Shown here piece after piece: positions 1 through 64,000 of a DNA stretch of 64,000 nucleotides. Origin of the DNA: Natrinema sp. CBA1119 (GTDB lineage Archaea; Halobacteriota; Halobacteria; Halobacteriales; Natrialbaceae); NCBI RefSeq assembly GCF_002572525.1, contig NZ_PDBS01000001.1, forward strand, positions 2,604,001 through 2,668,000, read 5' to 3'. The first letter of the stretch is position 1; each line of letters starts with the position of its first letter. Both the position numbers and the translations under genes were made by a program. The notes beneath the pieces are model-generated. The model was not told where the DNA came from, did not search any database, and saw only the letters and a list, made by a program, of their open reading frames with translations.

Positions 1-911
1 TGGGGGGCGAAGATCACGAGAGCAAACGGCTCGGGAATCGATCGTTCGTCGACCGTGGAGAGGCCAGAGGGTGATCGTGCGCTCGTGTGAGAGTGGTAAA
101 ACACTCGCGGTGGCGGCGGAACACGCCCGTCGACGACCGTCTCGAAGCGGGTCTCCGGCGTCGACGACCCGTTTGGAACCGGGACGTGACGCGTCGCGTG
201 CAACCGGTTACTGCGTCGCTCACACGCGAGGAAGCCGCCCGCCTCGTGTGGGTGTTCCTCGGCGACGTGACTCTCGATAGAGCGACGTATACTCGACGAG
301 ATGACGATCCCTCGTACGGCCCACGGAAACACGGTATGAACTATCCGCGACTGCGGTACAGTCCTTTCGAAAGGCCAGTCAGTTCGGTCGAGCACGTCAA
401 TCGAAGCGGTCTCGCAGCTGGGCGACGGAGGGGCCGGTTCCCCGGCTTCGGTGTGGACTACTCGTTGCTAACAGCGCTCGGGCCTCCTCGTGGGTCGTCT
501 GACCGTTCCGAGCGTCGCCACAGATGAGCCGTGGTGTGAGGACGATCCGCAGCACCTGCAACACCGCGTGGATCAACGCGAAACCCGTCCCGTCGAACTC
601 GTCGGTCGGAAGCCGTCGATGGCGAAGGCGTTCGCGAGGACGAGCCCGTCGTCGAGGCCGAGCGTCGGGAGACTACAGCGGGCGCAGATCTAAATCGGTC
701 CCTCGAGATGTCTATGTTCGACGCGAAACCACCTGAGCCGGGCGGGACCGAAGGTCCTGCTGGAATGAAACGCCGGCCACGCTGCGAGCGTGTCGACAAC
801 GAGTCCGGAGCCGTCGTAGGAGTATGGTCGCGCTCGTCGGGATCCAGCCGGTGATAGCACAGTCGACACAGATCGAGTGGATGACTCGTTCGCCCTGCCT
901 TCGGGTATCAC
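1..911. other. gene-poor stretch with no confident gene
   Basis: I find no reading frame here with convincing protein character on either strand. The possible frames are short, rich in Arg and Ser, and look like chance frames in high-GC DNA. On the minus strand, pieces between about 400 and 915 read like fragments of small haloarchaeal proteins, for example a CVDC pair near 870 and an alanine-rich stretch near 600, but they lie in different frames. Next to a clear stress-protein remnant just downstream, this suggests decayed coding DNA rather than a regulatory region. This is inference. Confidence 0.4.
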
Positions 912-1127
912 TCACTCTGTTTCTCTCACAGTAATCACAGGAACGGGTGCCGACCGGAAAGTCTTCTCAGCTACACTGTCAAGCGTGATTCGCTCAGTAC
1001 CTCGTCTTCCCGTCGTTCCCATTACGAGAGCGTCGATACCGTTTGGTCCGACACAACCTAAGTTTGTTTCGACAGGCGATCCCTGCTCAAGACACCGGAC
1101 AGCGGCCGTGGTTCTTCGCTCCGTCAA
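912..1127 (-). pseudogene. truncated universal stress protein (UspA family)
   Basis: The 71-residue frame ends in the classic C-terminal half of a UspA domain: GIDALVMGTTGRRG followed by SVAEKTFRSAPVPVITV. These match the ATP-binding GxxG segment and last beta strand of the family. A normal UspA is about 140 residues, and the N-terminal half with the first strand and the Asp of the nucleotide pocket is missing. The residues before GIDALVMG are weakly conserved. It lies directly downstream of the glpK-linked membrane gene and is probably a relic, though a short expressed peptide cannot be excluded. Confidence 0.65.
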
Positions 1128-1156
1128 GACGGGGCGCAGTTACAGTCCGAATTCCG

Positions 1157-2230
1157 TCAGAGCCCGAGGTAGCCCGCGTTGGGGAGCACCCCGAGCAGAT
1201 AGAGGACGCCGAGAACGAACATGAACGCCGCGATGGCCATCGCCGGCGGGTCGACGTGTGTGCCGGAGTGCGAGTAGAACACGCGCTGGGAGAGTTCGCC
1301 GATGAGGGCGCTGATCGCGCCGAACGCACCGGCGACGAGTAGCACGATCGGGTCGCTCCCGACGGCCGACGCTGCGATCACCGCGCCCGTCGACCCCAAC
1401 AGCGTGATGTGGTGGGTGACGGGAATCTTCTCGACGCCGAGGTTGAGAAACAGCAGGCTCATCGCGGAAATCGCGTAGCCCAGGAAGATGCTCCCGGTCT
1501 CGAGCCAGATGAAGCCGCCGAGGATCCCGCCGACGATGCCGATGGCGGTGACGCCCGACCACTCGTACTGGTGTGGCAGCCAGGGTTCGGTCGTCAGCCG
1601 ATTGGTCTCGGTGCCGCCGTCGGCAGCCACGCGCTTCTCCTCGCGCTCGAAGGGCGACATGTCGAGAATGCTTGAGCCGCCGACCCTGCCCACGAGCGGG
1701 TAGCCGAACACGAGCCGGGCCAGGAAGGCGGTCGCCACGACCGAAAGTGCGATGTTGTCCGTCGGAAAGCCGAGTCCGGCCATCACCTGGGTGATGAGCA
1801 TGCCGAGGACGCCGAAGATCGCGCCGACCGCGAGGATGTCGGGCTTGGTTCCGAACGCGTACAAAATGTTCTTCCCGAAATGATAGTCCCAGTCGTCGGG
1901 TTCCATCTCGGGGTACTTCCGGCCGGCGTACGCCGTCGCGGCCACGCCGCCGGCGAACGCGATATGGGGACCGGTGACCGCGCCGAAGCCGATCGTCCCG
2001 GTGATGCCGGTCGCGATGGTACCGGCACCGACGGCATCGAGTCCGCCGAGTTCGCCCTCGAGGACGGCCAGCCCCTCGCCGAGGAAGACGACGAACCCCG
2101 TGAAGACGAACGCGGGCAGCGCCCCGAGGGCCGCGCCGAACGCGCCGCCGGCGAGGGCGGCAATGAGCAGGACGACGAACGCCTCGAGTTCCATCCCGAT
2201 GACGGGAACCTGGAGGAGTACCTGGAACAT
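1157..2230 (-). CDS. polytopic membrane protein linked to glycerol kinase (putative glycerol uptake protein)
   Basis: A 357-residue integral membrane protein with roughly nine or ten hydrophobic segments, many Gly/Ala-rich (for example residues 15-60 and 125-165), and a polar loop around residues 190-225. Its ATG follows the glpK stop after three bases, so the two are surely co-transcribed. Haloferax volcanii has a membrane gene in the same position behind glpK, proposed as a glycerol facilitator and sometimes called glpX (from memory). It lacks the NPA motifs of aquaglyceroporins, so transport is inferred only from topology and context. The minus-strand start at 2230 is preferred because it gives tight spacing to glpK. 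Confidence 0.85.
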   Translation of the reverse strand: MFQVLLQVPVIGMELEAFVVLLIAALAGGAFGAALGALPAFVFTGFVVFLGEGLAVLEGELGGLDAVGAGTIATGITGTIGFGAVTGPHIAFAGGVAATAYAGRKYPEMEPDDWDYHFGKNILYAFGTKPDILAVGAIFGVLGMLITQVMAGLGFPTDNIALSVVATAFLARLVFGYPLVGRVGGSSILDMSPFEREEKRVAADGGTETNRLTTEPWLPHQYEWSGVTAIGIVGGILGGFIWLETGSIFLGYAISAMSLLFLNLGVEKIPVTHHITLLGSTGAVIAASAVGSDPIVLLVAGAFGAISALIGELSQRVFYSHSGTHVDPPAMAIAAFMFVLGVLYLLGVLPNAGYLGL

Positions 2231-2233
2231 GGG

Positions 2234-3775
2234 TTACTCCTCCGCGTCTTGCGCCCAGTCGCGCGATCGGTCGACGGCGTCCGACCAGCGGTCGTAGCGC
2301 CGATCGGCGTCGTCCCGGTCCATCTCGGGTTCGAACTCCGCGTCGACCTGCCAGTTGCTCCGCAACTCGTCGGGATCGCTCCAGTAGCCGACCGCGAGTC
2401 CGGCCGCGTAGGCCGACCCCAGCGCCGTGGTCTCGTCGACGACGGGGCGAACGATCGCCGAGCCGATGATGTCCGACTGGAGCTGACAGAGGAAGTTGTT
2501 CTTGACCGCGCCGCCGTCGACCTTCAGCGAGCGCATCTCGATACCCGAGTCGGCCTCCATCGCCTCCGCGACGTCGCGCGTCTGGTAGGCGATCGACTCG
2601 AGGGTCGCGCGAACGACGTGTTCCTTGCGAGTGCCCCGTGTCATCCCGACGATGGTGCCGCGTGCGCGCTGGTCCCAGTGGGGCGCGCCCAGTCCCGTAA
2701 AGGCGGGAACGACGTAGACGCCGTCAGTCGTGTCGACGCTGCGGGCGAGCGACGCCGTTTCGGCTGGGTCGTCGATCAGCGTCATGTCCTCGAGCCACTC
2801 GATCGCCGCGCCCGTGACGAAGATCGACCCCTCGAGCGCGTACTGAACCGCCTCACCCGAGCGCTGGAAGCCGATCGTTGTCAGCAGACCGTGATCGCTC
2901 TCGACGGCCTCGTTACCGGTGTTCATCAGGAAGAACGAGCCGGTACCGTAGGTGTTCTTCGCGTCGCCGGCGTCGAAACAGGTCTGGCCGAACAGGGCCG
3001 CCTGCTGGTCGCCCAGCGCACCCGCGACCGGAATTTCGGCCTCGAGGAACCCGTCGGGGTCAGTCGACCCGTACGTTTCGTCGTCGCTCGAGGGGCGGAC
3101 CTCGGGCAACATCGCCTCGGGGATCGAGAACTCCGCGAGGAGGTCGTCGTCCCACGCGAGCTCGTGGATGTTGTACAGCATCGTCCGCGAGGCGTTCGTG
3201 ACCTCCGTAACGTGCTCGCCCGTGAGGTTGTAGATCAACCACGAGTCGATGGTCCCGAACAGGACCTCTCCCTCTTCCGCGCGGTCGCGGATGTCCTGTG
3301 GACGGGAGCGCTCGAGTTTGATCGGATCGGCGTTGTCGAGCAGCCACTCGGCTTTCGTCGCCGAGAAGTAGGCGTCGGCCTCGAGGCCGGTCTTGTCGCG
3401 GATGGTTTCGACCATTCCGTCGTCCTCGAGCTGTTCGACGCGGTCCGTCGTCCGTCGGTCCTGCCAGACGATGGCGTTGTGGACCGGCTTTCCGGAATCG
3501 GCGTCCCACAGCAGTGTCGTCTCCCGCTGGTTAGTCACCCCGATGGCCTCGAGCCGGTCGGGACCGATGTCCGCCTGCCCGAGCGCCCGTCGGATGACCT
3601 CTTTGGTGTTTTCCCAGATTTCCATCGGGTCGTGTTCGACCCAGCCGGGTTCCGGATAGATCTGTTCGTGTTTCTGGTAGGCGTTCGCGACGACCTGCCC
3701 TTCGTGATCGAAGACGATGAAGCGGGTCCCGGTCGTTCCCTGGTCGACCGCACCGACGTACGTGGATTCTGTCAC
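2234..3775 (-). CDS. glpK: glycerol kinase
   Basis: Glycerol kinase (513 residues, normal length) phosphorylates glycerol with ATP to sn-glycerol 3-phosphate in the cytoplasm. The FGGY-kinase N-terminal phosphate loop DQGTTGTR lies at residues 11-18, the substrate region with NQRET and WQDRRT follows, and the C-terminal domain carries the signature around KVDGGAVKNNFLCQ. It heads a minus-strand operon with the membrane gene at 1157-2230 and is divergent from glpABC, which oxidises its product. Glycerol is a major carbon source for haloarchaea. A 28-base palindrome surrounds a TATA-like stretch 26-53 bases before the start and may be an operator. Confidence 0.97.
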   Translation of the reverse strand: MTESTYVGAVDQGTTGTRFIVFDHEGQVVANAYQKHEQIYPEPGWVEHDPMEIWENTKEVIRRALGQADIGPDRLEAIGVTNQRETTLLWDADSGKPVHNAIVWQDRRTTDRVEQLEDDGMVETIRDKTGLEADAYFSATKAEWLLDNADPIKLERSRPQDIRDRAEEGEVLFGTIDSWLIYNLTGEHVTEVTNASRTMLYNIHELAWDDDLLAEFSIPEAMLPEVRPSSDDETYGSTDPDGFLEAEIPVAGALGDQQAALFGQTCFDAGDAKNTYGTGSFFLMNTGNEAVESDHGLLTTIGFQRSGEAVQYALEGSIFVTGAAIEWLEDMTLIDDPAETASLARSVDTTDGVYVVPAFTGLGAPHWDQRARGTIVGMTRGTRKEHVVRATLESIAYQTRDVAEAMEADSGIEMRSLKVDGGAVKNNFLCQLQSDIIGSAIVRPVVDETTALGSAYAAGLAVGYWSDPDELRSNWQVDAEFEPEMDRDDADRRYDRWSDAVDRSRDWAQDAEE

Positions 3776-4080
3776 TCGTATTCACCCGGTGTTGTGTAGC
3801 CACGCGACGATTTACTATTGGTCGCGTGATACCGGTAAACAATTTTGACGATCATTATAAACGTTTCTGAACGTGTCACAACATGACATAGAATCACTAG
3901 TAGGACTGGAATCCCGTAATAACGGTCCAGATACGGGAACACGACGGGTTCGAAGCCGTCAATCTGGCCGCCTGATCGTGTCGTCCCGCCGTAGACGAGC
4001 CGACCGCCACAGGAATTTACGGGTGTTTGGCTATCACCGATAAAATAATGGGAGGGGCGATCGTAGATGTGGACGAAGGG
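3776..4080. promoter_or_regulatory. divergent glpK / glpABC control region
   Basis: This 305-base gap separates divergent glpK and glpA and holds no gene. It is clearly AT-richer than its neighbours between 3809 and 3900. Visible elements are the palindrome CACGCGAC-N12-GTCGCGTG at 3801-3828, a shorter inverted repeat ACGTT-N4-AACGT near 3860-3875, the inverted repeat GACGG-GTTCGAA-GCCGTC near 3944-3961, and TATA-like stretches near 4014 and 4039 suited to glpA. In Haloferax the glp genes respond to glycerol; which of these sites a regulator binds cannot be told from sequence alone. Confidence 0.6.
3801..3828. promoter_or_regulatory. 28-bp palindrome flanking the putative glpK TATA box
   Basis: Two perfect 8-base arms, CACGCGAC and GTCGCGTG, are separated by 12 AT-rich bases. 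Read on the minus strand, those 12 bases form a TATA-like stretch about 35-45 bases before the glpK ATG, so a dimer bound to the arms would straddle the promoter core. This geometry fits an operator. That it binds a regulator is inference. Confidence 0.5.
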
Positions 4081-5799
4081 ATGGCAACCGATACGGAGGT
4101 CCTCGTTCTCGGCGGCGGCTCGACCGGCTGCGGTATCGCCCGCGATCTGGCGCGCCGCGGCCTCGAGGTCACGCTCGTCGAGCGAGGAACCCTCACAGAC
4201 GGAACGACCGGCCGGATGCACGGACTACTGCACAGCGGCGGGCGGTACGCGGTGTCCGACCGGGCCAGCGCGCGGGAGTGTATCGAGGAGAACGAGGTGC
4301 TCCGGGAGATCGCGGGCCACTGTGTCGAGGAGACCGGCGGCCTGTTCGTCCAGCGACCCGAGGACCCGGACGACTACTTCCGCGAGAAACTCGAGGGCTG
4401 TCGTGAGTGTGGGATCCCCGCTCGCGTGCTCTCGGGCGCGGAAGCCCGCGAGGTCGAACCGCATCTCGCGGCGGACGTGAAGCGAGCGATCGAGGTTCCC
4501 GACGGCGCGGTCGACCCGTTCCGGCTCTGCGTCGCGAACGCGATCGACGCCGAGACCAACGGCGCGCGGATCGAGACCCACGCGGAAGTGGTGGACCTCT
4601 TGCGCGACGGCGACGACATCTATGGGGTCGAAGTGCGCCACGATTCGGGGCCCGGAAAGCGTACGCAGGCGACAGCCGGGACGACCGAGGAGATCACCGC
4701 CGACTACGTCGTCAACGCGACCGGCGCGTGGGCCGGCCAGATCGGCGCGATGGCCGACCTCGAGATCGCGGTCCGGCCCTCCAAGGGCGTCATGACGATC
4801 ATGAACGTCCGGCAGGTCGACACGGTGATCAACCGCTGTCGACCAAAGGGCGACGCCGACATCGTGGTTCCCCACGAGACGACGGCGATCCTCGGGACGA
4901 CCGACGAGGAGGTCTCGGATCCGGACGACTACCCGGAAGCGGGGTGGGAGGTCGATCAGATGATCGACACCCTCTCGGAACTCGTCCCGATCCTCGAGGA
5001 GGCTCGAACGATCCGCTCGTTCTGGGGTGTCCGCCCGCTGTACGAGCCGCCGGGAACCGGCACCGAGGACCCGACCGACATCACGCGGGACTTCTTCCTG
5101 CTCGATCACGCCGACCGCGACGGCGTCTCGGGGATGTCGAGCATCGTCGGCGGCAAGTTCACCACCTACCGGGCGATGGCCGAGGAGATTTCCGACCACG
5201 TCTGTGAGAAACTCGGCGTGACCGCCGCCTGTACGACCGCCGAGGAACCCCTGCCCGGCAGCGAGAACGTCGAAACGCTCGAGGCCGGCATGGACGATTT
5301 CGGCCTGCGCTCGCCGGTGGCCCGCCGGAGCAAACAACGGTTGGGAAGTCGGGCGCGCGACGTGCTCGACACGGACCAGCCGAACCCGGTGCTCTGCCAG
5401 TGCGAGGGGGTAACGCGCGCGGAGGTTCGAGACGCGATCTCGCAGTCGGGCTCGGATCTGAACGCGGTTCGGATCCGGACGCGCGCCTCGATGGGGAACT
5501 GTCAGGGCGGCTTCTGCTGTCAGAATATGGCGAACGAACTTCACCCCGAGTACGACGAGGAGACGGTCCGCGAGGCGCTGGACGTCCTCTTTCAGGAGCG
5601 CTGGAAGGGCGAGCGCCACGCGCTGTGGGGCGAACAGCTCTCGCAGGCGATGCTTAACTACGCGCTGCACGCGGCGACGATGAACCGGGACCGCGATCCC
5701 GCGAGCGCGGACGCGGACACGGCGGCAATCGATTTCGCGGCCTTCGATAGCGGCCGGACCGAGGGGGACCGGATCGACGGCTCGCGGGGGGTCCGATAG
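4081..5799 (+). CDS. glpA: anaerobic-type glycerol-3-phosphate dehydrogenase, subunit A
   Basis: Catalytic FAD subunit (572 residues) of the membrane-associated GlpABC complex, which oxidises glycerol 3-phosphate to dihydroxyacetone phosphate and passes electrons to the quinone pool. The dinucleotide-binding loop GGGSTGCG is at residues 11-18, and the DAO-family fold continues to about residue 390. A BFD-like [2Fe-2S] domain follows, with LCQCEGVT near 438-446 and GNCQGGFCC near 472-480. I start at the ATG at 4081, where the family similarity begins. An in-frame ATG at 4048 would add 11 residues and cannot be excluded. glpB begins at the very next base after its stop. Confidence 0.95.
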
Positions 5800-7113
5800 A
5801 TGGCGATCGAGGACGACGTCCTCGTCATCGGCGGCGGACTCGCCGGTGCGACCGCAGCGCTCGCCGCGACAGAGCGAGATGGAGACGTGCAAGTTCGGCT
5901 GGTTTCGTCCAAGCAGAGCACGCTTCGGCACGCGAGCGGGTTGATCGACGTTCTCGGATACACGCCGGCGGGCGACGGCCCGCTCGTGGATCCGTTCGAC
6001 GCGCTCGAGGGACTCCCCGACGGACACCCCTACGAGCGCATCGGGAGCGAGGCGGTCCGCGAGGCGCTCGAGTTCTTCGACGATATCGCGGGCGAGGCCT
6101 ACGACGGGGCCCACACCGACGCGAACGCGCTCGTCCCGACCCACGGCGGCACGGTCAAGCCGACCGCCAGATATCCGGTTTCGACCGCCGCTGGACTCGC
6201 GAGTGACGACCGCAACGCCCTGCTCGTCGGCTTCGAGACGCTGCCGGACTTCGAAGCGCCGCTGGCGGCGTCACACCTCGAGGCGGCGGGCGTCCCCTTC
6301 GAGGCCCGCGGGGTCACGGTTCAGTTCTCCGGCATCGCTCGAGACGACGCGAAGATCACGCGGTACGCGCACCTGCTCGACCACAACGAATCCGTAGCGA
6401 CGACGTTCGGTGAGACGACCGCCCGCGAGGCGCTCGCCGAGACCGTTCGCCCCCACCTCGAGGGCGAGTCCCGCGTGGGCTTCCCCGCGGTCCTCGGCGA
6501 CGAGCGCGCCGACGCGGTCAGAGCCGGCCTCGCGGACCGACTCGGCGTCGACGTCTTCGAGGTCCCGATGGGGCCGCCCAGCCTGCCCGGAATGCGACTC
6601 GAGGATCTCCTGTACGACGCGCTCGAGGAGCGGGGCGTCCGGGTGACGACGGGGGTTCCGGTCGTCGATTACGAGACCGACGCGGGCGAGACGGCCCCGA
6701 ACGGTCCCGAACGGATCGATCACGTTGTCGTCGACCGGAACGGCAGCGAGATTCCCCACCGCGCCGACCAGTACGTGCTCGCGACGGGCGGACTGGTCGG
6801 AAAGGGCGTCCGATCGGAGCGCGAGCGGGTGTTCGAACCGGTCTTCGACTGCCACGTCCCGCACGCGGCGGACCGCTACGACTGGTTCGTCGACGACGTC
6901 TTCAGCGACCAGCCCTACGCGCGGTTCGGGCTGCCGGTCGACCGCGACCTTCGCCCGCTCGACGCCGGCGACGAGCCCGAGTTTTCGAACCTCCGGGCGG
7001 CGGGTGCGGTGCTCGGCGGCTACGACTTCGCGGCGGAGAAATCGGGCGCCGGCGTCTCGCTCGCGACGGGCTACGTCGCGGGCCGGCGCGCCGCCTCGGA
7101 GGGCGAACGATGA
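5800..7113 (+). CDS. glpB: anaerobic-type glycerol-3-phosphate dehydrogenase, subunit B
   Basis: GlpB (437 residues) is the second flavoprotein-like subunit of GlpABC. The N-terminal Rossmann motif GGGLAGA is at residues 11-17, followed by the family segment on recognising a quinol-side partner (SKQSTLRHASGLIDVLGY). The C-terminal region RAAGAVLGGYDF with GAGVSLATGYVAGR closes the FAD-binding fold. The start directly abuts the glpA stop. Its own stop overlaps the ATG of a 52-residue frame that leads into glpC. Confidence 0.94.
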   Translation: MAIEDDVLVIGGGLAGATAALAATERDGDVQVRLVSSKQSTLRHASGLIDVLGYTPAGDGPLVDPFDALEGLPDGHPYERIGSEAVREALEFFDDIAGEAYDGAHTDANALVPTHGGTVKPTARYPVSTAAGLASDDRNALLVGFETLPDFEAPLAASHLEAAGVPFEARGVTVQFSGIARDDAKITRYAHLLDHNESVATTFGETTAREALAETVRPHLEGESRVGFPAVLGDERADAVRAGLADRLGVDVFEVPMGPPSLPGMRLEDLLYDALEERGVRVTTGVPVVDYETDAGETAPNGPERIDHVVVDRNGSEIPHRADQYVLATGGLVGKGVRSERERVFEPVFDCHVPHAADRYDWFVDDVFSDQPYARFGLPVDRDLRPLDAGDEPEFSNLRAAGAVLGGYDFAAEKSGAGVSLATGYVAGRRAASEGER

Positions 7114-7268
7114 AAGACGACGCGTGCGCCTCGAGCGGCGGAATCGAACGACGGGACGCACACGATCGGAGCCGGCCGACCGACACGAGCGGCACGGACG
7201 ATACGAACGGCACGGACGATACGAACGGAATGGACGGCGACAACCGACTGATTCAGCTAATTCAATGA
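7110..7268 (+). CDS. 52-residue linker ORF between glpB and glpC
   Basis: An ATG at 7110 overlaps the glpB stop as ATGA. The frame stays open for 52 codons and ends in a TGA that again overlaps the glpC start as ATGA. The product is highly polar and acidic/Thr-rich, with an exact 18-base tandem duplication at 7191-7226 that gives two GTDDTN units. I recognise no domain. It may be a real small protein, or a spacer kept in frame so that ribosomes moving off glpB can re-initiate at glpC. The double overlap supports translation; function is unknown. Confidence 0.45.
   Translation: MKDDACASSGGIERRDAHDRSRPTDTSGTDDTNGTDDTNGMDGDNRLIQLIQ
7191..7226 (+). repeat. two perfect 18-bp tandem copies
   Basis: The unit GGCACGGACGATACGAAC occurs twice in a row inside the glpB-glpC linker ORF. 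Being a multiple of three, it keeps the frame and adds a GTDDTN unit to the peptide. It is probably a recent slippage duplication. Confidence 0.9.
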
Positions 7269-8713
7269 GCGACGCAGAACGACCGACAGACGACCCAGCG
7301 GGCGACGACGAGTTCGAGCCGATTCAGGTCTTTCCCGAGGCCGAGGAGATGGACCTTCGGCCGGGCGCGGACGACTGCTACAAGTGCTCGACCTGCGACA
7401 CGAACTGTCCCGTCGCCGAGGTAGACGACGAGTTCCCCGGGCCGAAGTTCCAGGGCCCCGAGCAGTGGCGGCTCAAGCGCCAGGACGACCACGACATCGA
7501 CGACTCGGTGATGAAGTGCTCGAACTGCATGCGCTGTGACAGTGCCTGCCCATCGGACGTCCCTCTCTCCCAGATGCACAACACCGCTCGAGGGGAGTAC
7601 GTCGAGGAGCAGATGGACACGTTCTCGCGAGAGTACGTTCGGAATCGCATCCTCGCGAACTACCGCCGACTCGCCCCGCTCGGGTCGATGTTCCCACGGA
7701 CGACGAATTTCGTGATGGGGCTCTCCGCGACGCAGTGGCTGGGCGAGAAACTCCTCGGAATTACGAGCGAGCGGGAATTGCCGGCGTTCGCGACGGAGAC
7801 GTTTCGGGAGTGGTGGATGAAGCGAGGTGGCAACGCCACCTCGAAAAAGCGAGCGCAGAAGGCGCGAGTCGCGAGGGGCTCGGAGAGTCCCTCGGACCGT
7901 GCGAGCGGGCAGTCGGCCCGCGAGCAGACAGAGCGAGGCGGTGCACAGGTTCAAAGCGACGAGAAGCGCATCGCCTACTTCCACGGCTGCTACGCGAACT
8001 ACAACACGCCAGAGGTGGCCAAGGCCCTCGTGCGGGTCTACGAACATTTCGGCTACGAGATCATGGTTCCCGACCAGCACTGTTCGGGGACGCCGATGTT
8101 CGCCAACGGGATGCTCGAGGACGCGCGCCGGTCGGCTGAAACGAACGTCAGGGAACTCGCCGCGGCGCTCGCGGACGGCGCGGACGTCGTCGCCTCCTGC
8201 AGTTCGTGTTCGATGTCGATCCGGCAGGAGTACCCCGAACTGTTCGACTTCGAGGGATGCGAGGACGTCGCCGAGAACACCTGGGACGCCGTCGAGTACC
8301 TCCGGGTCCACGAGGACCTCGAGGGCGAACTCGAGGGGACGTCGATCGACGGGGCGCTTGCGGATTCGAACTTCGCCTACCACGCACCGTGTCACGCACG
8401 GAATCAGGGCCTCGATGGGCAGACGATGGAGGTGCTGGCGGCGATCGACGGCGTCGACGCCCACGATGTCGGCGACTCCTGTTCGGGGATCTCCGGAACC
8501 TACGGCTGGAAGGCCGAGAATTACGAAACATCCATGAAAATCGGGTCGGAAATGGTCGACCACATGGAAGATGCGGACGCGGAAACGGGACTCACGGAGT
8601 GTCCGACCTGCTCGATGCAGATGGAACACGGGACCGGCTACGAGATCACCCACACGCTCGAGGTGCTCGAGGCGGCGCTGGTCGGAACCGAGACGGGGGC
8701 AGACGCGCAGTAA
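7265..8713 (+). CDS. glpC: anaerobic-type glycerol-3-phosphate dehydrogenase, iron-sulfur subunit C
   Basis: GlpC (482 residues) is the electron-transfer and membrane-anchoring subunit of GlpABC. The first [4Fe-4S] motif has Cys38, 41, 44 and 48, and the second (CSNCMRCDSACP) starts near residue 86. Two CCG domains follow, around HGCYANYNTPEVAKALV and APCHARNQGLDGQTMEVL, ending with the CPTCSMQMEHG segment. A charged, Arg/Ser-rich linker near residues 195-230 is unusual and looks like a haloarchaeal insertion. The stop overlaps the next ATG as TAATG, so the AAA-type gene downstream is translationally coupled. Confidence 0.95.
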   Translation: MSDAERPTDDPAGDDEFEPIQVFPEAEEMDLRPGADDCYKCSTCDTNCPVAEVDDEFPGPKFQGPEQWRLKRQDDHDIDDSVMKCSNCMRCDSACPSDVPLSQMHNTARGEYVEEQMDTFSREYVRNRILANYRRLAPLGSMFPRTTNFVMGLSATQWLGEKLLGITSERELPAFATETFREWWMKRGGNATSKKRAQKARVARGSESPSDRASGQSAREQTERGGAQVQSDEKRIAYFHGCYANYNTPEVAKALVRVYEHFGYEIMVPDQHCSGTPMFANGMLEDARRSAETNVRELAAALADGADVVASCSSCSMSIRQEYPELFDFEGCEDVAENTWDAVEYLRVHEDLEGELEGTSIDGALADSNFAYHAPCHARNQGLDGQTMEVLAAIDGVDAHDVGDSCSGISGTYGWKAENYETSMKIGSEMVDHMEDADAETGLTECPTCSMQMEHGTGYEITHTLEVLEAALVGTETGADAQ

Positions 8714-9882
8714 TGGACCTTCAGGAGCGAATCGCTCGCCGTCGATCGGCGCGGCAGGGGAGACGAATCGTCGTGGATCGCGACCAGCTCAGCCCGGTCG
8801 TCCACCGGCCGGAACCGGTCGGCCGGGGCCCCGTGCTGGAGCAACTGCTCGACGCGCTCGAGCCGGTCTTCGACGGGGGGCTGCCGCCGCCGGTCGCGAT
8901 CGTCGGGCCGTCGGGATCGGGAACGTCGGCGGTCGTGACCGCGATGTTCGACGCGTTGAACGACCAGTTCGGCGGCTCGAGCCGGGAGATCGCGACGACG
9001 ACAAGGGGCGGACGCACCGAGCCGGTGACCTGGTTCGTCACCGTCGACGGCCGGCAGGTCGAGAGTCCCTTCGCGTTCTATCGAGCGGTGCTGTCGGGGC
9101 TCTCGTCGGAACGGGTGCCCGAGAGCGGCGTGGGCACCGACGACCTTCGCGAGCGCCTCCAAGACAGGCTGTCCCGTCCGGATCGGCGCGCCGTCGTCGC
9201 GATCGATCACCACGACGAGCCCGAGACCCTCGCGATCGATCGCGTTTGCGAGTTGCTATCGCCGGTCGAGGACCGCGTCGCCACGGTCACGGTCGGACGG
9301 ACCGAACCCGACGATCACCGAGGCGAGACGGTCACCGTCCCGGCCTACCGCAATCACGAACTCGTCGACGTCGTCACCGATCGCGTTTCGACGGGACTCG
9401 CGGCGGGCGCGCTCGATCACGACGCAGTCCGTGAACTGGCCGACTGGGCCGACGGGAACGCCCACGACGCGCTCGCGGCCCTGTTCGGCGCCGCCGTCCT
9501 CGCGAGCGAGGACGAGGCCGAGCGGATCGAGTCCCCCCACCTCGAGGCGGCGCGGACCGACGTGCCCGACGACGGCGTGCACGTCGCTCGAGCGCTCGCG
9601 CTTTCAGCCACCCGGCAGCGGGTGTTGCTCGCGCTCGTCGATATCGATCCGAGTGACAGCCCGATCCGCGAGCTAGCGAGCGCTATCGCCGCCCGGTCGT
9701 CACTCACCGTCGGAACGGTCACGCGATTCCTCTACGAACTCGCGGATCGAGGCGTCATCGAACGGGTTCGGTTGTCGTCCTCCGGTCACAACAGCGGGCG
9801 GCAACCCAGCACGGTCGAACCGCGGTACCCCACGATCGCGTTCCGATCGCTGACGACGGTCTCGCTCGACGACACTCCGTGA
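8713..9882 (+). CDS. Cdc6/Orc1-like AAA protein with altered Walker A
   Basis: A 389-residue protein resembling Orc1/Cdc6-type AAA ATPases, with the nucleotide loop near residues 65-73, a Walker B-like AVVAIDHHDEP near 157-167, and a C-terminal winged-helix region (residues 300-375). The loop reads GPSGSGTSA, with Thr where the catalytic Lys should be, so ATP hydrolysis is doubtful. It overlaps glpC by one base (TAATG) and precedes a CHAT protein. Such Cdc6-like proteins occur in haloarchaea outside replication origins, and no origin-type repeats are seen here. A role in replication is unlikely; a regulatory or signalling role is inference. Confidence 0.7.
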   Translation: MDLQERIARRRSARQGRRIVVDRDQLSPVVHRPEPVGRGPVLEQLLDALEPVFDGGLPPPVAIVGPSGSGTSAVVTAMFDALNDQFGGSSREIATTTRGGRTEPVTWFVTVDGRQVESPFAFYRAVLSGLSSERVPESGVGTDDLRERLQDRLSRPDRRAVVAIDHHDEPETLAIDRVCELLSPVEDRVATVTVGRTEPDDHRGETVTVPAYRNHELVDVVTDRVSTGLAAGALDHDAVRELADWADGNAHDALAALFGAAVLASEDEAERIESPHLEAARTDVPDDGVHVARALALSATRQRVLLALVDIDPSDSPIRELASAIAARSSLTVGTVTRFLYELADRGVIERVRLSSSGHNSGRQPSTVEPRYPTIAFRSLTTVSLDDTP

Positions 9883-9919
9883 TCGGTGACGCTCCGTGAT
9901 CGGTGACGCTCCGTGATCG
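9875..9919 (+). repeat. 17-bp tandem repeat at the 3' end of the AAA gene
   Basis: The unit CTCCGTGATCGGTGACG is present twice exactly, plus an 11-base third start. The first copy spans the stop codon of the AAA gene, so the coding end has been duplicated into the gap before the CHAT gene. It is probably slippage, with no sign of a binding-site arrangement. Confidence 0.8.
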
Positions 9920-9979
9920 ACGGCCGATACAATCATTTTTGACCGTGCGGCGGAATGAGTTGGACGACAACGGGGACAC

Positions 9980-12052
9980 ATGACTATCGAGATCGCGGAA
10001 ACGGCCAGCCCGTCCGGGCTCGAGGTATACGATTCCATCGAGCAACGCCGCTTGCAGATCGAAGCGCCGGGGACAGTGTCGTTCGATGCGGTCGAGGGGG
10101 AGTTCTGTTTCCCGATCGACGAGACGTGCCGACTCGAGACCGATTCGATCACGTTCAATCAGCTCTACTCCGTCACCGTTCACGACGAAACCGGTCGCAC
10201 GGAGGCGAGTTTCGACGCCAGTGAAACGGTTCAACTCGAGGAACGGACCCAATTCGTGGGGTTGAGCGGCCCGATCAAGCTGTACTGTCGCATCGACGCA
10301 CCGGGCACGATCGACATCGGGCTGACGTCGATCCGGATTTCGACCGATCGAGAGACGACGGTTGAACTCGGTGCGCGGTCACTCCACGACCGGCCGCGGG
10401 GGACTATCACCACACCGCCCGACGTCGAATCGATGATGGAGGCCGTTTCCGCGCTTCCGTCCGCTCTCAAAACGACCTCGCCGGAGCGGACGTGGCCGAC
10501 GCTGCGCGGCCATCCGCCGTTGCTCGAACTCGGCGACCGACTCGAGATTCCCGACGCTATCGATCCACCGGACGGCGAGATCTCGCTGACCGTCCCGCGG
10601 GAGTACGCTTCGGTATATCAGGTCGCTCCGCTCGCGTTCTTCCTCGGGGCGACGATCCGGCCCGGGACCGAGCCGATGCTCGAGACGTCGCGCTTCGAGT
10701 ACTCGCTCTCGACTCCCCGCTCGTTCGAAGACGAGATGGCCCACCTTCTGAAACGATTCTTCTTTCTCGACGCGATCGTCCGTATGGACGGCATGTTCCG
10801 GTATGAACTGCTAGAACGGGCCTCGCTCGAGGACGACCTCCCGTTCGACCTCGCGGAAACATACGACCTGTCGCTTTCTCACCGGCTCAACCGATACCTC
10901 GAGGTTCCCTTCGAGGTGATCGAACCCCACGTCCCGCGGTGGCCGCTGACCGCCCACGTGCCATCGGAGCCCGAAAGCGCCTCGTTGCTCCCGTTCATCG
11001 TCAACGAACTCGGAATCGTCCGCGAGACGCGGGGGCAGACGCCCGAGTCGATCCCGTCTCCGGAAACGACGAGTTCACAACTCGTTCGGTCGGCGACGAC
11101 GTATCGCTCTCCCTCGAAGTTCCGGGACGAGCCCGAGTTCGTCGTTCCGGCCGTGACGGGCGAGTCCGTCGAACACGCCTGGTTCGGGGACGGTATTCCC
11201 CAGCAGGCCTCGAAGGCGACGCTCGAGGCGTACCAGAGCCAACTTGAACACAGGAAACCGGTCGAGTCGATCGAACTCCTGCTCGTCTGTAACGACGTTC
11301 GGATGATGGACGAACACGACTCGCTCGACGGCAGCTACGGCAATCGGGAGGACCTCCCCTTCGAAATCGACTCGAAGTTCGGCGTCGGTTCCGAGCAATT
11401 GGCCGCGCTGCTAACCGACGGTGGCTACGACTTCTTTCACTACATCGGGCACGCGACCGAAGACGGACTCCGCTGTCCCGACGGGGACCTCGACATCCGA
11501 ACTCTCGAATCGGTTGACCTCGGCGTCTTCTTCCTGAATGCGTGCCGGTCATACGAACAGGGGCTTGCACTCACCCGCCGCGGCGCGTTCGGCGGCGTCG
11601 GCACGTACGCCGATGTCATCAACGAGGACGCCGTCACGGCCGGCGAGACCATAGCCAGACTGCTCAACCGCGGCTTCCCGCTTCGGGGGGCGCTCGAAAT
11701 CGCTCGAGACAACGCCATGCTCGGAGAGCAGTATCTCATCGTCGGCGACGGTTCGACGGATATCGCCCAGTCGGACGGCGGTGCGCCGATGCTCGTCGCG
11801 ATCGACTCTCGCGACGGGGACGGATACGATTTCTCCGCCAAATCGTACTCGACGAAGGAGTTCAAACTGGGAACCACGACGGCCTCGCCTATCGATTCGG
11901 TGTCCGACTGTCACCTCACTCCGAGCCACACGCCGCAGCTGCCGGTCGAGACGATGGAGCTTCAGGAATACCTCACCTGGACGGAGTTACCGGTCGTCGT
12001 CGACGACGAGTTACACTGGAACGACGGCATCGGAACGTCGCTACTAAATTGA
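9980..12052 (+). CDS. CHAT domain (caspase-like) protein
   Basis: A 690-residue protein. The C-terminal part (about residues 430-610) is a CHAT domain, a caspase-like cysteine peptidase fold: the catalytic His is H491 in HYIGHATEDG and the catalytic Cys is C522 in FFLNACRSYEQG, each after a hydrophobic strand. The first 400 residues are a haloarchaeal region I do not recognise, rich in beta strands at the start. No signal peptide is seen, so it is probably cytoplasmic. It follows the AAA gene by about 100 bases and faces a 44-residue membrane peptide gene. CHAT proteases act in programmed death and defence in other prokaryotes; that role here is inference. Confidence 0.8.
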   Translation: MTIEIAETASPSGLEVYDSIEQRRLQIEAPGTVSFDAVEGEFCFPIDETCRLETDSITFNQLYSVTVHDETGRTEASFDASETVQLEERTQFVGLSGPIKLYCRIDAPGTIDIGLTSIRISTDRETTVELGARSLHDRPRGTITTPPDVESMMEAVSALPSALKTTSPERTWPTLRGHPPLLELGDRLEIPDAIDPPDGEISLTVPREYASVYQVAPLAFFLGATIRPGTEPMLETSRFEYSLSTPRSFEDEMAHLLKRFFFLDAIVRMDGMFRYELLERASLEDDLPFDLAETYDLSLSHRLNRYLEVPFEVIEPHVPRWPLTAHVPSEPESASLLPFIVNELGIVRETRGQTPESIPSPETTSSQLVRSATTYRSPSKFRDEPEFVVPAVTGESVEHAWFGDGIPQQASKATLEAYQSQLEHRKPVESIELLLVCNDVRMMDEHDSLDGSYGNREDLPFEIDSKFGVGSEQLAALLTDGGYDFFHYIGHATEDGLRCPDGDLDIRTLESVDLGVFFLNACRSYEQGLALTRRGAFGGVGTYADVINEDAVTAGETIARLLNRGFPLRGALEIARDNAMLGEQYLIVGDGSTDIAQSDGGAPMLVAIDSRDGDGYDFSAKSYSTKEFKLGTTTASPIDSVSDCHLTPSHTPQLPVETMELQEYLTWTELPVVVDDELHWNDGIGTSLLN

Positions 12053-12136
12053 GAACGAGGGTCTTCGCGACGGCGGACTCGATACGGTTCAGTTTCTGTT
12101 CACGACGGAACGGTTCGAAGCGATTCTCTCCCGATA

Positions 12137-12271
12137 TCAGGGTCCCACTTGGGACATGCTTCCCGCTGCGACCGACCCTGCCTGACTGAGCAGGACGAAC
12201 AGGGTGAACAGCGCGCCGATCATTCGGGGGTGCTTTGCGAGGTAGTCTTTCATGCTGTTTTTCGCGGACAT
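12137..12271 (-). CDS. 44-residue membrane peptide (haloarchaeal DUF7503-like)
   Basis: A very short gene on the minus strand. The product starts MSAKNSMKDYLAKHPRMIGA, has one hydrophobic helix (about residues 17-36) and ends SMSQVGP. The order (charged start, KHPRMIG, one helix, GP end) matches a family of tiny haloarchaeal proteins I recall as DUF7503, often near CHAT or AAA genes. A good TATA-like stretch (AAATTTATT around 12300) lies about 28 bases before the ATG, supporting a leaderless transcript. It is convergent with the CHAT gene, 84 bases away. Function is unknown; a membrane partner or target of the CHAT protease is a guess. Confidence 0.75.
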   Translation of the reverse strand: MSAKNSMKDYLAKHPRMIGALFTLFVLLSQAGSVAAGSMSQVGP

Positions 12272-12437
12272 CGCAATCCAATGGTTGTTTCCAATGGGAA
12301 TAAATTTATCTAATAGTTACATATAGTAATTATTATGTTTCAACGAGAACGGTTCTCGAAAGGGGAGACGGCAGTCGGATTCCGGTTTTCAGCGGCTAGT
12401 CAGCGATAGTTCCGTACTCGATGACAGTGGCGTGTCG

Positions 12438-12854
12438 TTACAATAATACCACTGATTCGGACCAACGACAGCCGCGACAGCCACAACTGCCGGCCGTTCC
12501 GATGGGCCAACCCGCTGGATCGTCGCCAGCCCCGCACCCGATAACCGGAACGCCCACCGATCGAAGCCGGAGAACCGCGAGCGACGCGGTTCGATACCGC
12601 TCGAGGACCCGTCGAACGACGCGGTTCATCCGGCTCACCGCGGCGCTCCTGCTGATCACGAACCCCGCGGTCGAGTCGGTCGCGCGACGATCGATCCGTC
12701 GTTCGATCTCGGCAGCCAACGCGATTGCCAGCGCCCCGAGGTTTCGATCGCACCGACCGACGATCGATGCGCGCGTCGCCTTCGAGACGCCGGCCGCGAT
12801 GTCGGCCGATCCCGTGGAACCCCCCTCGAGAGACGCCGGGAGAGCCGTTCGCAT
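12438..12854 (-). CDS. hypothetical protein downstream of aglB
   Basis: A 138-residue minus-strand frame, 92 bases downstream of aglB and in the same direction. I do not recognise the product. The first 105 codons show the strong G/C third-position bias typical of real genes here and encode an Ala/Arg-rich, probably helical sequence. The last 30 residues are Gly/Cys/Trp-rich and less convincing. The long plus-strand frame covering the same bases is Arg/Ser-rich and is judged a shadow. Real expression is uncertain. Confidence 0.4.
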   Translation of the reverse strand: MRTALPASLEGGSTGSADIAAGVSKATRASIVGRCDRNLGALAIALAAEIERRIDRRATDSTAGFVISRSAAVSRMNRVVRRVLERYRTASLAVLRLRSVGVPVIGCGAGDDPAGWPIGTAGSCGCRGCRWSESVVLL

Positions 12855-12946
12855 CGCTCGTGTCGTATTTCGGAGTCGCTCAAAAACGTTCTCGGCTTTC
12901 GCACCGATCGAGAACCGAGTCGCGACGCGAAGAACGGACAGCCGCG

Positions 12947-15889
12947 TTAGTGTGCTCGTTGCGGTGCGACCGGCTCGAACGCGTTCGCGGTCCCGTTGTC
13001 GGCAGTTCCGTCGTCCGACGAGTTGGTACCGTCCGTGCTTCCGTCGTCGGTTTCGTTGCCGGTCGTTTCGTTACCCGCCGTCTCGTTGCTCGGCGTTTCG
13101 TTACCGGGCGGATCTTCGACCTCCTCGAGGTCGCCGACGCTGACGGTGTCGCCCTCCACCACTTCGCGCTCGGGAACGGCCGTCTCTCCGGTGAACTGCT
13201 GGAAGCCCTGTTCGCCGGACGCGAAGACGCTGACGGTGTAGTTGCCGGTCGCCTCGACGCTACTGTTGGTGTAACCGTCCTCGACGCCGAGTTCATCGTT
13301 GGTCGCGTACGGCACCTGTAGCTCGTAGGTCCCGTCCTCCGAGATACCGGACTGCTGGGTGTAGTTGAACGTCCGCCCCGAATCGGTCTCGAGTTCGACT
13401 CTGGCCGAGACCGTGGCGTTGTCGGTATCGGACACGTTCGTCCCCTCGAGATCGCCGGCGATCGTCGCTCCCTCGACGCGTTCGAACGTCTTCACGGCGG
13501 CCGCGCTCTTGGCATCGAAGACCTGCACGTTCGGCTGGTTCTGAAGCTGTGCAAGCTGTGATTGGGTCACTCGCTGGTTGACGGCCACTGCGGGTTGTCC
13601 CTGACCGGGAGATACCTGATTGCCGTTCCCGTCGACGTGGATGACCTGTCCGCTGTCGTCGACCTGCGCGTAGCTGACGAAGAACGCCGTTCCCGCGCTG
13701 GCGTCCTCGTGGACGAGCCGGTAGTGCTCCATGCCGCTGGTATCGTCGAAGTACAACTGCGACAGCATCGTGTCGTCGTACGGCAGGTCGCCGTAGACCT
13801 CCCCGAGTTCGCTCGCGTTGATCGGCTGGCCGTTGTAGTCCTCGGGCGTCACGTAGTGGGAGTAGTTCGGCCCGGACCACTGGGTGATCGCGCCGAACTT
13901 CGAACCGGCCATCTGGTAGTCGGCCATCACGTATCGAATCGGCTCCTCGGAGTCGCTCTGAGCGGCCGCCTCGCGGAGTTCCTCGTCGGAGCGATCGGCG
14001 ACCGGCTCGCCCGCGGCGATCGCGTCGAGAACCAGTTCACCGCGCTCCTCGGACTCGGCGGTCAGGAACGCCGACGATGACTGCGCATTCTGCTGGAACG
14101 GGTTCGAGTGCGGAATCCGTTCTGCCTGGGTGGTTATCAGGTGGCCGTAGTCCCACCACGACATGACGCCGTAGGCACCCTCCGGATACTCGTGATCGCC
14201 GTCACCCGGATTGTACGTCCCGTAGTAATCGAGTTGATCAGCGTTCGATGCATTACCGTAGTTCCCCGGCGCGGGGGTGTTCTCCTGCATCCACTCGTTC
14301 GACCCCTCCCACGTGATGGAGGAGGAATGCGGGCCGGTCTGTTCGCCTTGACTCCACGCGGTCGCCTGCGCAAGTGGCGGCAGGAGCGGCGCGAAGAGGA
14401 GCAGGACGACGAGTAGGACGACGATCACCTGATAGGTTTCGACCTGTCTGATGGAATCGAGGCTACTCTCGAGGTCGAGGTCAAAGAGGCGGGTGATTTC
14501 CGCGACGAACGCCGCGTTGACTACTGCGACCGCGAGCGTGAGGTAGTACATGAAGCGCACCTGCGTCGCGGCCATGCTGATCAGGAACAGCGCCCAGACG
14601 ATGACCAGCGTGTGCTCGGCGCGGAATTTGCGACCGAGGAGCGGCCGAATCGCGAGGAATGCCAGCCCGGCGAGCATCGTGTAGAACGCGCTCCCGAACT
14701 CGGTGAAGACGCGGTCGAAGAAGTTCTCCGGCGGCTGGGCCTCGGCGATGGTGAGGTCAGTGGCCGTCCCGCCGAACGGGAGCATACGACGCGTCGCGTT
14801 CCCGATGATCGAGTCGAACAGACTCGGGACGGCGAGCCACATCACGACGAACGTCGCAGCGATGAGTCCGCCGATTGCGACGGGGTAGTATTGGCGCTCG
14901 AGGTCACGATTATTCCATTCTCGCGCGAGCCAGGCCATGAAGACACAGCCGGCGGCCACGAGGAAAGCGGTAAGCGGCTGGAGGAGACCGAAACTCGTCG
15001 AGCTCGTACTTCCTGGTCGCTCCATGAGCAGGATCGTCAGGAGGGCCGTCACGCCGAGGCTCACCGCGCCCACGAAGGCGACGTGATCCGGCGAGACACC
15101 GCGGAGATAGTCGAGACAGAGCTGGACGGTGAAGAAGATGGCGAAGATACCGATCAGGAGGATCGCCGACGGCCAGACCCAGATGTAGAGCGTGAGCGCG
15201 AGTCCGGCGAGAGCGCTGTAAATAGCGGGCGTCCGGAGCGCGTCCCAGTCCCTGTCGACGACCAGTTCGTAGATCGGCTTCTCGCGTTCGGCGACGGTAA
15301 GCGCGACCATCATCGCGAGGATCGCGATCGCCATGAACAGGACCTCGCCGACGTGGTGGTCGAGCTGTCCGACTGTCGATCGAGAGAGGAACTGTCCCTT
15401 CGCGAGTGCGAGGACAAGGACGGAGACAACGCCGCCGAGCGTGCCGCCGAGCCGCCGACCCGCGTAGAAGACCGGGATCGCGACGAGCGCGGCCATGACC
15501 GGAATCGAGAGCAGCGAGACCGTATAGAGGGTCTGCTGTGACGGATCACCGAGTCCGATGATCATCGCGACAGTGACGATGAGTTGATCGAACAGCGTCC
15601 CGAACTGGCCGACGTAGTTTCCGGTCGGGAACCCCGTCCAGACCTCGTACGGCATCGTGTGCGGGTAATTTTCCGCCGTCCAGTTGATCGTCCGCCAGTG
15701 ATACCAGGAGTCGACCCCCGCCAGGGCGGGCGTGCCGTCCTCGGTCACGAACCGGCTGTACGACTGGGTTCGCAACCAGACCATAAACAGCATCACGGCC
15801 CCGATCACGGGAAGGTGATACCAGTCTCGGAACGACTCGAGGACGGACGTTTCGGTCCCGTCCTCGACACGTTCGGTGTCGGTGCTCAT
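12947..15889 (-). CDS. aglB: archaeal oligosaccharyltransferase (STT3/AglB)
   Basis: AglB (980 residues) transfers the completed lipid-linked glycan to Asn in N-x-S/T sites of S-layer glycoprotein and other exported proteins. About 13 membrane helices fill residues 30-520, and the large extracellular catalytic domain holds the signature WWDYG at residues 578-582. I start at 15889 (MSTDTERVED), because an AT-rich TATA-like stretch sits 26-35 bases before it. The C-terminal tail is a Thr/Asn/Asp-rich stretch with several NET sequons. The gene anchors the agl cluster and is divergent from the aglG-like gene. Confidence 0.96.
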   Translation of the reverse strand: MSTDTERVEDGTETSVLESFRDWYHLPVIGAVMLFMVWLRTQSYSRFVTEDGTPALAGVDSWYHWRTINWTAENYPHTMPYEVWTGFPTGNYVGQFGTLFDQLIVTVAMIIGLGDPSQQTLYTVSLLSIPVMAALVAIPVFYAGRRLGGTLGGVVSVLVLALAKGQFLSRSTVGQLDHHVGEVLFMAIAILAMMVALTVAEREKPIYELVVDRDWDALRTPAIYSALAGLALTLYIWVWPSAILLIGIFAIFFTVQLCLDYLRGVSPDHVAFVGAVSLGVTALLTILLMERPGSTSSTSFGLLQPLTAFLVAAGCVFMAWLAREWNNRDLERQYYPVAIGGLIAATFVVMWLAVPSLFDSIIGNATRRMLPFGGTATDLTIAEAQPPENFFDRVFTEFGSAFYTMLAGLAFLAIRPLLGRKFRAEHTLVIVWALFLISMAATQVRFMYYLTLAVAVVNAAFVAEITRLFDLDLESSLDSIRQVETYQVIVVLLVVLLLFAPLLPPLAQATAWSQGEQTGPHSSSITWEGSNEWMQENTPAPGNYGNASNADQLDYYGTYNPGDGDHEYPEGAYGVMSWWDYGHLITTQAERIPHSNPFQQNAQSSSAFLTAESEERGELVLDAIAAGEPVADRSDEELREAAAQSDSEEPIRYVMADYQMAGSKFGAITQWSGPNYSHYVTPEDYNGQPINASELGEVYGDLPYDDTMLSQLYFDDTSGMEHYRLVHEDASAGTAFFVSYAQVDDSGQVIHVDGNGNQVSPGQGQPAVAVNQRVTQSQLAQLQNQPNVQVFDAKSAAAVKTFERVEGATIAGDLEGTNVSDTDNATVSARVELETDSGRTFNYTQQSGISEDGTYELQVPYATNDELGVEDGYTNSSVEATGNYTVSVFASGEQGFQQFTGETAVPEREVVEGDTVSVGDLEEVEDPPGNETPSNETAGNETTGNETDDGSTDGTNSSDDGTADNGTANAFEPVAPQRAH

Positions 15890-16061
15890 TAGGTTGCACC
15901 AGACGCAAGTCAAGAATAAGTCTTGTTGTATACTCGCGCGCCGTTGCTATCTCGAGTCCAACCAGGGGTAATTCGGTGATTGTCTTTGATACGTGAGGAA
16001 CGTGTTAGCAGCTCCGAGTGAACGAAAAAGCTTATTCAGGCGTCACCGAAAGCCGTTTGCG

Positions 16062-17021
16062 ATGAAGGTCTCCGTCGTCATCTGTACTTATGCGATGGAA
16101 CGCTACGACGTCTTTTCCGAGTGTGTCGACAGCGTTCTCGCACAGACGTACGAGCCGCTCGAGGTCGTGATCGTGGTCGATGGGAACGATGCGGTTTTCG
16201 AGCGCGTGCAAGATGATTACGGCGGGAGAGAGGACGTCGTCCTCCACTGTAACGACGAGAATCAGGGGATTTCGTACAGTCGGACTCGAGGGGCCGAGAT
16301 CGCAACTGGGGAGGTCGTGGCGTTTATCGACGACGACGCCGTTGCTGAGCCGGATTGGGTCGAAGAGCTGGCTCGAGTGTACGAGGAAAGCGACGCGATC
16401 GCGGTCGGCGGCCACGCGAAACCGGACTGGGTGACTGAGAAGCCTGACTTCTTCCCCGAGGAGTTCTACTGGCTGGTCGGCTGTGACGAGCGCGGGATGG
16501 GCGAGCACATGGAGGAGTTGCGGAACACGTACGGCTCGAATATTTCGTTTCGGCGGGACGTGTTCCTCTCGGTGGGTGGCTACGACGAGAACACGGGTCG
16601 CCACGGCGATCGGCACATCCAGGCCCACGAAGCGCCGGTCTGTATTCGGATGGCTAACACGTACGGGAAAGGCGTGATCTACAATACGGATGCCGTGGTC
16701 CACCACAAGTTGTTCGACTACCGCGGTGACTTCCGCTGGCTCGTGTTCCGGTCGTTCTGGCAGGGCTACTCGAAGCGGATTATGGATCTGCTCTTGCCCG
16801 AAGCAAAGGGGGACAAGAACGAGTACTTGGGGCAGTTGCTGCTCGAGTACGTACCGGATCGGTTGTCGGAGCTGGTGCGGCGACCCTCGAGTGCGAAGGC
16901 ACAACAGCTCGTGACGATTGTTATCTTTACCGCTGCGGTCGGCTTCGGCTACCTGTACGGACTGGCCGATGTCGATCGATCGGAGCTGACTCTTGATCGC
17001 GATGCGGCGGTCGACGTCTGA
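16062..17021 (+). CDS. aglG: family 2 glycosyltransferase, AglG-like
   Basis: A 319-residue GT-A glycosyltransferase with N-terminal strand VSVVICTYAMERY, donor motif FIDDDAVAEPDW, and a late membrane segment (about residues 285-305). Overall layout and position beside aglB match AglG of Haloferax, which adds a glucuronic acid to the dolichol-phosphate-linked glycan. The ATG at 16062 is chosen because a TATA-like CTTATT lies about 30 bases upstream and the family similarity starts at its second residue. Exact sugar specificity cannot be read from sequence. Confidence 0.8.
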   Translation: MKVSVVICTYAMERYDVFSECVDSVLAQTYEPLEVVIVVDGNDAVFERVQDDYGGREDVVLHCNDENQGISYSRTRGAEIATGEVVAFIDDDAVAEPDWVEELARVYEESDAIAVGGHAKPDWVTEKPDFFPEEFYWLVGCDERGMGEHMEELRNTYGSNISFRRDVFLSVGGYDENTGRHGDRHIQAHEAPVCIRMANTYGKGVIYNTDAVVHHKLFDYRGDFRWLVFRSFWQGYSKRIMDLLLPEAKGDKNEYLGQLLLEYVPDRLSELVRRPSSAKAQQLVTIVIFTAAVGFGYLYGLADVDRSELTLDRDAAVDV

Positions 17022-17124
17022 CAGAGACGCAATTCTGTTCTGTCCTCGAGAGGAGCCTCGATTATCTTCTTACGACTTGATGTACTCTATCGCCGATTTC
17101 GATCGAATATCCGCTCGAGAACCG

Positions 17125-18006
17125 TTACTGGTCGAGTTCCAGGATTCCACCGAGATCGTCGCGTCGATCGTCCGTGAGGTACTCCTGGTAGTAGCCCAGT
17201 CCGCGGACGCCGGTGAGGAACCTCGAGAGCGCCCCGAAAGCGAATCGATCGCGCGTCTCGAGGTCGGGATCGGGTAACTTGACACCGCTTGGTCGCGGCG
17301 GGACGCCCGGCGTGCCGTATCGGTCGGAATAATATCGCTGGAGCTGGCAGAGTCCGCGGCCGACGCGGCGGTCCTTTCTGACAAGTTCGGATAGGGTGTT
17401 TCGTGTCGGGTGATACATCGTGACGTCCTCGGCGAAGTGCATGTCATAGCCCGCTTCGTGGACCCGGTTGCCGAACTCTTTGTCGCCGCCGGAGACGAGT
17501 CGGTGGTCAAAAAGGCCGACGTCTTCCAAGACCTCGCGGCGGACGAAAAGGCAACAGGTGGGGGCGAACTGCTGGTACTCGAGATACTGCTTGACGGGAA
17601 AGCCGGTGTGGTGATCGTAGCGAGCGGCGAGCGTCGGGGTGTCCGGGAGCGTGAGTTCGACGTTACAGCCCATGTAGTCGGCGTCTCGAGTTTGGAAGGT
17701 TTGGAGGGCCGACTCGAGCCAGTCCTCAGAGACGATCATGTCCGCGTCGACGAAGGCGAGGATGTCGCTGTCGGTGTTTCGGATACCGGTGTTGCGGGCG
17801 GCATAGGAGGACTGGATCCCGGTCTCGTGGTTGAGGGTAAGCCGATCATCGTCATATGACTGGACGACCTCTGGGGTACGATCAGTGGAGTTGTTATCGA
17901 CAACGACTATTTCGTGGTCGTGGCTGGTCTGTAGGGTGAGAAAAGACTCGAGGGTGGTCGCAATGCCCCCAGGATCGTTGTAGACTGGGATAATAATCGA
18001 AATCAT
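17125..18006 (-). CDS. family 2 glycosyltransferase, AglE-like
   Basis: A 293-residue GT2 enzyme. The opening strand is ISIIIPVYNDPGG, the metal-binding region is FVDADMIVSEDWL, and the acceptor-side segment is FDHRLVSGGDKEFGNRVHEAG. It resembles AglE-type transferases of haloarchaeal N-glycosylation. Its ATG overlaps the stop of the upstream paralogue by four bases (ATGA), so the two form a coupled pair. No strong membrane helix is seen, so it probably works at the inner membrane face as a peripheral protein. The sugar is unknown. Confidence 0.85.
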   Translation of the reverse strand: MISIIIPVYNDPGGIATTLESFLTLQTSHDHEIVVVDNNSTDRTPEVVQSYDDDRLTLNHETGIQSSYAARNTGIRNTDSDILAFVDADMIVSEDWLESALQTFQTRDADYMGCNVELTLPDTPTLAARYDHHTGFPVKQYLEYQQFAPTCCLFVRREVLEDVGLFDHRLVSGGDKEFGNRVHEAGYDMHFAEDVTMYHPTRNTLSELVRKDRRVGRGLCQLQRYYSDRYGTPGVPPRPSGVKLPDPDLETRDRFAFGALSRFLTGVRGLGYYQEYLTDDRRDDLGGILELDQ

Positions 18007-18926
18007 ATATATTTTCCCTGATCTGAGCGACGTTGTGAAACCGTCTCCCGAATCGCACCATAACTTTGGGTGAGTTTCAGGGCGTACTCAAGTAGGTAGA
18101 ATCCGGCGAGCAACGGTATTGAGGTGCCGTGGCCCGAGAAATGTCGGCGGAGACGGAACGGACTTGGTGGAAGGAAATTGAGCGGGTTCAGTGGGTGGTG
18201 AGAGATGTCGGCGTCCGGGTAGTACCGCCACTTCTGTGCCCGTCCGCGACCGATCCGAAGTGCTTTCGAACGAAGCGCCTCCCAAGAGTCCCGCGCCGGG
18301 TGGTACGCGGTTACGTCTCCAGCGTAGCACTGTTTGAAGTCGGCGTGGTAGACTCGTTGACCAAACTCCTTGTCGCCACCGGATTCGAGTCGTTCGTCGA
18401 AGGATCCGATGTCCTCGAAGACGTTGCGTCTAACTGCGAGCGCACAAGTGGGAGCAAAGTGTTTATATTCGACATAACTTTTGATCGGAAAGGAAAACGA
18501 CTGCTCGTATGCTTCCCAGAAATTAGAGTCGTCGGCGATGATCTCGACGTTACAGCCGAGGTAGTCACAGTCACGTGACTCGAAGAAAGTTATCATATCT
18601 CCCACCCAATTTTCATTCACCCACATGTCGGAGTCAATGAAAAGTAAGATGCTTCCTGAAGAGTGCTCAATTCCCGTATTTCTAGCGGCATAAGAGGACT
18701 GAACAGTGGTCTCCTCAAGCGGAGTGATCCATTCTGGATGTTGCTCCGCCAACCTGTGAACGACTTTTGCGGTCTCATCCGTCGAATTGTTGTCTACTGG
18801 AAGTATTTCGTATTGGTTGTACTGCTGGTTAAGCAAAGACTTGAGCGTCGTTCGAACTCCGACAGGATCATTATATACCGGGAGAATAACGGAGACCGGT
18901 TCAGGGGTAGAAGAGTTAGTCGACAT
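18003..18926 (-). CDS. family 2 glycosyltransferase, paralogue of the next gene
   Basis: A 307-residue GT2 enzyme using the start at MSTNSSTPEP. An in-frame ATG at 18950 would add eight residues. It shares layout and many residues with the gene it overlaps: VSVILPVYNDPVG, FIDSDMWVNENWVGD and FDERLESGGDKEFGQRVYHAD. The pair looks like a tandem duplication that has diverged. The upstream side carries IS scars, so this is the right edge of the conserved aglB-side block. Probably adds one sugar of the variable glycan. Confidence 0.83.
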   Translation of the reverse strand: MSTNSSTPEPVSVILPVYNDPVGVRTTLKSLLNQQYNQYEILPVDNNSTDETAKVVHRLAEQHPEWITPLEETTVQSSYAARNTGIEHSSGSILLFIDSDMWVNENWVGDMITFFESRDCDYLGCNVEIIADDSNFWEAYEQSFSFPIKSYVEYKHFAPTCALAVRRNVFEDIGSFDERLESGGDKEFGQRVYHADFKQCYAGDVTAYHPARDSWEALRSKALRIGRGRAQKWRYYPDADISHHPLNPLNFLPPSPFRLRRHFSGHGTSIPLLAGFYLLEYALKLTQSYGAIRETVSQRRSDQGKYI

Positions 18927-19019
18927 CCCGTCTGCTGTGATTGAAATCACTGAACCAATATAGTGGTTCTGGAACTCTTCAGACTTGTTTAGACGCTATA
19001 GAGAAGAGTCACTCCAGAA

Positions 19020-19487
19020 ACTAACCATCCCAAGACCAAGAGTTACGTAGTGTGTTCTCTTGACTTTTCCGCTTCGCAGACCGTCTTGTAGCACTGGCCA
19101 AACGCGTTGTCTTGGCGAGCCCACACCGGCAGTCAAGAAAGGTGATGGCGGCTACGCCGATGGGTGCTCGTAGCGATCCACGGCCTTCGGAAATATCTTG
19201 ATCTTTCATACCGGCGGCTCCTTGATGTGTTCGTTTGCGGATCGACCGCCGTATATGGCCAATAACGGTGTTCATCAAGTTGAATCACCGTCTCGTCAAG
19301 AGCGACGTGATTCGGATTTCCGTCATCTACTGGCTGTAGATCGTACTTGTGAACCCAATCGTGGACCGCCTTACGACTGCGTTCGACACCAATTTCTCTA
19401 ACCCCGAACAGCATTCGAAAGTGAAAGTCCAGCAAGATGGGATCAAATTCGTGCCACCTCACTTTTCACGCTTAACGAAACAGCGCC
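19020..19487 (-). mobile_element. decayed IS6-type insertion sequence, type B (copy 1)
   Basis: Minus-strand remnant of an IS6-family transposase gene. Recognisable parts are GVERSRKAVHDWVHKYDLQP and VALDETVIQLDEHRYWPYTAVDPQTN, holding the first catalytic Asp. The N-terminus has an internal deletion and the part after DPQTN is lost to frameshifts. The left terminal repeat GGCGCTGTTTCGTTAAGCG lies at its high-coordinate end (19487) and cuts into a type A element, so B inserted into A. The low-coordinate boundary is uncertain. Confidence 0.75.
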
Positions 19488-19838
19488 TATACAAGATTAC
19501 TCGCTGTTAATCATGACAGCGGTTTCGTCGACATCGACCCGCGACGGTGATGCTGTCGCGGGTCGCATCCGGTGTTATCAAGTCGAGAAACTTAGTCCTA
19601 AATTCCCCTGTAAGTGCTTTTAGCGGCTAATTCATCGGGAATAGTTGTGTCACTCATAGTGGACAACTAGTCTGGTAGAGCCGGAAGGTGAACGACCTAA
19701 CTGTGTCGCCATCGTTCTCTCAAAATCTTCCAAATCTGCGTCGTAGTTCTCACTGGGCGGGTCTGCGAGCATTAACCAACTCAATATTACGACCTTCTCA
19801 CTTCTCAAACTGGCTTAACTATACAGTGCCAACACGAC
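19488..19838 (-). mobile_element. decayed IS6-type insertion sequence, type A (copy 1)
   Basis: Minus-strand remnant starting at 19838 with the end sequence GGCACTGTATAGTTAAGCCA and continuing into a degraded transposase N-terminus (MLADPPSENYDADLEDF). Near 19500-19560 the catalytic segment SRVDVDETAVMINSE appears, with TAA where a Trp codon is expected. It is interrupted at 19487 by a type B element. Its intact end faces the glycosyltransferase gene at 19915. Confidence 0.75.
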
Positions 19839-19914
19839 CAATCACTTACTCCCAGTCGCTAACTCTGCTGAGAACCGTAATCAGTTTATTGAACACCATC
19901 ATTGCTATCTAACA

Positions 19915-21066
19915 ATGCGTGTCTCAATCGTCACCCCTGATCTCTCACACAATTGTCTAGGACGGTCCTACGTACTTGCACAATTACTAGAGAAAAATCA
20001 CGAGGTTGAAATTATTGGACCCCAATTTGATGCTGAAGTCTGGGGCCCCTTGAGAAATGCATACAGATACAAAGGTGTGAAAACGAGCAAGCGAGTGTAT
20101 CGCTTTGCGGCTTCGATTCCAGAACTACTGACGAAGATAACAGGAGATGTTATTTATGCTTCCAAACCGAGAATGAACAGTTACGGATTGAGTTTGCTGA
20201 AAGCACTACGAAGCGATTATCCCCTTGTTTTGGATATAGACGATTGGGAGTCTGGGTTTGCATATCACGGATCACAACTGGGTGCATATTTGAAGGGAAT
20301 CCCGTTTCTAGCCCATGCGAATTCGTTTTATTATACGCGATTATTCGAGTCACTTACTAACCTCGCCGATGCCCGAACGGTATCCAACCGATTTCTCCAA
20401 GAGAAGTTCAGTGGGACAATTGTCCCGCATGCTCGAGACACAGATTCGTTCGATCCGAAACGGTTTGACAAACAAAACATCAGAAAGGAACTAGACTTAC
20501 CCGCCAACAAGTTCATAGTTATGTTTTCTGGTACACCGCACCCATACAAAGGAGTCGATGATCTCGCCAAAGCCCTATCACGAATCGAATGTGTCGAAAT
20601 CAAAGGTATTGTTGTCGGAGCAGACGATTCTAACTATGTTCGAAAAGTGAAACACATCGCTGGTGATTCAATTACCATCCGGGGACGACAACCATTTGAC
20701 GAAATACCCAAGTGGATCGCAGCTGCAGATATGATTGCGATTCCCCAACGTAATACCCCGGCAACTAGGGGACAGTTGCCTGCAAAGGTGTTTGACGCGA
20801 TGGCAATGGCAAAACCAATCGTAGCAACCAATGTCTCCGATCTGCCGATTATTCTTGAAGAATGTGGCTTGATTGTGGAACCCGAAGCACCAGAACAACT
20901 CCGCGACGCAATTCTCAAAGTATTCTCTGATAAGATACTGCAAGAAGAATTAGGACAGTCTGCTCGCCAAAAATGCATCCAAAAGTACAGTTACGAGGCA
21001 TTAGCGCCGGTGCTAGACGATATTGTTTTAGACGTTGTATCGAAATATCACACCTCAAACAAATAA
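19915..21066 (+). CDS. family 4 glycosyltransferase
   Basis: A 383-residue GT-B glycosyltransferase. The C-terminal donor domain has the expected order MFSGTPHPYKGVDDLAKAL, then ADMIAIPQRN, then LPAKVFDAMAMAKPIVATNV with the acidic/Ala nucleotide-sugar region altered to FDAMAMAKP. It is clearly AT-richer than the core genes, suggesting transfer. A TATA-like TTTATT about 25-30 bases before the ATG gives it its own promoter. It sits exactly between two type A IS ends that face each other, like cargo of a compound element. Sugar specificity is unknown. Confidence 0.85.
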   Translation: MRVSIVTPDLSHNCLGRSYVLAQLLEKNHEVEIIGPQFDAEVWGPLRNAYRYKGVKTSKRVYRFAASIPELLTKITGDVIYASKPRMNSYGLSLLKALRSDYPLVLDIDDWESGFAYHGSQLGAYLKGIPFLAHANSFYYTRLFESLTNLADARTVSNRFLQEKFSGTIVPHARDTDSFDPKRFDKQNIRKELDLPANKFIVMFSGTPHPYKGVDDLAKALSRIECVEIKGIVVGADDSNYVRKVKHIAGDSITIRGRQPFDEIPKWIAAADMIAIPQRNTPATRGQLPAKVFDAMAMAKPIVATNVSDLPIILEECGLIVEPEAPEQLRDAILKVFSDKILQEELGQSARQKCIQKYSYEALAPVLDDIVLDVVSKYHTSNK

Positions 21067-21072
21067 CCGCGA

Positions 21073-21520
21073 AGGGCACTGTCTAGTTGAGTCAGTTTGA
21101 GAAGTGAGCAGGTCGTTGAGTTTCTTGTCCAAAGGTACTCGCAGACCTGCTCAGCGAGAGCTATGTGGCGGATTTAGAAGAATCTTGGGAGAACGAGCGG
21201 ACGGCGACACCCGTCAGGGCGTTTGCCGTCCGCCTCCACGAAACTGGTTGTTCTCTTCGGGAGATAACAACGATTTAGCCGAATTAGGCGTTGAACGCTC
21301 GCATGGGGAAGTCTGGAATTGAGTACATCGGCTAGCTGATAGTAGTTACGACCCGCCAATGGCGATGCCGTCAAGGGTCGCAGTTGATGAGACCACTGTC
21401 AAAATCAATGGCGAGTGGACTTAGTTGTACGCTGCAATAGACATCGAGACAAAGTTGATTCTCGACGCCGCGCTGTTTTGTCGGCACGGCACCCGTTGCT
21501 CGCTATGTGCCCGAATCTGT
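21073..21520 (+). mobile_element. decayed IS6-type insertion sequence, type A (copy 2)
   Basis: Begins with GGCACTGTCTAGTTGAGTCA seven bases after the glycosyltransferase stop. The degraded transposase reads, across frames, LLSESYVADLEESWENERTA, then AVRLHETGCSLREITTI, then ERSHGEVWN and SRVAVDETTVKINGEW. Several stops and frameshifts are present, and nothing after about 21520 is recognisable. The start of the next gene's open frame runs back into it. Confidence 0.8.
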
Positions 21521-21576
21521 CTAACGGCCCTGCTATCAATAGTTATAAGGAGTTGCTGAAAAACAAATCTTTGAAG

Positions 21577-22359
21577 ATGCTTTCGAAAGTCACCCAATCT
21601 ATTCGGGCACGTGGTTTCACTCCTACGGCGGTTCTTACATATCAAATGGTCCATAACCGAATCCAAAAAGTGCTGTTTTCACTTCATCGCTCATTCTTTG
21701 GCTCGTCTCCCCATACACCACCCACAAATTGGAACGACTACGAAAATCTGACCAAGTATGCAACTAGACCGACAGATATCAATGACCATCTCCACCGTTT
21801 GTTTGTAGAAGGTGTTCGGACCGATCCAAATACAATAGTAGAGCTTGGCGTTCGTGGCGGTGAATCGACGCGTGTATTTTCTGCCGTCGCTGACCGTACC
21901 GGCGCACAGATTGTGAGTGCCGATATTGACCCCTGTGACAATGCTACTTCGTATCCGAACTGGCAGTTCGTGCAGTCCGACGACGTCGAATTTGCGAACC
22001 GATGGGAATCGTGGTGTGAAGACAATTCTGTGGATTCGACTATCGGTCTACTGTTTGTTGACACATCCCATCTATACGATCACACAGTAAAGGAGGTTGA
22101 AGTATGGTTGCCGAAGCTCGCTCCCGATGGTGTTGCTATCTTCCACGATACCAATCTCACCCGATTCTATCGACGACGAGACAATTCGCTTGGAGAAGGG
22201 TGGGATAACGATCGCGGTGTGATCCGTGCGCTCGAGGATTACTTCGAGTGTTCGTTTGACGAGACAGAACAGTTTACGACTGTGATCGACGACTTTCTGA
22301 TTGAACACTACCCTCTTTGTAATGGACTGACCGTACTGACGCGACTACCCGATAAATGA
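21577..22359 (+). CDS. class I SAM-dependent methyltransferase
   Basis: A 260-residue methyltransferase of the Methyltransf_24 / cephalosporin-hydroxylase-like group. The SAM loop is IVELGVRGGESTRVF, the next acidic strand is QIVSADIDPC, and the late strand GLLFVDTSHLYDHTVKEVEVW with AIFHDTNLT carries metal-type acidic and His residues. I start at 21577, since the frame upstream is IS debris and TTATAAGG precedes it by about 35 bases. It sits among glycosyltransferases, so it probably methylates a sugar of the N-glycan, as known for other haloarchaeal glycans. That is inference. Confidence 0.8.
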   Translation: MLSKVTQSIRARGFTPTAVLTYQMVHNRIQKVLFSLHRSFFGSSPHTPPTNWNDYENLTKYATRPTDINDHLHRLFVEGVRTDPNTIVELGVRGGESTRVFSAVADRTGAQIVSADIDPCDNATSYPNWQFVQSDDVEFANRWESWCEDNSVDSTIGLLFVDTSHLYDHTVKEVEVWLPKLAPDGVAIFHDTNLTRFYRRRDNSLGEGWDNDRGVIRALEDYFECSFDETEQFTTVIDDFLIEHYPLCNGLTVLTRLPDK

Positions 22360-22372
22360 GAAGGGTTTAGCG

Positions 22373-22603
22373 ATGAATCTCTCGAAATCTGTATTTAAGC
22401 TATTCAGCGCACAGGTCGTTGTCCAAATCATCGGGTTCCTTGCCCTCGCCATATTCGCCAATATCCTCTCACCAACTGACCTTGGGATTTTTATCACGTT
22501 TCAGGCGTTCATCGGTATTCTGGGTATCCCTACGACTGCCGCGATCGCGCCAGCAGTCGAGAAACGATTGAGCGAAGGGAACCGTCTAGTTAGCGCGGTT
22601 TGA
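22373..22603 (+). pseudogene. 5' fragment of a polysaccharide flippase (Wzx family)
   Basis: The first 66 residues are the start of a Wzx/MATE-type flippase: MNLSKSVFKLFSAQVVVQII, then a helix ending ANILSPTDLGIF, then a second helix. At about 22572 the coding sequence runs into the end of a type A IS element (ACCGTCTAGTTAGC), and the frame ends with six IS-encoded residues. A full flippase is about 450-500 residues, and no remainder is found downstream. A complete flippase of another lineage lies at 24578-26059 and may have replaced it. Confidence 0.8.
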
Positions 22604-22708
22604 GAAGCGAGCAGGTCATAGAGTTGGTTTGGAATGATGCTCTCAGAGGTGCTCAGCGAGAGCTACGCGGCGGAATTTGATGAATGTTGGGAGCGTGAAC
22701 GGCGCAGT
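22572..22708 (+). mobile_element. decayed IS6-type insertion sequence, type A (copy 3)
   Basis: Starts with the degenerate end GGGAACCGTCTAGTTAGCGC inside the flippase gene and shows the transposase start (MLSEVLSESYAAEFDECWER) before being cut at 22709 by a type B element. Together with the inverted copy ending at 27788 it brackets a 5.2 kb cargo. Confidence 0.75.
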
Positions 22709-22990
22709 GTTCAGATAAGGATTGAAAAGTGTGGCGTAGCGTTTTCTGAGTGATCTATGCCCGAAAACGCTAGCTTCAGCGGTAGTATCGACCAACTAAA
22801 CTTAGATTTTGTGGAGCGAGAAGCGAAACCGCGACTGCTGGTGAAGCTGAGTATTCAGTTGCGAAGTAAGATATCATCAGACGGCTCTAGAGAATCACTA
22901 GACTGCGTCGACTTCTGGGGGTATAGATTCGACGACTTGAGGAGCTGCTCTGGGGCAATTTAGTTACAATCCCGAAGGAATCCGTGATAG
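22709..22990 (+). mobile_element. 5' part of an IS6-type insertion sequence, type B (copy 2)
   Basis: Begins with GCGCAGTGTTCAGATAAGG, a terminal repeat, then the transposase N-terminus IDQLNLDFVEREAKPRLLVK. Frame and similarity are lost after about residue 35. A matching terminal repeat in inverted orientation (CTTATCTGAACACT) and the transposase C-terminus are found 3.3 kb away at 26150-26316, on the same strand. Confidence 0.7.
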
Positions 22991-23107
22991 CGGAGTAATT
23001 GGACTTTGCCACAGACACGCTAACACCACTCAACCTAACGCCGTATGGCGATTCACCAAAACCGCTCATTCGTATGTTTTTTTTACTGCCGGTGTGTACC
23101 TACGGAT

Positions 23108-24565
23108 ATGTCCTTGGACTCTGCGGACTCTAATATCGTCGTGTATACCGCCATCTTCGGTGATTACGATGTACTCATTGATCCAGAAGTCATCGAGTCC
23201 GGCGTCGATTACGTCTGTTTTACCGATGATGAAAGGCTCACGTCCGACGTCTGGGAGATAAGAAACGTGACGCCGATGACCGATTCGGCGCTCTCCAATC
23301 GCCGCATCAAGATTCTCACTCACGAATATCTGGAGGAGTACGATATCAGTGTCTATATCGACGGAAACATCCAGATATTGGAACGGGTCGAACCCCTTGT
23401 CGAGGATTATCTCTCGACCGCGGACTTTGCTCTCTACAAGCATCCGAAGCGAACCAGTGTCTTTGAGGAGGGGGAATCGTGTATCGAGCAGAACAAAGCG
23501 GAAGCAGGTCCCGTTTGCGAGCAGTTGAAACACTATCGCGACGCGGGATTCCCCGATGATCGCGACCTATCAGAGAATCGCATTCTCTTCCGTCGCCATC
23601 AAAACCCCGAGATCAAAGACGTAATGTGGTCCTGGTGGCGTGAGGTTTCAGAGCGAGCGAGTCGAGACCAACTGAGTCTGATGTTCGTGTTGTGGAAGCA
23701 TGACCTCGAATACAACCTGATCCCTCATTCGGTGCGGGACGCGCCGCAGTTCGCCATCCACCCGCATCGTCCCGATGGGTACCTCGGATCAATCTGGCCG
23801 TACTGGATGTCGATAAGAACGGATCCCGATCCGGGGCTCTTGAAGAATACCGGATTTTATTTTGAGAGATCGCTCTCCGTTTTGAAAAACGAGGGATTCC
23901 TTGCGCTGCTATCGAAATCAACCTCGTTGCTCGTGAGAACTCTCGCTACCCAAATAAAAGAGATCGGCGATCGACTGGGAGTGATCGGGCCCGACCAGAT
24001 CTACTCCGATGAGTACTATGCGAAACGAAGACAGGACCCGTTTCGGAGTGAATCACATGAGATCGCAGATGCGCTCGTTGAACGGTTCCAGCCCAGTAGC
24101 GTCATCGACTATGGATGCGCGATCGGCACGTACCTGGAACGGTTCGAGGAACACGGTGTGACGATCAACGGCGTCGAAGGAAACTCAGCAGCCTTCCGTC
24201 ACGCTGTGGTCCCGAACGACCGTCTAGAACAACACGACCTTCGACAACCGTATGAGCCGGACGACTACTACGACCTCGTATTAAGCGTCGAGGTTGCGGA
24301 ACATATCCCCGAGAGATACGCCCGAACCTTCGTGAACACGCTCGCCAAATCCGGTGAGGTCGTCGTATTAACCGCTGCTCCTCCCGGACAGGGCGGTACA
24401 CATCACGTCAACGAGAAACCGCCGGAATACTGGATACAACTCTTCGATGACCACGGAATGGAGTACGACCGTGAAACTACGGACGAACTGAAAGAAGAGA
24501 TCGTTGTCGACTCCCTGTATCACGTTCCCGAGAACATAATGGTCTTCAAAAAGACGGATCTATGA
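23108..24565 (+). CDS. DUF616 glycosyltransferase-like domain fused to a methyltransferase
   Basis: A 485-residue two-domain protein. Residues 8-200 match the DUF616 (TOD1/MUCI70-like) glycosyltransferase fold, with NIVVYTAIFGDYD, YVCFTDDE and ISVYIDGNIQ as the probable donor-site region. Residues 310-485 are a class I methyltransferase: SVIDYGCAIGTYLERFEEHG, INGVEGN, and DLVLSVEVAEHIPE. The ATG at 23108 is where similarity begins; the open frame extends 21 codons upstream without coding character. It lies inside an IS-bracketed cargo, one short gap before the flippase. It probably adds and methylates a sugar, but this is inferred from domains. Confidence 0.8.
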   Translation: MSLDSADSNIVVYTAIFGDYDVLIDPEVIESGVDYVCFTDDERLTSDVWEIRNVTPMTDSALSNRRIKILTHEYLEEYDISVYIDGNIQILERVEPLVEDYLSTADFALYKHPKRTSVFEEGESCIEQNKAEAGPVCEQLKHYRDAGFPDDRDLSENRILFRRHQNPEIKDVMWSWWREVSERASRDQLSLMFVLWKHDLEYNLIPHSVRDAPQFAIHPHRPDGYLGSIWPYWMSIRTDPDPGLLKNTGFYFERSLSVLKNEGFLALLSKSTSLLVRTLATQIKEIGDRLGVIGPDQIYSDEYYAKRRQDPFRSESHEIADALVERFQPSSVIDYGCAIGTYLERFEEHGVTINGVEGNSAAFRHAVVPNDRLEQHDLRQPYEPDDYYDLVLSVEVAEHIPERYARTFVNTLAKSGEVVVLTAAPPGQGGTHHVNEKPPEYWIQLFDDHGMEYDRETTDELKEEIVVDSLYHVPENIMVFKKTDL

Positions 24566-24577
24566 TTCGCTTACCGT

Positions 24578-26059
24578 ATGAATCTTCTACGATCGCTGGT
24601 TCCAGCGCCTGAAGACGGGGACGGACTCACCAGCAAAGTCCTCAGTGGAGGGGCTTGGGTTAGCTCTCTGAACATCCTCAATCGACTTCTAGAGACGTTC
24701 AAACTGATCGTCCTCGCACGGCTGCTTTCTCCCTCGGATTTCGGTCTAATGGGTATCGCCCTCCTCACGTTGGCGGCACTGGAACAACTCTCTCAGCTCG
24801 GCGTTGATCAAGCCCTGATCCAGGAGGAGAAGGACGACATCGACCGATACCTCTCGACTGCCTGGAGCCTGAAGATCGTCCGGGCCGTTCTGATCATCTC
24901 CGTCCTCTATGTGACATCGTCCGCTATTTCGAACTTCCTAGGGGAACCACAGGCAAGACCCATCCTCCAAATGATTGGGATCACGTATCTATTTCGAGCG
25001 TTCATGAATCCAGCCACGGTTTACTTCGAGAAGAACTTGGATTTCCGCAAGTTCTTTTCACTCAAGTTCTCTTCGGTAATCGTCGATGTGGTCGTCGCAA
25101 TCGTGTTCGGCTTCATCTTTCAGAACGTCTGGGCATTAGTGGCCGGAATACTTGCCAGACATCTCACACAACTCCTCGTATCGTACCGCATCCATCCGTT
25201 TCGGCCGTCTCTCGAATTGGATACGGAGAAAGCAAAGGAGCTATTCGGATTCGGAAAGTGGATCTGGGCGTCCGGAATAACGACGTTCGTTTCGACACAG
25301 GGCGACGACGGATTCGTCGTCTGGCTGCTCGGTGCGGACGCCCTCGGTTTCTACCAGATGGCGTTCCGCCTCTCCAACGCGCCCGCTACAGAAATCTCCA
25401 AAGTTATTTCTAAAGTCGCGTTTCCAACCTACTCCGCCCTCCAGAACCAGAAACAACGACTCAGGAGAACGTACCTCAACACGCTCGAGATCACGTTTTA
25501 TGTTACCGCACCAATGGCTGTCGGCATAGTGGTTGTTGCCCCCGAATTCACCGTTGTTGTACTAGGCGAAGAATGGGTGCCAATCGTCCCAGCACTACAG
25601 GTGATGGCGGTGGCTGGTTTCGTCCGCGGAATCGCGACTACCGGTGGAGCGATCTTTAGGGGCACGGGGGCTCCCGAGTGGGACTTCAGAATGAACTTAC
25701 TTCGCGCAATAACGATTCTCTTGACGATCTGGCCGCTCATGAACTACATGGGGATAACAGGTGCGGCGATCAGTATCACACTCGGTATCGGAATCACCAT
25801 CCCGGTCTGGCTCGTCGTGAGCCGGCGTATCATCTCGGCTCGATACAGTCAGTACGCGAATAGAGCCGTGATTCCATGCGTCAGTTCTGGCCTGATGGCG
25901 ATCGCTGTTCAAGCCATACTCTCTGAGGACGTCGTTGGATTATTAGCAGGCATTTCGACCGGAATTCTCTTCTATTTCCTCTTCAGTACGTTACTGTATC
26001 GATACATCCGGCCGCACCCGGTATCCGTACTTAAAAACTTCACAGGACCGTCCGAATGA
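24578..26059 (+). CDS. polysaccharide flippase, PST/Wzx family
   Basis: A 493-residue membrane protein with about 12-14 helices. It opens with KVLSGGAWVSSLNILNRLLE and the family segment LARLLSPSDFGLMGIA. Such MOP-superfamily flippases move lipid-linked glycans across the membrane. In haloarchaeal N-glycosylation a protein of this kind (AglR-like) affects delivery of dolichol-linked sugar. It follows the DUF616-methyltransferase gene by 12 bases and is probably in one transcript with it. A truncated flippase of different sequence lies 2 kb upstream. Confidence 0.88.
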   Translation: MNLLRSLVPAPEDGDGLTSKVLSGGAWVSSLNILNRLLETFKLIVLARLLSPSDFGLMGIALLTLAALEQLSQLGVDQALIQEEKDDIDRYLSTAWSLKIVRAVLIISVLYVTSSAISNFLGEPQARPILQMIGITYLFRAFMNPATVYFEKNLDFRKFFSLKFSSVIVDVVVAIVFGFIFQNVWALVAGILARHLTQLLVSYRIHPFRPSLELDTEKAKELFGFGKWIWASGITTFVSTQGDDGFVVWLLGADALGFYQMAFRLSNAPATEISKVISKVAFPTYSALQNQKQRLRRTYLNTLEITFYVTAPMAVGIVVVAPEFTVVVLGEEWVPIVPALQVMAVAGFVRGIATTGGAIFRGTGAPEWDFRMNLLRAITILLTIWPLMNYMGITGAAISITLGIGITIPVWLVVSRRIISARYSQYANRAVIPCVSSGLMAIAVQAILSEDVVGLLAGISTGILFYFLFSTLLYRYIRPHPVSVLKNFTGPSE

Positions 26060-26149
26060 GAAACGGTCGACACTAACCCACCTACACCTCTCTCAGTACA
26101 CCAACTGCCTTGTCGATGAATCAATCTGGTTCGCAGGATCAATGCTTAT

Positions 26150-26316
26150 ACATCGCTACTGGAAGTCGCATCGTGTTCACCTATGGTGATTTTTGGCAGG
26201 TAAAACGACGAACTATCTCTTTCTCAAACTATTTTAATAACGCCAAATCAGAAACCGCTAACGAGTGGCTAAGATCATTCGTCTTCGCATGGAATCAGCT
26301 TATCTGAACACTATCT
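26150..26316 (+). mobile_element. 3' part of an IS6-type insertion sequence, type B
   Basis: The reading frame ends with the transposase C-terminus VKRRTISFSNYFNNAKSETA through FAWNQLI, typical for haloarchaeal IS6 elements. The terminal repeat CTTATCTGAACACTATC follows directly and is the inverse of the start at 22709. The residues before VKRRT are shifted out of frame. It may be the other end of the same copy, now separated by two cargo genes. Confidence 0.75.
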
Positions 26317-26334
26317 TCACCGGTACACTCACTC

Positions 26335-27321
26335 CTATGACGCCCGAACCAATGGCTCGTACCACTCCCGGTTTGCCTGGTACCACTCAATGAACTCGCC
26401 GACGCCCTCGGCGATCGTCCGCGAGGGCTCGTACCCGATCAATTCTCCAGCCTTCTCCACGGATGCGTGGGTGTGCTCGGCGTCAGCCTCCCGCGCAGAT
26501 TCATACACGATCTCAAGTTCGGGCACGAGCTGGTCGCGCACCGTCTCAGCCAACATCTGGATCGATATATTATCCGAACTCCCGATGTTTAACACGTCGC
26601 CGTCAACCGCGTCCGACTCCAAAAGCGTCCGATTGGCGTCCACCACGTCATCCACATATGTAAAATCGCGCGTTTGTTGTCCGTCTCCGTAGATCACCGG
26701 TGGCTCCCCGTTAATACACCGCGAGACGAAGTTGGAGATCGCCATGTTGGGGCGCATCCGCGGACCGTACACTGTGAAGTACCGCAGGCAGACAGTTGGC
26801 AGGCCATGTAGCTCTGTGTACACCCGCGCCATGTGTTCTTGGGTGAGTTTCGTCACCCCGTAAGGGCTCACGGGCTCGGTCGGATGGTCCTCCTCGTAGG
26901 GCAACGAGTGCGGCTTGCCGTACACTGACGAGGAACTCGCAAGGATCACCCGCATTACGTCCGCCTCTTTCGCCGCCTCAAGGAGGTTCACGGTCCCGTC
27001 GACGTTGATGTCGGTTACCTTTCGAGGATGCTTCACGCTCTCGCGCACGCCCGCCTGCGCGGCCTGGTGAACTACAACGTCCGCGTCGGTGACGACCTTC
27101 TGGACGGTCTCAGTGTCCCGAACGTCTCCCTGGACAAACCGGTAATCGGCGTCGGCCTCGTCAGCCACCTCGCGGTGGACCGAGAGCGTGTGGCGTTTGA
27201 TCCCCTCCGCGTAGAAGGGTTCAAAGTTGTCGAGGATCGTCACGTCGTGACCGTCGGCGAGGAACGACTCGGCGAGGTGGCCGCCGATGAACCCGACCCC
27301 TCCCGTCACGAGGATTCGCAT
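26335..27321 (-). CDS. NAD-dependent sugar epimerase/dehydratase
   Basis: A 328-residue extended short-chain dehydrogenase. It has the Rossmann loop GGVGFIGG at residues 7-14, the catalytic SSSSVYGKP with Tyr-x-x-x-Lys further on (YGVTK), and the C-terminal GYEPSRTIAEGVGEFIEWY. The closest named relatives are UDP-glucose / UDP-GlcNAc 4-epimerases. The start at 27321 (MRILVTGG) is preferred over an in-frame ATG at 27354. It stands alone on the minus strand, between IS scars, and probably supplies a nucleotide sugar for the glycan. Confidence 0.87.
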   Translation of the reverse strand: MRILVTGGVGFIGGHLAESFLADGHDVTILDNFEPFYAEGIKRHTLSVHREVADEADADYRFVQGDVRDTETVQKVVTDADVVVHQAAQAGVRESVKHPRKVTDINVDGTVNLLEAAKEADVMRVILASSSSVYGKPHSLPYEEDHPTEPVSPYGVTKLTQEHMARVYTELHGLPTVCLRYFTVYGPRMRPNMAISNFVSRCINGEPPVIYGDGQQTRDFTYVDDVVDANRTLLESDAVDGDVLNIGSSDNISIQMLAETVRDQLVPELEIVYESAREADAEHTHASVEKAGELIGYEPSRTIAEGVGEFIEWYQANREWYEPLVRAS

Positions 27322-27364
27322 GCCCACCCTTCCGACAGCCAACATAAAACACATGCGGTTCGCC

Positions 27365-27788
27365 GAAATCGGAGTCTCATCTGGAACTGACTTCGACGGT
27401 TCCCGAGAGATCGTATTTCTCGCGGAGACTATGCAGAAATGCAGCCGCCGGGTCAGTACCGTGCCGACCGAACAACGCGATATCGAGGATCAACTTTGTC
27501 TCGATATCTATTGTAGCGTACAACCAAGACTACTCGCTGTTGATCTTGACAGCGGTTTTGTCGACAGCGACCCGCTTCGGCTTCGCCTCAGACAGGTCGT
27601 GTCCGCTGTCAGCCAGCCGGTCTGATGGAGGTGGACGGCGAACGCCCTAACGGGCGTCGCTGTCCGCTCGTTCTCCCGAAATTCTTCTAAACCCGTGTTA
27701 TAGCTCTCGCTGAGCAAGTCTGCGAGCATTCTAACCAATTTACTCAACGACCTGCTGACTTCTCAAACTGGCTCCACTAGGCGGTGCC
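27365..27788 (-). mobile_element. decayed IS6-type insertion sequence, type A (copy 4)
   Basis: The minus-strand remnant begins at 27788 with GGCACCGCCTAGTGGAGCCA. The transposase reads MLADLLSESYNTGLEEF, then RTATPVRAFAVHLHQTG, then after an internal deletion RLADSGHDLSEAKPKRVAVD, with a TAG in place of a Trp codon, and continues to ALFGRHGTDPAAAFLHSLRE. It ends near 27365. It is the most complete of the four type A copies and is inverted relative to the copy at 22572. Confidence 0.8.
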
Positions 27789-27842
27789 TCATGTTTTATT
27801 AGTTCAACAAAATTATAACCATTGACAGTAGATACCACGAAT

Positions 27843-28307
27843 ATGATCCATGGTGTAGAGGTCAAAGACCTCCAAGTAAACGCCGACGAACGCGGTCACC
27901 TCGTGGAAGTCTTCCGCGAGGATTGGGAACTCTACGATCCCGGCCCAGCGATGTCGTACTATTCGATGACCTATCCCGGAGTCGTCCGCGCTTGGCACCG
28001 CCATCTCGAGGGCCAGATCGACCACTTCATCTGCCCGAAGGGGCGGATCAAGGTCGGGATCTACGACGACAGAGAGGACTCCCCAACACAGGGTGAACTG
28101 GACACGTTCGTCATCGGCGAGCACAACCAGAAGGCCATCCGCATTCCGGGTGACTGCTGGCACGGGTTCAAGGCGATCGGCGATGAGCCGGCGTTCCTGC
28201 TCAACTTCCCGTCGAAGCTCTACGACTACGACGAACCCGACGAGGAACGAATCCCCTACGACACGGACAAAATACCTTTAGACTGGGACGAAGAACCGAG
28301 CGGATAA
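27843..28307 (+). CDS. rmlC: dTDP-4-dehydrorhamnose 3,5-epimerase family protein
   Basis: A 154-residue cupin. RmlC converts dTDP-4-keto-6-deoxyglucose to dTDP-4-keto-rhamnose. Visible features are RGHLVEVFREDWE, the active-site region VVRAWHRHLEGQIDHF with the catalytic-type His, and the metal/dimer strand RIPGDCWHGFKAIGD. It is shorter than the bacterial enzyme (about 180) but typical for haloarchaea. A TATA-like ATTATAACC lies 23-32 bases before the ATG, giving a leaderless promoter just past an IS end. rmlA starts three bases after its stop. Confidence 0.85.
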   Translation: MIHGVEVKDLQVNADERGHLVEVFREDWELYDPGPAMSYYSMTYPGVVRAWHRHLEGQIDHFICPKGRIKVGIYDDREDSPTQGELDTFVIGEHNQKAIRIPGDCWHGFKAIGDEPAFLLNFPSKLYDYDEPDEERIPYDTDKIPLDWDEEPSG

Positions 28308-28310
28308 CCA

Positions 28311-29384
28311 ATGAAAGGTGTCCTTCTATCGGGCGGGACGGGCTCGAGACTCCGTCCAATCACCCACACCGGTCCGAAGCAGCTCGTCCCGGTCGCGAAC
28401 AAACCGGTCCTCGAGTACGCGATCGAGGACCTCAAGGAAGCTGGCGTCACCGAAATCGGCGTCATTCTCGGCCACAAGGGCCGCAAGGAGATTCAGGAAC
28501 TGCTCGGTGATGGCAGCGACTACGGCGTTGAAATCACGTATATCGTCCAAGGAAACCCATTAGGACTTGCCCATGCGGCGGGCTGTGCTCGAGACTTTGT
28601 TGGTGATGACGACTTCGTAATGTACCTCGGCGACAATATTCTCAAACAGGGAATCGCAGAACTCGTCGAGAGCTTCGAGCGAGGCGACTACGGGGCAGGA
28701 ATCGCGCTTCAGGAAGTCGATACCCCGGAACAGTTCGGGATCGCTGACGTCGACGATGAGGGGACTGTCACGCGACTTATCGAGAAACCCGACGATCCAC
28801 CAACCAATCTCGCACTTATTGGAATCTACGTCTTCTCGAACGAGGTGTTCGACGTCATCGAGCGTCTCGAGCCATCCTGGCGCGGCGAACTCGAGATTAC
28901 GGACGCAATCCAGACCCTGCTCGAGGACGGTCATTCGATCGACTCTCATGTGGTCCGCGGCTGGTGGAAGGACACAGGCAAGCCCGAGGATATTCTTGAG
29001 GCAAACCGACTGGTACTCGAAGACAATCACCTTGAATGTGCTGGCTATGTCGCACCCGATGCGACAGTCGACGGCCGAGTCGATCTGCACGAAACAGCGA
29101 AGATCGAAGATGGCGCGGTCATTCGCGGCCCCGTTTCAATCGCCGAAAACACGGTAATCGAGTCCGGGACGTACGTCGGCCCGTATACGTCAATCGGGCA
29201 GAACTCGACGCTTGAGGGCGTCCATATCGAGAACAGTGTCGTCATTGGTGAGTCGTTGATCGAGACGAGCGGTAAGATCGTGGACAGTCTCCTCGGTCGT
29301 GGCACAAATATCGGTCGCGCAGACGACGAACTCCCGGAAGGGCGGAGACTCGTTGTCGGTGAAAATTCACAGCTCAAACTCTAA
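28311..29384 (+). CDS. rmlA: glucose-1-phosphate thymidylyltransferase (long form)
   Basis: A 357-residue sugar nucleotidyltransferase. It makes dTDP-glucose, the entry to dTDP-rhamnose. The nucleotide loop LLSGGTGSRLRPITHTGPKQ opens the protein, and the metal-binding region FVMYLGDNIL follows. From about residue 245 there is a left-handed beta-helix of hexapeptide repeats (YVAPDATVDGRVDLHETAKI onward), typical of archaeal long forms. It is co-transcribed with the upstream rmlC-like gene, and a tiny zinc-ribbon gene follows two bases after its stop. Confidence 0.93.
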   Translation: MKGVLLSGGTGSRLRPITHTGPKQLVPVANKPVLEYAIEDLKEAGVTEIGVILGHKGRKEIQELLGDGSDYGVEITYIVQGNPLGLAHAAGCARDFVGDDDFVMYLGDNILKQGIAELVESFERGDYGAGIALQEVDTPEQFGIADVDDEGTVTRLIEKPDDPPTNLALIGIYVFSNEVFDVIERLEPSWRGELEITDAIQTLLEDGHSIDSHVVRGWWKDTGKPEDILEANRLVLEDNHLECAGYVAPDATVDGRVDLHETAKIEDGAVIRGPVSIAENTVIESGTYVGPYTSIGQNSTLEGVHIENSVVIGESLIETSGKIVDSLLGRGTNIGRADDELPEGRRLVVGENSQLKL

Positions 29385-29386
29385 CC

Positions 29387-29566
29387 ATGCGCATCATCAC
29401 GCACACCTGTACGGAGTGTAGAACGGTCGTCTCAGCGAACGAATTAGAGGCCAACCGTGTCATGAAATGTCCGGGGATCAAGTGCGAGAACGTGCTCCGG
29501 TTTGCAGATCTCCCGGCAGACGACCGCGAATTCTTCCTCGAACACGCAGAGCAGTACGGACTTTAG
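29387..29566 (+). CDS. 59-residue putative zinc-ribbon protein
   Basis: A short gene two bases after rmlA. The product has four cysteines in two pairs, THTCTECRT (Cys8, Cys11) and MKCPGIKCEN (Cys28, Cys33), the pattern of a small zinc-binding knuckle, then an acidic helix ending EHAEQYGL. I do not recognise the family; a conserved haloarchaeal small protein is likely. Its stop overlaps the end of the convergent rmlD by four bases. Gene regulation or protein contact are both possible. Confidence 0.7.
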   Translation: MRIITHTCTECRTVVSANELEANRVMKCPGIKCENVLRFADLPADDREFFLEHAEQYGL

Positions 29567-30450
29567 AAGTGGTCCTCAATCGCCCGTAAATCGTCCTCAA
29601 GCGTCGGTTGGGGACGTCCCAGTTCGTCTTCGACGGCAGTCACGTCGAGACACGTATATGAAGGTCGGCCCGCCGCTCTCGTCACGTCAGATTGTTCGCT
29701 CTCACGAATTAGCGTTTCGTTTGCATCTTGTATGCGGGCGACCTTGTGCCCGAATTCGTGCGGCGTCACGCATGATCGACTCGCAATATGATATACGCTC
29801 TCCGCACCTGACTCGAGGAGGTCAAGGATCGTCGCAGCCGCCTGACCTGCCCGAGTCGGTGTGAGATGCTGATCGACGAACAGCGGAACCTCGTCGCCCG
29901 CTTGTAGTGTATCGCGAACCCAGGATGGAAAGCCGACGAGGTCGTTCGTATCTCCACGAACCCCGTAGACGAACGACAACCGAGTAACCAAGTTCTCACC
30001 ATCGACAGCTCGGACGGCTTCTTCACCGGCGAGCTTCGATTCACCGTATACCTGAATCGGCGCTGTCGATTCCATTTCGTCGTACGGTGCCGTCGCTTCG
30101 CCGTTGAAGACATAATCCGTCGAGATGTGAACGAACTGAATGTCACGTGTCGCAGAGCTACGAGCGAGTTCTCCAGGGGCAGTTCCATTGACGTCGAACG
30201 CCCTTTCTCGGTCAGACTCACAGCCATCAACGTCCGTCATTGCAGCGCAATTCACCACGGTGTTGGGCAGATATTTGTCCAGTAGTGTCTGGAATTCCGC
30301 CGTGTGACGGATATCGTGCTGTTCGAGTGGGATTTCGAACGATGGAGCGGTTGAATGATACGTCCCAACTACGTCGATCGATTGCTCAAGGCACTGGCCT
30401 ACGAGCGCACTCCCGAGTAATCCACTTGCACCGAGAACGAGCACCGTCAT
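29563..30450 (-). CDS. rmlD: dTDP-4-dehydrorhamnose reductase
   Basis: A 295-residue NAD(P)-dependent reductase that performs the last step to dTDP-rhamnose. The Rossmann loop GASGLLGSAL is at residues 7-16, with VVNCAAMTDVDGCES, the catalytic strand ISTDYVFNGEA, and VYGESKLAGEEAV with the Tyr-x-x-x-Lys pair. It is divergent from rmlB (53 bases apart, TATA-like sequences between) and convergent with the zinc-ribbon gene. All four rml functions are therefore present, though on two strands. Confidence 0.9.
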   Translation of the reverse strand: MTVLVLGASGLLGSALVGQCLEQSIDVVGTYHSTAPSFEIPLEQHDIRHTAEFQTLLDKYLPNTVVNCAAMTDVDGCESDRERAFDVNGTAPGELARSSATRDIQFVHISTDYVFNGEATAPYDEMESTAPIQVYGESKLAGEEAVRAVDGENLVTRLSFVYGVRGDTNDLVGFPSWVRDTLQAGDEVPLFVDQHLTPTRAGQAAATILDLLESGAESVYHIASRSCVTPHEFGHKVARIQDANETLIRESEQSDVTRAAGRPSYTCLDVTAVEDELGRPQPTLEDDLRAIEDHF

Positions 30451-30503
30451 ATACGACCTGCCTTCCCGAAACTGTAAATACGTGCTGGGATGCAGGTGAT
30501 CAT

Positions 30504-31424
30504 ATGCGAATACTCGTTACTGGTGGCGCGGGATTCATCGGCTCTAACTACGTACGCTATCTGCTCGAGAACCGAGAGGACGAAGTCGTCACACTGGACG
30601 CGCTGACCTACGCTGGTTCACTAGACAATCTCGAGGGGGTTCTCGAGCAGCCGAACCACGAATTTGTCGAAGGGAATATCTGTGATCGCGAACTCGTCCA
30701 CGATCTCGTCGCGGATGCGGATGCAGTCGTCAACTTCGCCGCTGAATCGCACGTCGATCGGTCCATCAAGGGCGCAGGTCCGTTCGTCACAACGAACGTC
30801 GAGGGAACCCAAATTCTCCTTGACGCCGCGGTCGATGCAGATCTCGATCGATTTCTCCAGATCTCGACGGACGAAGTATACGGACAGATCCTCGATGGGA
30901 CATTTAGCGAAGACGATAAACTGAACCCGCGAAACCCGTACGCAGCGACGAAAGCCAGTGCCGATTTGCTCGCTAAAAGTTACTGGATTACGCACGATCT
31001 ACCTGTCCTCATCACCCGCACCTGTAACAACTTCGGCCCACGGCAGCATCCAGAGAAACTCATTCCAAAATTCATCCGGAAGGCCGCTGCGGGTGACGAT
31101 CTCCCCGTATACGGTGACGGATCAAACGTCCGTGAGTGGATCTACGTCGAGGATAATTGTCGCGCACTCGATCTCGTCCTCCGCGACGGCGACCCCGGAG
31201 AGGTGTACAACATCGGGTCTGGCGAAGAGCGAACAAATCTCGAGGTGACCGAGGCGATTCTCGACGCTGTTGGCGGATCGAAAGACCAGATTACGTTCGT
31301 CGAGGACCGGGCAGGTCACGACCAGCGGTATGCACTCGAGACGGACAAAATCAAACGTCTTGAATGGAAGCCGTCTTGGTCCTTCGAAGAAGGGTTAGAA
31401 CGAACCGTTAAGTACTATCTCTAA
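30504..31424 (+). CDS. rmlB: dTDP-glucose 4,6-dehydratase
   Basis: A 306-residue extended SDR enzyme. It has the loop GGAGFIGSNYVRYLLEN, the NAD site segment NFAAESHVDRSI, the catalytic ISTDEVYG with Asp-Glu of the dehydratase active site, YAATKASAD with Tyr-x-x-x-Lys, and the substrate loop NNFGPRQHPEKLIP. It converts dTDP-glucose to the 4-keto-6-deoxy sugar. I start at 30504 (MRILVTGG), where similarity begins; the much longer open frame upstream is antisense to rmlD. Its promoter lies in the rmlD-rmlB gap. Confidence 0.93.
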   Translation: MRILVTGGAGFIGSNYVRYLLENREDEVVTLDALTYAGSLDNLEGVLEQPNHEFVEGNICDRELVHDLVADADAVVNFAAESHVDRSIKGAGPFVTTNVEGTQILLDAAVDADLDRFLQISTDEVYGQILDGTFSEDDKLNPRNPYAATKASADLLAKSYWITHDLPVLITRTCNNFGPRQHPEKLIPKFIRKAAAGDDLPVYGDGSNVREWIYVEDNCRALDLVLRDGDPGEVYNIGSGEERTNLEVTEAILDAVGGSKDQITFVEDRAGHDQRYALETDKIKRLEWKPSWSFEEGLERTVKYYL

Positions 31425-31520
31425 TCACATCTATAATCCCAATTCTCATGAAATGATCTCTGATATGATGTTTACCTCCAGCCCAAAGACATATAGTAAT
31501 CAAGTATTATCGATGGGAAT

Positions 31521-32255
31521 ATGCAAGCAGTCGTGTTGGCCGCAGGCAAAGGAACCCGCCTTCGGCCCCTTACCGACGACAAACCCAAAGTCCTCGTCGA
31601 AGTCGACGGCAAACCCCTTATTGAGGACGTCATGGACAACCTCATCGAAATCGGTGCGACTGAGTTCGTCCTCGTCGTCGGCTACATGAAGGAGAAGATA
31701 ATAGAACGCTACGGAGACGAGTACAAGGGTATTCCCATCACCTACGCCCACCAGCGCGAGCAGCTCGGCCTCGCCCACGCCATCCTGCAGGCTGAGCCAC
31801 ACATCGACGACGACTTCATGCTCATGCTGGGTGACAACGTCTTCCGATCGAATCTCGGCGACGTGATCAACCGCCAGCAAGAAGAGCGCGCCGACGCCGC
31901 CTTCCTCGTCGAGGAAGTCCCCTACGAGGAGGCCTCCCGCTACGGCGTCCTCGACACGAACGAGTACGGCGAGATCGTGGAAGTGATGGAGAAACCCGAC
32001 GATCCGCCGTCCAATCTCGTCATGACCGGCTTCTACACCTTTACGCCGGAGATCTTTCACGCGTGCCACCTCGTCCAGCCCTCCGATCGCGGCGAGTACG
32101 AGCTGCCCGACGCGATCGATCTGCTCATCCAATCCGGCCGGACGATCGACGCGATCCGGATGGACGGCTGGCGCATCGACGTGGGGTATCCCGAAGACAG
32201 GGACCGAGCCGAGGAGCGACTGACCGACGCCGAGGTCGCGGCACCGACCGAATAA
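31521..32255 (+). CDS. aglF: sugar nucleotidyltransferase AglF (UTP-glucose-1-phosphate type)
   Basis: A 244-residue nucleotidyltransferase with VVLAAGKGTRLRPLTDDKPK at the start and MLMLGDNVFRSN as the metal-binding strand. It matches AglF of Haloferax in length and order; that enzyme makes UDP-glucose, which AglM then oxidises to UDP-glucuronic acid for N-glycosylation. Unlike the rmlA product it has no beta-helix tail. CATATAG about 25-32 bases before the ATG gives a leaderless promoter. It marks the return to the conserved agl core after the variable island. Confidence 0.88.
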   Translation: MQAVVLAAGKGTRLRPLTDDKPKVLVEVDGKPLIEDVMDNLIEIGATEFVLVVGYMKEKIIERYGDEYKGIPITYAHQREQLGLAHAILQAEPHIDDDFMLMLGDNVFRSNLGDVINRQQEERADAAFLVEEVPYEEASRYGVLDTNEYGEIVEVMEKPDDPPSNLVMTGFYTFTPEIFHACHLVQPSDRGEYELPDAIDLLIQSGRTIDAIRMDGWRIDVGYPEDRDRAEERLTDAEVAAPTE

Positions 32256-32309
32256 CGACAGCGCCCCTTAGAGACCGCCGATTGAAACCATCTTTCCGCT
32301 TCTCCAATT

Positions 32310-32828
32310 TCACTCGAGCGATGCCGAATCCTCATATCCCCCCACGCCGACCCGTCGCTCGAGCGCCCAGACGAGTACCGCACACAGCCCGGCGACGAGC
32401 GCCGGCCAGCGGTCGGTGCTCAGGTAGAGCCCGCCCGACGGCAGCCGGTACTCGGTCAGCGGCCAGAAGGCGGCGTAGGAGTACCCCGTCGGGGTCATGA
32501 GGCCGAGATCGAGGACGTGATGTGACGCCGCACCGATCGCGACGAGCACGACGACGTCCCGGCGGTACTCCGGTGCGAACAGGAGCGAGCCGAAGAGCGT
32601 CACGACGATCGTCCCGCCGAGAAGGTGGAGGGGTGCCCACGAGAAGGGGATCTCGAGCAGGTAGCTAACGAGTTCGTCCGGAAACAGGAGGTTGATCTTC
32701 GTGAAGTCCGGAGAGAGCGCGCCGAGCATCACGAGCGTCACGTGCGCTCGCTGCAGCCGCTCGTACCGAATCGACAGGAGCGTCCCGATGACGTAGCCGA
32801 CGAGAACGTGCGTGAGGACGTCAGTCAC
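32310..32828 (-). CDS. membrane-bound metal-dependent hydrolase (DUF457/YdjM-like)
   Basis: A 172-residue membrane protein with four or five hydrophobic helices and the scattered polar residues of the DUF457 family: TDVLTHVLVGYVIG, LGALSPDFTKI, WAPLHLLGG and ASHHVLDLGLM, where His and Asp would bind metal. The GTG at 32828 gives an eight-base overlap with the upstream gene's stop (GTGACTGA). The in-frame alternative near 32843 is less likely. Function is unknown beyond the family name. It is co-transcribed with the next gene upstream. Confidence 0.75.
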   Translation of the reverse strand: MTDVLTHVLVGYVIGTLLSIRYERLQRAHVTLVMLGALSPDFTKINLLFPDELVSYLLEIPFSWAPLHLLGGTIVVTLFGSLLFAPEYRRDVVVLVAIGAASHHVLDLGLMTPTGYSYAAFWPLTEYRLPSGGLYLSTDRWPALVAGLCAVLVWALERRVGVGGYEDSASLE

Positions 32829-33384
32829 TGCGATCACCACCACTCGCGCCGCCTCGAGTCCCGGGGATCACGTCCCGAAGGGAGAGCGGCTCGTCCCGCG
32901 GGACGAGCGCGAACCGACCGAAGTCGAAGCGCCAGTCGCGGGCGAATCGACCGAACGCCCAGAGCCCGCCGAAAAACGAGACGACGAGCATGTAGGCAGT
33001 CCCGGAGACGTCGCCGATCGTCGTTCGCTCGACGACGAGGGTCGACTCGTCCTCGAGGTGTCCGAACGCGCTCACGCGGTCACCCTGCTCGAGGGGCGCG
33101 TCCGAGTTCTGGAGTCCGTCGTCCGCGTTGACGAGGGTGAACCTGCCGTAGCCGCTGGCGCGCGTCGCGATGACGACGGGGTCCGTGTCGACGACGCGAC
33201 CGCCGAGGACGACCTGCTCGCCCACGTAGGCCTCGCGGTTCGGGGTGACGTCGACTTCGTCCGGATAGCCGCCGCTCATCAGATCGGAGGGGACCGCGCC
33301 CGCCCACAGGACGAGCCCGGCCAGCACGGCGAGGAGGACGACGCCCGCCGCGAGTCGGCCGCGGTGGCCGAAGGGTTCCTGCAT
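32821..33384 (-). CDS. haloarchaeal membrane protein with OB-like domain
   Basis: A 187-residue protein. It has an N-terminal membrane helix (about residues 12-30), a beta-rich outer domain with the line EAYVGEQVVLGGRVVDTDPV that recalls an OB-fold strand pattern, a second helix near residues 128-148, and a charged cytoplasmic tail. I do not recognise a named family. It overlaps the DUF457-like gene and its start faces aglM. A role in the cell envelope is a guess from topology. Confidence 0.7.
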   Translation of the reverse strand: MQEPFGHRGRLAAGVVLLAVLAGLVLWAGAVPSDLMSGGYPDEVDVTPNREAYVGEQVVLGGRVVDTDPVVIATRASGYGRFTLVNADDGLQNSDAPLEQGDRVSAFGHLEDESTLVVERTTIGDVSGTAYMLVVSFFGGLWAFGRFARDWRFDFGRFALVPRDEPLSLRDVIPGTRGGASGGDRSD

Positions 33385-33567
33385 GTGTCTCTAGGAAGGT
33401 CTCGAATCGCAAGAATAGTTTTCGTGTTGGTAAGGGTCGCCGATCGGGACGAGTGGGTGCGCAAGAGACTCTCGGAACCGACCGGCGGGGACGAGTCGAC
33501 GAACCAGGCCGATCGCGGTCCGTTCGAACCCAAAAACGTCTAACGTCCACCCCGCATCCCGTCCCCT

Positions 33568-34857
33568 ATGAACGTCTCCATCGTCGGCAGCGGCTACGTC
33601 GGCACCACGATCGCCGCCTGTCTCGCCGACCTCGGTCACGACGTCACGAACATCGAGATCGACGATGAAATCGTCGCGACGATAAACGCCGGGGAGGCAC
33701 CGATTCACGAGTCGGGTCTCGCGGAGCGAATCGCCGAGCACGCGGGCACAAACCTCCGCGCGACCACGGACTACGACGCAGTCCGCGACACGGACGTTAC
33801 GTTTCTCTGTCTGCCCACACCCCAGTCCGACGACGGCAGTCTCGATCTCGCGATCATGCAGGCCGGTGCGGAATCGCTCGGCCGCGCGCTGGCTGAGAAA
33901 GACGACGAGCACCTCGTGGTCGTCAAGAGCACGGTCCTGCCCGGCACGACCGAAGATGTCGTCGGGCCGATCCTCGAGACCGAATCCGAGACGCGGATCG
34001 GCGACGGCCTCGAGCTCGCGATGAACCCTGAGTTCCTCCGGATGGGGACCGCGGTCGAGGACTTCCTCGAGCCGGACAAGGTCGTCTTCGGCACTGCGAG
34101 CGAGGAGGCAGCCGCGACTCTTCGGGAGCTGTATGAACCTATTCTGGCGCGCGAGGAGACGGACCTCGTCGAGACCGACATCCGCGAGGCCGAGATCATC
34201 AAGTACGCGAACAACGCCTTCCTCGCGTCGAAGGTCTCGCTGGTCAACGAGCTCGGGAACATCGCCAGGGAGTACGACGCGGACGCCTACGAGGTGCTCG
34301 AGGCAGTCGGGCTCGACGACCGGATCTCCGAGCGGTTCATGCGCTCGGGGCTCGGCTGGGGCGGCTCCTGTTTCCCCAAGGACGTCAACGCGCTTCGCGC
34401 CGGTGCTCGCGAGCAGGGGTACGACCCCGAACTGCTCGATGCGACCGTCGCGGTCAACGATGAACAGCCGCGACGGCTCGTGGCCCTGCTCGAGGAGCAC
34501 GTCCCGCTCGAGGGGGCCCGAATCGCGGTCCTCGGACTCTCGTTCAAGCCCGGAACTGACGACGTGCGCAAGTCCCGCGCGCTGGACGTGATCGAGCATC
34601 TCCGGGATCGCGGCGCGGCGATCGTCGCCTACGATCCGGTCGCGATCGAGAACGTTCGGCCCGACTTTCCCGAGATCGAGTACGCGGAGTCCGCCGAGGA
34701 CGCGCTCGAGGGGGCCGACGGCGCAGTCGTCGCGACCGACTGGCCGGAGTTCGACGACGTGTCGTTCGAGGGAATGGCGCGTTCCGTCGTGGTCGACGGC
34801 CGGCGGATCGAGATCGACGAGGACGCTCTCGAGGTCTACGAGGGACTGACCTGGTGA
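33568..34857 (+). CDS. aglM: UDP-glucose 6-dehydrogenase
   Basis: A 429-residue enzyme that oxidises UDP-glucose to UDP-glucuronic acid with two NAD. The Rossmann loop GSGYVGT is at residues 7-13, the middle domain has YANNAFLASKVSLVNEL, and the catalytic Cys is C268 in GWGGSCFPKD. The UDP-binding C-terminal domain follows with LGLSFKPGTDDVRKS. AglM supplies the uronic acid used by AglG-type transferases, consistent with aglF, aglG and aglB in this window. Confidence 0.94.
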   Translation: MNVSIVGSGYVGTTIAACLADLGHDVTNIEIDDEIVATINAGEAPIHESGLAERIAEHAGTNLRATTDYDAVRDTDVTFLCLPTPQSDDGSLDLAIMQAGAESLGRALAEKDDEHLVVVKSTVLPGTTEDVVGPILETESETRIGDGLELAMNPEFLRMGTAVEDFLEPDKVVFGTASEEAAATLRELYEPILAREETDLVETDIREAEIIKYANNAFLASKVSLVNELGNIAREYDADAYEVLEAVGLDDRISERFMRSGLGWGGSCFPKDVNALRAGAREQGYDPELLDATVAVNDEQPRRLVALLEEHVPLEGARIAVLGLSFKPGTDDVRKSRALDVIEHLRDRGAAIVAYDPVAIENVRPDFPEIEYAESAEDALEGADGAVVATDWPEFDDVSFEGMARSVVVDGRRIEIDEDALEVYEGLTW

Positions 34858-34950
34858 CGAGGCGGTGGCCGCGTCGCAGCCCGTCCGACGTAAAAAGCCG
34901 ACACTGCTCAATCAGTAGCCTTTTGCGGGTACGCGGGCGAATACTGTCCG

Positions 34951-35958
34951 ATGGAAGATGACGCGGTACGTGCGGGCTCGAGCATCCTCTCGGACGGCGC
35001 AGGGGAGGTCGCCGTGACCGAGGACGCCCGCGAGATCTCGCCCGACGACGTCTGCGTTCTCATCCCGACGCTCGACGAGGCGGCCACGATCGCCGACGTG
35101 ATCGAGGGCTTCTACGAGCAGGGGTACACGAACGTCGTCATCGTCGACGGCAACTCGACCGACGGCACTCGCGAGATCGCTCGCGAGCACGGCGCCGAGG
35201 TGCTGGTCCAGTCCGGTGACGGAAAGGGCCAGGCCGTCCGCGAGGCCCTCGAGTACGTCACCGTCCCCTACGTGCTGATGGCCGACGGCGACGGAACCTA
35301 CGATCCGGCCGACGCCGACAAGATGGTCGAACCGCTCTCGCGAGGGTACGAGCACGTGATCGGCAACCGCTTCGCCGAGATGGACGACGACGCGATGCGC
35401 GCGTTGAACGGCTTCGGGAATCGGATGATCAATCGCGCGTTCGGGTTCGTCCACGGAGCCAACTACGAGGACATCCTCTCGGGCTACCGAGCGTTCACCG
35501 TCGAGTCGTTCGAACGGCTCTCGCTCGACTCCGACGGGTTCACGATCGAGACCGAACTCGCCGTCGAGTGCGTCAAACACGGCGTCGAGACGACGGTCGT
35601 TCCGGTCAGTTACCGCGCCCGGCCCGACGAGTCCGAGACTAACCTCCACCCGGTCAAAGACGGCGGGACGATACTGCTCACGCTGTACTCGCTGGCCAAG
35701 ACCAACAACCCCCTGTTCTACTTCGGCAGTCTCGGGGTCGCTGGCATCCTCTCGGGCAGTCTCATCGCGGTCTACGTCCTCTGGGAGTGGATCCAGTACA
35801 CCCAGAGCCACGAAGTCATGGCTCTCGCCTCGGCGGCCGCCATCCTGCTGGGCGTCCAACTCCTCATGTTCGGCGTCCTCTCGGACATGCTCGTGACCCT
35901 CCACCGCGAGCAGCGGCGGCGACTCGAGCGGATCGCTCGAGAGTCGAACGACGAGTGA
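34951..35958 (+). CDS. aglJ: dolichyl-phosphate glycosyltransferase AglJ
   Basis: A 335-residue GT2 enzyme related to dolichol-phosphate mannose synthase. AglJ adds the first sugar of the N-glycan to dolichol phosphate. Features: CVLIPTLDEAATIADVIEGF, VDGNSTDGTREIA, the metal site LMADGDGTYDP, and two C-terminal membrane helices (about residues 255-310). The N-terminal 28 residues before CVLIP are an acidic extension. The start ATG at 34951 follows an AT-rich stretch by about 30 bases. Together with AglF, AglM, AglG and AglB it gives the core of the pathway. Confidence 0.93.
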   Translation: MEDDAVRAGSSILSDGAGEVAVTEDAREISPDDVCVLIPTLDEAATIADVIEGFYEQGYTNVVIVDGNSTDGTREIAREHGAEVLVQSGDGKGQAVREALEYVTVPYVLMADGDGTYDPADADKMVEPLSRGYEHVIGNRFAEMDDDAMRALNGFGNRMINRAFGFVHGANYEDILSGYRAFTVESFERLSLDSDGFTIETELAVECVKHGVETTVVPVSYRARPDESETNLHPVKDGGTILLTLYSLAKTNNPLFYFGSLGVAGILSGSLIAVYVLWEWIQYTQSHEVMALASAAAILLGVQLLMFGVLSDMLVTLHREQRRRLERIARESNDE

Positions 35959-35971
35959 CGGCCAATCTAGC

Positions 35972-36301
35972 TCAAAATGGCAACAGTGAACGGAACTGAG
36001 CGACGACCCCGTTCGAGTTGTTTCGCCGGTACTCCTCGAAGGGCTGATGGAGCGCGTTCAACAGCTCCTGACGCGAGTCGAACTGTTGTGCCGGGACTCT
36101 CTCGAGCATCTCGCTCAGCGGTACGTCGTTCCCGTGAACGTCATAGGGAACGTTCTCGTGGCCGATCTCGGCTCTGACATCGTCCTTCGTGGCCGGAAAG
36201 GAGAGGTCGGACTCGCTGAGATGAGCGTCGACGGCCGCGATGCCGAACTCGATACTGTCGGGTTCCTCGTCGTCTCCGCTCGATGGTGGCCGGACTCCCA
36301 T
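35972..36301 (-). CDS. haloarchaeal small acidic protein (DUF5789-like)
   Basis: A 109-residue acidic protein. The layout SDLSFPATKDDVRAEIGHEN followed by LSEMLERVPAQQFDSRQELL resembles the DUF5789 family, where a short domain lists charged helices around a conserved sequence on dividing residues. I am not certain of the family. It is convergent with aglJ, 13 bases apart, and the upstream side lies in a gene-poor stretch. No membrane segment and no known motif are seen. Confidence 0.65.
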   Translation of the reverse strand: MGVRPPSSGDDEEPDSIEFGIAAVDAHLSESDLSFPATKDDVRAEIGHENVPYDVHGNDVPLSEMLERVPAQQFDSRQELLNALHQPFEEYRRNNSNGVVAQFRSLLPF

Positions 36302-36463
36302 ACCTGTACCTCCCGCTACGGAGCCGGATATAAAAATGCCTGTGGAGACGGCAGCGGAGTGTCACCGAACAGTGACTGTCGGTCGAACGTATCGACGCTG
36401 TCAACTGCCCGCTGTCAGCCGTCTCCTGTCAACCGCCCTCGGCTACCAGCGATTCCGGCCAGC

Positions 36464-36519
36464 AGCAACCGCACCAACGGAAATCCTGACAGACAGCAAC
36501 CGCACCAACGGCAATCCTG
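36464..36519 (+). repeat. two 25-bp direct repeats, period 31
   Basis: The block AGCAACCGCACCAACGG with its AATCCTG end occurs at 36464-36488 and 36495-36519, with one mismatch. A shorter related segment (CAACCGCCCTCGG) precedes it. It lies between the DUF5789-like gene and the ribbon-helix-helix gene, about 90-145 bases before the latter's start, so it could be a regulator site or a plain duplication. Confidence 0.75.
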
Positions 36520-36609
36520 GCCGACAGCCGCGTGAGCTATCAGTCACCGGTTCGACGGCGATCACCGGCCTGTCGACACGCATTTGGGGCCCGCGACGGA
36601 GTATGGCAT

Positions 36610-36819
36610 ATGACCGACTATACCACGGTGTCGATTCCGAAGGATCTCGCGGACCGCGTCGAGGATACCATCGAGGGAACGAGCTTCCAGAGCACGAGCG
36701 ACCTCGTCAGATTTCTGCTGCGCAGCATCGTCATCCAGCACCAGCGGGAGGGCGAACTCACCGAAGCCGAGTTCGAGGAGATCACCGAACAGCTCCGCGG
36801 GTTGGGCTATCTCGAGTGA
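36610..36819 (+). CDS. ribbon-helix-helix (CopG/Arc-type) DNA-binding protein
   Basis: A 69-residue protein with the fold order strand TTVSIPKDLADRVEDTI, then helix, then SDLVRFLLRSIVIQHQ. The alternating strand residues plus two helices are typical of the family. Such proteins bind DNA as dimers and often control their own gene or a small operon. No toxin or clear partner gene follows. The start at 36610 fits the fold, and the extra open frame upstream back to 36532 shows no coding character. Confidence 0.82.
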   Translation: MTDYTTVSIPKDLADRVEDTIEGTSFQSTSDLVRFLLRSIVIQHQREGELTEAEFEEITEQLRGLGYLE

Positions 36820-37234
36820 CCCGCCCTGTACTGGCCTGCGTCGCTCCGGGTTGCCCCGCCCCGTCCGCCTCGAGCGACCCGGGTCCGCGGCCGACTCCGC
36901 ATCGAACGCTCACCTGGGACCGCAGACGGCCACGATAGAGGGCCCGGGACAGCGCTTTTCCGCCTCGAGCGCATAGCTATGCGCGAGGGAGATGCATGCC
37001 TCACATCCCGGACTTCCCATCCAACGACAGTGACGACGATGGACGCGACCGGAACCCCGATCGCATCATCGACCGGATCATCGGTGACGGAGAGCTACCG
37101 GTCGGGGGTTGACCCCATACTTCAGCTTTTTTGAGATCGCCAGATCCCAGTAACGAGTGAGCATCACTGCCTGACGGATAGCAGTCGCGCTACGCAGTCG
37201 ACGTGTCTGGTCACCGTCGGTCGGACGGTATCGA
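36820..37234. other. gap with a palindrome and a possible 38-residue ORF
   Basis: No standard gene. It holds a perfect 16-base palindrome GCGCATAGCTATGCGC at 36969-36984 and, 11 bases on, an ATG (36996) opening a 38-codon frame. A T-rich run (CTTTTTTG near 37123) follows and may end a short transcript. The remaining bases are high-GC without signs of coding. Confidence 0.5.
36996..37112 (+). CDS. possible 38-residue acidic peptide
   Basis: The frame from the ATG at 36996 encodes MPHIPDFPSNDSDDDGRDRN and then PDRIIDRIIGDGELPVGG. The composition is acidic and the repeated DRII is helical, but I know no family. It follows the palindrome at 36969-36984 closely and precedes a T-run, which together look like a small transcription unit. 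Chance cannot be excluded. Confidence 0.3.
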   Translation: MPHIPDFPSNDSDDDGRDRNPDRIIDRIIGDGELPVGG

Positions 37235-37657
37235 TCAATCGGTCAACGACTGCCCCGGTGGCGAGGCGTCGATGATTTCGAGGGTCCGCCGGTTGCCGCT
37301 CCGGTCGAACGCGGCGAACGACCGATCGTCGGGTCCCCACGGCGGGACGGCGACGAAGACGACTTCTGCCAGGTGGTCCCGGCGCGTCACCTCGAGCTCG
37401 CCGACGGGGTGGGAGACGAACCGGCCCTGGGCCTGGCGCGCGGGCGTCGAGAGATCGACGCCGAAGACGGCGTTGACGGAGTTGTCGGGATCGGGGAGAA
37501 AGAAGTCCGTGAAAACGGGTGTTTCGGGCGGGATCGCGTCCGCGCCCTCGAGTTCGCTCGCCGGCGTGACCGAAACGCCGGTCGTCACGTCGTTAGGGTC
37601 GGCGTCGCTCGCCAGGTCCAGCAGGACGTCGACGAGCGCGCGAGTTACGTAGACCAC
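37235..37657 (-). CDS. haloarchaeal hypothetical protein with JAMM-like stretch
   Basis: A 140-residue protein starting at the GTG at 37657 (MVYVTRALVDVLLDLASD). I do not recognise it as a named family. One stretch, RFVSHPVGELEVTRRDHLAE, recalls the JAMM/MPN+ deubiquitinase signature H-x-H-P...S-x-x-D, but the first metal His is Val and the Ser is Thr, so it could be an inactive relative. The resemblance is weak and short. It lies on the minus strand just left of the TnpB element, whose insertion may have altered its promoter. Confidence 0.6.
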   Translation of the reverse strand: MVYVTRALVDVLLDLASDADPNDVTTGVSVTPASELEGADAIPPETPVFTDFFLPDPDNSVNAVFGVDLSTPARQAQGRFVSHPVGELEVTRRDHLAEVVFVAVPPWGPDDRSFAAFDRSGNRRTLEIIDASPPGQSLTD

Positions 37658-37767
37658 AGGGTCCCTTTGGGTGGCCGGGAGTTTAGCTGTATGCCTCTCC
37701 AGGGAGCCTCGCTGTCTCGTCCCGATTGATTTTCCGGTCGCGTTAGCAGTGGCGGTGAGGGTGCCAA

Positions 37768-37813
37768 GCCCCCCGTCCTCACCGAGCGAGCAATGCGAGC
37801 GAGTAGGGCGGGG
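37768..37813 (+). repeat. solo copy of a TnpB-element end
   Basis: The stretch with AAGCCCCCCGTCCTC and later GAGCGAGTAGGGCGGGG resembles the 3' end of the TnpB element at 39121-39170 (GAAGCCCCGCCCTC ... GAGTAGGGCGGGG), where these arms form the terminal hairpin. Here the arms are degenerate and there is no tnpB before it. It may be a scar of an earlier insertion or a feature of the element's left end. Confidence 0.5.
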
Positions 37814-37893
37814 ATACGGCACCCGCACGAGTCACAAACACGTAAGAATCAGAATTTTTACAACCGACCGTTTTGAACACAGAGTGAAGTCGT

Positions 37894-39171
37894 ATGATGT
37901 ACAGCCCGCGGTACCGACTCTTCCCAGATGCCAAGCAACGCGAGGTACTGGACTGGACGCGGGATACAGTACGGCAAGTGTACAACCACGCACTCCGCGA
38001 ATTCAACCAAATTCCAGCGGACGCTGGAACGCTCCGGCAACGCGTCTGGAGTGTACGCGACACGCTCCCCGCGATAAAAGACTGGTGGTCAGACCTCAAG
38101 CAGGTTTACTCCACCGTCTTACAGAAAGCCGTCGAACGCATCCGCGATAATATCCAGAACCTCGGGAAACTCAAAGCCAAAGGCTACGACGTGGGGTCGT
38201 TGAACTGGAAAAAGCCGCGAGAGTACAGGAGTTTTACGTACCGGCAATCGGGCTTCGAACTCGACAAGAAGAGTGGCCCGAACGGACGCGGACTCCTTAT
38301 CCTCAAGAAACTCAAGGGCGAAACCCGTGAGATCCCGATTCGACTCCACCGTGACCTCCCCGACCACAAACAAATCAAAGAGGTCACGCTCAAGAAAGAA
38401 CCGACCGGCGCGTGGTATGTCTCGTTCTGCATCAAGACGGACGAACCCGAGAAACCCGCTATCGAAGATATCAATCCCGATGACACTGTGGGTCTTGACC
38501 TCGGTGTGCTCAACTTCGTTCACGACTCGGACGGTCGCTCGATCGGGCGGCTCGACTTATCTGCCGACCGCGAGCGGCTCGAACGCGAGCAACGCTCGCT
38601 CTCGCGGAAGGAGTACAAATCAAACAACTGGGAGGAGCAACGCCGCCGCGTCGCGGAAGTCCACGCGCGGATGACCGCAAAAAAGCGCGATTACAAGCAC
38701 AAGCTCGCGCACTTCTACACCACCGAATACGACGCCGTGTTCGTCGAAGACCTCAACGTCAAGGGGATGCTCGAATCCCGACAGAACGCGCGGAACAAGG
38801 CCGAAGTCGGCTGGCGAGACTTTATCACCATCCTCAAACATCACGGCAAAAAGAACGGCTGTCACGTTGTGGAAGTCGAGCCACGGGGAACTACCAAGGA
38901 GTGTGCGGCGTGTGGTGTTGAGACTCGGAAACCGATATGGGTTCGAGAGCACTCGTGTCCAGCGTGCGGATTCGAACTTGACCGAGACTGGAACGCAGCG
39001 TTGAACGTCCTCTCGCATGGCCTGAAGAAACTAGGAGTGGTTCACTCCGAAGACACGCCTGTGGAGACTGCGACCACTGTGGACTCCTTTATGGTATCTG
39101 CAAGTCGCGTCGTCGAAACAGGAAGCCCCGCCCTCATGGAGCCTGCGAAGCAGGCGAGTAGGGCGGGGTAG
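37894..39171 (+). mobile_element. tnpB: IS1341-type (IS605 family) element encoding TnpB
   Basis: Complete TnpB of 425 residues, the RNA-guided nuclease of IS200/IS605 elements; no TnpA transposase is present. The RuvC acidic triad is intact: D202 in VGLDLGVLNF, E285 in FVEDLNVKG, and D365 in FELDRDWNAALNV. The zinc ribbon has CAAC and CPAC. A TATA-like sequence precedes it. The coding end is followed at once by CCCCGCCCTC-loop-GAGTAGGGCGGGG, with an inner hairpin GCCTGC/GCAGGC, the likely end of the guide RNA scaffold. The right end abuts the stop of the gene at 39173. Confidence 0.92.
39121..39170 (+). ncRNA. putative omega-RNA scaffold 3' end
   Basis: The last 50 bases of tnpB can fold into nested stems: outer CCCCGCCC with GGGCGGGG and inner GCCTGC-GAA-GCAGGC. 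In TnpB elements the guide RNA is transcribed over the 3' end of the gene, with its scaffold ending at the element border and the guide taken from the flanking DNA. If so, the guide here begins about 39171 and reads into the stop-codon end of the minus-strand gene. Confidence 0.6.
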
Positions 39172-39172
39172 T

Positions 39173-39856
39173 TCACACGGGGAGCAGCTCCTTGGCCATG
39201 GTAGCGTACAGCCGCGGCGCACCCTTTCTGGAGTTCGCGAGCGCGGTCTCGAGGACGCGCGCGGCGTCTGCCATCACGCCGGTGCCGTGGCCGACGAGCA
39301 CGCGCTCGGGTGCGACGCCGCGGAGGGGCGTTCGCGGCGGTGTCAGCCGTAACATTGGATGGACGCCGAGTTCCTCGTCGCCGGCCCGGAAGAACGCCAC
39401 CGTCCCGACCGTTTCGGGGACGACGAGCGTCCCGTCGGCCGGGTTGTAGAGGGCGACTTCCTGCCAGAAACGGTTGTCGACGACCGTGATGGCACGAATC
39501 CCGGTATCAGAGAGTTCGTCGTCGAAGCGGGCGACCGCGGCGTCGATGTCTTCGGTGACGCCGTCGAAGAATTCGGGCAGGTAGACGGGGACATCGTGGC
39601 GGTCCGCGACCGCAGCGGCGTCGCGCTTGTGCCGGTCGAGCGTGACGACGACGCCGGCCACGTCGCCGAACTCGGCGAAGAGGTCGTCGATCCCCGCGGC
39701 GTCGACCGGGTCGATCACCCAGACCTCGCCGTCGACCGCGAGGGCGTGGCTGGCACGTTGCATCCGTTCGTCGGGGTGGGCGATCCAGCCGACGCCGTTC
39801 TCGAAGCGGTCGATCTCGCGGAACTCGGTCTCGCGTTCGTCGACGCGGGAAGTCAT
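39173..39856 (-). CDS. MBL-fold-like protein with degenerate metal site
   Basis: A 227-residue haloarchaeal protein. The layout follows the metallo-beta-lactamase fold: HALAVDGEVWVIDPVDAAGI as strand-loop, GVVVTLDRHKRDAAAVADRH where the HxHxDH metal motif is expected, and VLVGHGTGV near the C-terminus like the last MBL motif. The His-rich motif is mostly lost, so hydrolase activity is doubtful. Its stop codon is at the border of the TnpB element, and the original 3' end may have been trimmed by the insertion. Confidence 0.7.
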   Translation of the reverse strand: MTSRVDERETEFREIDRFENGVGWIAHPDERMQRASHALAVDGEVWVIDPVDAAGIDDLFAEFGDVAGVVVTLDRHKRDAAAVADRHDVPVYLPEFFDGVTEDIDAAVARFDDELSDTGIRAITVVDNRFWQEVALYNPADGTLVVPETVGTVAFFRAGDEELGVHPMLRLTPPRTPLRGVAPERVLVGHGTGVMADAARVLETALANSRKGAPRLYATMAKELLPV

Positions 39857-39958
39857 ACCGCCATCCTACGGCCCGTCGCTGCATAAACCTCGGCGGTCGG
39901 CCGCGCTCGAGCGAGGGACAGCCGACATACTATGCACTTCCCGCGCATACGGCCACCT

Positions 39959-40642
39959 ATGCTAACCGGGCTCGCCTGGCTCGCTCTCGAGGCCAAGTCC
40001 CTCGAGGCCGCGGGGACGTTCTACGAGGAGACGCTGGGACTGACGGGTCGCGAGCGCGGGGCGGAGGAACTCGTCTTCGCGGCGGGCGACACCGATCTCG
40101 TGCTCCGACGACCGGCGGCGCTCCCGCGGGGCGGGCTCCACACGCACTTCGCGTTCTCGATTCCCGCGGCCGAGTACGACGACTGGTGGGACCGCCTCGA
40201 CGACGACTACGACCTCGAGGAGGCGCGCTTCGGCCCCTCCCGGTCGCTCTACCTGTACGATCCCGACGGCAACTGCGTCGAACTCGGTCAACAGGACGTC
40301 GCGGGGCCGGGAATCGACGGCATCTTCGAGGTCGTCCTCGAGGTCGCGGATCTGGAGCGCGCGCAGGCCTTCTACGGGAATCTCGGATTCGAAACGGTCG
40401 ACGAGGGCGACGACCGAAAGCGCGTCCGACTCCACGGGCCGATGGCTCTCGAGCTCTGGGAACCCCACCTCGGAATCGCCGACGCCCGCGGCGGCGTCCA
40501 CGTCGACCTCGGATTCGAAACCGACGAGCCGGCCGCTGCACTCGAGACGGTGGGCGATCGAATCAGTTCGCTCGAGCGAGAGTCAGATGAGGAGGTCGTC
40601 GTCCGCGATCCGGACGGCCACTTCCTGACGTTTACCGTGTGA
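39959..40642 (+). CDS. glyoxalase/VOC-family protein, two domains
   Basis: A 227-residue protein with two vicinal-oxygen-chelate modules: residues 1-110 (LEAAGTFYEETLGLTGRERG to LYLYDPDGNCVELGQ) and 118-227 (LERAQAFYGNLGFETVDEGD to VVRDPDGHFLTF). Metal-type Glu/His positions are at the end of each domain. VOC proteins act as ring-cleaving dioxygenases, glyoxalases or isomerases; no specificity can be read here. I start at 39959 (MLTGLAWLAL); an in-frame ATG at 39932 adds nine residues. A structured repeat element follows. Confidence 0.82.
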   Translation: MLTGLAWLALEAKSLEAAGTFYEETLGLTGRERGAEELVFAAGDTDLVLRRPAALPRGGLHTHFAFSIPAAEYDDWWDRLDDDYDLEEARFGPSRSLYLYDPDGNCVELGQQDVAGPGIDGIFEVVLEVADLERAQAFYGNLGFETVDEGDDRKRVRLHGPMALELWEPHLGIADARGGVHVDLGFETDEPAAALETVGDRISSLERESDEEVVVRDPDGHFLTFTV

Positions 40643-40689
40643 CTGTTGCCGCGGCGTGAACGCGTCTACGCTTCGGACCAAACCACCGC

Positions 40690-40888
40690 GCGGTGGCGCG
40701 TGCGGTGCGGCGACGAGCCCGTGGCGAGTCGTCGCTCAAATACACGCGAGGGATGAGCGAATAGTGCGGGACCAAAGGTCCCGTATACCATGCGAACGGC
40801 GCTTCGCGCCGTGAGCAGACGCAGTGAGCGAATCGGCTGGGGAGGGCGTGGCCCTTCCGTGTTGCCAGTATCAGTAGAACACGCTTCT
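40690..40888 (+). repeat. structured intergenic repeat element, copy 1
   Basis: Shares five ordered blocks with copy 2 at 62950-63095: GCGGTGGCGCG, GCGAGGGATGAGCGA, GAGCGAATCGGCTGGGGAGG, TGTTGCCA, and a final CGCTTC. Between blocks one and two lies the hairpin GCGACGA-N12-TCGTCGC (40710-40735). Copy 1 also has CGGGACC-AAA-GGTCCCG and ACGGCGC-TTC-GCGCCGT. No reading frame is conserved. The strand is given by the order of blocks. Possibly a small RNA family or a mobile non-coding repeat. Confidence 0.75.
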
Positions 40889-40962
40889 TCATTCATCGAG
40901 GCGCAATCGAGACGCCATCCAAATTCGACCGATTCTCCTTTGCGGGCGCGTTCGCGAGGCGA

Positions 40963-41253
40963 TTACAGTCGCTCTGTACTTACGTCCACGCCGGGCGGTG
41001 TCACGAGCAGAAACCCCCGGAAGTGGACGAGATTCCCGCCCGACTCCTTGATGTCTCGCGCGAATCCCGCGGCCAGTTCGTTCACGTCGCCGTCGACGTT
41101 GAGCACGAGCACGTTCCCCTTCGAAATCGCCTCGAGCCACTCGTCGTCCGGCGTCTCTCCGTCGAGGAAGCCGAGGATGATACTGCCCTCGAGCTCGAGT
41201 TCGTCGTCGATGTGCTCCTCGACGGTCCGAAGGTCGAGGTCGAAATCGCTCAT
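40963..41253 (-). CDS. DUF5779 family protein
   Basis: A 96-residue protein that I recognise as the haloarchaeal DUF5779 family by its order: MSDFDLDLRTVEEHIDDELE, then GSIILGFLDGETPDDEWLEA, then NVLVLNVDGDVNELAAGFAR and FRGFLLVTPPGVDV. The alternating strands and helices look like a small Rossmann-like fold. Function is not known. It is cytoplasmic and has its own promoter side facing the antitoxin gene. Confidence 0.85.
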   Translation of the reverse strand: MSDFDLDLRTVEEHIDDELELEGSIILGFLDGETPDDEWLEAISKGNVLVLNVDGDVNELAAGFARDIKESGGNLVHFRGFLLVTPPGVDVSTERL

Positions 41254-41419
41254 ACGAGGTGGCTCGAACCGGGACGAGAAAAACGTTCTCCCACGAAGTT
41301 CTTCTCAGCGATGCGGATACTTCTCCGGTGAAGAGTGCATACCGGAAAGGGAAGAGTGGGCCGAGTGGATAGATACTTGAATATGTGGGTACAATGTATG
41401 TACAAGAGGGAGTTTGCAA

Positions 41420-41722
41420 ATGGGAAATACACGAGTCAACTTTCGGCTTCCGGAAAACTTGGTTCAGAAAACCGACGTCGCAGCCGAGATCATGCATAAA
41501 AACCGGACGGAAATCCTCAAAGAGGCCCTCCAAGAATACCTAGAAGACGTAGAGGACGACGAAAAATTCAAAGAAGCAGTCATCGAACTCTACTTGGACG
41601 ATCAAATCTCCTTCGAGGTGCTCAAAGAATTCATCGGTAGGCAGGACGCTGAAGCAGTAAAGGCGTCGAAAACCCTTCTCGACCAAGGCGAAGAAGTAGC
41701 CCAAGAACTTGCCGATCTCTGA
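41420..41722 (+). CDS. antitoxin with N-terminal ribbon-helix-helix (UPF0175-like)
   Basis: A 100-residue protein. The first part, TRVNFRLPENLVQKTDVAAE, is a ribbon-helix-helix DNA-binding strand and helix, and the later part (residues 50-100) is an acidic helix bundle likely to wrap the toxin. It sits 22 bases before a PIN-domain gene, the typical antitoxin-toxin order. The start is the ATG at 41420 with GAGGGAG nine bases upstream. It probably represses its own operon. The family label rests on context and fold. Confidence 0.78.
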   Translation: MGNTRVNFRLPENLVQKTDVAAEIMHKNRTEILKEALQEYLEDVEDDEKFKEAVIELYLDDQISFEVLKEFIGRQDAEAVKASKTLLDQGEEVAQELADL

Positions 41723-41744
41723 AAATCGCAGGTCTCCATTTTGA

Positions 41745-42233
41745 ATGATTGTCGCCGATACGAGCGCCTTGATCACGGTAGCCAGCATTGACCTCCTCGA
41801 CACCCTGGTATCCGAATTCGATATTCACACCACAGAAACAGTGCTCGAAGAGCTCAAGGCGACCAGCGAGTATGAAGATCGGCATGCAAAAGCCGCTCAG
41901 ACAGTCTTGGATCAAACTCACCGGATAACCATCCACAACACCGAAAACACTGACTTACAGTCCTCTCGAATAGACGAAGGAGAGGCCACCACCATTGAAC
42001 TCACAAATCAATTAGAGTCCGATTTCTTGATTACCGACGATCTCCGAGCGCTCCCAGAACTACAAACAGTAGTTGAAGCGAGGGTCGCGATCTCCCCGAT
42101 CATCCTGAAAGCACTCGTCAAAAGAGACGTGCTCGCCGAAGAAGTGGCTGTAGAAAAACTCGAAGAGGCCGCAAAAAACCGGAACTGGCTCGAATCACCG
42201 ATATACAGAAGAGCCAGAAACCTATTCAAATGA
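41745..42233 (+). CDS. PIN-domain toxin (DUF3368-like ribonuclease)
   Basis: A 162-residue PIN nuclease. Acidic residues fall where expected: D5 in VADTSAL, E35/E36 in TVLEELKAT, the Glu/Asp in RIDEGEATTIEL, and the Asp pair in FLITDDLRAL. The GEA motif is typical of the DUF3368 type, which pairs with UPF0175 antitoxins. It would cleave RNA when freed. Its end overlaps, in another frame, a Cys-rich reading frame that resembles the end of a halocin-type peptide. Confidence 0.82.
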   Translation: MIVADTSALITVASIDLLDTLVSEFDIHTTETVLEELKATSEYEDRHAKAAQTVLDQTHRITIHNTENTDLQSSRIDEGEATTIELTNQLESDFLITDDLRALPELQTVVEARVAISPIILKALVKRDVLAEEVAVEKLEEAAKNRNWLESPIYRRARNLFK

Positions 42234-42420
42234 CCACCCGTGCTTTGGGCCGTGCGCAGGTTGTGGCGGTTCTCTTGGACGCTATATCACGTGTAGTCCT
42301 GCTTGCGCAGGGGCAGTTACAGGGATCGGCGCAGTAGCTTGTACTGCTTGTCTGTTCACTGTTTACCAAGATATTGGGATTTTACTAGTCGGTGAAGGTA
42401 TCGGTTCTTTGAGTCCAACA
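42205..42420 (+). pseudogene. Cys-rich remnant, halocin C8-like peptide end
   Basis: A frame shifted by one base from the PIN gene has seven cysteines in 36 residues, in pairs: CFGPCAGCGG, CSPACAGAVTGIGAVACTAC, then a hydrophobic stretch. The spacing and the Gly/Ala-rich loops resemble the Cys-rich mature part of halocin C8-type antimicrobial peptides. There is no good start codon and the frame runs on into the antisense of the next gene, so it is likely the 3' end of a lost or truncated gene. The family assignment is from memory of the pattern. Confidence 0.45.
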
Positions 42421-42432
42421 AACGTCTGTCCG

Positions 42433-42888
42433 TCAGTCCATCGGGAACTCCTTCTGGAAGCCGCGGAACTCGGTTCGGTGGGCCTCCTCGTCCGCGAGAA
42501 TCGTCACCGCCACGTCCTCCGTGACCGGATCGTTCGCGTCGGTCGCGGCCTCGATCAGCGATCGGTAGGTCTCGATGGCGGACTCCTCGGCCTCGAGGAC
42601 GCCCTCGATGACCGACTGGACGTCGGTGGTGTCCGCGGGCGGCTGGAGGCTGTGCTGGTTGGCCTCGAACGACTCCGAGCCGGGCGGGGACTCGTCTAGC
42701 TGTTTCAGGCGTTCGCCGAGCATTTTCGCGTGGCCGAGCTCCTCCTGAATGTCCTCCTCGAGGCTCGCCTTGACCTCCTCGGCGTGGATGCCATCGAGGA
42801 CGATCGCGTTGGTCTGGTAGTTCATCACGGTCTCGAGTTCGTCGATATACGCCCCGGTCAGCAGGTCGGTGATCTCGTCGGTCGTCAT
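42433..42888 (-). CDS. ferritin-like domain protein
   Basis: A 151-residue four-helix protein. Di-iron ligand patterns are visible as ELETVMNYQTNAIVLDGI, then EEDIQEELGHAKMLGERL (E-x-x-H) and later EAEESAIETYRSLIEA with DEEAHRTEF (E-x-x-H). It may store iron or act as a rubrerythrin-like oxidoreductase. I chose the start at 42888 (MTTDEITDLL) over an in-frame upstream ATG at 42915. Its 3' end faces the toxin-antitoxin locus. Confidence 0.78.
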   Translation of the reverse strand: MTTDEITDLLTGAYIDELETVMNYQTNAIVLDGIHAEEVKASLEEDIQEELGHAKMLGERLKQLDESPPGSESFEANQHSLQPPADTTDVQSVIEGVLEAEESAIETYRSLIEAATDANDPVTEDVAVTILADEEAHRTEFRGFQKEFPMD

Positions 42889-43382
42889 GCGCGCCGTCCT
42901 ACCACGACCGGACATAAAACGCTGACACGTGCGACTGCTCCGTTCCGTCGGTTCGGACCCCTACTCGGCGCACGTGCGATGGCTCGCGAGGACCGCGGAG
43001 ATGCCCCACTCATCGGTCGAGCAGTACCGAGTCTCGACGGACGCTGGATGAATACAGACAATATCTGTCGAAAATCACAGTCCATCATATTCTCCGCACT
43101 CGAGGAGGGGTGCAGTGGTCGAACGTCCATAGCTGACCGCGCGCCAGCGCTCGAACGAGGCGAACGAGAGCGAACGGCCGGTAATTCGCGTTCGCTGCCC
43201 GATATTCCGGGCTGATTGCCGGATAGCGCCTAAACAGTATTAGGAGATACTATTAGATAATAGGTCGCTGCAGTCGTGCGGTTTCGAGCCGAATCCGATC
43301 GAAACTGGCAGCGCTCGCGACGACCGTCCGCCGCTCACAGCGTTAGGTTTATATATCTCGTCGCACCTCGGATTCAGATACA
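42889..43382. promoter_or_regulatory. 494-base gap before leuA
   Basis: No gene is convincing here. The right end holds overlapping inverted repeats, AGTAT-TAGGAG-ATACT and CTATTA-GA-TAATAG (43237-43263), in an AT-rich patch. The leuA promoter follows: TTTATATATC near 43346-43356 is about 27-35 bases before the ATG at 43383, as for leaderless transcripts. The AT-rich patch may be an operator or an older promoter. The first 340 bases show nothing I can name. Confidence 0.6.
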
Positions 43383-44616
43383 ATGTCTTCACAAGACAGC
43401 CCATCCTCTGATACCAATCAGGGGGGTCGAGTTCTTCCAGGGCACGTTAGATTCCACTGACGAAATAGAGTCAGCACGTGTCTTCGATACGACCCTCCGG
43501 GACGGCGAGCAGTCGCCCGGCACATCGTTTTCCTACGACGACAAACGGCAGATCGCGTCCATCCTGGACGAGATGGGAACCCACGTCATCGAGGCCGGAT
43601 TCCCCGTCAACTCGGACGCCGAGTTCGAGGCCGTTCGTGACATCGCTTCGGCTACCAGTTCGACGACCTGCGGGTTAGCCCGCGTCGTCGACGGGGACAT
43701 CGAAGCGGCGCTCGATTCCGGCGTCGAGATGGTGCACACGTTCGTGTCCACCAGCGACGTCCAGATCGAGGATTCGATGCACGCCACCCGGGAGGAAGTC
43801 GTACAGCGCGCAGTCGACTCGGTCGAACGCATCAAAGAGGCGGGCGTGACCTGCATGTTCTCGCCGATGGATGCGACTCGAACCGACGAGGAGTACCTGC
43901 TCGAGGTCATCGAGGCGGTCTCGGACGCGGGTACCGACTGGATCAACATTCCGGACACGTGCGGCGTCGCGACGCCGACCCGCTTTCGGGCCATGATCGA
44001 AAAGGTCTGTGCCCACACCGACGCGCGGGTCGACGTGCACACGCACGACGATTTCGGGCTGGCCACCGCCAACGCGTTGGCCGGTATCGAGGCCGGCGCG
44101 GCCCAGGCGCAGGTGTCGGTCAACTCGATCGGCGAGCGGGCCGGCAACGCCGCCTACGAGGAGTACGTGATGGCCGTCGAGTCGCTCTACCAGTGCGATA
44201 CGGGGATCGACACGACGCGCATCACCGAGCTATCGGAGATCGTCGAGGAGAAAAGCGGGATGGATACGCCGGGCAACAAACCCGTCGTCGGCGACAACGC
44301 CTTCTCCCACGAGAGCGGCATCCACGCCGCCGGCGTTATCGAAAACTCCGACACCTTCGAACCCGGCGTCATGACCCCCGAGATGGTCGGTGCCGAGCGC
44401 AAGCTCGTCATGGGGAAACACACCGGCACCCACTCGGTCCGGGAGCGGCTCGTCGAGTGCGGCTTCGACCCCACCGACGAGCAGGTCAGGGCGGTCACCC
44501 GCCGCGTCAAGGACTACGGAGCCGAGAAGCGCCGCGTGACGGTCGACATCCTCGAGCGCTTCGCCGAAGAGGCTGGCGTCGAACGCCAGCAGGACCAGGA
44601 GGAGGTGCGCGCCTGA
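43383..44616 (+). CDS. leuA: 2-isopropylmalate synthase (LeuA-type), apparent frameshift
   Basis: The enzyme condenses acetyl-CoA and 2-oxoisovalerate in leucine synthesis; the (R)-citramalate-forming relative is an alternative. The promoter and a fitting N-terminus (MSSQDSPSSDTN) start at 43383, but that frame ends after 25 codons. The catalytic part (GVEFFQGTLDSTDEIESARV, then DTTLRDGEQSPGTSF, and the metal His pair in VDVHTHDDFGL) lies in another frame. Removing one base of the G6 tract at 43421-43426 joins them into a 410-residue protein. No normal start codon lies between the tract and the active site. The cause may be sequencing error, a mutation, or slippage. Confidence 0.85.
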
Positions 44617-44728
44617 GGAATGTCCTCACCGTTTGCCACCGGCCGCGAGCCCCTGCTGTCGCGCTCGAGCGGACGGACGGATGCGACTCGTAAGGATTAT
44701 GACCCTCGAGGGAGCTACGTAGACAGTA

Positions 44729-44815
44729 ATGACGGTCCGCGCTCCCCTGTCGGCTCGCGTTCGCACGGTCGACACCAGCGCGCTCGCTCCGATTCGTATT
44801 GTAGGGGCGTTCTAG
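44729..44815 (+). CDS. candidate 28-residue leader peptide
   Basis: The frame encodes MTVRAPLSARVRTVDTSALA and PIRIVGAF. It begins about 26 bases after a TATA-like stretch, so it would be a leaderless start. The end is rich in Ile/Val/Ala residues and runs straight into the GGGGC/GCCCC hairpin, as in amino acid operon leaders of bacteria. The run of regulatory codons is short (Ile, Ile, Val), so the idea is speculative. Confidence 0.3.
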   Translation: MTVRAPLSARVRTVDTSALAPIRIVGAF

Positions 44816-44824
44816 CCCCATTTT
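44804..44824 (+). terminator. hairpin with T-run before ilvB (possible attenuator)
   Basis: GGGGC and GCCCC with a six-base loop, directly followed by ATTTT. The stop codon of the leader frame lies in the loop. It can act as an intrinsic terminator. Whether an alternative anti-terminator fold exists upstream cannot be settled by eye. Confidence 0.45.
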
Positions 44825-44939
44825 CAGTACCTCGTAGCGTCGGACCGGAATCCGCATCGTTCTCCGAGCGATCACTATCCCAGCAGATGACACACTACCG
44901 TACACCACGAGATCGCCGCACACCGGCGGGAGGCAACCG

Positions 44940-46760
44940 ATGAGCGAACGCGCAGCAAAGGTCACACCACCGGACGACGAACAGGACGACGACCAAATTA
45001 CCGACAGCGCCGCACCCGACGCGGCCACCGAGGACGACTCGGCGGCCGGCGACGCCGAGACGACGCCCGCCCCCGTCACGTCGGGCGCGGAAGCCGTCGT
45101 TCGCGCGCTCGAGAACGCGGGCGTCGAGTACGCCTTCGGCGTCCAGGGCGGAGCGATCATGCCCGTCTACGACGCGCTTTATGACTCGGACATTCGTCAT
45201 GTGACGATGGCCCACGAGCAGGGCGCGGCCCACGCGGCCGACGCATACGGCATCGTCTCGGGCGAGCCGGGCGTCTGCCTCGCAACCTCGGGGCCGGGCG
45301 CGACAAACCTCGTTACCGGCATCGCGGACGCCGACATGGACTCGGATCCGCTGCTCGCGCTGACGGGACAGGTCTCGACGGATTTCGTCGGCAACGACGC
45401 GTTCCAGGAGACCGATACCACGGGCGTCACGACGCCGATCACGAAGGACAACACCTTCGCGAGTGACTCGGATCGCGTCGGCAGCGACGTCAGCGAGGCG
45501 TTCGCGCTCGCCGACGCGGGCCGGCCGGGACCGACCCTGGTCGACCTCCCCAAAGACGTCACGAACGGCGAGACCGACTGCGAGCCCGACGCCCCCGCAG
45601 TTCCTGACACCTATCGGGTGCAGGAGCAAGCGGATCCGGAGATCGTCGCGGCCGCGGCCGAGCGGATCGAGAACGCCGACCGCCCCGCCATATTGCTCGG
45701 CGGCGGCGTCATCAAGGGCGAGGCCAGCGAGGCCTGCCGAGAGTTCGCCATCGAACACGAGATCCCGGTCATCACGACGATGCCCGGCATCGGCGCGTTC
45801 CCCGAGGATCACGAACTCTCCCTCGAGATGGCGGGCATGCACGGCACCGGCTACGCCAACATGGCGATCACCCACTGCGATACGCTGATCGGGATCGGGA
45901 CCCGATTCGACGACCGGCTGACCGGCGGGATCGAGACCTTCGCGCCCGACGCGGAGCTCATCCACGTCGACATCGACCCCGCGGAGATTTCGAAGAACAT
46001 CCACGCGGACTACCCGCTGATCGGCGACGCCGAAACGGTCGTCGAGCAACTCTCCGAGGCCGTCGACGCCTCGCCGGAAGCGAAGAAGTGGCGCGCGCAG
46101 TGCCAGCAGTGGAAATCCGACTATTCGATGGCCTACGATGCACCCGAGGACGAGCCGGTCCAGCCGGAGTTTGTCGTCGAGGCACTCGACGAGGCCACGA
46201 GCGACCGAGCGATCGTCACCACCGGTGTCGGCCAACACCAGATGTGGGCCTGTCAGTACTGGACCTACACTGAGCCCCGCACCTGGGTCTCGAGTCACGG
46301 GCTCGGGACGATGGGCTACGGGCTGCCCTCGGCGATCGGCGCGCGACTCGCGGCCGACGACGATCAGGAGGTCGTCTGCATCGACGGCGACGGCTCGTTC
46401 CTGATGACGCTGCAGGGCCTGTCGGTCGCCGTCCGCGAGAACCTCGATATCACGGTTGCCGTGCTCAACAACGAGTACATCGGCATGGTTCGACAGTGGC
46501 AAGACGCCTTCTTCGACGGCCGTCACTCCGCGTCGGACTACCACTGGATGCCGGAGTTCGACAAGCTCGCGGAGGCCTTCGGTGCGAGTGGGTACCGGAT
46601 CGACGACTACGACGACGTCGCCGAAACGATCGACGCCGCGATCGCCTACGACGGCCCGTCGGTGATCGACGTTCATATCGATCCCGACGCTAACGTCTAC
46701 CCGATGGTGCCAAGCGGCGGCGACAACGGTCAGTTCGCACTGACGGAGGACCAGCTATGA
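44940..46760 (+). CDS. ilvB: acetolactate synthase, large subunit
   Basis: The thiamine-diphosphate enzyme (606 residues) joins two pyruvates to acetolactate, or pyruvate with 2-oxobutyrate, for Val, Leu and Ile. The catalytic Glu is in HEQGAAHAADAYG, and the ThDP motif runs from GDGSFLMTLQGL to VLNNEYIGM. The first 45 residues are an acidic low-complexity extension seen in haloarchaea. GGAGG lies eight bases before the ATG. Its stop overlaps the ilvN start as ATGA. Confidence 0.96.
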   Translation: MSERAAKVTPPDDEQDDDQITDSAAPDAATEDDSAAGDAETTPAPVTSGAEAVVRALENAGVEYAFGVQGGAIMPVYDALYDSDIRHVTMAHEQGAAHAADAYGIVSGEPGVCLATSGPGATNLVTGIADADMDSDPLLALTGQVSTDFVGNDAFQETDTTGVTTPITKDNTFASDSDRVGSDVSEAFALADAGRPGPTLVDLPKDVTNGETDCEPDAPAVPDTYRVQEQADPEIVAAAAERIENADRPAILLGGGVIKGEASEACREFAIEHEIPVITTMPGIGAFPEDHELSLEMAGMHGTGYANMAITHCDTLIGIGTRFDDRLTGGIETFAPDAELIHVDIDPAEISKNIHADYPLIGDAETVVEQLSEAVDASPEAKKWRAQCQQWKSDYSMAYDAPEDEPVQPEFVVEALDEATSDRAIVTTGVGQHQMWACQYWTYTEPRTWVSSHGLGTMGYGLPSAIGARLAADDDQEVVCIDGDGSFLMTLQGLSVAVRENLDITVAVLNNEYIGMVRQWQDAFFDGRHSASDYHWMPEFDKLAEAFGASGYRIDDYDDVAETIDAAIAYDGPSVIDVHIDPDANVYPMVPSGGDNGQFALTEDQL

Positions 46761-47422
46761 AACGCGGTCTCGACGGGCCCGAACCCGAAACGCGCCCGAC
46801 CCCCGCGGGACGGCGCAACAAACAGGGCATTCGCATCGACCCGGAGGTCGAAGTGACCCACGAGCCCCGGCGCACCGCCATCTCGGCGCTGGTCGAACAC
46901 GAACCGGGCGTCCTCTCGGACGTCTCGGGACTGTTCTCGAGGCGGCAGTTCAACATCGAGAGCCTGACCGTCGGCCCCACGGAAAACGACGATCACGCGC
47001 GAATCACGATCGTCGTCGAGGAACCCGATCCGGGGATCGATCAGGTCGAAAAGCAACTGCGCAAACTGGTGCCGGTGATCTCCGTGCGCGAACTCGAGCC
47101 CGACGCGATGCGTCGGGAACTGGCGCTCATCAAGGTCGACGCCGAGCAACCCGGCCAGGTCGCCGCCGTTGCGGACATGTACAACGCCAAGACGGTCGAC
47201 TCGAGTCCAGAGACGGCGACGATCGAAGTGACCGGCGCGCGCCAGAAGATCGAGGCCGCGATCGACACCTTCAGCCAGTTCGGGATCCGAGAGATTTCCC
47301 GGACCGGGACGACGGCACTGGCCCGCGGCACCGATCGGACCGCCGCGTCCGATTCGACAGGACAGTCCGCCGACGAGGCGAACTACGACGGACAATACAC
47401 AGAGACAGCTACCGATGACTGA
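46757..47422 (+). CDS. ilvN: acetolactate synthase, small (regulatory) subunit
   Basis: A 221-residue regulatory subunit. An ACT domain follows a short basic start: [20 protein letters not shown] and [21 protein letters not shown] second ACT-like part begins near residue 110 ([20 protein letters not shown]). It gives valine feedback to IlvB. The C-terminal 35 residues are polar and acidic. ATGA overlap with ilvB and an eight-base overlap with ilvC show tight coupling. Confidence 0.94.
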
Positions 47423-48467
47423 CGAATTCAACACCGACATCTACTACGACGACGACGCGGATGGATCGTATCTCGAAAACGCGACAGTAGCCGTTCTCGG
47501 CTACGGGAGCCAGGGCCACGCCCACGCGCTGAACCTCAACGACAGCGGGGTCGACGTGGTCGTCGGCCTGCGCGAGGACTCGTCCTCGCGCGATGCGGCC
47601 GAAGCCGACGGGTTAGACGTGACGACGCCGGTCGAGGCGGCCTCGCAAGCCGACGTCATCTCCGTGCTGGTGCCCGATACGGTTCAGCCGGCGGTCTACG
47701 CGGACATCGAATCGGAACTCGAGGAGGGGAACACGCTGCAGTTCGCCCACGGCTTTAACATTCACTACAACCAGATCCAGCCCCCGGAGGGCATCGACGT
47801 GACGATGATCGCGCCGAAATCACCGGGCCATCTGGTTCGCCGCAACTACGAGAACGACGAGGGAACCCCCGGACTGCTCGCGGTCTACCAGGACGAAACC
47901 GGCGATGCGAAGGAACGTGCGCTCGCGTACGGGAAGGGAATCGGCTGTACTCGCGCCGGCGTCGTCGAGACGAGCTTCCGCGAGGAGACCGAGACGGACA
48001 TCTTCGGCGAGCAGGCCGTCCTCTGTGGCGGGATCGCCGAACTGATCAAAACAGGCTACGAGACGTTGGTCGACGCCGGCTACAGCCCCGAGATGGCCTA
48101 CTTCGAGTGCATGAACGAGATGAAGCTCATCGTCGACCTCATGTACGAGGGCGGGCTCGGCGCGATGTGGGACTCCGTTTCCGACACCGCCGAGTACGGC
48201 GGGCTCACCCGCGGCGACGACGTGATCGACGACCACGTTCGCGAGAACATGGACGAAGTGCTCGAGCAGGTCCAGAACGGCGAGTTCGCGACCGAGTGGA
48301 TCTCGGAGAATCAGGCGAACCGGCCCGTCTACACGCAACTCAACCAGGCCGAGAAGGACCACGAGATCGAGGAGGTCGGCGAGCGACTGCGCGACCTGTT
48401 CAGCTGGGCCGAGGAGGGAGAAACCGAAGACGAAGCGGAGTCCGCCACGGTGCAGGCGGACGACTGA
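47415..48467 (+). CDS. ilvC: ketol-acid reductoisomerase
   Basis: A 350-residue class I enzyme that isomerises and reduces acetolactate to the dihydroxy acid. The cofactor loop [20 protein letters not shown] is near residues 29-48, followed by [14 protein letters not shown] and the metal-binding [16 protein letters not shown]. Helical C-terminal part with [20 protein letters not shown]. The acidic tail after residue 330 is a halophile trait. The start overlaps ilvN by eight bases. Confidence 0.96.
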
Positions 48468-48485
48468 CACCGGAACCCGAGAACC

Positions 48486-48776
48486 ATGAGCGAAAACGAC
48501 AAAACGACTGATACGATGGGCGAGATCAGCCACACGAATCCCCACACGGGGGAGACGGCTGGCCGGCTGTTCAGCCGCGGGCCGATCGTCGCCGCCGACG
48601 GCGGCACGTCGGAGACGACCGAGGCCGACGGAGCGGACGAGAGTACCGACACGACCGGAACGATGAGCGACGTCGACCACACGCCGCCGAAGCGGGCCGA
48701 CGACGCGAACCGCGTCTTCGAGCGCGGGACCGAACACGGACGACAGTCCGATAGCGATACGGTGGGAGAGGAATGA
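48486..48776 (+). CDS. small conserved protein of the ilv-leu operon
   Basis: A 96-residue acidic, probably disordered protein between ilvC and leuC. It contains two related halves: [20 protein letters not shown] with [10 protein letters not shown], and [20 protein letters not shown] with RGTEHGRQ. I recall similar small proteins in this operon position in other haloarchaea, but know no function. Its TGA overlaps the leuC ATG (ATGA), so it is translated just before leuC. The duplicated pattern suggests a repeat-based binding role. Confidence 0.78.
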
Positions 48777-50194
48777 GCAAGGGCACACTGTACGACAAGG
48801 TCTGGGATCGCCACAAAGTCACGACGCTGCCGACCGGACAGGATCAGCTGTTCGTCGGACTCCACCTCATCCACGAGGTCACGAGCCCGCAGGCGTTCGG
48901 GATGCTCCGCGAGCGCGACCTCGAGGTCGCCTTTCCGAAGCTGACCCACGCGACGGTCGACCACATCGTGCCGACGGCCGACCAGTCCCGCCCCTACAAG
49001 GAGGACGCGGCCGAGGAGATGATGGCCGAACTCGAGGCGAACGTCCGTGACGCGGGCATCGAGTTCTCGGACCCGACGACGGGCGATCAGGGGATCGTCC
49101 ACGTCATCGGACCGGAGCAGGGAATCACTCAGCCCGGCAAGACGATCGTCTGTGGAGACTCTCACACCTCCACCCACGGTGCCTTCGGCGCGCTCGCGTT
49201 CGGCATCGGGACCTCCCAGATCCGCGACGTGCTCGCGACGGGCACCGTCGCCATGGAGAAGCAAAAGGTCCGCAAGATCCAGATCGACGGCGAACTCGGC
49301 GACGGTGTCGAAGCGAAGGACGTCATCCTCGAGATCATCCGTCGCCTGGGTACCGAGGGCGGCGTCGGCTACGTCTACGAGTACGCCGGCGAGGCCATCG
49401 AGAGCCTGGGGATGGAAGGGCGGATGTCGATCTGTAACATGTCCATCGAGGGCGGCGCTCGCGCGGGCTACGTCAATCCCGACGAGACCACCTACGAGTG
49501 GATGAAAGAGACGGACTACTTCCAGGAGAACCCGGAGAAGTTCGACGAACTCAAACCCTACTGGGAGTCGATCCGCTCCGATGCGGACGCCGAGTACGAC
49601 GACGTCGTCCACATCGACGCGAACGAACTCGAGCCGGTCGTCACCTGGGGGACCACGCCCGGGCAGGGAGTCGGGATCTCCGATCCGATTCCGGAACCGG
49701 AGTCACTGCCGAAAGAGAAGCGGGACACGGCCCGACGCGCGCAAGAACACATGCGCGTCGAGCCCGGCGAGACGATGGAGGGGTACGACATCGACGTCGC
49801 CTTCCTCGGCTCCTGTACGAACGCCCGCCTGCCGGACCTGCGACGCGCCGCTCGGATCGTCGAGGGTCGACAGGTCGACGACGACGTCCGCGCGATGGTC
49901 GTCCCCGGCAGCCAGCGCGTGCAGCGAACTGCCGAGGCGGAAGGCCTCAAGGACACCTTCGAGGAAGCTGGCTTCGAGTGGCGAAACGCCGGCTGTTCGA
50001 TGTGTCTCGGCATGAACGAAGACCAACTCGAGGGCGACGAGGCCTGTGCCTCCTCCTCGAACCGGAACTTCGTCGGCCGGCAGGGCTCGAAGGACGGCCG
50101 GACCGTCCTGATGAGTCCGCGGATGGTCGCCGCAGCGGCGATCAACGGAGAGGTCTCTGACGTGCGCGATCTGAAGGAGGTGAATCTGGCGTGA
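48773..50194 (+). CDS. leuC: 3-isopropylmalate dehydratase, large subunit
   Basis: A 473-residue aconitase-family subunit that, with LeuD, isomerises 2- to 3-isopropylmalate in leucine synthesis. [4Fe-4S] ligands are visible in [14 protein letters not shown] and in CSMCLGMN, with [20 protein letters not shown] as the active-site segment and [12 protein letters not shown] near the end. It is longer than the usual archaeal form (about 420) and resembles the bacterial-type enzyme. A 37-residue frame overlaps its stop and leads to leuD. Confidence 0.95.
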
Positions 50195-50304
50195 GTAGCG
50201 AGACGCGAAGCGTCTCGGAAATGCGAACGGGGAGTGTAACGACCCGTGAGCACGCGGAGCGAGTGCTTCCATCGAAGCGCGAAGCGCTGGAGGTGGAAGC
50301 ATGA
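50191..50304 (+). CDS. 37-residue linker ORF between leuC and leuD
   Basis: A GTG at 50191 overlaps the leuC stop (GTGA), and the frame ends in a TGA overlapping the leuD ATG (ATGA). Composition is polar. The DNA is hairpin-rich: GAGACG-CGAA-CGTCTC near 50200, GCAC...GTGC, and a longer CTTCCA...TGGAGG. It is the same double-overlap arrangement as the glpB-glpC linker, with no shared sequence. Function unknown; it could allow coupling across an expanded spacer. Confidence 0.4.
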
Positions 50305-50936
50305 GCGACGAAGTCGAGATTCCCGAGGTCAACTACGTCTCCGGCTCCGGCGTCCCGATCCGAGGCAACGACATCGACACCGACCAGATCATCCCCGCGC
50401 GGTTCATGAAGGTCGTCACCTTCGACGGACTGGGCGAGTTCGCGTTCTTCGATCTGCGATTCGATGACGACGACAACCAGAAGGAGCATCCGTTCAACGA
50501 GGACCGCTATCAGGACTCCTCGGTAATGGTCGTCAACTCGAACTTCGGCTGTGGCTCCTCGAGAGAGCACGCCCCCCAGGCCCTGATGCGCTGGGGAATC
50601 GACGCGGTCATCGGCGAGAGCTTCGCCGAGATCTTCGCGGGCAACTGTCTGGCGCTGGGCATTCCGACCGTGACCGCCGACAGCGAGACGATCGAGGAAC
50701 TGCAGGACTGGGTCGACGCGAACCCCGACGGCGAGATCGACATCGACATCGAAGCGGAGACCGTCACCTACGACGAGCAGACGATCGACGTCACCGTCGA
50801 CGACGCCCAGCGCAAGGCGCTCGTCGACGGCGTCTGGGACACGACGGCGCTGATGAAGTCCAACGCCGGCGCGGTCCGCGAGAAGGCTCGAGAACTGCCG
50901 TACGTCGACGATGCGGCGATTCCCGAAGCCGAATAA
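50301..50936 (+). CDS. leuD: 3-isopropylmalate dehydratase, small subunit
   Basis: A 211-residue swivel-domain subunit that closes the LeuCD active site. Expected segments: NDIDTDQIIPARFMK near residues 27-41, NSNFGCGSSREHAPQAL with the substrate-binding loop, and GESFAEIFAGNCLALGIP. The C-terminal extension is longer than the archaeal short form and resembles the bacterial type, in keeping with leuC. It ends the first part of the operon; a transporter gene lies between it and leuB. Confidence 0.94.
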   Translation: MSDEVEIPEVNYVSGSGVPIRGNDIDTDQIIPARFMKVVTFDGLGEFAFFDLRFDDDDNQKEHPFNEDRYQDSSVMVVNSNFGCGSSREHAPQALMRWGIDAVIGESFAEIFAGNCLALGIPTVTADSETIEELQDWVDANPDGEIDIDIEAETVTYDEQTIDVTVDDAQRKALVDGVWDTTALMKSNAGAVREKARELPYVDDAAIPEAE

Positions 50937-51115
50937 GCAGGCTCCGTTTTTGCGACTCGGTTTTGACTGCTCGTCACATTCGACCGCATCTCGTGTCACG
51001 ACTCGAGTCGTGCGTATCGCCCTGACGACCGAATTGCGTCGTGGTGCCACACCGAAAGCGGCAGGTAACCACGGACATCGCGAGCTATTTCGGAGACTGA
51101 CGGCTATACTTCCCC

Positions 51116-52030
51116 ATGTCTCGCGCTCTCGATGCGTCACTTTTCGTGTTGCTGGCCGTTCTCTGGGGCTTTTCCTTTCCCGCGATTTCGATCGGTCTCG
51201 AGTACCTCCCACCACTGCTCTTCGCGGCCGCCCGGTACGACATCGCAGCGGTCCTGTTACTGGCTGCAGCTGTCGTCCGCGTCGAGAAGTGGCGGCCGAC
51301 CGCGCGGAACGATCTAGCGGCCGTCGCGGGCGGTGGCATCTTCCTCATCGCGGGTAACGGGCTCCTCTTCCTCGGCCAGCAGACGGTTCCGAGCGGCGTC
51401 GCCGCGATCTTGCAGGGACTGGTGCCGATCGTCACCGCGCTGTGGGCGATCCCGCTGCTGGGCGAACGGCTCTCGCCGCTCGGGGCCGTCGGTGCCGCCA
51501 TCGGCTTTCTGGGCGTCGGCCTCGTCGTCCAGCCCGATCCGGGGAACCTGTTGGCGGGCGACACTGCCGCGCGACTGCTCATCGTCGGGCAGGTGTGTAG
51601 CGTCGCGCTCGGCGGCGTCCTGATCCAGCGGGCCGGGCCGACGCTCGAGCGACTGCCGCTGGTCGGCTGGTCGATGCTCGTCGGTGGACTGGTCTTGCAC
51701 GCCGTCAGTCTGGGTGCCGGCGAGTTTCCCAGTGCCGACGTGCTCGGTCCAGTCTCCGTGGGCGCTCTGCTCTACCTCGGGGTGTTCGCGACCGCCGTCG
51801 CGTTCATGATCTATTTCACCATCCTCGAGGAACACGGCGCGTTCGAGGCGGCGCTGATCGGCTATCTGGTTCCGATCGTGGCGACTATCGCGAGCGTCTT
51901 CCTGCTCGGCGAGGAGATCGGCGTCCTGACGGTCGGCGGCTTCGGGCTGGTCGCGGTCGGCTTCGTCCTGCTCAAGCGCCGCGCGATTGCCGAGGCGGTC
52001 GGGTTCTCGACCGGTGTCAGCAGTCCCTGA
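51116..52030 (+). CDS. EamA/DMT-family permease
   Basis: A 304-residue transporter with ten predicted helices in two EamA repeats (residues 5-140 and 150-285). Typical segments are [20 protein letters not shown] at the start and [12 protein letters not shown]-like helices with polar residues. DMT permeases export amino acids, amines or other small metabolites. Position between leuD and leuB suggests a link to branched-chain metabolites, but this is inference. Gaps of 179 and 119 bases on either side suggest its own promoter. Confidence 0.82.
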
Positions 52031-52107
52031 GCTCGACGACAGCCACGGCTACCGGCCAGCCGACGGGCGACTCGTCTCGCGTCTGCACTGACTCGGTCCC
52101 CAACGCC

Positions 52108-52119
52108 GGTATCGATACC
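52108..52119. promoter_or_regulatory. 12-bp palindrome before leuB
   Basis: GGTATCGATACC, a perfect palindrome, lies 31-42 bases before the leuB ATG, at the distance of the TATA box. It may be the core of the leuB promoter or an operator. No second copy was noticed nearby. Confidence 0.4.
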
Positions 52120-52149
52120 CTCTTTTCGGCCCCACGTCGATGTTCGGGC

Positions 52150-53130
52150 ATGACTCACGAAATCGCCGTCATTCCGGGCGATGGAATCGGACAGGAAGTG
52201 ACACCCGCCGCGGTCGAGGTCCTCGAGGCCCTCGCGATCGACTTCGAGTTCGTCGAGGCCGACGCGGGCGACGCGGTAAAGGAGGAGACCGGCGAGGCCT
52301 TGCCCCAGGAGACATATGACCTCGCGGCGTCGGCGGACGCGACGCTGTTCGGGGCGGCCGGCGAGACGGCCGCGGACGTGATTCTACCGCTCCGGACGGC
52401 GGTCGACTCGTTCGTCAACGTTCGCCCCGCGAAGGCGTATCCGGGGATCGACGCCGTCCGCCCCGAGACGGACCTGATCTTCCTCCGGGAGAACACCGAG
52501 GGCGTCTACGCGGGTCACGAAGATCGACTGACGCAAGACGTCTCGACGCTGACTCGAGTCGTCACGGAGTCGGCCTCCGAACGGCTCGCCGAGTTCGCCT
52601 GCGACTACGTCGCCGGCGACGACCACGACGGCTTCTCGATCGTCCACAAGGCCAACGTCATGCGCGAGACGGACGGTCTCTTCCGTGACACCGTCAAATC
52701 GGTGGCCGACGACAACGGCGTCGAGACCGATCAGGTGCTGATGGACGCCTTCGCGACGCGGGTCTGTCTCGACCCCGAACAGTTCGACGTGGTCGTCTGC
52801 CCGAACCTCGCGGGCGACGTGCTCTCGGACCTCGCGGCCGGCCTCGTCGGCGGCCTCGGCCTGCTCCCGTCGGCCAACATCGGCCCCGATCGCGCGCTGT
52901 TCGAACCCGTCCACGGCACCGCACCAGATATCGCCGGTCAGGGAGTCGCGAACCCCGCCGCGACGATCATTTCTGCCGCCATGCTGCTCGAGTACCTCGG
53001 CTACGACGAAGAGAGCGACGCCGTTCACGCGGCCGTCGAAGCAACGCTCGCCGACGGACCGCGGACCCCCGATCTGGGCGGGGACGCCTCGACCGAGGAC
53101 GTGACCGACGCGATCATCGATCGCCTCTGA
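52150..53130 (+). CDS. leuB: 3-isopropylmalate dehydrogenase
   Basis: A 326-residue isopropylmalate/isocitrate dehydrogenase family enzyme. It oxidises and decarboxylates 3-isopropylmalate. Visible are [20 protein letters not shown], the substrate segment [36 protein letters not shown], the catalytic [13 protein letters not shown], and [23 protein letters not shown] binding is suggested by the acidic residue after [15 protein letters not shown]. It completes leucine synthesis with leuA, leuC and leuD. Confidence 0.94.
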
Positions 53131-53363
53131 TCCAGCCGCGTCCGACGCCTCACGAGATCGGTCCCTTCGCCGCGTCGAACCGACGGTCGATTCGATCTCG
53201 CCGGATCGTCGATAGTCTCCGTCGCTCGAGCATCGAGACCGTCGACCACCGTTTTTCCTGTCCGGATTTGATTCAGACAAACCAATCAGAAACGATCGCT
53301 CGAGACAGCATAAACAAATAAAACCGTGCAGAACGCAGATGGGTTCAACGCCCTTCCAGTGAC

Positions 53364-54137
53364 ATGTTACCCGAACAGCGCAAACGGACGATCGTCGAAC
53401 TCGTCTCGGATCGGGACGGCTGCTCGGTCGAGGAACTGGCCGCCGAACTCGACGTATCGAAGGCGACCATCCGGCGGGATCTGGACGATCTCGAGGAGGA
53501 ACGCCTTGTCGAGCGGTCCCACGGCGGCGCCGTCCCGGTGACGGCGGTCGGCCGCGAACAGACCTACGTCCAGAAGGAAGTCCAGAACCTCGAGGCGAAG
53601 GCCGCGATCGGCGAGCGCGCCACAACGGAAATCCACGACGGGCAGGTCGTCTTCTTCGATTCGGGGACGACGACGATGCAGGTCGTGAAGCGGGCACCGA
53701 CCGACGTCGCGTTCATTCCGGTGACGAACTCGCCGCTGCTGGCGCTCGAACTCGGGAAGGACGCAAACGACGTGAAGCTCACCGGCGGAACGCTCCGCCA
53801 CCGCACGCGGGCGCTCGTCGGTCCGAGCGCGGAGACGTTTCTGGACCGGACGAACTTCGATCTGCTCTTTCTGGGAACGAACGGCATCACCGGGGACGGG
53901 AGTCTGACGACGCCGAACGAGGACGAAGCGCGGATGAAAGAACTGATGGTCGAGAGCGCGGAGCGAGTCGTCCTCGTCACCGACGAGACCAAGTTCGGCG
54001 AGCGGAGTTTCGTCCAGTTCGCGGCCCTGTCCGACGTGGACGTGCTGGTGACCGACGCCGAGCCGACCGGCGAGGTCGCGGAGGCCTGCGCAGCGGCCGA
54101 CGTGACCGTCGGCGTGGAGGTGCCGAATGATCGCTAG
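53364..54137 (+). CDS. glpR: DeoR-family repressor GlpR
   Basis: A 257-residue regulator with an N-terminal winged helix-turn-helix (residues 4-58, ELAAELDVSKATIRRDLDDL) and a C-terminal sugar-phosphate sensing domain (FFDSGTTTMQVVKR, TGGTLRHRTRALVGPSAE, VTDETKFGERSFV). In Haloferax the GlpR next to pfkB represses fructose and glucose genes when glycerol is present. It overlaps pfkB by 11 bases. AT-rich stretches upstream (CATAAACAAATAAAACC near 53310) may hold its promoter. Confidence 0.92.
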   Translation: MLPEQRKRTIVELVSDRDGCSVEELAAELDVSKATIRRDLDDLEEERLVERSHGGAVPVTAVGREQTYVQKEVQNLEAKAAIGERATTEIHDGQVVFFDSGTTTMQVVKRAPTDVAFIPVTNSPLLALELGKDANDVKLTGGTLRHRTRALVGPSAETFLDRTNFDLLFLGTNGITGDGSLTTPNEDEARMKELMVESAERVVLVTDETKFGERSFVQFAALSDVDVLVTDAEPTGEVAEACAAADVTVGVEVPNDR

Positions 54138-55035
54138 CGTGACGCTCAATCCGGCGGTCGACTACACGGTCGAACTCTCCGAACCGTTGACCGACGGGGA
54201 CGTCGCTCGCACCGACGAGCACCGCTACGACGCGGGCGGCAAGGGGATCAACGTCTCGAAGTATCTGGTCGAACTCGACGTCGAGACCGTCGCGACCGGC
54301 GTCGCCGGCGGATTTCTGGGTCGCTACCTTCTCGAGCGGCTCTCGCGGGCGGCGATCGACGCGGACTTCGTCGAGATCGACGGCGAAACGCGGCTCAACG
54401 CAACCGTCCTCGGACCCGACGGCGAGTACAAGATCAACCAGAACGGCCCTCGAATCGCCGCGCCGACGGTGGGGAACGTCGTCGAGACGCTTCGGAAGTA
54501 CGATCCCGATACGATCGTGATCGCCGGCAGTCTGCCGGTCGGTGCCGGTCCCGAGACGATCGACCGCGTGGCCGAGGCCGGCCCCTGGGAGACGGTCGTC
54601 GACGTCGGTGGAGCGACGCTCGCCGACCTCGAGGCCGAGTACGCGCTCTGCAAACCCAACCACGAGGAACTCGCCGCGGCGACGGAGAGGCGAGTGAACG
54701 ACGTCCGGTCGGCGATCGCGGCCGCTGAGGAGCTTCGGGCCGCCGGGTTCGATCGCGTCGTCGCCTCGCTGGGCGCCGAGGGTGCGATCATGGCGGCGCC
54801 GGACCGGACGCTGCACGCGCCGGCGGCGGACGTCGACGTGGTCGACACCGTCGGCGCGGGCGACGCCCTTCTGGCGGGCGTGCTCGCCGCCCGCGCCCGG
54901 CAGGAGTCGGACGCGGCGGCGCTCAGATCCGGCGTCGCCGTCGCCTCCCGCGTCGTCTCGGTGTCTGGAACGCGAGCGCCATCGTTCGCGGGCGTCCGTG
55001 ACGATCGCGAGTCGATCGCCGTCTCCGCGTACTGA
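54127..55035 (+). CDS. pfkB: 1-phosphofructokinase (PfkB family)
   Basis: A 302-residue ribokinase-family sugar kinase. It phosphorylates fructose 1-phosphate, the product of the fructose PTS, to fructose 1,6-bisphosphate. Features: the N-terminal VTLNPAVDYTVELSEPLTDG and GGKGINVSKYL, the anion hole and catalytic Asp in TVGAGDALLAGVLAARA. It follows glpR with overlap and is separated from the PTS genes by a terminator-like hairpin. The order glpR-pfkB-ptfC-ptfA-ptsH-ptsI-ptfB equals the Haloferax cluster as I remember it. Confidence 0.93.
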   Translation: MIASVTLNPAVDYTVELSEPLTDGDVARTDEHRYDAGGKGINVSKYLVELDVETVATGVAGGFLGRYLLERLSRAAIDADFVEIDGETRLNATVLGPDGEYKINQNGPRIAAPTVGNVVETLRKYDPDTIVIAGSLPVGAGPETIDRVAEAGPWETVVDVGGATLADLEAEYALCKPNHEELAAATERRVNDVRSAIAAAEELRAAGFDRVVASLGAEGAIMAAPDRTLHAPAADVDVVDTVGAGDALLAGVLAARARQESDAAALRSGVAVASRVVSVSGTRAPSFAGVRDDRESIAVSAY

Positions 55036-55038
55036 TCA

Positions 55039-55070
55039 CCCCGATTATCCGATATCGGGGATATTTTGAT
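55039..55070 (+). terminator. terminator-like hairpin after pfkB
   Basis: CCCCGAT and ATCGGGG form a seven-base stem with an eight-base loop, followed by an AT-rich run ATATTTTGATT. The stem also contains the palindrome CCGATATCGG (55049-55058). It lies four bases past the pfkB stop and could separate glpR-pfkB transcription from the PTS operon. Confidence 0.55.
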
Positions 55071-55072
55071 TG

Positions 55073-55100
55073 TATTCGAACTGAAACAAACATATTCGAA
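55073..55100. promoter_or_regulatory. two TATTCGAA motifs, 20 bases apart
   Basis: TATTCGAA occurs at 55073-55080 and 55093-55100, 44-71 bases before the ptfC ATG. The core TTCGAA is its own complement and the spacing is about two DNA turns, as for a dimeric regulator on one face. GlpR is the nearest candidate regulator; binding is inference. Confidence 0.45.
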
Positions 55101-55143
55101 AGCACTTTTGCAGCCGCTGCCGAAGGAATTCGGCAGAGATAGC

Positions 55144-56322
55144 ATGAAAGACGATGTGGAATCACGACTGCGGGGCCACCTCCTCTCGGTGAAGGAGGAC
55201 CTGATGACGGGGGTGTCGTTCATGATTCCGTTCGTGACGATCGGCGGGATCTTCCTCGCGCTCGCGTTCATGGTCGCGGAATTACCGGGAACGGCCGGTA
55301 GTACCGAGACGGTGTTCGAGGAGACGGGCTCGCTCGCGTGGTACCTGGCCCAGATCGGCGACCTCGGGCTGACGATCATGATCCCCGTGCTGGGCGGATA
55401 TATCGCGTACGCGATCGCGGACAAGCCCGGACTCGCGCCAGGGTTCATCCTCTCGTGGGTGATCCAGCAGGAGGCGGTCATCGAGGCCGCCGGGCTGGTC
55501 ATCGGCTTCGAGGCCGACGGGGCGGTCGCCGGCTTCCTCGGGGCGATCGTCGCCGGCCTCCTCGCGGGCTACGTCGCCCGCTGGATGAAAGGGTGGTCGG
55601 TGCCATCGGTCGTCTCGCAGATGATGCCGATTCTTATCATCCCCGTGTTCACGACGCTGCTGCTCGCCCCGGTCGTCATCCTCGGTCTCGGGGTCCCGAT
55701 CGCCATCCTCGACGACGCGCTGACGTCCGCACTCGAGGGCATGCAGGGGTCGAACGCCCTCCTGCTCGGGGCGATCCTCGGCGGGATGATGGCAGTCGAC
55801 ATGGGTGGCCCGATCAACAAGGTCGCGTACGTGTTCGGGACCGTCCTCGTCGCGGACCAGATATTCGCGCCGATGGCCGCCGTGATGATCGGTGGGATGG
55901 TCCCGCCGTTGGGCCTCGCGCTCTCGAACTTCATCGCGCCTCAGAAGTATTCCACGGAGATGTACGAGAACGCGAAGGCGGCCGTTCCGCTCGGCCTCGC
56001 GTTCATCACGGAGGGAGCGATCCCCTACGCCGCAGCCGATCCGCTCCGGGTCATTCCGTCGGCCGTCCTCGGCAGCGCGACGGCCAGCGCGGCCGCGCTC
56101 TGGTTCGGCGTGACGATGCCGGCTCCCCACGGCGGTATCTTCGTCGTGATCCTCTCGAACAGCGCGCTGCTGTTCCTCGCCTGTATCGCGCTCGGCACGA
56201 TCGTCACGGCGACGGTCGCCACGCTGATCAAGCCCGACTACCACGAGCGCGTCGCCGGCGCCGAACCCGCGAAGTCCGCGACCGATGCGAGCCAGCCGAA
56301 CGCAGGACAGACGAACGATTGA
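55144..56322 (+). CDS. ptfC: fructose PTS membrane component EIIC
   Basis: A 392-residue membrane permease of the fructose phosphotransferase system, with nine or ten helices. Family segments GGPINKVAYVFGTVLV and ITEGAIPYAAADPLRVIPS are present. It imports fructose, which is phosphorylated by the EIIB chain. Start ATG at 55144 (MKDDVESRLRGH) is chosen for similarity, though the open frame extends 26 codons upstream. The C-terminal tail is polar. A PTS in archaea is rare and largely confined to some haloarchaea, of bacterial origin. Confidence 0.93.
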   Translation: MKDDVESRLRGHLLSVKEDLMTGVSFMIPFVTIGGIFLALAFMVAELPGTAGSTETVFEETGSLAWYLAQIGDLGLTIMIPVLGGYIAYAIADKPGLAPGFILSWVIQQEAVIEAAGLVIGFEADGAVAGFLGAIVAGLLAGYVARWMKGWSVPSVVSQMMPILIIPVFTTLLLAPVVILGLGVPIAILDDALTSALEGMQGSNALLLGAILGGMMAVDMGGPINKVAYVFGTVLVADQIFAPMAAVMIGGMVPPLGLALSNFIAPQKYSTEMYENAKAAVPLGLAFITEGAIPYAAADPLRVIPSAVLGSATASAAALWFGVTMPAPHGGIFVVILSNSALLFLACIALGTIVTATVATLIKPDYHERVAGAEPAKSATDASQPNAGQTND

Positions 56323-56365
56323 CTACCCGACGCGACCCCACGTTCAACACCATAGCGATCATACG

Positions 56366-56836
56366 ATGACTGTGACCGAACCCGCGATCGAGGCCGTACT
56401 GTCCCCCGAACTGATCACGCTCGAGGAACCGCCCGCCGAGAAGGAGGCCGCGATCGAGTTCCTGCTCGACCGCGCGGTCGCGGCCGGCCGCGTCACCGAT
56501 CGGGAGGCCGCCCTCGGGGCACTGCTCGCCCGCGAAGCGGAGACGACGACCGGCGTTGGCATGGGAATCGGTATCCCGCACGCGAAGACGGACGCGGTCG
56601 CCGAGCCGACGATCGTCTTCGCGCGCTCGTCGGCCGGTATCGACTTCGACGCGATGGACGACGAACCGGCGACCCTGCTGTTCATGCTGCTCGTCCCCGC
56701 CGAGGGCGGCGAGGAGCATCTCGAGCTCCTGAGTTCGCTCTCGCGGGCCCTGATGCACGACGACGTCCGCGAGCGACTCCACGAGGCCGAGTCGACGGAA
56801 GCGATCGAAGAGACGATCACGGAGGCGGTCGCGTGA
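56366..56836 (+). CDS. ptfA: fructose PTS component EIIA
   Basis: A 156-residue EIIA-Fru/Ntr domain. The phosphorylated His is H72 in GIGIPHAKTDAV. It takes phosphate from HPr and passes it to EIIB. Supporting segments: KEAAIEFLLDRAVAAGRVTD and LLFMLLVPAEGGEEHLELLS. The ATG at 56366 is where the family match begins. Its stop overlaps the HPr start (TGATG). Confidence 0.92.
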   Translation: MTVTEPAIEAVLSPELITLEEPPAEKEAAIEFLLDRAVAAGRVTDREAALGALLAREAETTTGVGMGIGIPHAKTDAVAEPTIVFARSSAGIDFDAMDDEPATLLFMLLVPAEGGEEHLELLSSLSRALMHDDVRERLHEAESTEAIEETITEAVA

Positions 56837-57132
56837 TGGAGCGCACCGTCACCGTGGTCCCCGAAGACGGCCTCCACGCGCGGCCGGCCGCGACGTTCGT
56901 CGAGACGGTAACCGAGTTCGACGCCGATGTCAGCGTGGCCCCGGTCGACGGGGACGACGAGCCGGTCGACGCGGCGAGCATGCTGGCCGTGACCAGCCTC
57001 GGCGTCGCCACCGGCGAGGACGTCCGACTCGTGGCCGAGGGCGATGACGCCGAGGCGGCGCTCGACGACCTCGAGGCGCTGCTGTCGACGCCCGAGACCG
57101 AGACCACAGCCGAATCGAGTTCGGAGACCTGA
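56836..57132 (+). CDS. ptsH: phosphocarrier protein HPr
   Basis: A 98-residue HPr. The phosphorylated His is H14 in GLHARPAATFVETV. The Ser region AASMLAVTSLGVATGEDV corresponds to the regulatory Ser site of bacterial HPr, though no HPr kinase is seen here. It relays phosphate from EI to EIIA. The last 15 residues are an acidic Thr-rich tail. Confidence 0.92.
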   Translation: MERTVTVVPEDGLHARPAATFVETVTEFDADVSVAPVDGDDEPVDAASMLAVTSLGVATGEDVRLVAEGDDAEAALDDLEALLSTPETETTAESSSET

Positions 57133-57136
57133 ACCG

Positions 57137-58855
57137 ATGACCGCCGACGAGTCTGCACCGCGATCGAACGAGGGAACCGGCGTCACGCCGCTGTCCGGCG
57201 TCGGTACTGCCGTCTGGTACGATCCGAACGCCGACCTCGAGGTCGAGGAGACGCCGGCGACCGACGCGGTCGATCCGGAGGCCGAACGCGAGCGGTTCGA
57301 GGACGCTCGCGACCGCGCGCGAACGGAACTCGAGCGCGAGCGCGAGCGGACCGCCGAGCGCGTCGGCGAGGAGGAGGCGGCGGTGTTCGACGCCCACCAG
57401 AAGTTCCTCGACGATCCGCAGATCACCGACGCCGTCCAGTCAGCCGTCGACGACGGCCGCCCCGCCGAGCACGCGGTCGAGGCCGCCTTCGAGGATCCCA
57501 TCGCGCAGTTTGAGGGGATGGACGGCCGAATGGCCGAGCGCGCCGACGACCTTCGCGACGTTCGAGACCGGCTGTTGCGGCTGCTCACCGACGCGGACCG
57601 CGTCGATCTCTCCTCGCTGTCGACCGGTTCGATCCTGCTCGCCGACCGGCTGACGCCCAGCGATACCGCCCAACTCGATCCCGAGCGCGTGGCCGGCTTC
57701 GCGACGGTCGAGGGCGGCCGGACCTCCCACGCCGCGATCTTCGCCCGCTCGCTCGGCATCCCGGCCGTCGTCGGCGTCGGCGACGACCTCGAGCGGATCG
57801 GCGACGGCGACCCCGTCCTGATCGATGGCGAGGACGGCGCGGTGATCGCCGACCCGAGCGACGACCGCCGGGAACGGGCGGCCGGCGGCCGCGACGTGGC
57901 CGTCCGCGAGGAGCCGGTCGCGACGGCCGACGGCCGACGCGTCGAGGTCGCGGCCAACGTCGGTACCCTCGCGGAACTCGAGGGTGCCGTCGAGGCGGGT
58001 GCGGACGGGATCGGCCTCTTCCGGACCGAGTTCCTCTTTCTCGACCGCGAGGAGCCGCCCGACGAGGACGAGCAGTTCGAGGTCTACCGCGAGGCGCTCG
58101 CGGCGTTTCCCGAGGGCCGAGTCGTCGTGCGGACGCTGGACGTCGGCGGCGACAAGCCGATCCCCTACCTCGAGACGCCCGGAGCGGAGAATCCGTTCCT
58201 CGGCCAGCGGGGGATCAGGCGCTCGCTCGGGCCCGACGCCGACCTCTTCGAGACCCAGCTTCGGGCGCTGCTGCGGGCGGCCGCCGCCGAACCGGGGACG
58301 CTCTCGGTGATGTTCCCGATGGTGTCGACCGTTCCGGAACTCGAGGCGGCCCTCGAGACCGTCGAGGACGTCGCCACAGCCCTCGGCGCGGAGGGCGTCG
58401 AGCACGAGACACCGGAACTGGGCGTGATGATCGAAACGCCCAGCGCCGCGTTCGTCGCCGACGCACTCGGCGAGCGCGTCGACTTCCTCAGCATCGGGAC
58501 GAACGATCTCACCCAGTACGTGATGGCGGCCGCGCGGGAGAACGACCGAGTCGCGGACCTCCGCGATCCCTGCGATCCGGCCGTCCTCCACGCGATCGAG
58601 CGCACCGTCGCGGCCGGGGACGCGAGCGACGCCTGGGTCGGCATGTGCGGCGAGATGGCCGGGAACCCCCAACTGACGCCGCTGCTCGTCGGGCTGGGAC
58701 TCGACGAACTCAGCATGAGCGCCGTGACGATCCCCGCGGTGAAGGCCGCGATCGCCGACCTCGAGACCGATGCGGCCAAATCGCTCGCCGATCTGGCGAC
58801 CGACGCGACCGCGAGAACGACCGTTTACGAACACATCACGGAGTACGACCAATGA
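57137..58855 (+). CDS. ptsI: PTS enzyme I (phosphoenolpyruvate-protein phosphotransferase)
   Basis: A 572-residue enzyme that takes phosphate from phosphoenolpyruvate and passes it to HPr. The active His is H198 in GGRTSHAAIFARSLGIPAVV. The C-terminal PEP-binding barrel shows GIGLFRTEFLFLDREEPP, GQRGIRRSL, and LSIGTNDLTQYVMAAAREND. The first 20 residues form an extra N-terminal tail. Start at 57137 from spacing and similarity. The stop overlaps the EIIB start as ATGA. Confidence 0.94.
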   Translation: MTADESAPRSNEGTGVTPLSGVGTAVWYDPNADLEVEETPATDAVDPEAERERFEDARDRARTELERERERTAERVGEEEAAVFDAHQKFLDDPQITDAVQSAVDDGRPAEHAVEAAFEDPIAQFEGMDGRMAERADDLRDVRDRLLRLLTDADRVDLSSLSTGSILLADRLTPSDTAQLDPERVAGFATVEGGRTSHAAIFARSLGIPAVVGVGDDLERIGDGDPVLIDGEDGAVIADPSDDRRERAAGGRDVAVREEPVATADGRRVEVAANVGTLAELEGAVEAGADGIGLFRTEFLFLDREEPPDEDEQFEVYREALAAFPEGRVVVRTLDVGGDKPIPYLETPGAENPFLGQRGIRRSLGPDADLFETQLRALLRAAAAEPGTLSVMFPMVSTVPELEAALETVEDVATALGAEGVEHETPELGVMIETPSAAFVADALGERVDFLSIGTNDLTQYVMAAARENDRVADLRDPCDPAVLHAIERTVAAGDASDAWVGMCGEMAGNPQLTPLLVGLGLDELSMSAVTIPAVKAAIADLETDAAKSLADLATDATARTTVYEHITEYDQ

Positions 58856-59292
58856 AATTCGTCGCAGTAACGTCATGTCCGACGGGTATCGCACACAGCC
58901 AGATGGCGGCCGAGAATTTAGAGCAGACCGCGACCGATCTCGGTCACGAGATCGACGTCGAGGTCCAGGGGGCCATGGGCCAGGAGAACGAACTCTCGAG
59001 CGACGCTATCGCCGAGGCGGACGCGGTGGTCATCGCCGCGGACACGTCGGTGAACCGAGACCGCTTCGAGGACGAGCCCCTCGTCAAGGCACCGGTGAAG
59101 GACGCGGTCAACGACGCCGAGGGGCTTATCGAGCGGGCTATCGCGGAAGCCGACGGCGAGGCGTCGACCGCCGGGCCCGCGGGGGCGACGGCCGCGTCCA
59201 CCGGCACCGAATCGGCCGAATCCGGGGCCCCACGTCGCGGCGGCGACCCCTCGAAGGGGTTGTTCGCCAGGCTCAAGCGACTCTTCTCCTGA
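58852..59292 (+). CDS. ptfB: fructose PTS component EIIB
   Basis: A 146-residue EIIB-Fru. The phosphorylated Cys is C9 in TSCPTGIAHSQMAAENLEQT. Residues 1-100 match the domain. Then follows an Ala/Gly/Thr-rich linker and a basic amphipathic end (KGLFARLKRLFS) that may bind the membrane next to EIIC. It phosphorylates fructose at C1 during import. It closes the operon. Confidence 0.92.
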   Translation: MKFVAVTSCPTGIAHSQMAAENLEQTATDLGHEIDVEVQGAMGQENELSSDAIAEADAVVIAADTSVNRDRFEDEPLVKAPVKDAVNDAEGLIERAIAEADGEASTAGPAGATAASTGTESAESGAPRRGGDPSKGLFARLKRLFS

Positions 59293-59387
59293 CCGGCGTC
59301 GGCCCATCGCCGCCGTCGTCTCATCGTTCCGCGGCGATGGCTTCTGCAACACCGACAGCTATCATACTCGCCGTGATACGCCACGCC

Positions 59388-60467
59388 ATGCCTCGAGACG
59401 ACACCCTCGTCGGCATCGACTCGCGAACCGTCGAAACGGACCGACTCGAGACCCATTACCTCGAGTCGGGCGGCTCCGGTCGGGCCGCCGCCGAGGGAGA
59501 AACCGTCCTCTTTTGCCACGGGAACGTCTCGTCCTCGCGGTTCTTCGAGGACGTACTGGTCGACTTGCCCGCCCGCCATCGTGCGATTGCGCCCGATCTG
59601 CGGGGGTACGGCGATTCGGAGACGAAACCGGTCGACGCGACGAACGGCCTCGGCGACTTCGCGGCGGATCTCCGAGCGTTCGTCGACGCACTCGCGCTCG
59701 CGGAGCCGCTCGTCATCGTCGGCTGGTCGAACGGCGGCGGGGTCGCGATGCGGTACGCGATCGACCACCCCGAGGCGGTCGCTTCGCTCGTACTGGTCAA
59801 CCCGCTCTCGCCGTACGGGTTCGGCGGGACGAAGGATACGGACGGAACGCCGTGTTTCGACGACTACGCCGGCTCCGGCGGCGGGATCGGCAACGACGCG
59901 TTCGTCGCGGGCCTCGAGAATCGCGACCGAAGCGAGGAGGGACAGACCTCTCCACGAAAGGTGCTGCGAACCTACTACGTCGACCCGACCCACGAGTTCG
60001 ACGGCGAGCGCGAGGAATCGTATCTGACGGGGATGCTCGATACGGCGACCGGCGATAAGAACTATCCGGGCTCGTCGAAGCCGAGCGACAACTGGCCCGG
60101 CATTGCCCCGGGCGAAACCGGTGTGAACAACGCGATCTCGCCGAAGTACTGCGAACTCGAGGCGATCACCGAGATCGATCCCGACGACAAACCGCCCGTG
60201 CTGTGGATTCGCGGTGATTCCGACCAGATCGTCTCGAACGCCTCCCTCTTCGATCTGGGCACGCTCGGCCGAATGGACGAACTCCCGGAGTGGCCCGGCG
60301 AGGACGTCTTCCCGCCACAGCCGATGGTCGACCAGACCCGCGCCGTCCTGGAGCGCTACGCCGATCGCGGCGGCGAGTTCGAGGAAGTCGTCTTCGGAAA
60401 CGTCGGTCACACGCCCCATGTCGAGGTCCCAGGAGACTTTCTGGATCGGCTCGAGTCCGTCCTGTAG
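59388..60467 (+). CDS. alpha/beta hydrolase
   Basis: A 359-residue alpha/beta-hydrolase. Features: the oxyanion-type segment ETVLFCHGNVSSSRFFEDVL, the nucleophile elbow GWSNGGG with Ser114, an acidic candidate in LWIRGDSDQIV, and the His in GNVGHTPHVE. The insertion between strand 6 and the Asp (FGGTKDTDGTPCFDDYAGSG to PNAISPKY region) forms a large cap. It could be a haloalkane-dehalogenase-like, epoxide hydrolase or esterase enzyme; the substrate is unknown. The start at 59388 (MPRDDTLVGI) fits similarity. It is convergent with the next gene. Confidence 0.85.
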   Translation: MPRDDTLVGIDSRTVETDRLETHYLESGGSGRAAAEGETVLFCHGNVSSSRFFEDVLVDLPARHRAIAPDLRGYGDSETKPVDATNGLGDFAADLRAFVDALALAEPLVIVGWSNGGGVAMRYAIDHPEAVASLVLVNPLSPYGFGGTKDTDGTPCFDDYAGSGGGIGNDAFVAGLENRDRSEEGQTSPRKVLRTYYVDPTHEFDGEREESYLTGMLDTATGDKNYPGSSKPSDNWPGIAPGETGVNNAISPKYCELEAITEIDPDDKPPVLWIRGDSDQIVSNASLFDLGTLGRMDELPEWPGEDVFPPQPMVDQTRAVLERYADRGGEFEEVVFGNVGHTPHVEVPGDFLDRLESVL

Positions 60468-60491
60468 GGCCGGAAGTCGTGGTGGTGTGGT

Positions 60492-61328
60492 TCAGCGCCT
60501 GGAGCTTTGCTCCGGGACCCCTTCCGCGGCCGCTTCTTCCTCCCGTTCGTCGGTCGCGCCCTCGCTGCGCATCGACCGCAGCGTCGACAGTCCGCGCTTT
60601 CGGGTCACGCCCTTCGAGATCCGGACGCCGTCGAACGTCCCCTCCCAGTGCTCGTCGCTCGCGCCGAGGTGGTCCATGTAGTACGCGAAGGCCCCGAGCC
60701 ACAGCAGCGCGGCCGTGAGCGCGAGAAAGGCGATCACCGAGACGAGCGTCGACGGACCGAGCGCGCCGACGCCGATTCCCGCGACCACGTAGACGAACGC
60801 GGCGATCACCATGAGGACGGTGATCGTCGCGAACATGTCGTTGACGGCGGTCACTCGCGCGTTGTACTCGATCCACCGGCCGTAGCTTCGAAGCAGTCGT
60901 ACCTCGAACCGGTCCGCGTCGGCCGCCGGCTCGGCTCGCGCCGTCGCGAGTGCGGACTCGACCGCGTCGCCGTCGATGCCGCCCCGGAGGTTAGAAGCCG
61001 TGTACGTCACGCCCGCGAGTCCCGTCGAGGCGAGCAACAGGAGTGCGCTGGCGGTCGTAAAGGGGTTCAGGAAGGCCGCCACGTCGATATCGGTCTGGAC
61101 GACGATCGAGCCGCCGGTGACGACCAGCCCGATCAACAGGAGGTTCGCCTTCAGGATCTCGATCGCTTTCTCGTCGATCTCCTGGACGCGTTCGACCTGA
61201 TAGTCGAACGTCGTCCGAAGTTCCTCGCGGGCCAACTCGATTGTCTCCCGATCGAGGTCGTGCCGGTCGCCGGCTTCCGTCGACCCCTCGGGGCGGACCC
61301 CATCGTCCGTGACCTCCGGACCGCTCAT
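60492..61328 (-). CDS. membrane protein with N-terminal coiled coil and four helices
   Basis: A 278-residue haloarchaeal protein. Residues 35-60 are a charged helix (TIELAREELRTTFDYQVERV), then two helices (about 60-130, AIEILKANLLLIGLVVTGG), a loop, two more helices (about 180-235), and a basic/acidic cytoplasmic tail. The design of a coiled coil plus paired helices resembles SLATT-type effector membrane proteins in outline only. I know no function. Start at 61328 (MSGPEVTDDG) preferred over the longer open frame to 61433. Confidence 0.7.
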   Translation of the reverse strand: MSGPEVTDDGVRPEGSTEAGDRHDLDRETIELAREELRTTFDYQVERVQEIDEKAIEILKANLLLIGLVVTGGSIVVQTDIDVAAFLNPFTTASALLLLASTGLAGVTYTASNLRGGIDGDAVESALATARAEPAADADRFEVRLLRSYGRWIEYNARVTAVNDMFATITVLMVIAAFVYVVAGIGVGALGPSTLVSVIAFLALTAALLWLGAFAYYMDHLGASDEHWEGTFDGVRISKGVTRKRGLSTLRSMRSEGATDEREEEAAAEGVPEQSSRR

Positions 61329-61469
61329 GGCCCATGCTTTCCCGCACCGACCGTAAATCTCCCGGCGTCCGTTTCCGATCGAAACGCGGTTGTTCGGGAG
61401 GACGATACCGGCCGCCGAACCGGTTGTCGTCACCGAGCTTCAACCGTCGTCAGCGATCCTCAACCGCCG

Positions 61470-62243
61470 TCAGGCGATTTCGAGGACATCTCGATCCGCA
61501 CCGGCCAGTTCGACCAGCGCGTCGGCCTCGAGCAGGTGACACTCCCCAGGGATCACGAGCAGGTGGAGCGGGTCCCCGAACTCCTGGTCCGCCAGTTCGG
61601 TCATCGTTCCGGCCTCGACGAGCGGATCGGGGCTCCCCGCGCGGGCGACGACGACGCCCGCGAGATCGGGGTACTCCTCGGCGAGCAGGTCGGCACCGAT
61701 GTCGGCGGTCATGTACTCCTCGCGCTCGGCCTTTATGTCCAGATAGACGACGGTGTGCAGCCCGTCGGCGCGATTATCGTCGATCGTCTCCGTGACGCTC
61801 GCCGGGAGTCCCTCGGCCCCGTGGGCGTACGGAAACGGAAGGGTGGTGGCCTTGCCGAAGCGGTAGTTCTGCAGTCCAGTTAGCGCGCTGGTGGCCGTCT
61901 GGGCGGTGACGCCGTGGAGCACCCGCGTCTCGATTCCGCGGTCGTGAGCGCGCAGTCGGAGGTCGACGTGGGTCGTCGAGATCATCGTATCGCCCGCCGT
62001 CAGGAACGCGACGTCTTCGTCCTCGGCCGCTGTGAGCATGTCGTCGGGATGCTGTTCGACGCCGGCGCGGTCCCGGACCTCGATCTCGAGGTCGTGATAC
62101 GACTCGAGGTCGTCGATCGTCGTCCCGATCAGCTGACTGGTGTAGAACTCGGCGTAGACGCGGTCGGCCGCCCGCAGGGCGTCCCGGCCCTCGACGGTGA
62201 TCGAGCGCTCGTCGTAGAGACCGAGGCCGATGAAGGTGAGCAT
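61470..62243 (-). CDS. dphB: diphthine synthase
   Basis: A 257-residue S-adenosylmethionine methyltransferase of the tetrapyrrole-methylase fold. It methylates the modified His of archaeal elongation factor 2 on the way to diphthamide. Features: MLTFIGLGLYDERSITVEG, VAFLTAGDTMISTTHVDLRL, and the late VIPGECHLLEADALVEL. Length and order are typical for archaeal DphB. No other dph gene is near, so it appears to be a solitary transcription unit. Confidence 0.93.
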   Translation of the reverse strand: MLTFIGLGLYDERSITVEGRDALRAADRVYAEFYTSQLIGTTIDDLESYHDLEIEVRDRAGVEQHPDDMLTAAEDEDVAFLTAGDTMISTTHVDLRLRAHDRGIETRVLHGVTAQTATSALTGLQNYRFGKATTLPFPYAHGAEGLPASVTETIDDNRADGLHTVVYLDIKAEREEYMTADIGADLLAEEYPDLAGVVVARAGSPDPLVEAGTMTELADQEFGDPLHLLVIPGECHLLEADALVELAGADRDVLEIA

Positions 62244-62323
62244 AGGCGGTCGTAGTCGTAGCGCGCGGAATACGTTTTCGAGACGCGCACACCTCTTCGA
62301 GCGTCGTTCGCCGTCGCGGCCGA

Positions 62324-62752
62324 TCAGAATCCGATGTGGGAGGTCGACGCGGGACCGTCGTCATCGTCCGCGTCGTCGCCCTCGTCGATCCCGCCCTCGT
62401 GGGCGAAGGTCACGTCGTCGTCGGTCAGATAGACGACGCCGTCGTCGACGCTGACTTCGACGGCCGAGAGCGTCGTATCGGCCGCTTCGCCGTTGTCGCA
62501 ATAGCCCGAGCAGGAGTCGAACATCGAGCCGTGTTTCGGACAGATGATCTGTCCGTCCCGCATCGCGGCCCCGCGGCCCGTATCGAACCGCTGGGCCTCG
62601 TGGGTGCAGCGATTGATCCACGCCTCGACGTTGTCCCCGCATGGCACGAGGATCGCTTCGTCCGGTTCGCCGTACTGATCTCGGATCGTGAACAGCCACG
62701 ACCGGTTTTCGTGGACCGTCTCGACGGTCGTGAGCCGTCGGCGCTCGCTCAT
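62324..62752 (-). CDS. Rieske [2Fe-2S] protein
   Basis: A 142-residue soluble Rieske protein. Cluster ligands are C49 and H51 in NRCTHEAQRF and C71 and H74 in ICPKHGSMFDSCSGYC. The SCSGYC loop adds two more cysteines that could form the usual disulfide. There is no signal peptide or membrane anchor, so it is probably a cytoplasmic ferredoxin-like electron carrier for an oxygenase or reductase. The acidic C-terminal tail is a halophile trait. The partner enzyme is not in the window. Confidence 0.88.
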   Translation of the reverse strand: MSERRRLTTVETVHENRSWLFTIRDQYGEPDEAILVPCGDNVEAWINRCTHEAQRFDTGRGAAMRDGQIICPKHGSMFDSCSGYCDNGEAADTTLSAVEVSVDDGVVYLTDDDVTFAHEGGIDEGDDADDDDGPASTSHIGF

Positions 62753-63212
62753 CTTGAGCGGGGATACGCGCGCCGAACGGAAAAACGCTCTCGAGGCCTC
62801 GAACCCATCCCACCGCAGACGAGAATCGGCCGGGGGTCGGATGAAGGAGATGCATCTGCGACGGCCGACGAGGAAATAGCTCGTCGAATGATGGGCTACA
62901 CGTTTGATAGAGGGGAACCACCTATCGCTCCAGACCAGGCAACCGGCGTGCGGTGGCGCGCGCTGTCGGCCAGCCGAGTGTCAGCGAGGGTGGCCGACGA
63001 TATTGCGCGAGGGATGAGCGAGAGAGTGGAGCGATCGAGCGAATCGGCTGGGGAGGGTGTGGCTATTCCCTGTTGCCACGCTAGCAGGACGCTTCGTCTC
63101 ACACCTTCCCATCAGTACCTCTCCGTTCCATTCACGTTCTCTCCCAACAGCGATCGAGACCCCTCCACTCGTCTCGAGAGGTTTTATGTCCGAACGCGCC
63201 GGTACCCACCGT
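62753..63212. other. 460-base gap holding the second structured repeat
   Basis: This gap between the divergent Rieske and aminotransferase genes has no convincing gene. Its middle is the repeat element described separately (62950-63095). The last 100 bases before 63213 hold the aminotransferase promoter region, with TTTTATG near 63183. The frames inside are Arg/Ser-rich shadows. Confidence 0.6.
62950..63095 (+). repeat. structured intergenic repeat element, copy 2
   Basis: Blocks shared with copy 1 (40690-40888) in the same order: GCGGTGGCGCG, GCGAGGGATGAGCGA, GAGCGAATCGGCTGGGGAGG, TGTTGCCA, GCTTC. Its hairpin is GTCGGCCA-N18-TGGCCGAC (62965-62998), at the same place as the copy 1 hairpin but with different bases. 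It lacks the two extra hairpins of copy 1, so it is shorter by about 50 bases. Confidence 0.75.
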
Positions 63213-64000
63213 ATGACCGACGATCGACTGCGCATGACGCCCGGCCCGACCGAGGTGCCGGCGGCCGTCCGCGAGCGGATGAGCGAGCCGACGCCGAACC
63301 CGGATGTCGAGCCGGAATTCTTCGAATTCTACCGCGACCTCACGGCCAAACTCGAGGCGATCTACGGCGACGACGACATCGCGATCCTCGGCGGCGAGGG
63401 CATCCTCGGCCTCGAGGCCGCCGTCGCGTCGCTGGTCGAACCGGGCGACCGCGTGCTCTGTATCGCGAACGGGCTCTACGGCGAGGGGTTCGCCGATTTC
63501 GTCGAGATGGCCGACGGCGAGGCGGTGGTCTGCGACGCGCCGTGGGACGAGCCGCTCGACCTCGAGCGAGTCGAAGCCCGCCTCGAGGAGGGCTCGTTCG
63601 ACGCGGCGACGCTGGTCCACTGCGAGACGCCGACGGGCGCGCTCAACGATATCGAACCGGTCCTCGAGGTGCTCGACGAGCGCGACGTGATCAGCGTCGT
63701 CGACGCGGTCTCCTCGCTCGGCGGGGTGGCGGTCCCGACGGAGCGAATCGACATCTGTCTCGGCGCCTCGCAGAAGTGTTTCAGCGCGCCGCCGGGACTG
63801 ACGGTCTGCTCGGTCAGCGACCGCGCCTGGCGAAAGATCGAGTCCTTCGAGACCGACAGCCTCTACACCGACCTCGAGCCGTGGCGCGACGCGGCCGACG
63901 AGGAGTGGTTCCCCTACACGCACCTCGCCGCGAACCTGTACGGCCTCGACACTGCGATCGACCTGTTGCTCGAGGAGGGCCTCGAGACCGTCTTCGAGCG
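63213..64000 (+). CDS. class V aminotransferase (partial, cut by window end)
   Basis: The first 262 residues of a PLP-dependent class V aminotransferase (serine-pyruvate / alanine-glyoxylate type). MTPGPTEVPAAVRERMSEPT opens the family match, then LGGEGILGLEAAVASLVEPG, VVDAVSSLGGVAVP with the PLP Asp, and K188 in GASQKCFSAPPG as the Schiff-base Lys. It transfers amino groups between glyoxylate/pyruvate and amino acids. Start at 63213; a second ATG lies seven codons on. The stop is outside the window. Confidence 0.9.
   Translation, partial: MTDDRLRMTPGPTEVPAAVRERMSEPTPNPDVEPEFFEFYRDLTAKLEAIYGDDDIAILGGEGILGLEAAVASLVEPGDRVLCIANGLYGEGFADFVEMADGEAVVCDAPWDEPLDLERVEARLEEGSFDAATLVHCETPTGALNDIEPVLEVLDERDVISVVDAVSSLGGVAVPTERIDICLGASQKCFSAPPGLTVCSVSDRAWRKIESFETDSLYTDLEPWRDAADEEWFPYTHLAANLYGLDTAIDLLLEEGLETVFE

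Follow-up and report, generated by a model that had tools for sequence, protein, structure and literature searches.

A large dispersed family of folded intergenic repeats in Halobacteria

Two repeats in the window and the family to which they belong

Two intergenic repeats in a 64,000-nucleotide stretch of the Natrinema sp. CBA1119 genome (the window) carry a hairpin in the same place but with different paired bases, which raises the questions of whether the pairing is under selection and, if so, in which molecule. An earlier note had described the two repeats as sharing ordered sequence blocks, as holding differently paired hairpins at the same position, and as lying in unrelated contexts. 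All three descriptions agree with what we found: the blocks are in both sequences and a covariance model (R1, built from 42 short copies) places both repeats, the arms of the first hairpin (P1) can be read in each copy, and copy 1 occupies a convergent gap between a glyoxalase-like gene and a DUF5779 gene, while copy 2 occupies a divergent gap between a Rieske gene and a class-V aminotransferase gene (Table 1). The two further hairpins reported in copy 1 are also present, but they form an inserted cassette outside the core fold. Thermodynamic z scores of single-copy hairpins (about -0.4 to -2 for the sense strand, as RNA or DNA) are unremarkable; the evidence for the fold is comparative.

Table 1. 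Repeat features in the window (P0, possible closing helix; P1 and P2, hairpins)
Feature	Coordinates	Strand	Details and basis
Copy 1, whole element, core-only subfamily	40690..40881	+	Convergent gap; R1 covariance-model match, 102 bits, E 3e-27
Copy 1, conserved block 1 (GCGGTGGCGCGTGC), 5' side of possible P0 and of P0b	40690..40703	+	
Copy 1, hairpin P1	40710..40735	+	Arms GCGACGA 40710-40716 / TCGTCGC 40729-40735; sequence, P1 covariation
Copy 1, hairpin P2	40752..40834	+	GAT 40752-40754 / ATC 40832-40834; tandem G.A motifs; split by cassette
Copy 1, 58-bp two-hairpin cassette inserted in P2	40761..40818	+	Hairpins 40767-40783 and 40796-40812
Copy 1, conserved block 3, GAATCGGCTGGGGAGGGCGTGGC	40830..40852	+	
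Copy 2, whole element	62950..63091	+	Divergent gap; R1 match, 147 bits, E 6e-40
Copy 2, hairpin P1	62965..62998	+	Arms GTCGGCCA 62965-62972 / TGGCCGAC 62991-62998; sequence, covariation
Copy 2, hairpin P2	63013..63045	+	Tandem G.A motifs
Copy 2, conserved block 3, GAATCGGCTGGGGAGGGTGTGGC	63041..63063	+	
5' extension of extended subfamily (TTCAGTACAGGGGAACCACG..CTCCAGACC..CAACCGGCG)	62902..62949	+	Column conservation, 59 own copies
3' extension of extended subfamily (..CTTCGTCTCAC..CATCAG..CCATTCAC)	63088..63137	+	Column conservation, 65 own copies
Stretch missing from relative G008	62796..63154		Flanks 93% identical

Both repeats are members of a large dispersed family of folded elements of about 140 nt. 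The source genome contains 66 exact matches to the core, GAATCGGYTGGGGAGG, and 86 when one mismatch is allowed. These numbers are far above chance, as the same pattern read backwards has 0 exact matches and 3 at up to two mismatches there. Copies on the main chromosome number about 90; each of the 86 cores with no mismatch or one falls on the 4.09-Mb main contig, and the other 0.97 Mb has none (P ~1e-8, assuming an even spread). A covariance-model search of haloarchaeal genomes, of the kind that the earlier note had proposed, gave matches in 152 of 292 Halobacteria genomes and 46 of 77 genera. In a sample across the phylum, all of the positives (16/16) belong to the same order as the source. 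Exact cores are found in Natrinema, Haloterrigena, Natronococcus, Natronorubrum, Halosimplex, Halococcus, Haladaptatus, Halogranum, Halosegnis, and others. A phage search with the element gave no match, and a plasmid search gave five records only. At gathering thresholds, Rfam 15 had no match in the window or at 16 related loci (one tRNA apart), and a permissive search of copy 2 returned chance-level matches only. The haloarchaeal literature searched included work on palindrome-associated transposable elements (PATEs) and SMR inserts, with no description of the element and no match to the core string.

Anatomy, hairpin exchange, and gain and loss

Along the sense strand, the parts follow in the order block 1 (GCGGTGGCGCGYGC), P1, block 2 (GYGCGAGGGATGA), P2, block 3 (the core), GTGGC, and a tail, TTGCCACGATAGCAGGAC. 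This strand folds into the arms P1 and P2 and probably a third arm, P3. A closing helix, P0, from 5' GTGGC and 3' GCCAC is possible, with no covariation in the first alignment of the family of the window and little within that family. P2 is a succession of two-base-pair steps and tandem G.A mismatches, and candidate helices in the tail (GGGGA/TCCCC and GTGG/CCAC) were picked out by eye. In a subset of the source genome's copies, copy 2 among them, the shared sequence reaches further into the flanks, while copy 1 and some others are core-only; extended copies have weak terminal complementarity (GTTCAGTA...TACTGAAC, read by eye in one copy), and core-only copies have no inverted ends. Outside Natrialbaceae, the 3' part differs, being GCGGT-rich and then running from GGACTGAAAGGGGC to GGGGCTTTC around a long stem. 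At four loci from other haloarchaeal families (L113, L100, L160, and L128), the element continues into this second domain, whose enclosed long stem is variable. In Halosimplex pelagicum (L159), tandem repeats of the last part of the element (GGCGAGGGCTTTCATCACCTGCTGTCGACTGCGGTCG) lie downstream of the element at 3507-3650 on the minus strand.

Part-by-part comparison of 8 of the 10 loci held in common with the relative G008 (92% identity) gave 94 to 97% identity for the blocks, 71 to 83% for the flanks, and 57% for P1, against 50% for shuffled 60-mers; at these loci, P1 changes faster than the DNA around the element. At about half of the common loci P1 is wholly different with the blocks around it intact, and P1 is likewise replaced between G008 and another relative, G040, at a third locus. 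Exchange therefore affects whole hairpins, probably through conversion between copies, which is why two copies alone do not demonstrate compensatory selection. P1 sequences fall into two main families. Among one-pair steps, there are 7 compensated and 2 broken double changes, along with 9 wobble steps and 12 breaks. The 58-bp cassette of copy 1 is absent from the G008 ortholog of that copy, and a cassette of the same type in a copy in the source genome is absent from its otherwise ~98% identical G008 ortholog (L352/L341). Core lengths are quantal, with clusters near 89, 150, and 205, as a result of cassette insertion. A cassette-like hairpin, GCGAACGGGGAGTGTAACGACCCGTGAGC, also occurs at about 50223-50251 (+), in a gap without the element.

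Copies are gained and lost between relatives. G008 has an orthologous copy of copy 1, and most syntenic relatives have none in that gap; copy 2 is absent from G008, and G040 and G011 have a match to the element at the corresponding locus. At positions corresponding to 35961-35971 of the window, G008 and G040 carry a copy that the source genome and the other relatives examined do not. Of the 11 copies in a comparable 464-kb region, 10 are common with G008 (92% identical), which implies that turnover or movement is slow and which we count against the explanation favored below. The loci compared with relatives showed neither a target duplication nor a clean insertion boundary.

The folding strand and its chemistry

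The pairing of the family exceeds what shuffled alignments give. Changes on both sides of a pair occupy 147 cells in a 42-sequence alignment versus 52 after shuffling, and the score collapses when the arms are slid. Alignments of 84 copies from the source genome (265 versus 99.5 cells) and of 72 copies mostly from other families (317 versus 74 cells) agree, both being fitted to the covariance model and so biased in its favor. The earlier proposal that pairing is kept while bases change is thus borne out in many copies above shuffled and slid controls, although a large part of the change is whole-hairpin replacement. In covarying pairs, G.T combinations outnumber A.C combinations 133 to 11 (12:1), which identifies the oriented strand as the folding one, since no such asymmetry would be expected from a cruciform in double-stranded DNA. 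Conserved U.G and G.U positions are present in the alignment of the source genome's copies. The covarying helices are therefore strand specific and exceed controls, as expected of a structured RNA, and single-stranded DNA would give the same result.

The chemistry of the fold points in two directions. In covarying pairs, 14.6% of the standard cells are wobble pairs. The REP hairpins of E. coli, generally taken to be processed in single-stranded DNA form, have G.T in 3 of 190 cells (<2%; n = 41), although REPs vary less among themselves and many residues were fixed by the pattern used to collect them. This strand-specific wobble content favors RNA. Of 180 copies, 113 have a triloop at the apex of P2, 74 of them GNA; tetraloops, counted over both hairpins, are GNNA in 59 of 86 cases, only 22 of the 59 being GNRA; and the pair closing tri- and tetraloops is C-G in 111 cases and G-C in 5. 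Typical loops are thus C(GNA)G and C(GNNA)G rather than GNRA or UNCG, a repertoire that favors single-stranded DNA. DNA loops of the C(GNA)G type, d(GCGAAGC) being an example, have exceptional stability (PMC6582339; for mini-hairpins of this kind in general, see PMC10527192). The suggestion that RNA is the selected molecule accordingly fits the wobble tolerance of the element but not its loops.

Placement, comparison with known repeats, and possible explanations

None of 52 scored copies is inside a gene. Among 170 copies classified by gap, convergent gaps contain 70 and divergent gaps 24; those in same-direction gaps are co-oriented with the genes in 36 cases and anti-oriented in 40; many copies start 20 to 100 nt past a stop codon. 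Close pairs are inverted, being tail-to-tail in 19 of 19 cases in five genomes, partly outside convergent gaps and with unique spacers where these were read, while the six near pairs that were inspected in Haladaptatus and Halobium all have the head-to-head arrangement. A replication-strand bias was considered and rejected, since strands show no clustering along the chromosome and their alternation exceeds chance, an excess due at least partly to the inverted pairs. In some genera the element occurs once, in conserved gene surroundings, for example, a cobalamin gene cluster; in several genomes of one genus (L310, L312, and L316, near 1501-1615), this is a conserved antisense copy within the cobalamin biosynthesis cluster.

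The element shares features with several known repeats, and it may work like REP/BIME and PATE repeats, to which we liken it here without filing it as a member. Like the RAYT-associated REP/BIME repeats of E. coli and other enterobacteria, it is an intergenic palindrome with many main-chromosome copies, inverted pairs with short spacers, and single-strand folding. In contrast, REPs are one short hairpin with far less wobble, whereas the element spans about 140 nt with several arms and hypervariable stems and has no Y1 or RAYT gene beside its copies. No element lies within 2 kb of any of 19 Y1 (TnpA) transposase genes, and a Y1 match is missing from at least 13 genomes of the same family that carry the element. 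PATEs of Haloquadratum, with their SMR-A inserts (PMC3119063), are likewise haloarchaeal, noncoding, palindrome rich, and dispersed, and in both cases small repeats insert into palindromes, as seen here in the presence or absence of the 58-bp cassette and in the quantal lengths. The cassettes add ~58 to 61 bp, unlike the ~110-bp PATE inserts, and PATEs also occur on a virus and a plasmid (PMC10544981), whereas the element has no phage match. PATEs are too short to code and lack terminal inverted repeats and target duplications; the element is noncoding, with no duplication seen and weak ends in extended copies. The near-terminal palindromes of PATEs are related to the ends of IS605-type transposons, and the element, compared with PATEs by description, is not within 2 kb of the 19 Y1 genes. 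Haloarchaeal MITEs, which have terminal inverted repeats and a target duplication in common with a parent transposon, are also short, noncoding, and multicopy, and the extended copies resemble them in their weak terminal complementarity, but no target duplication was seen and core-only copies lack ends. With the structured RNAs of Rfam 15 the element shares covarying helices and wobble pairs but no gathering-threshold match.

The window also contains a complete IS605-type TnpB gene (OrfB_IS605, Cas12f1-like_TNB) at 37894-39171 (+), with no adjacent TnpA seen. A TnpB omega-RNA or an IS605 end was rejected as an identity for the element, as 1.5 kb separates this gene from copy 1, no element directly adjoins it, and none is near the 19 Y1 genes. 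Inverted repeat arms of 42 to 164 nt elsewhere in the window (19789-19830, 21075-21492, and 27456-27788) point to insertion-sequence copies in opposite orientations.

We favor, with slightly better than even confidence, the explanation that the element is a nonautonomous dispersed repeat of the main chromosome whose fold is kept since the folded single strand is recognized during spread or conversion. The sense strand would fold into arms, and a trans-acting factor or recombination step would recognize the folded single strand during spread or conversion of the repeat, in the manner of REP/BIME- or PATE-like elements. On this view, the fold is not kept for regulation of a neighboring gene by each copy. 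We infer that this recognition drives spread. Against this reading we count that no transposase or other factor is linked to the element, that neither clean insertion boundaries nor target duplications were seen, that phage matches are absent and plasmid matches few, unlike ordinary mobile elements, and that in some relatives a lone copy lies in a conserved context; the higher conservation of the blocks than of the flanks could also reflect a function at each locus. These last observations, together with the wobble content, the G.T excess, and the conserved U.G and G.U positions, speak for a structured RNA family in which each copy is transcribed into a functional RNA (a small RNA or a protein-binding RNA) and copy number rises by ectopic recombination. 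We regard this alternative as possible but somewhat doubtful, since no conserved TATA-like sequence was seen by eye upstream of core-only copies, orientation relative to genes is indifferent, the loops are not those typical of RNA, and P1 evolves faster than the flanks. The small RNA proposed in the earlier note thus gains no support from promoters or orientation.

Whole-hairpin replacement and the two main P1 families might instead mean that pairing is maintained by mutation rather than selection, with template switching and conversion between palindromic copies restoring the arms. This is improbable, because palindrome correction should erase the tandem G.A mismatches that recur in P1 and P2, the G.T:A.C asymmetry would be left without a reason, and compensated one-pair double changes outnumber broken ones. 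We give very little credence to a cis element of the 3' end of the upstream gene's mRNA (a terminator or stabilizer): the enrichment in convergent gaps and the many starts shortly after stop codons fit such a role, but the near-equal orientations in same-direction gaps, the copies in divergent gaps, and the tail-to-tail pairs beyond convergent gaps do not, and a 3'-untranslated-region or terminator role is unsupported by the orientation counts.

A broader proposal, which we consider rather unlikely, is that the family is an element of main chromosomes across Halobacteria in which stems turn over by exchange more rapidly than neutral DNA changes and the folded single strand is preserved. It would work through recognition by an RNA- or single-stranded-DNA-binding factor, a mechanism explained neither by a Y1 transposase nor by a known RNA family. 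That arms are swapped or mutated and yet remain paired suggests that the folded single strand is important. A family that reaches ~90 copies per genome and occurs in more than half of the sampled haloarchaeal genomes yet appears absent from Rfam also carries a caution, in that covariation among dispersed copies can arise by whole-hairpin exchange, a trap for RNA motif discovery, and it offers a testable system for the spread of palindromic repeats in archaea without an obvious transposase.
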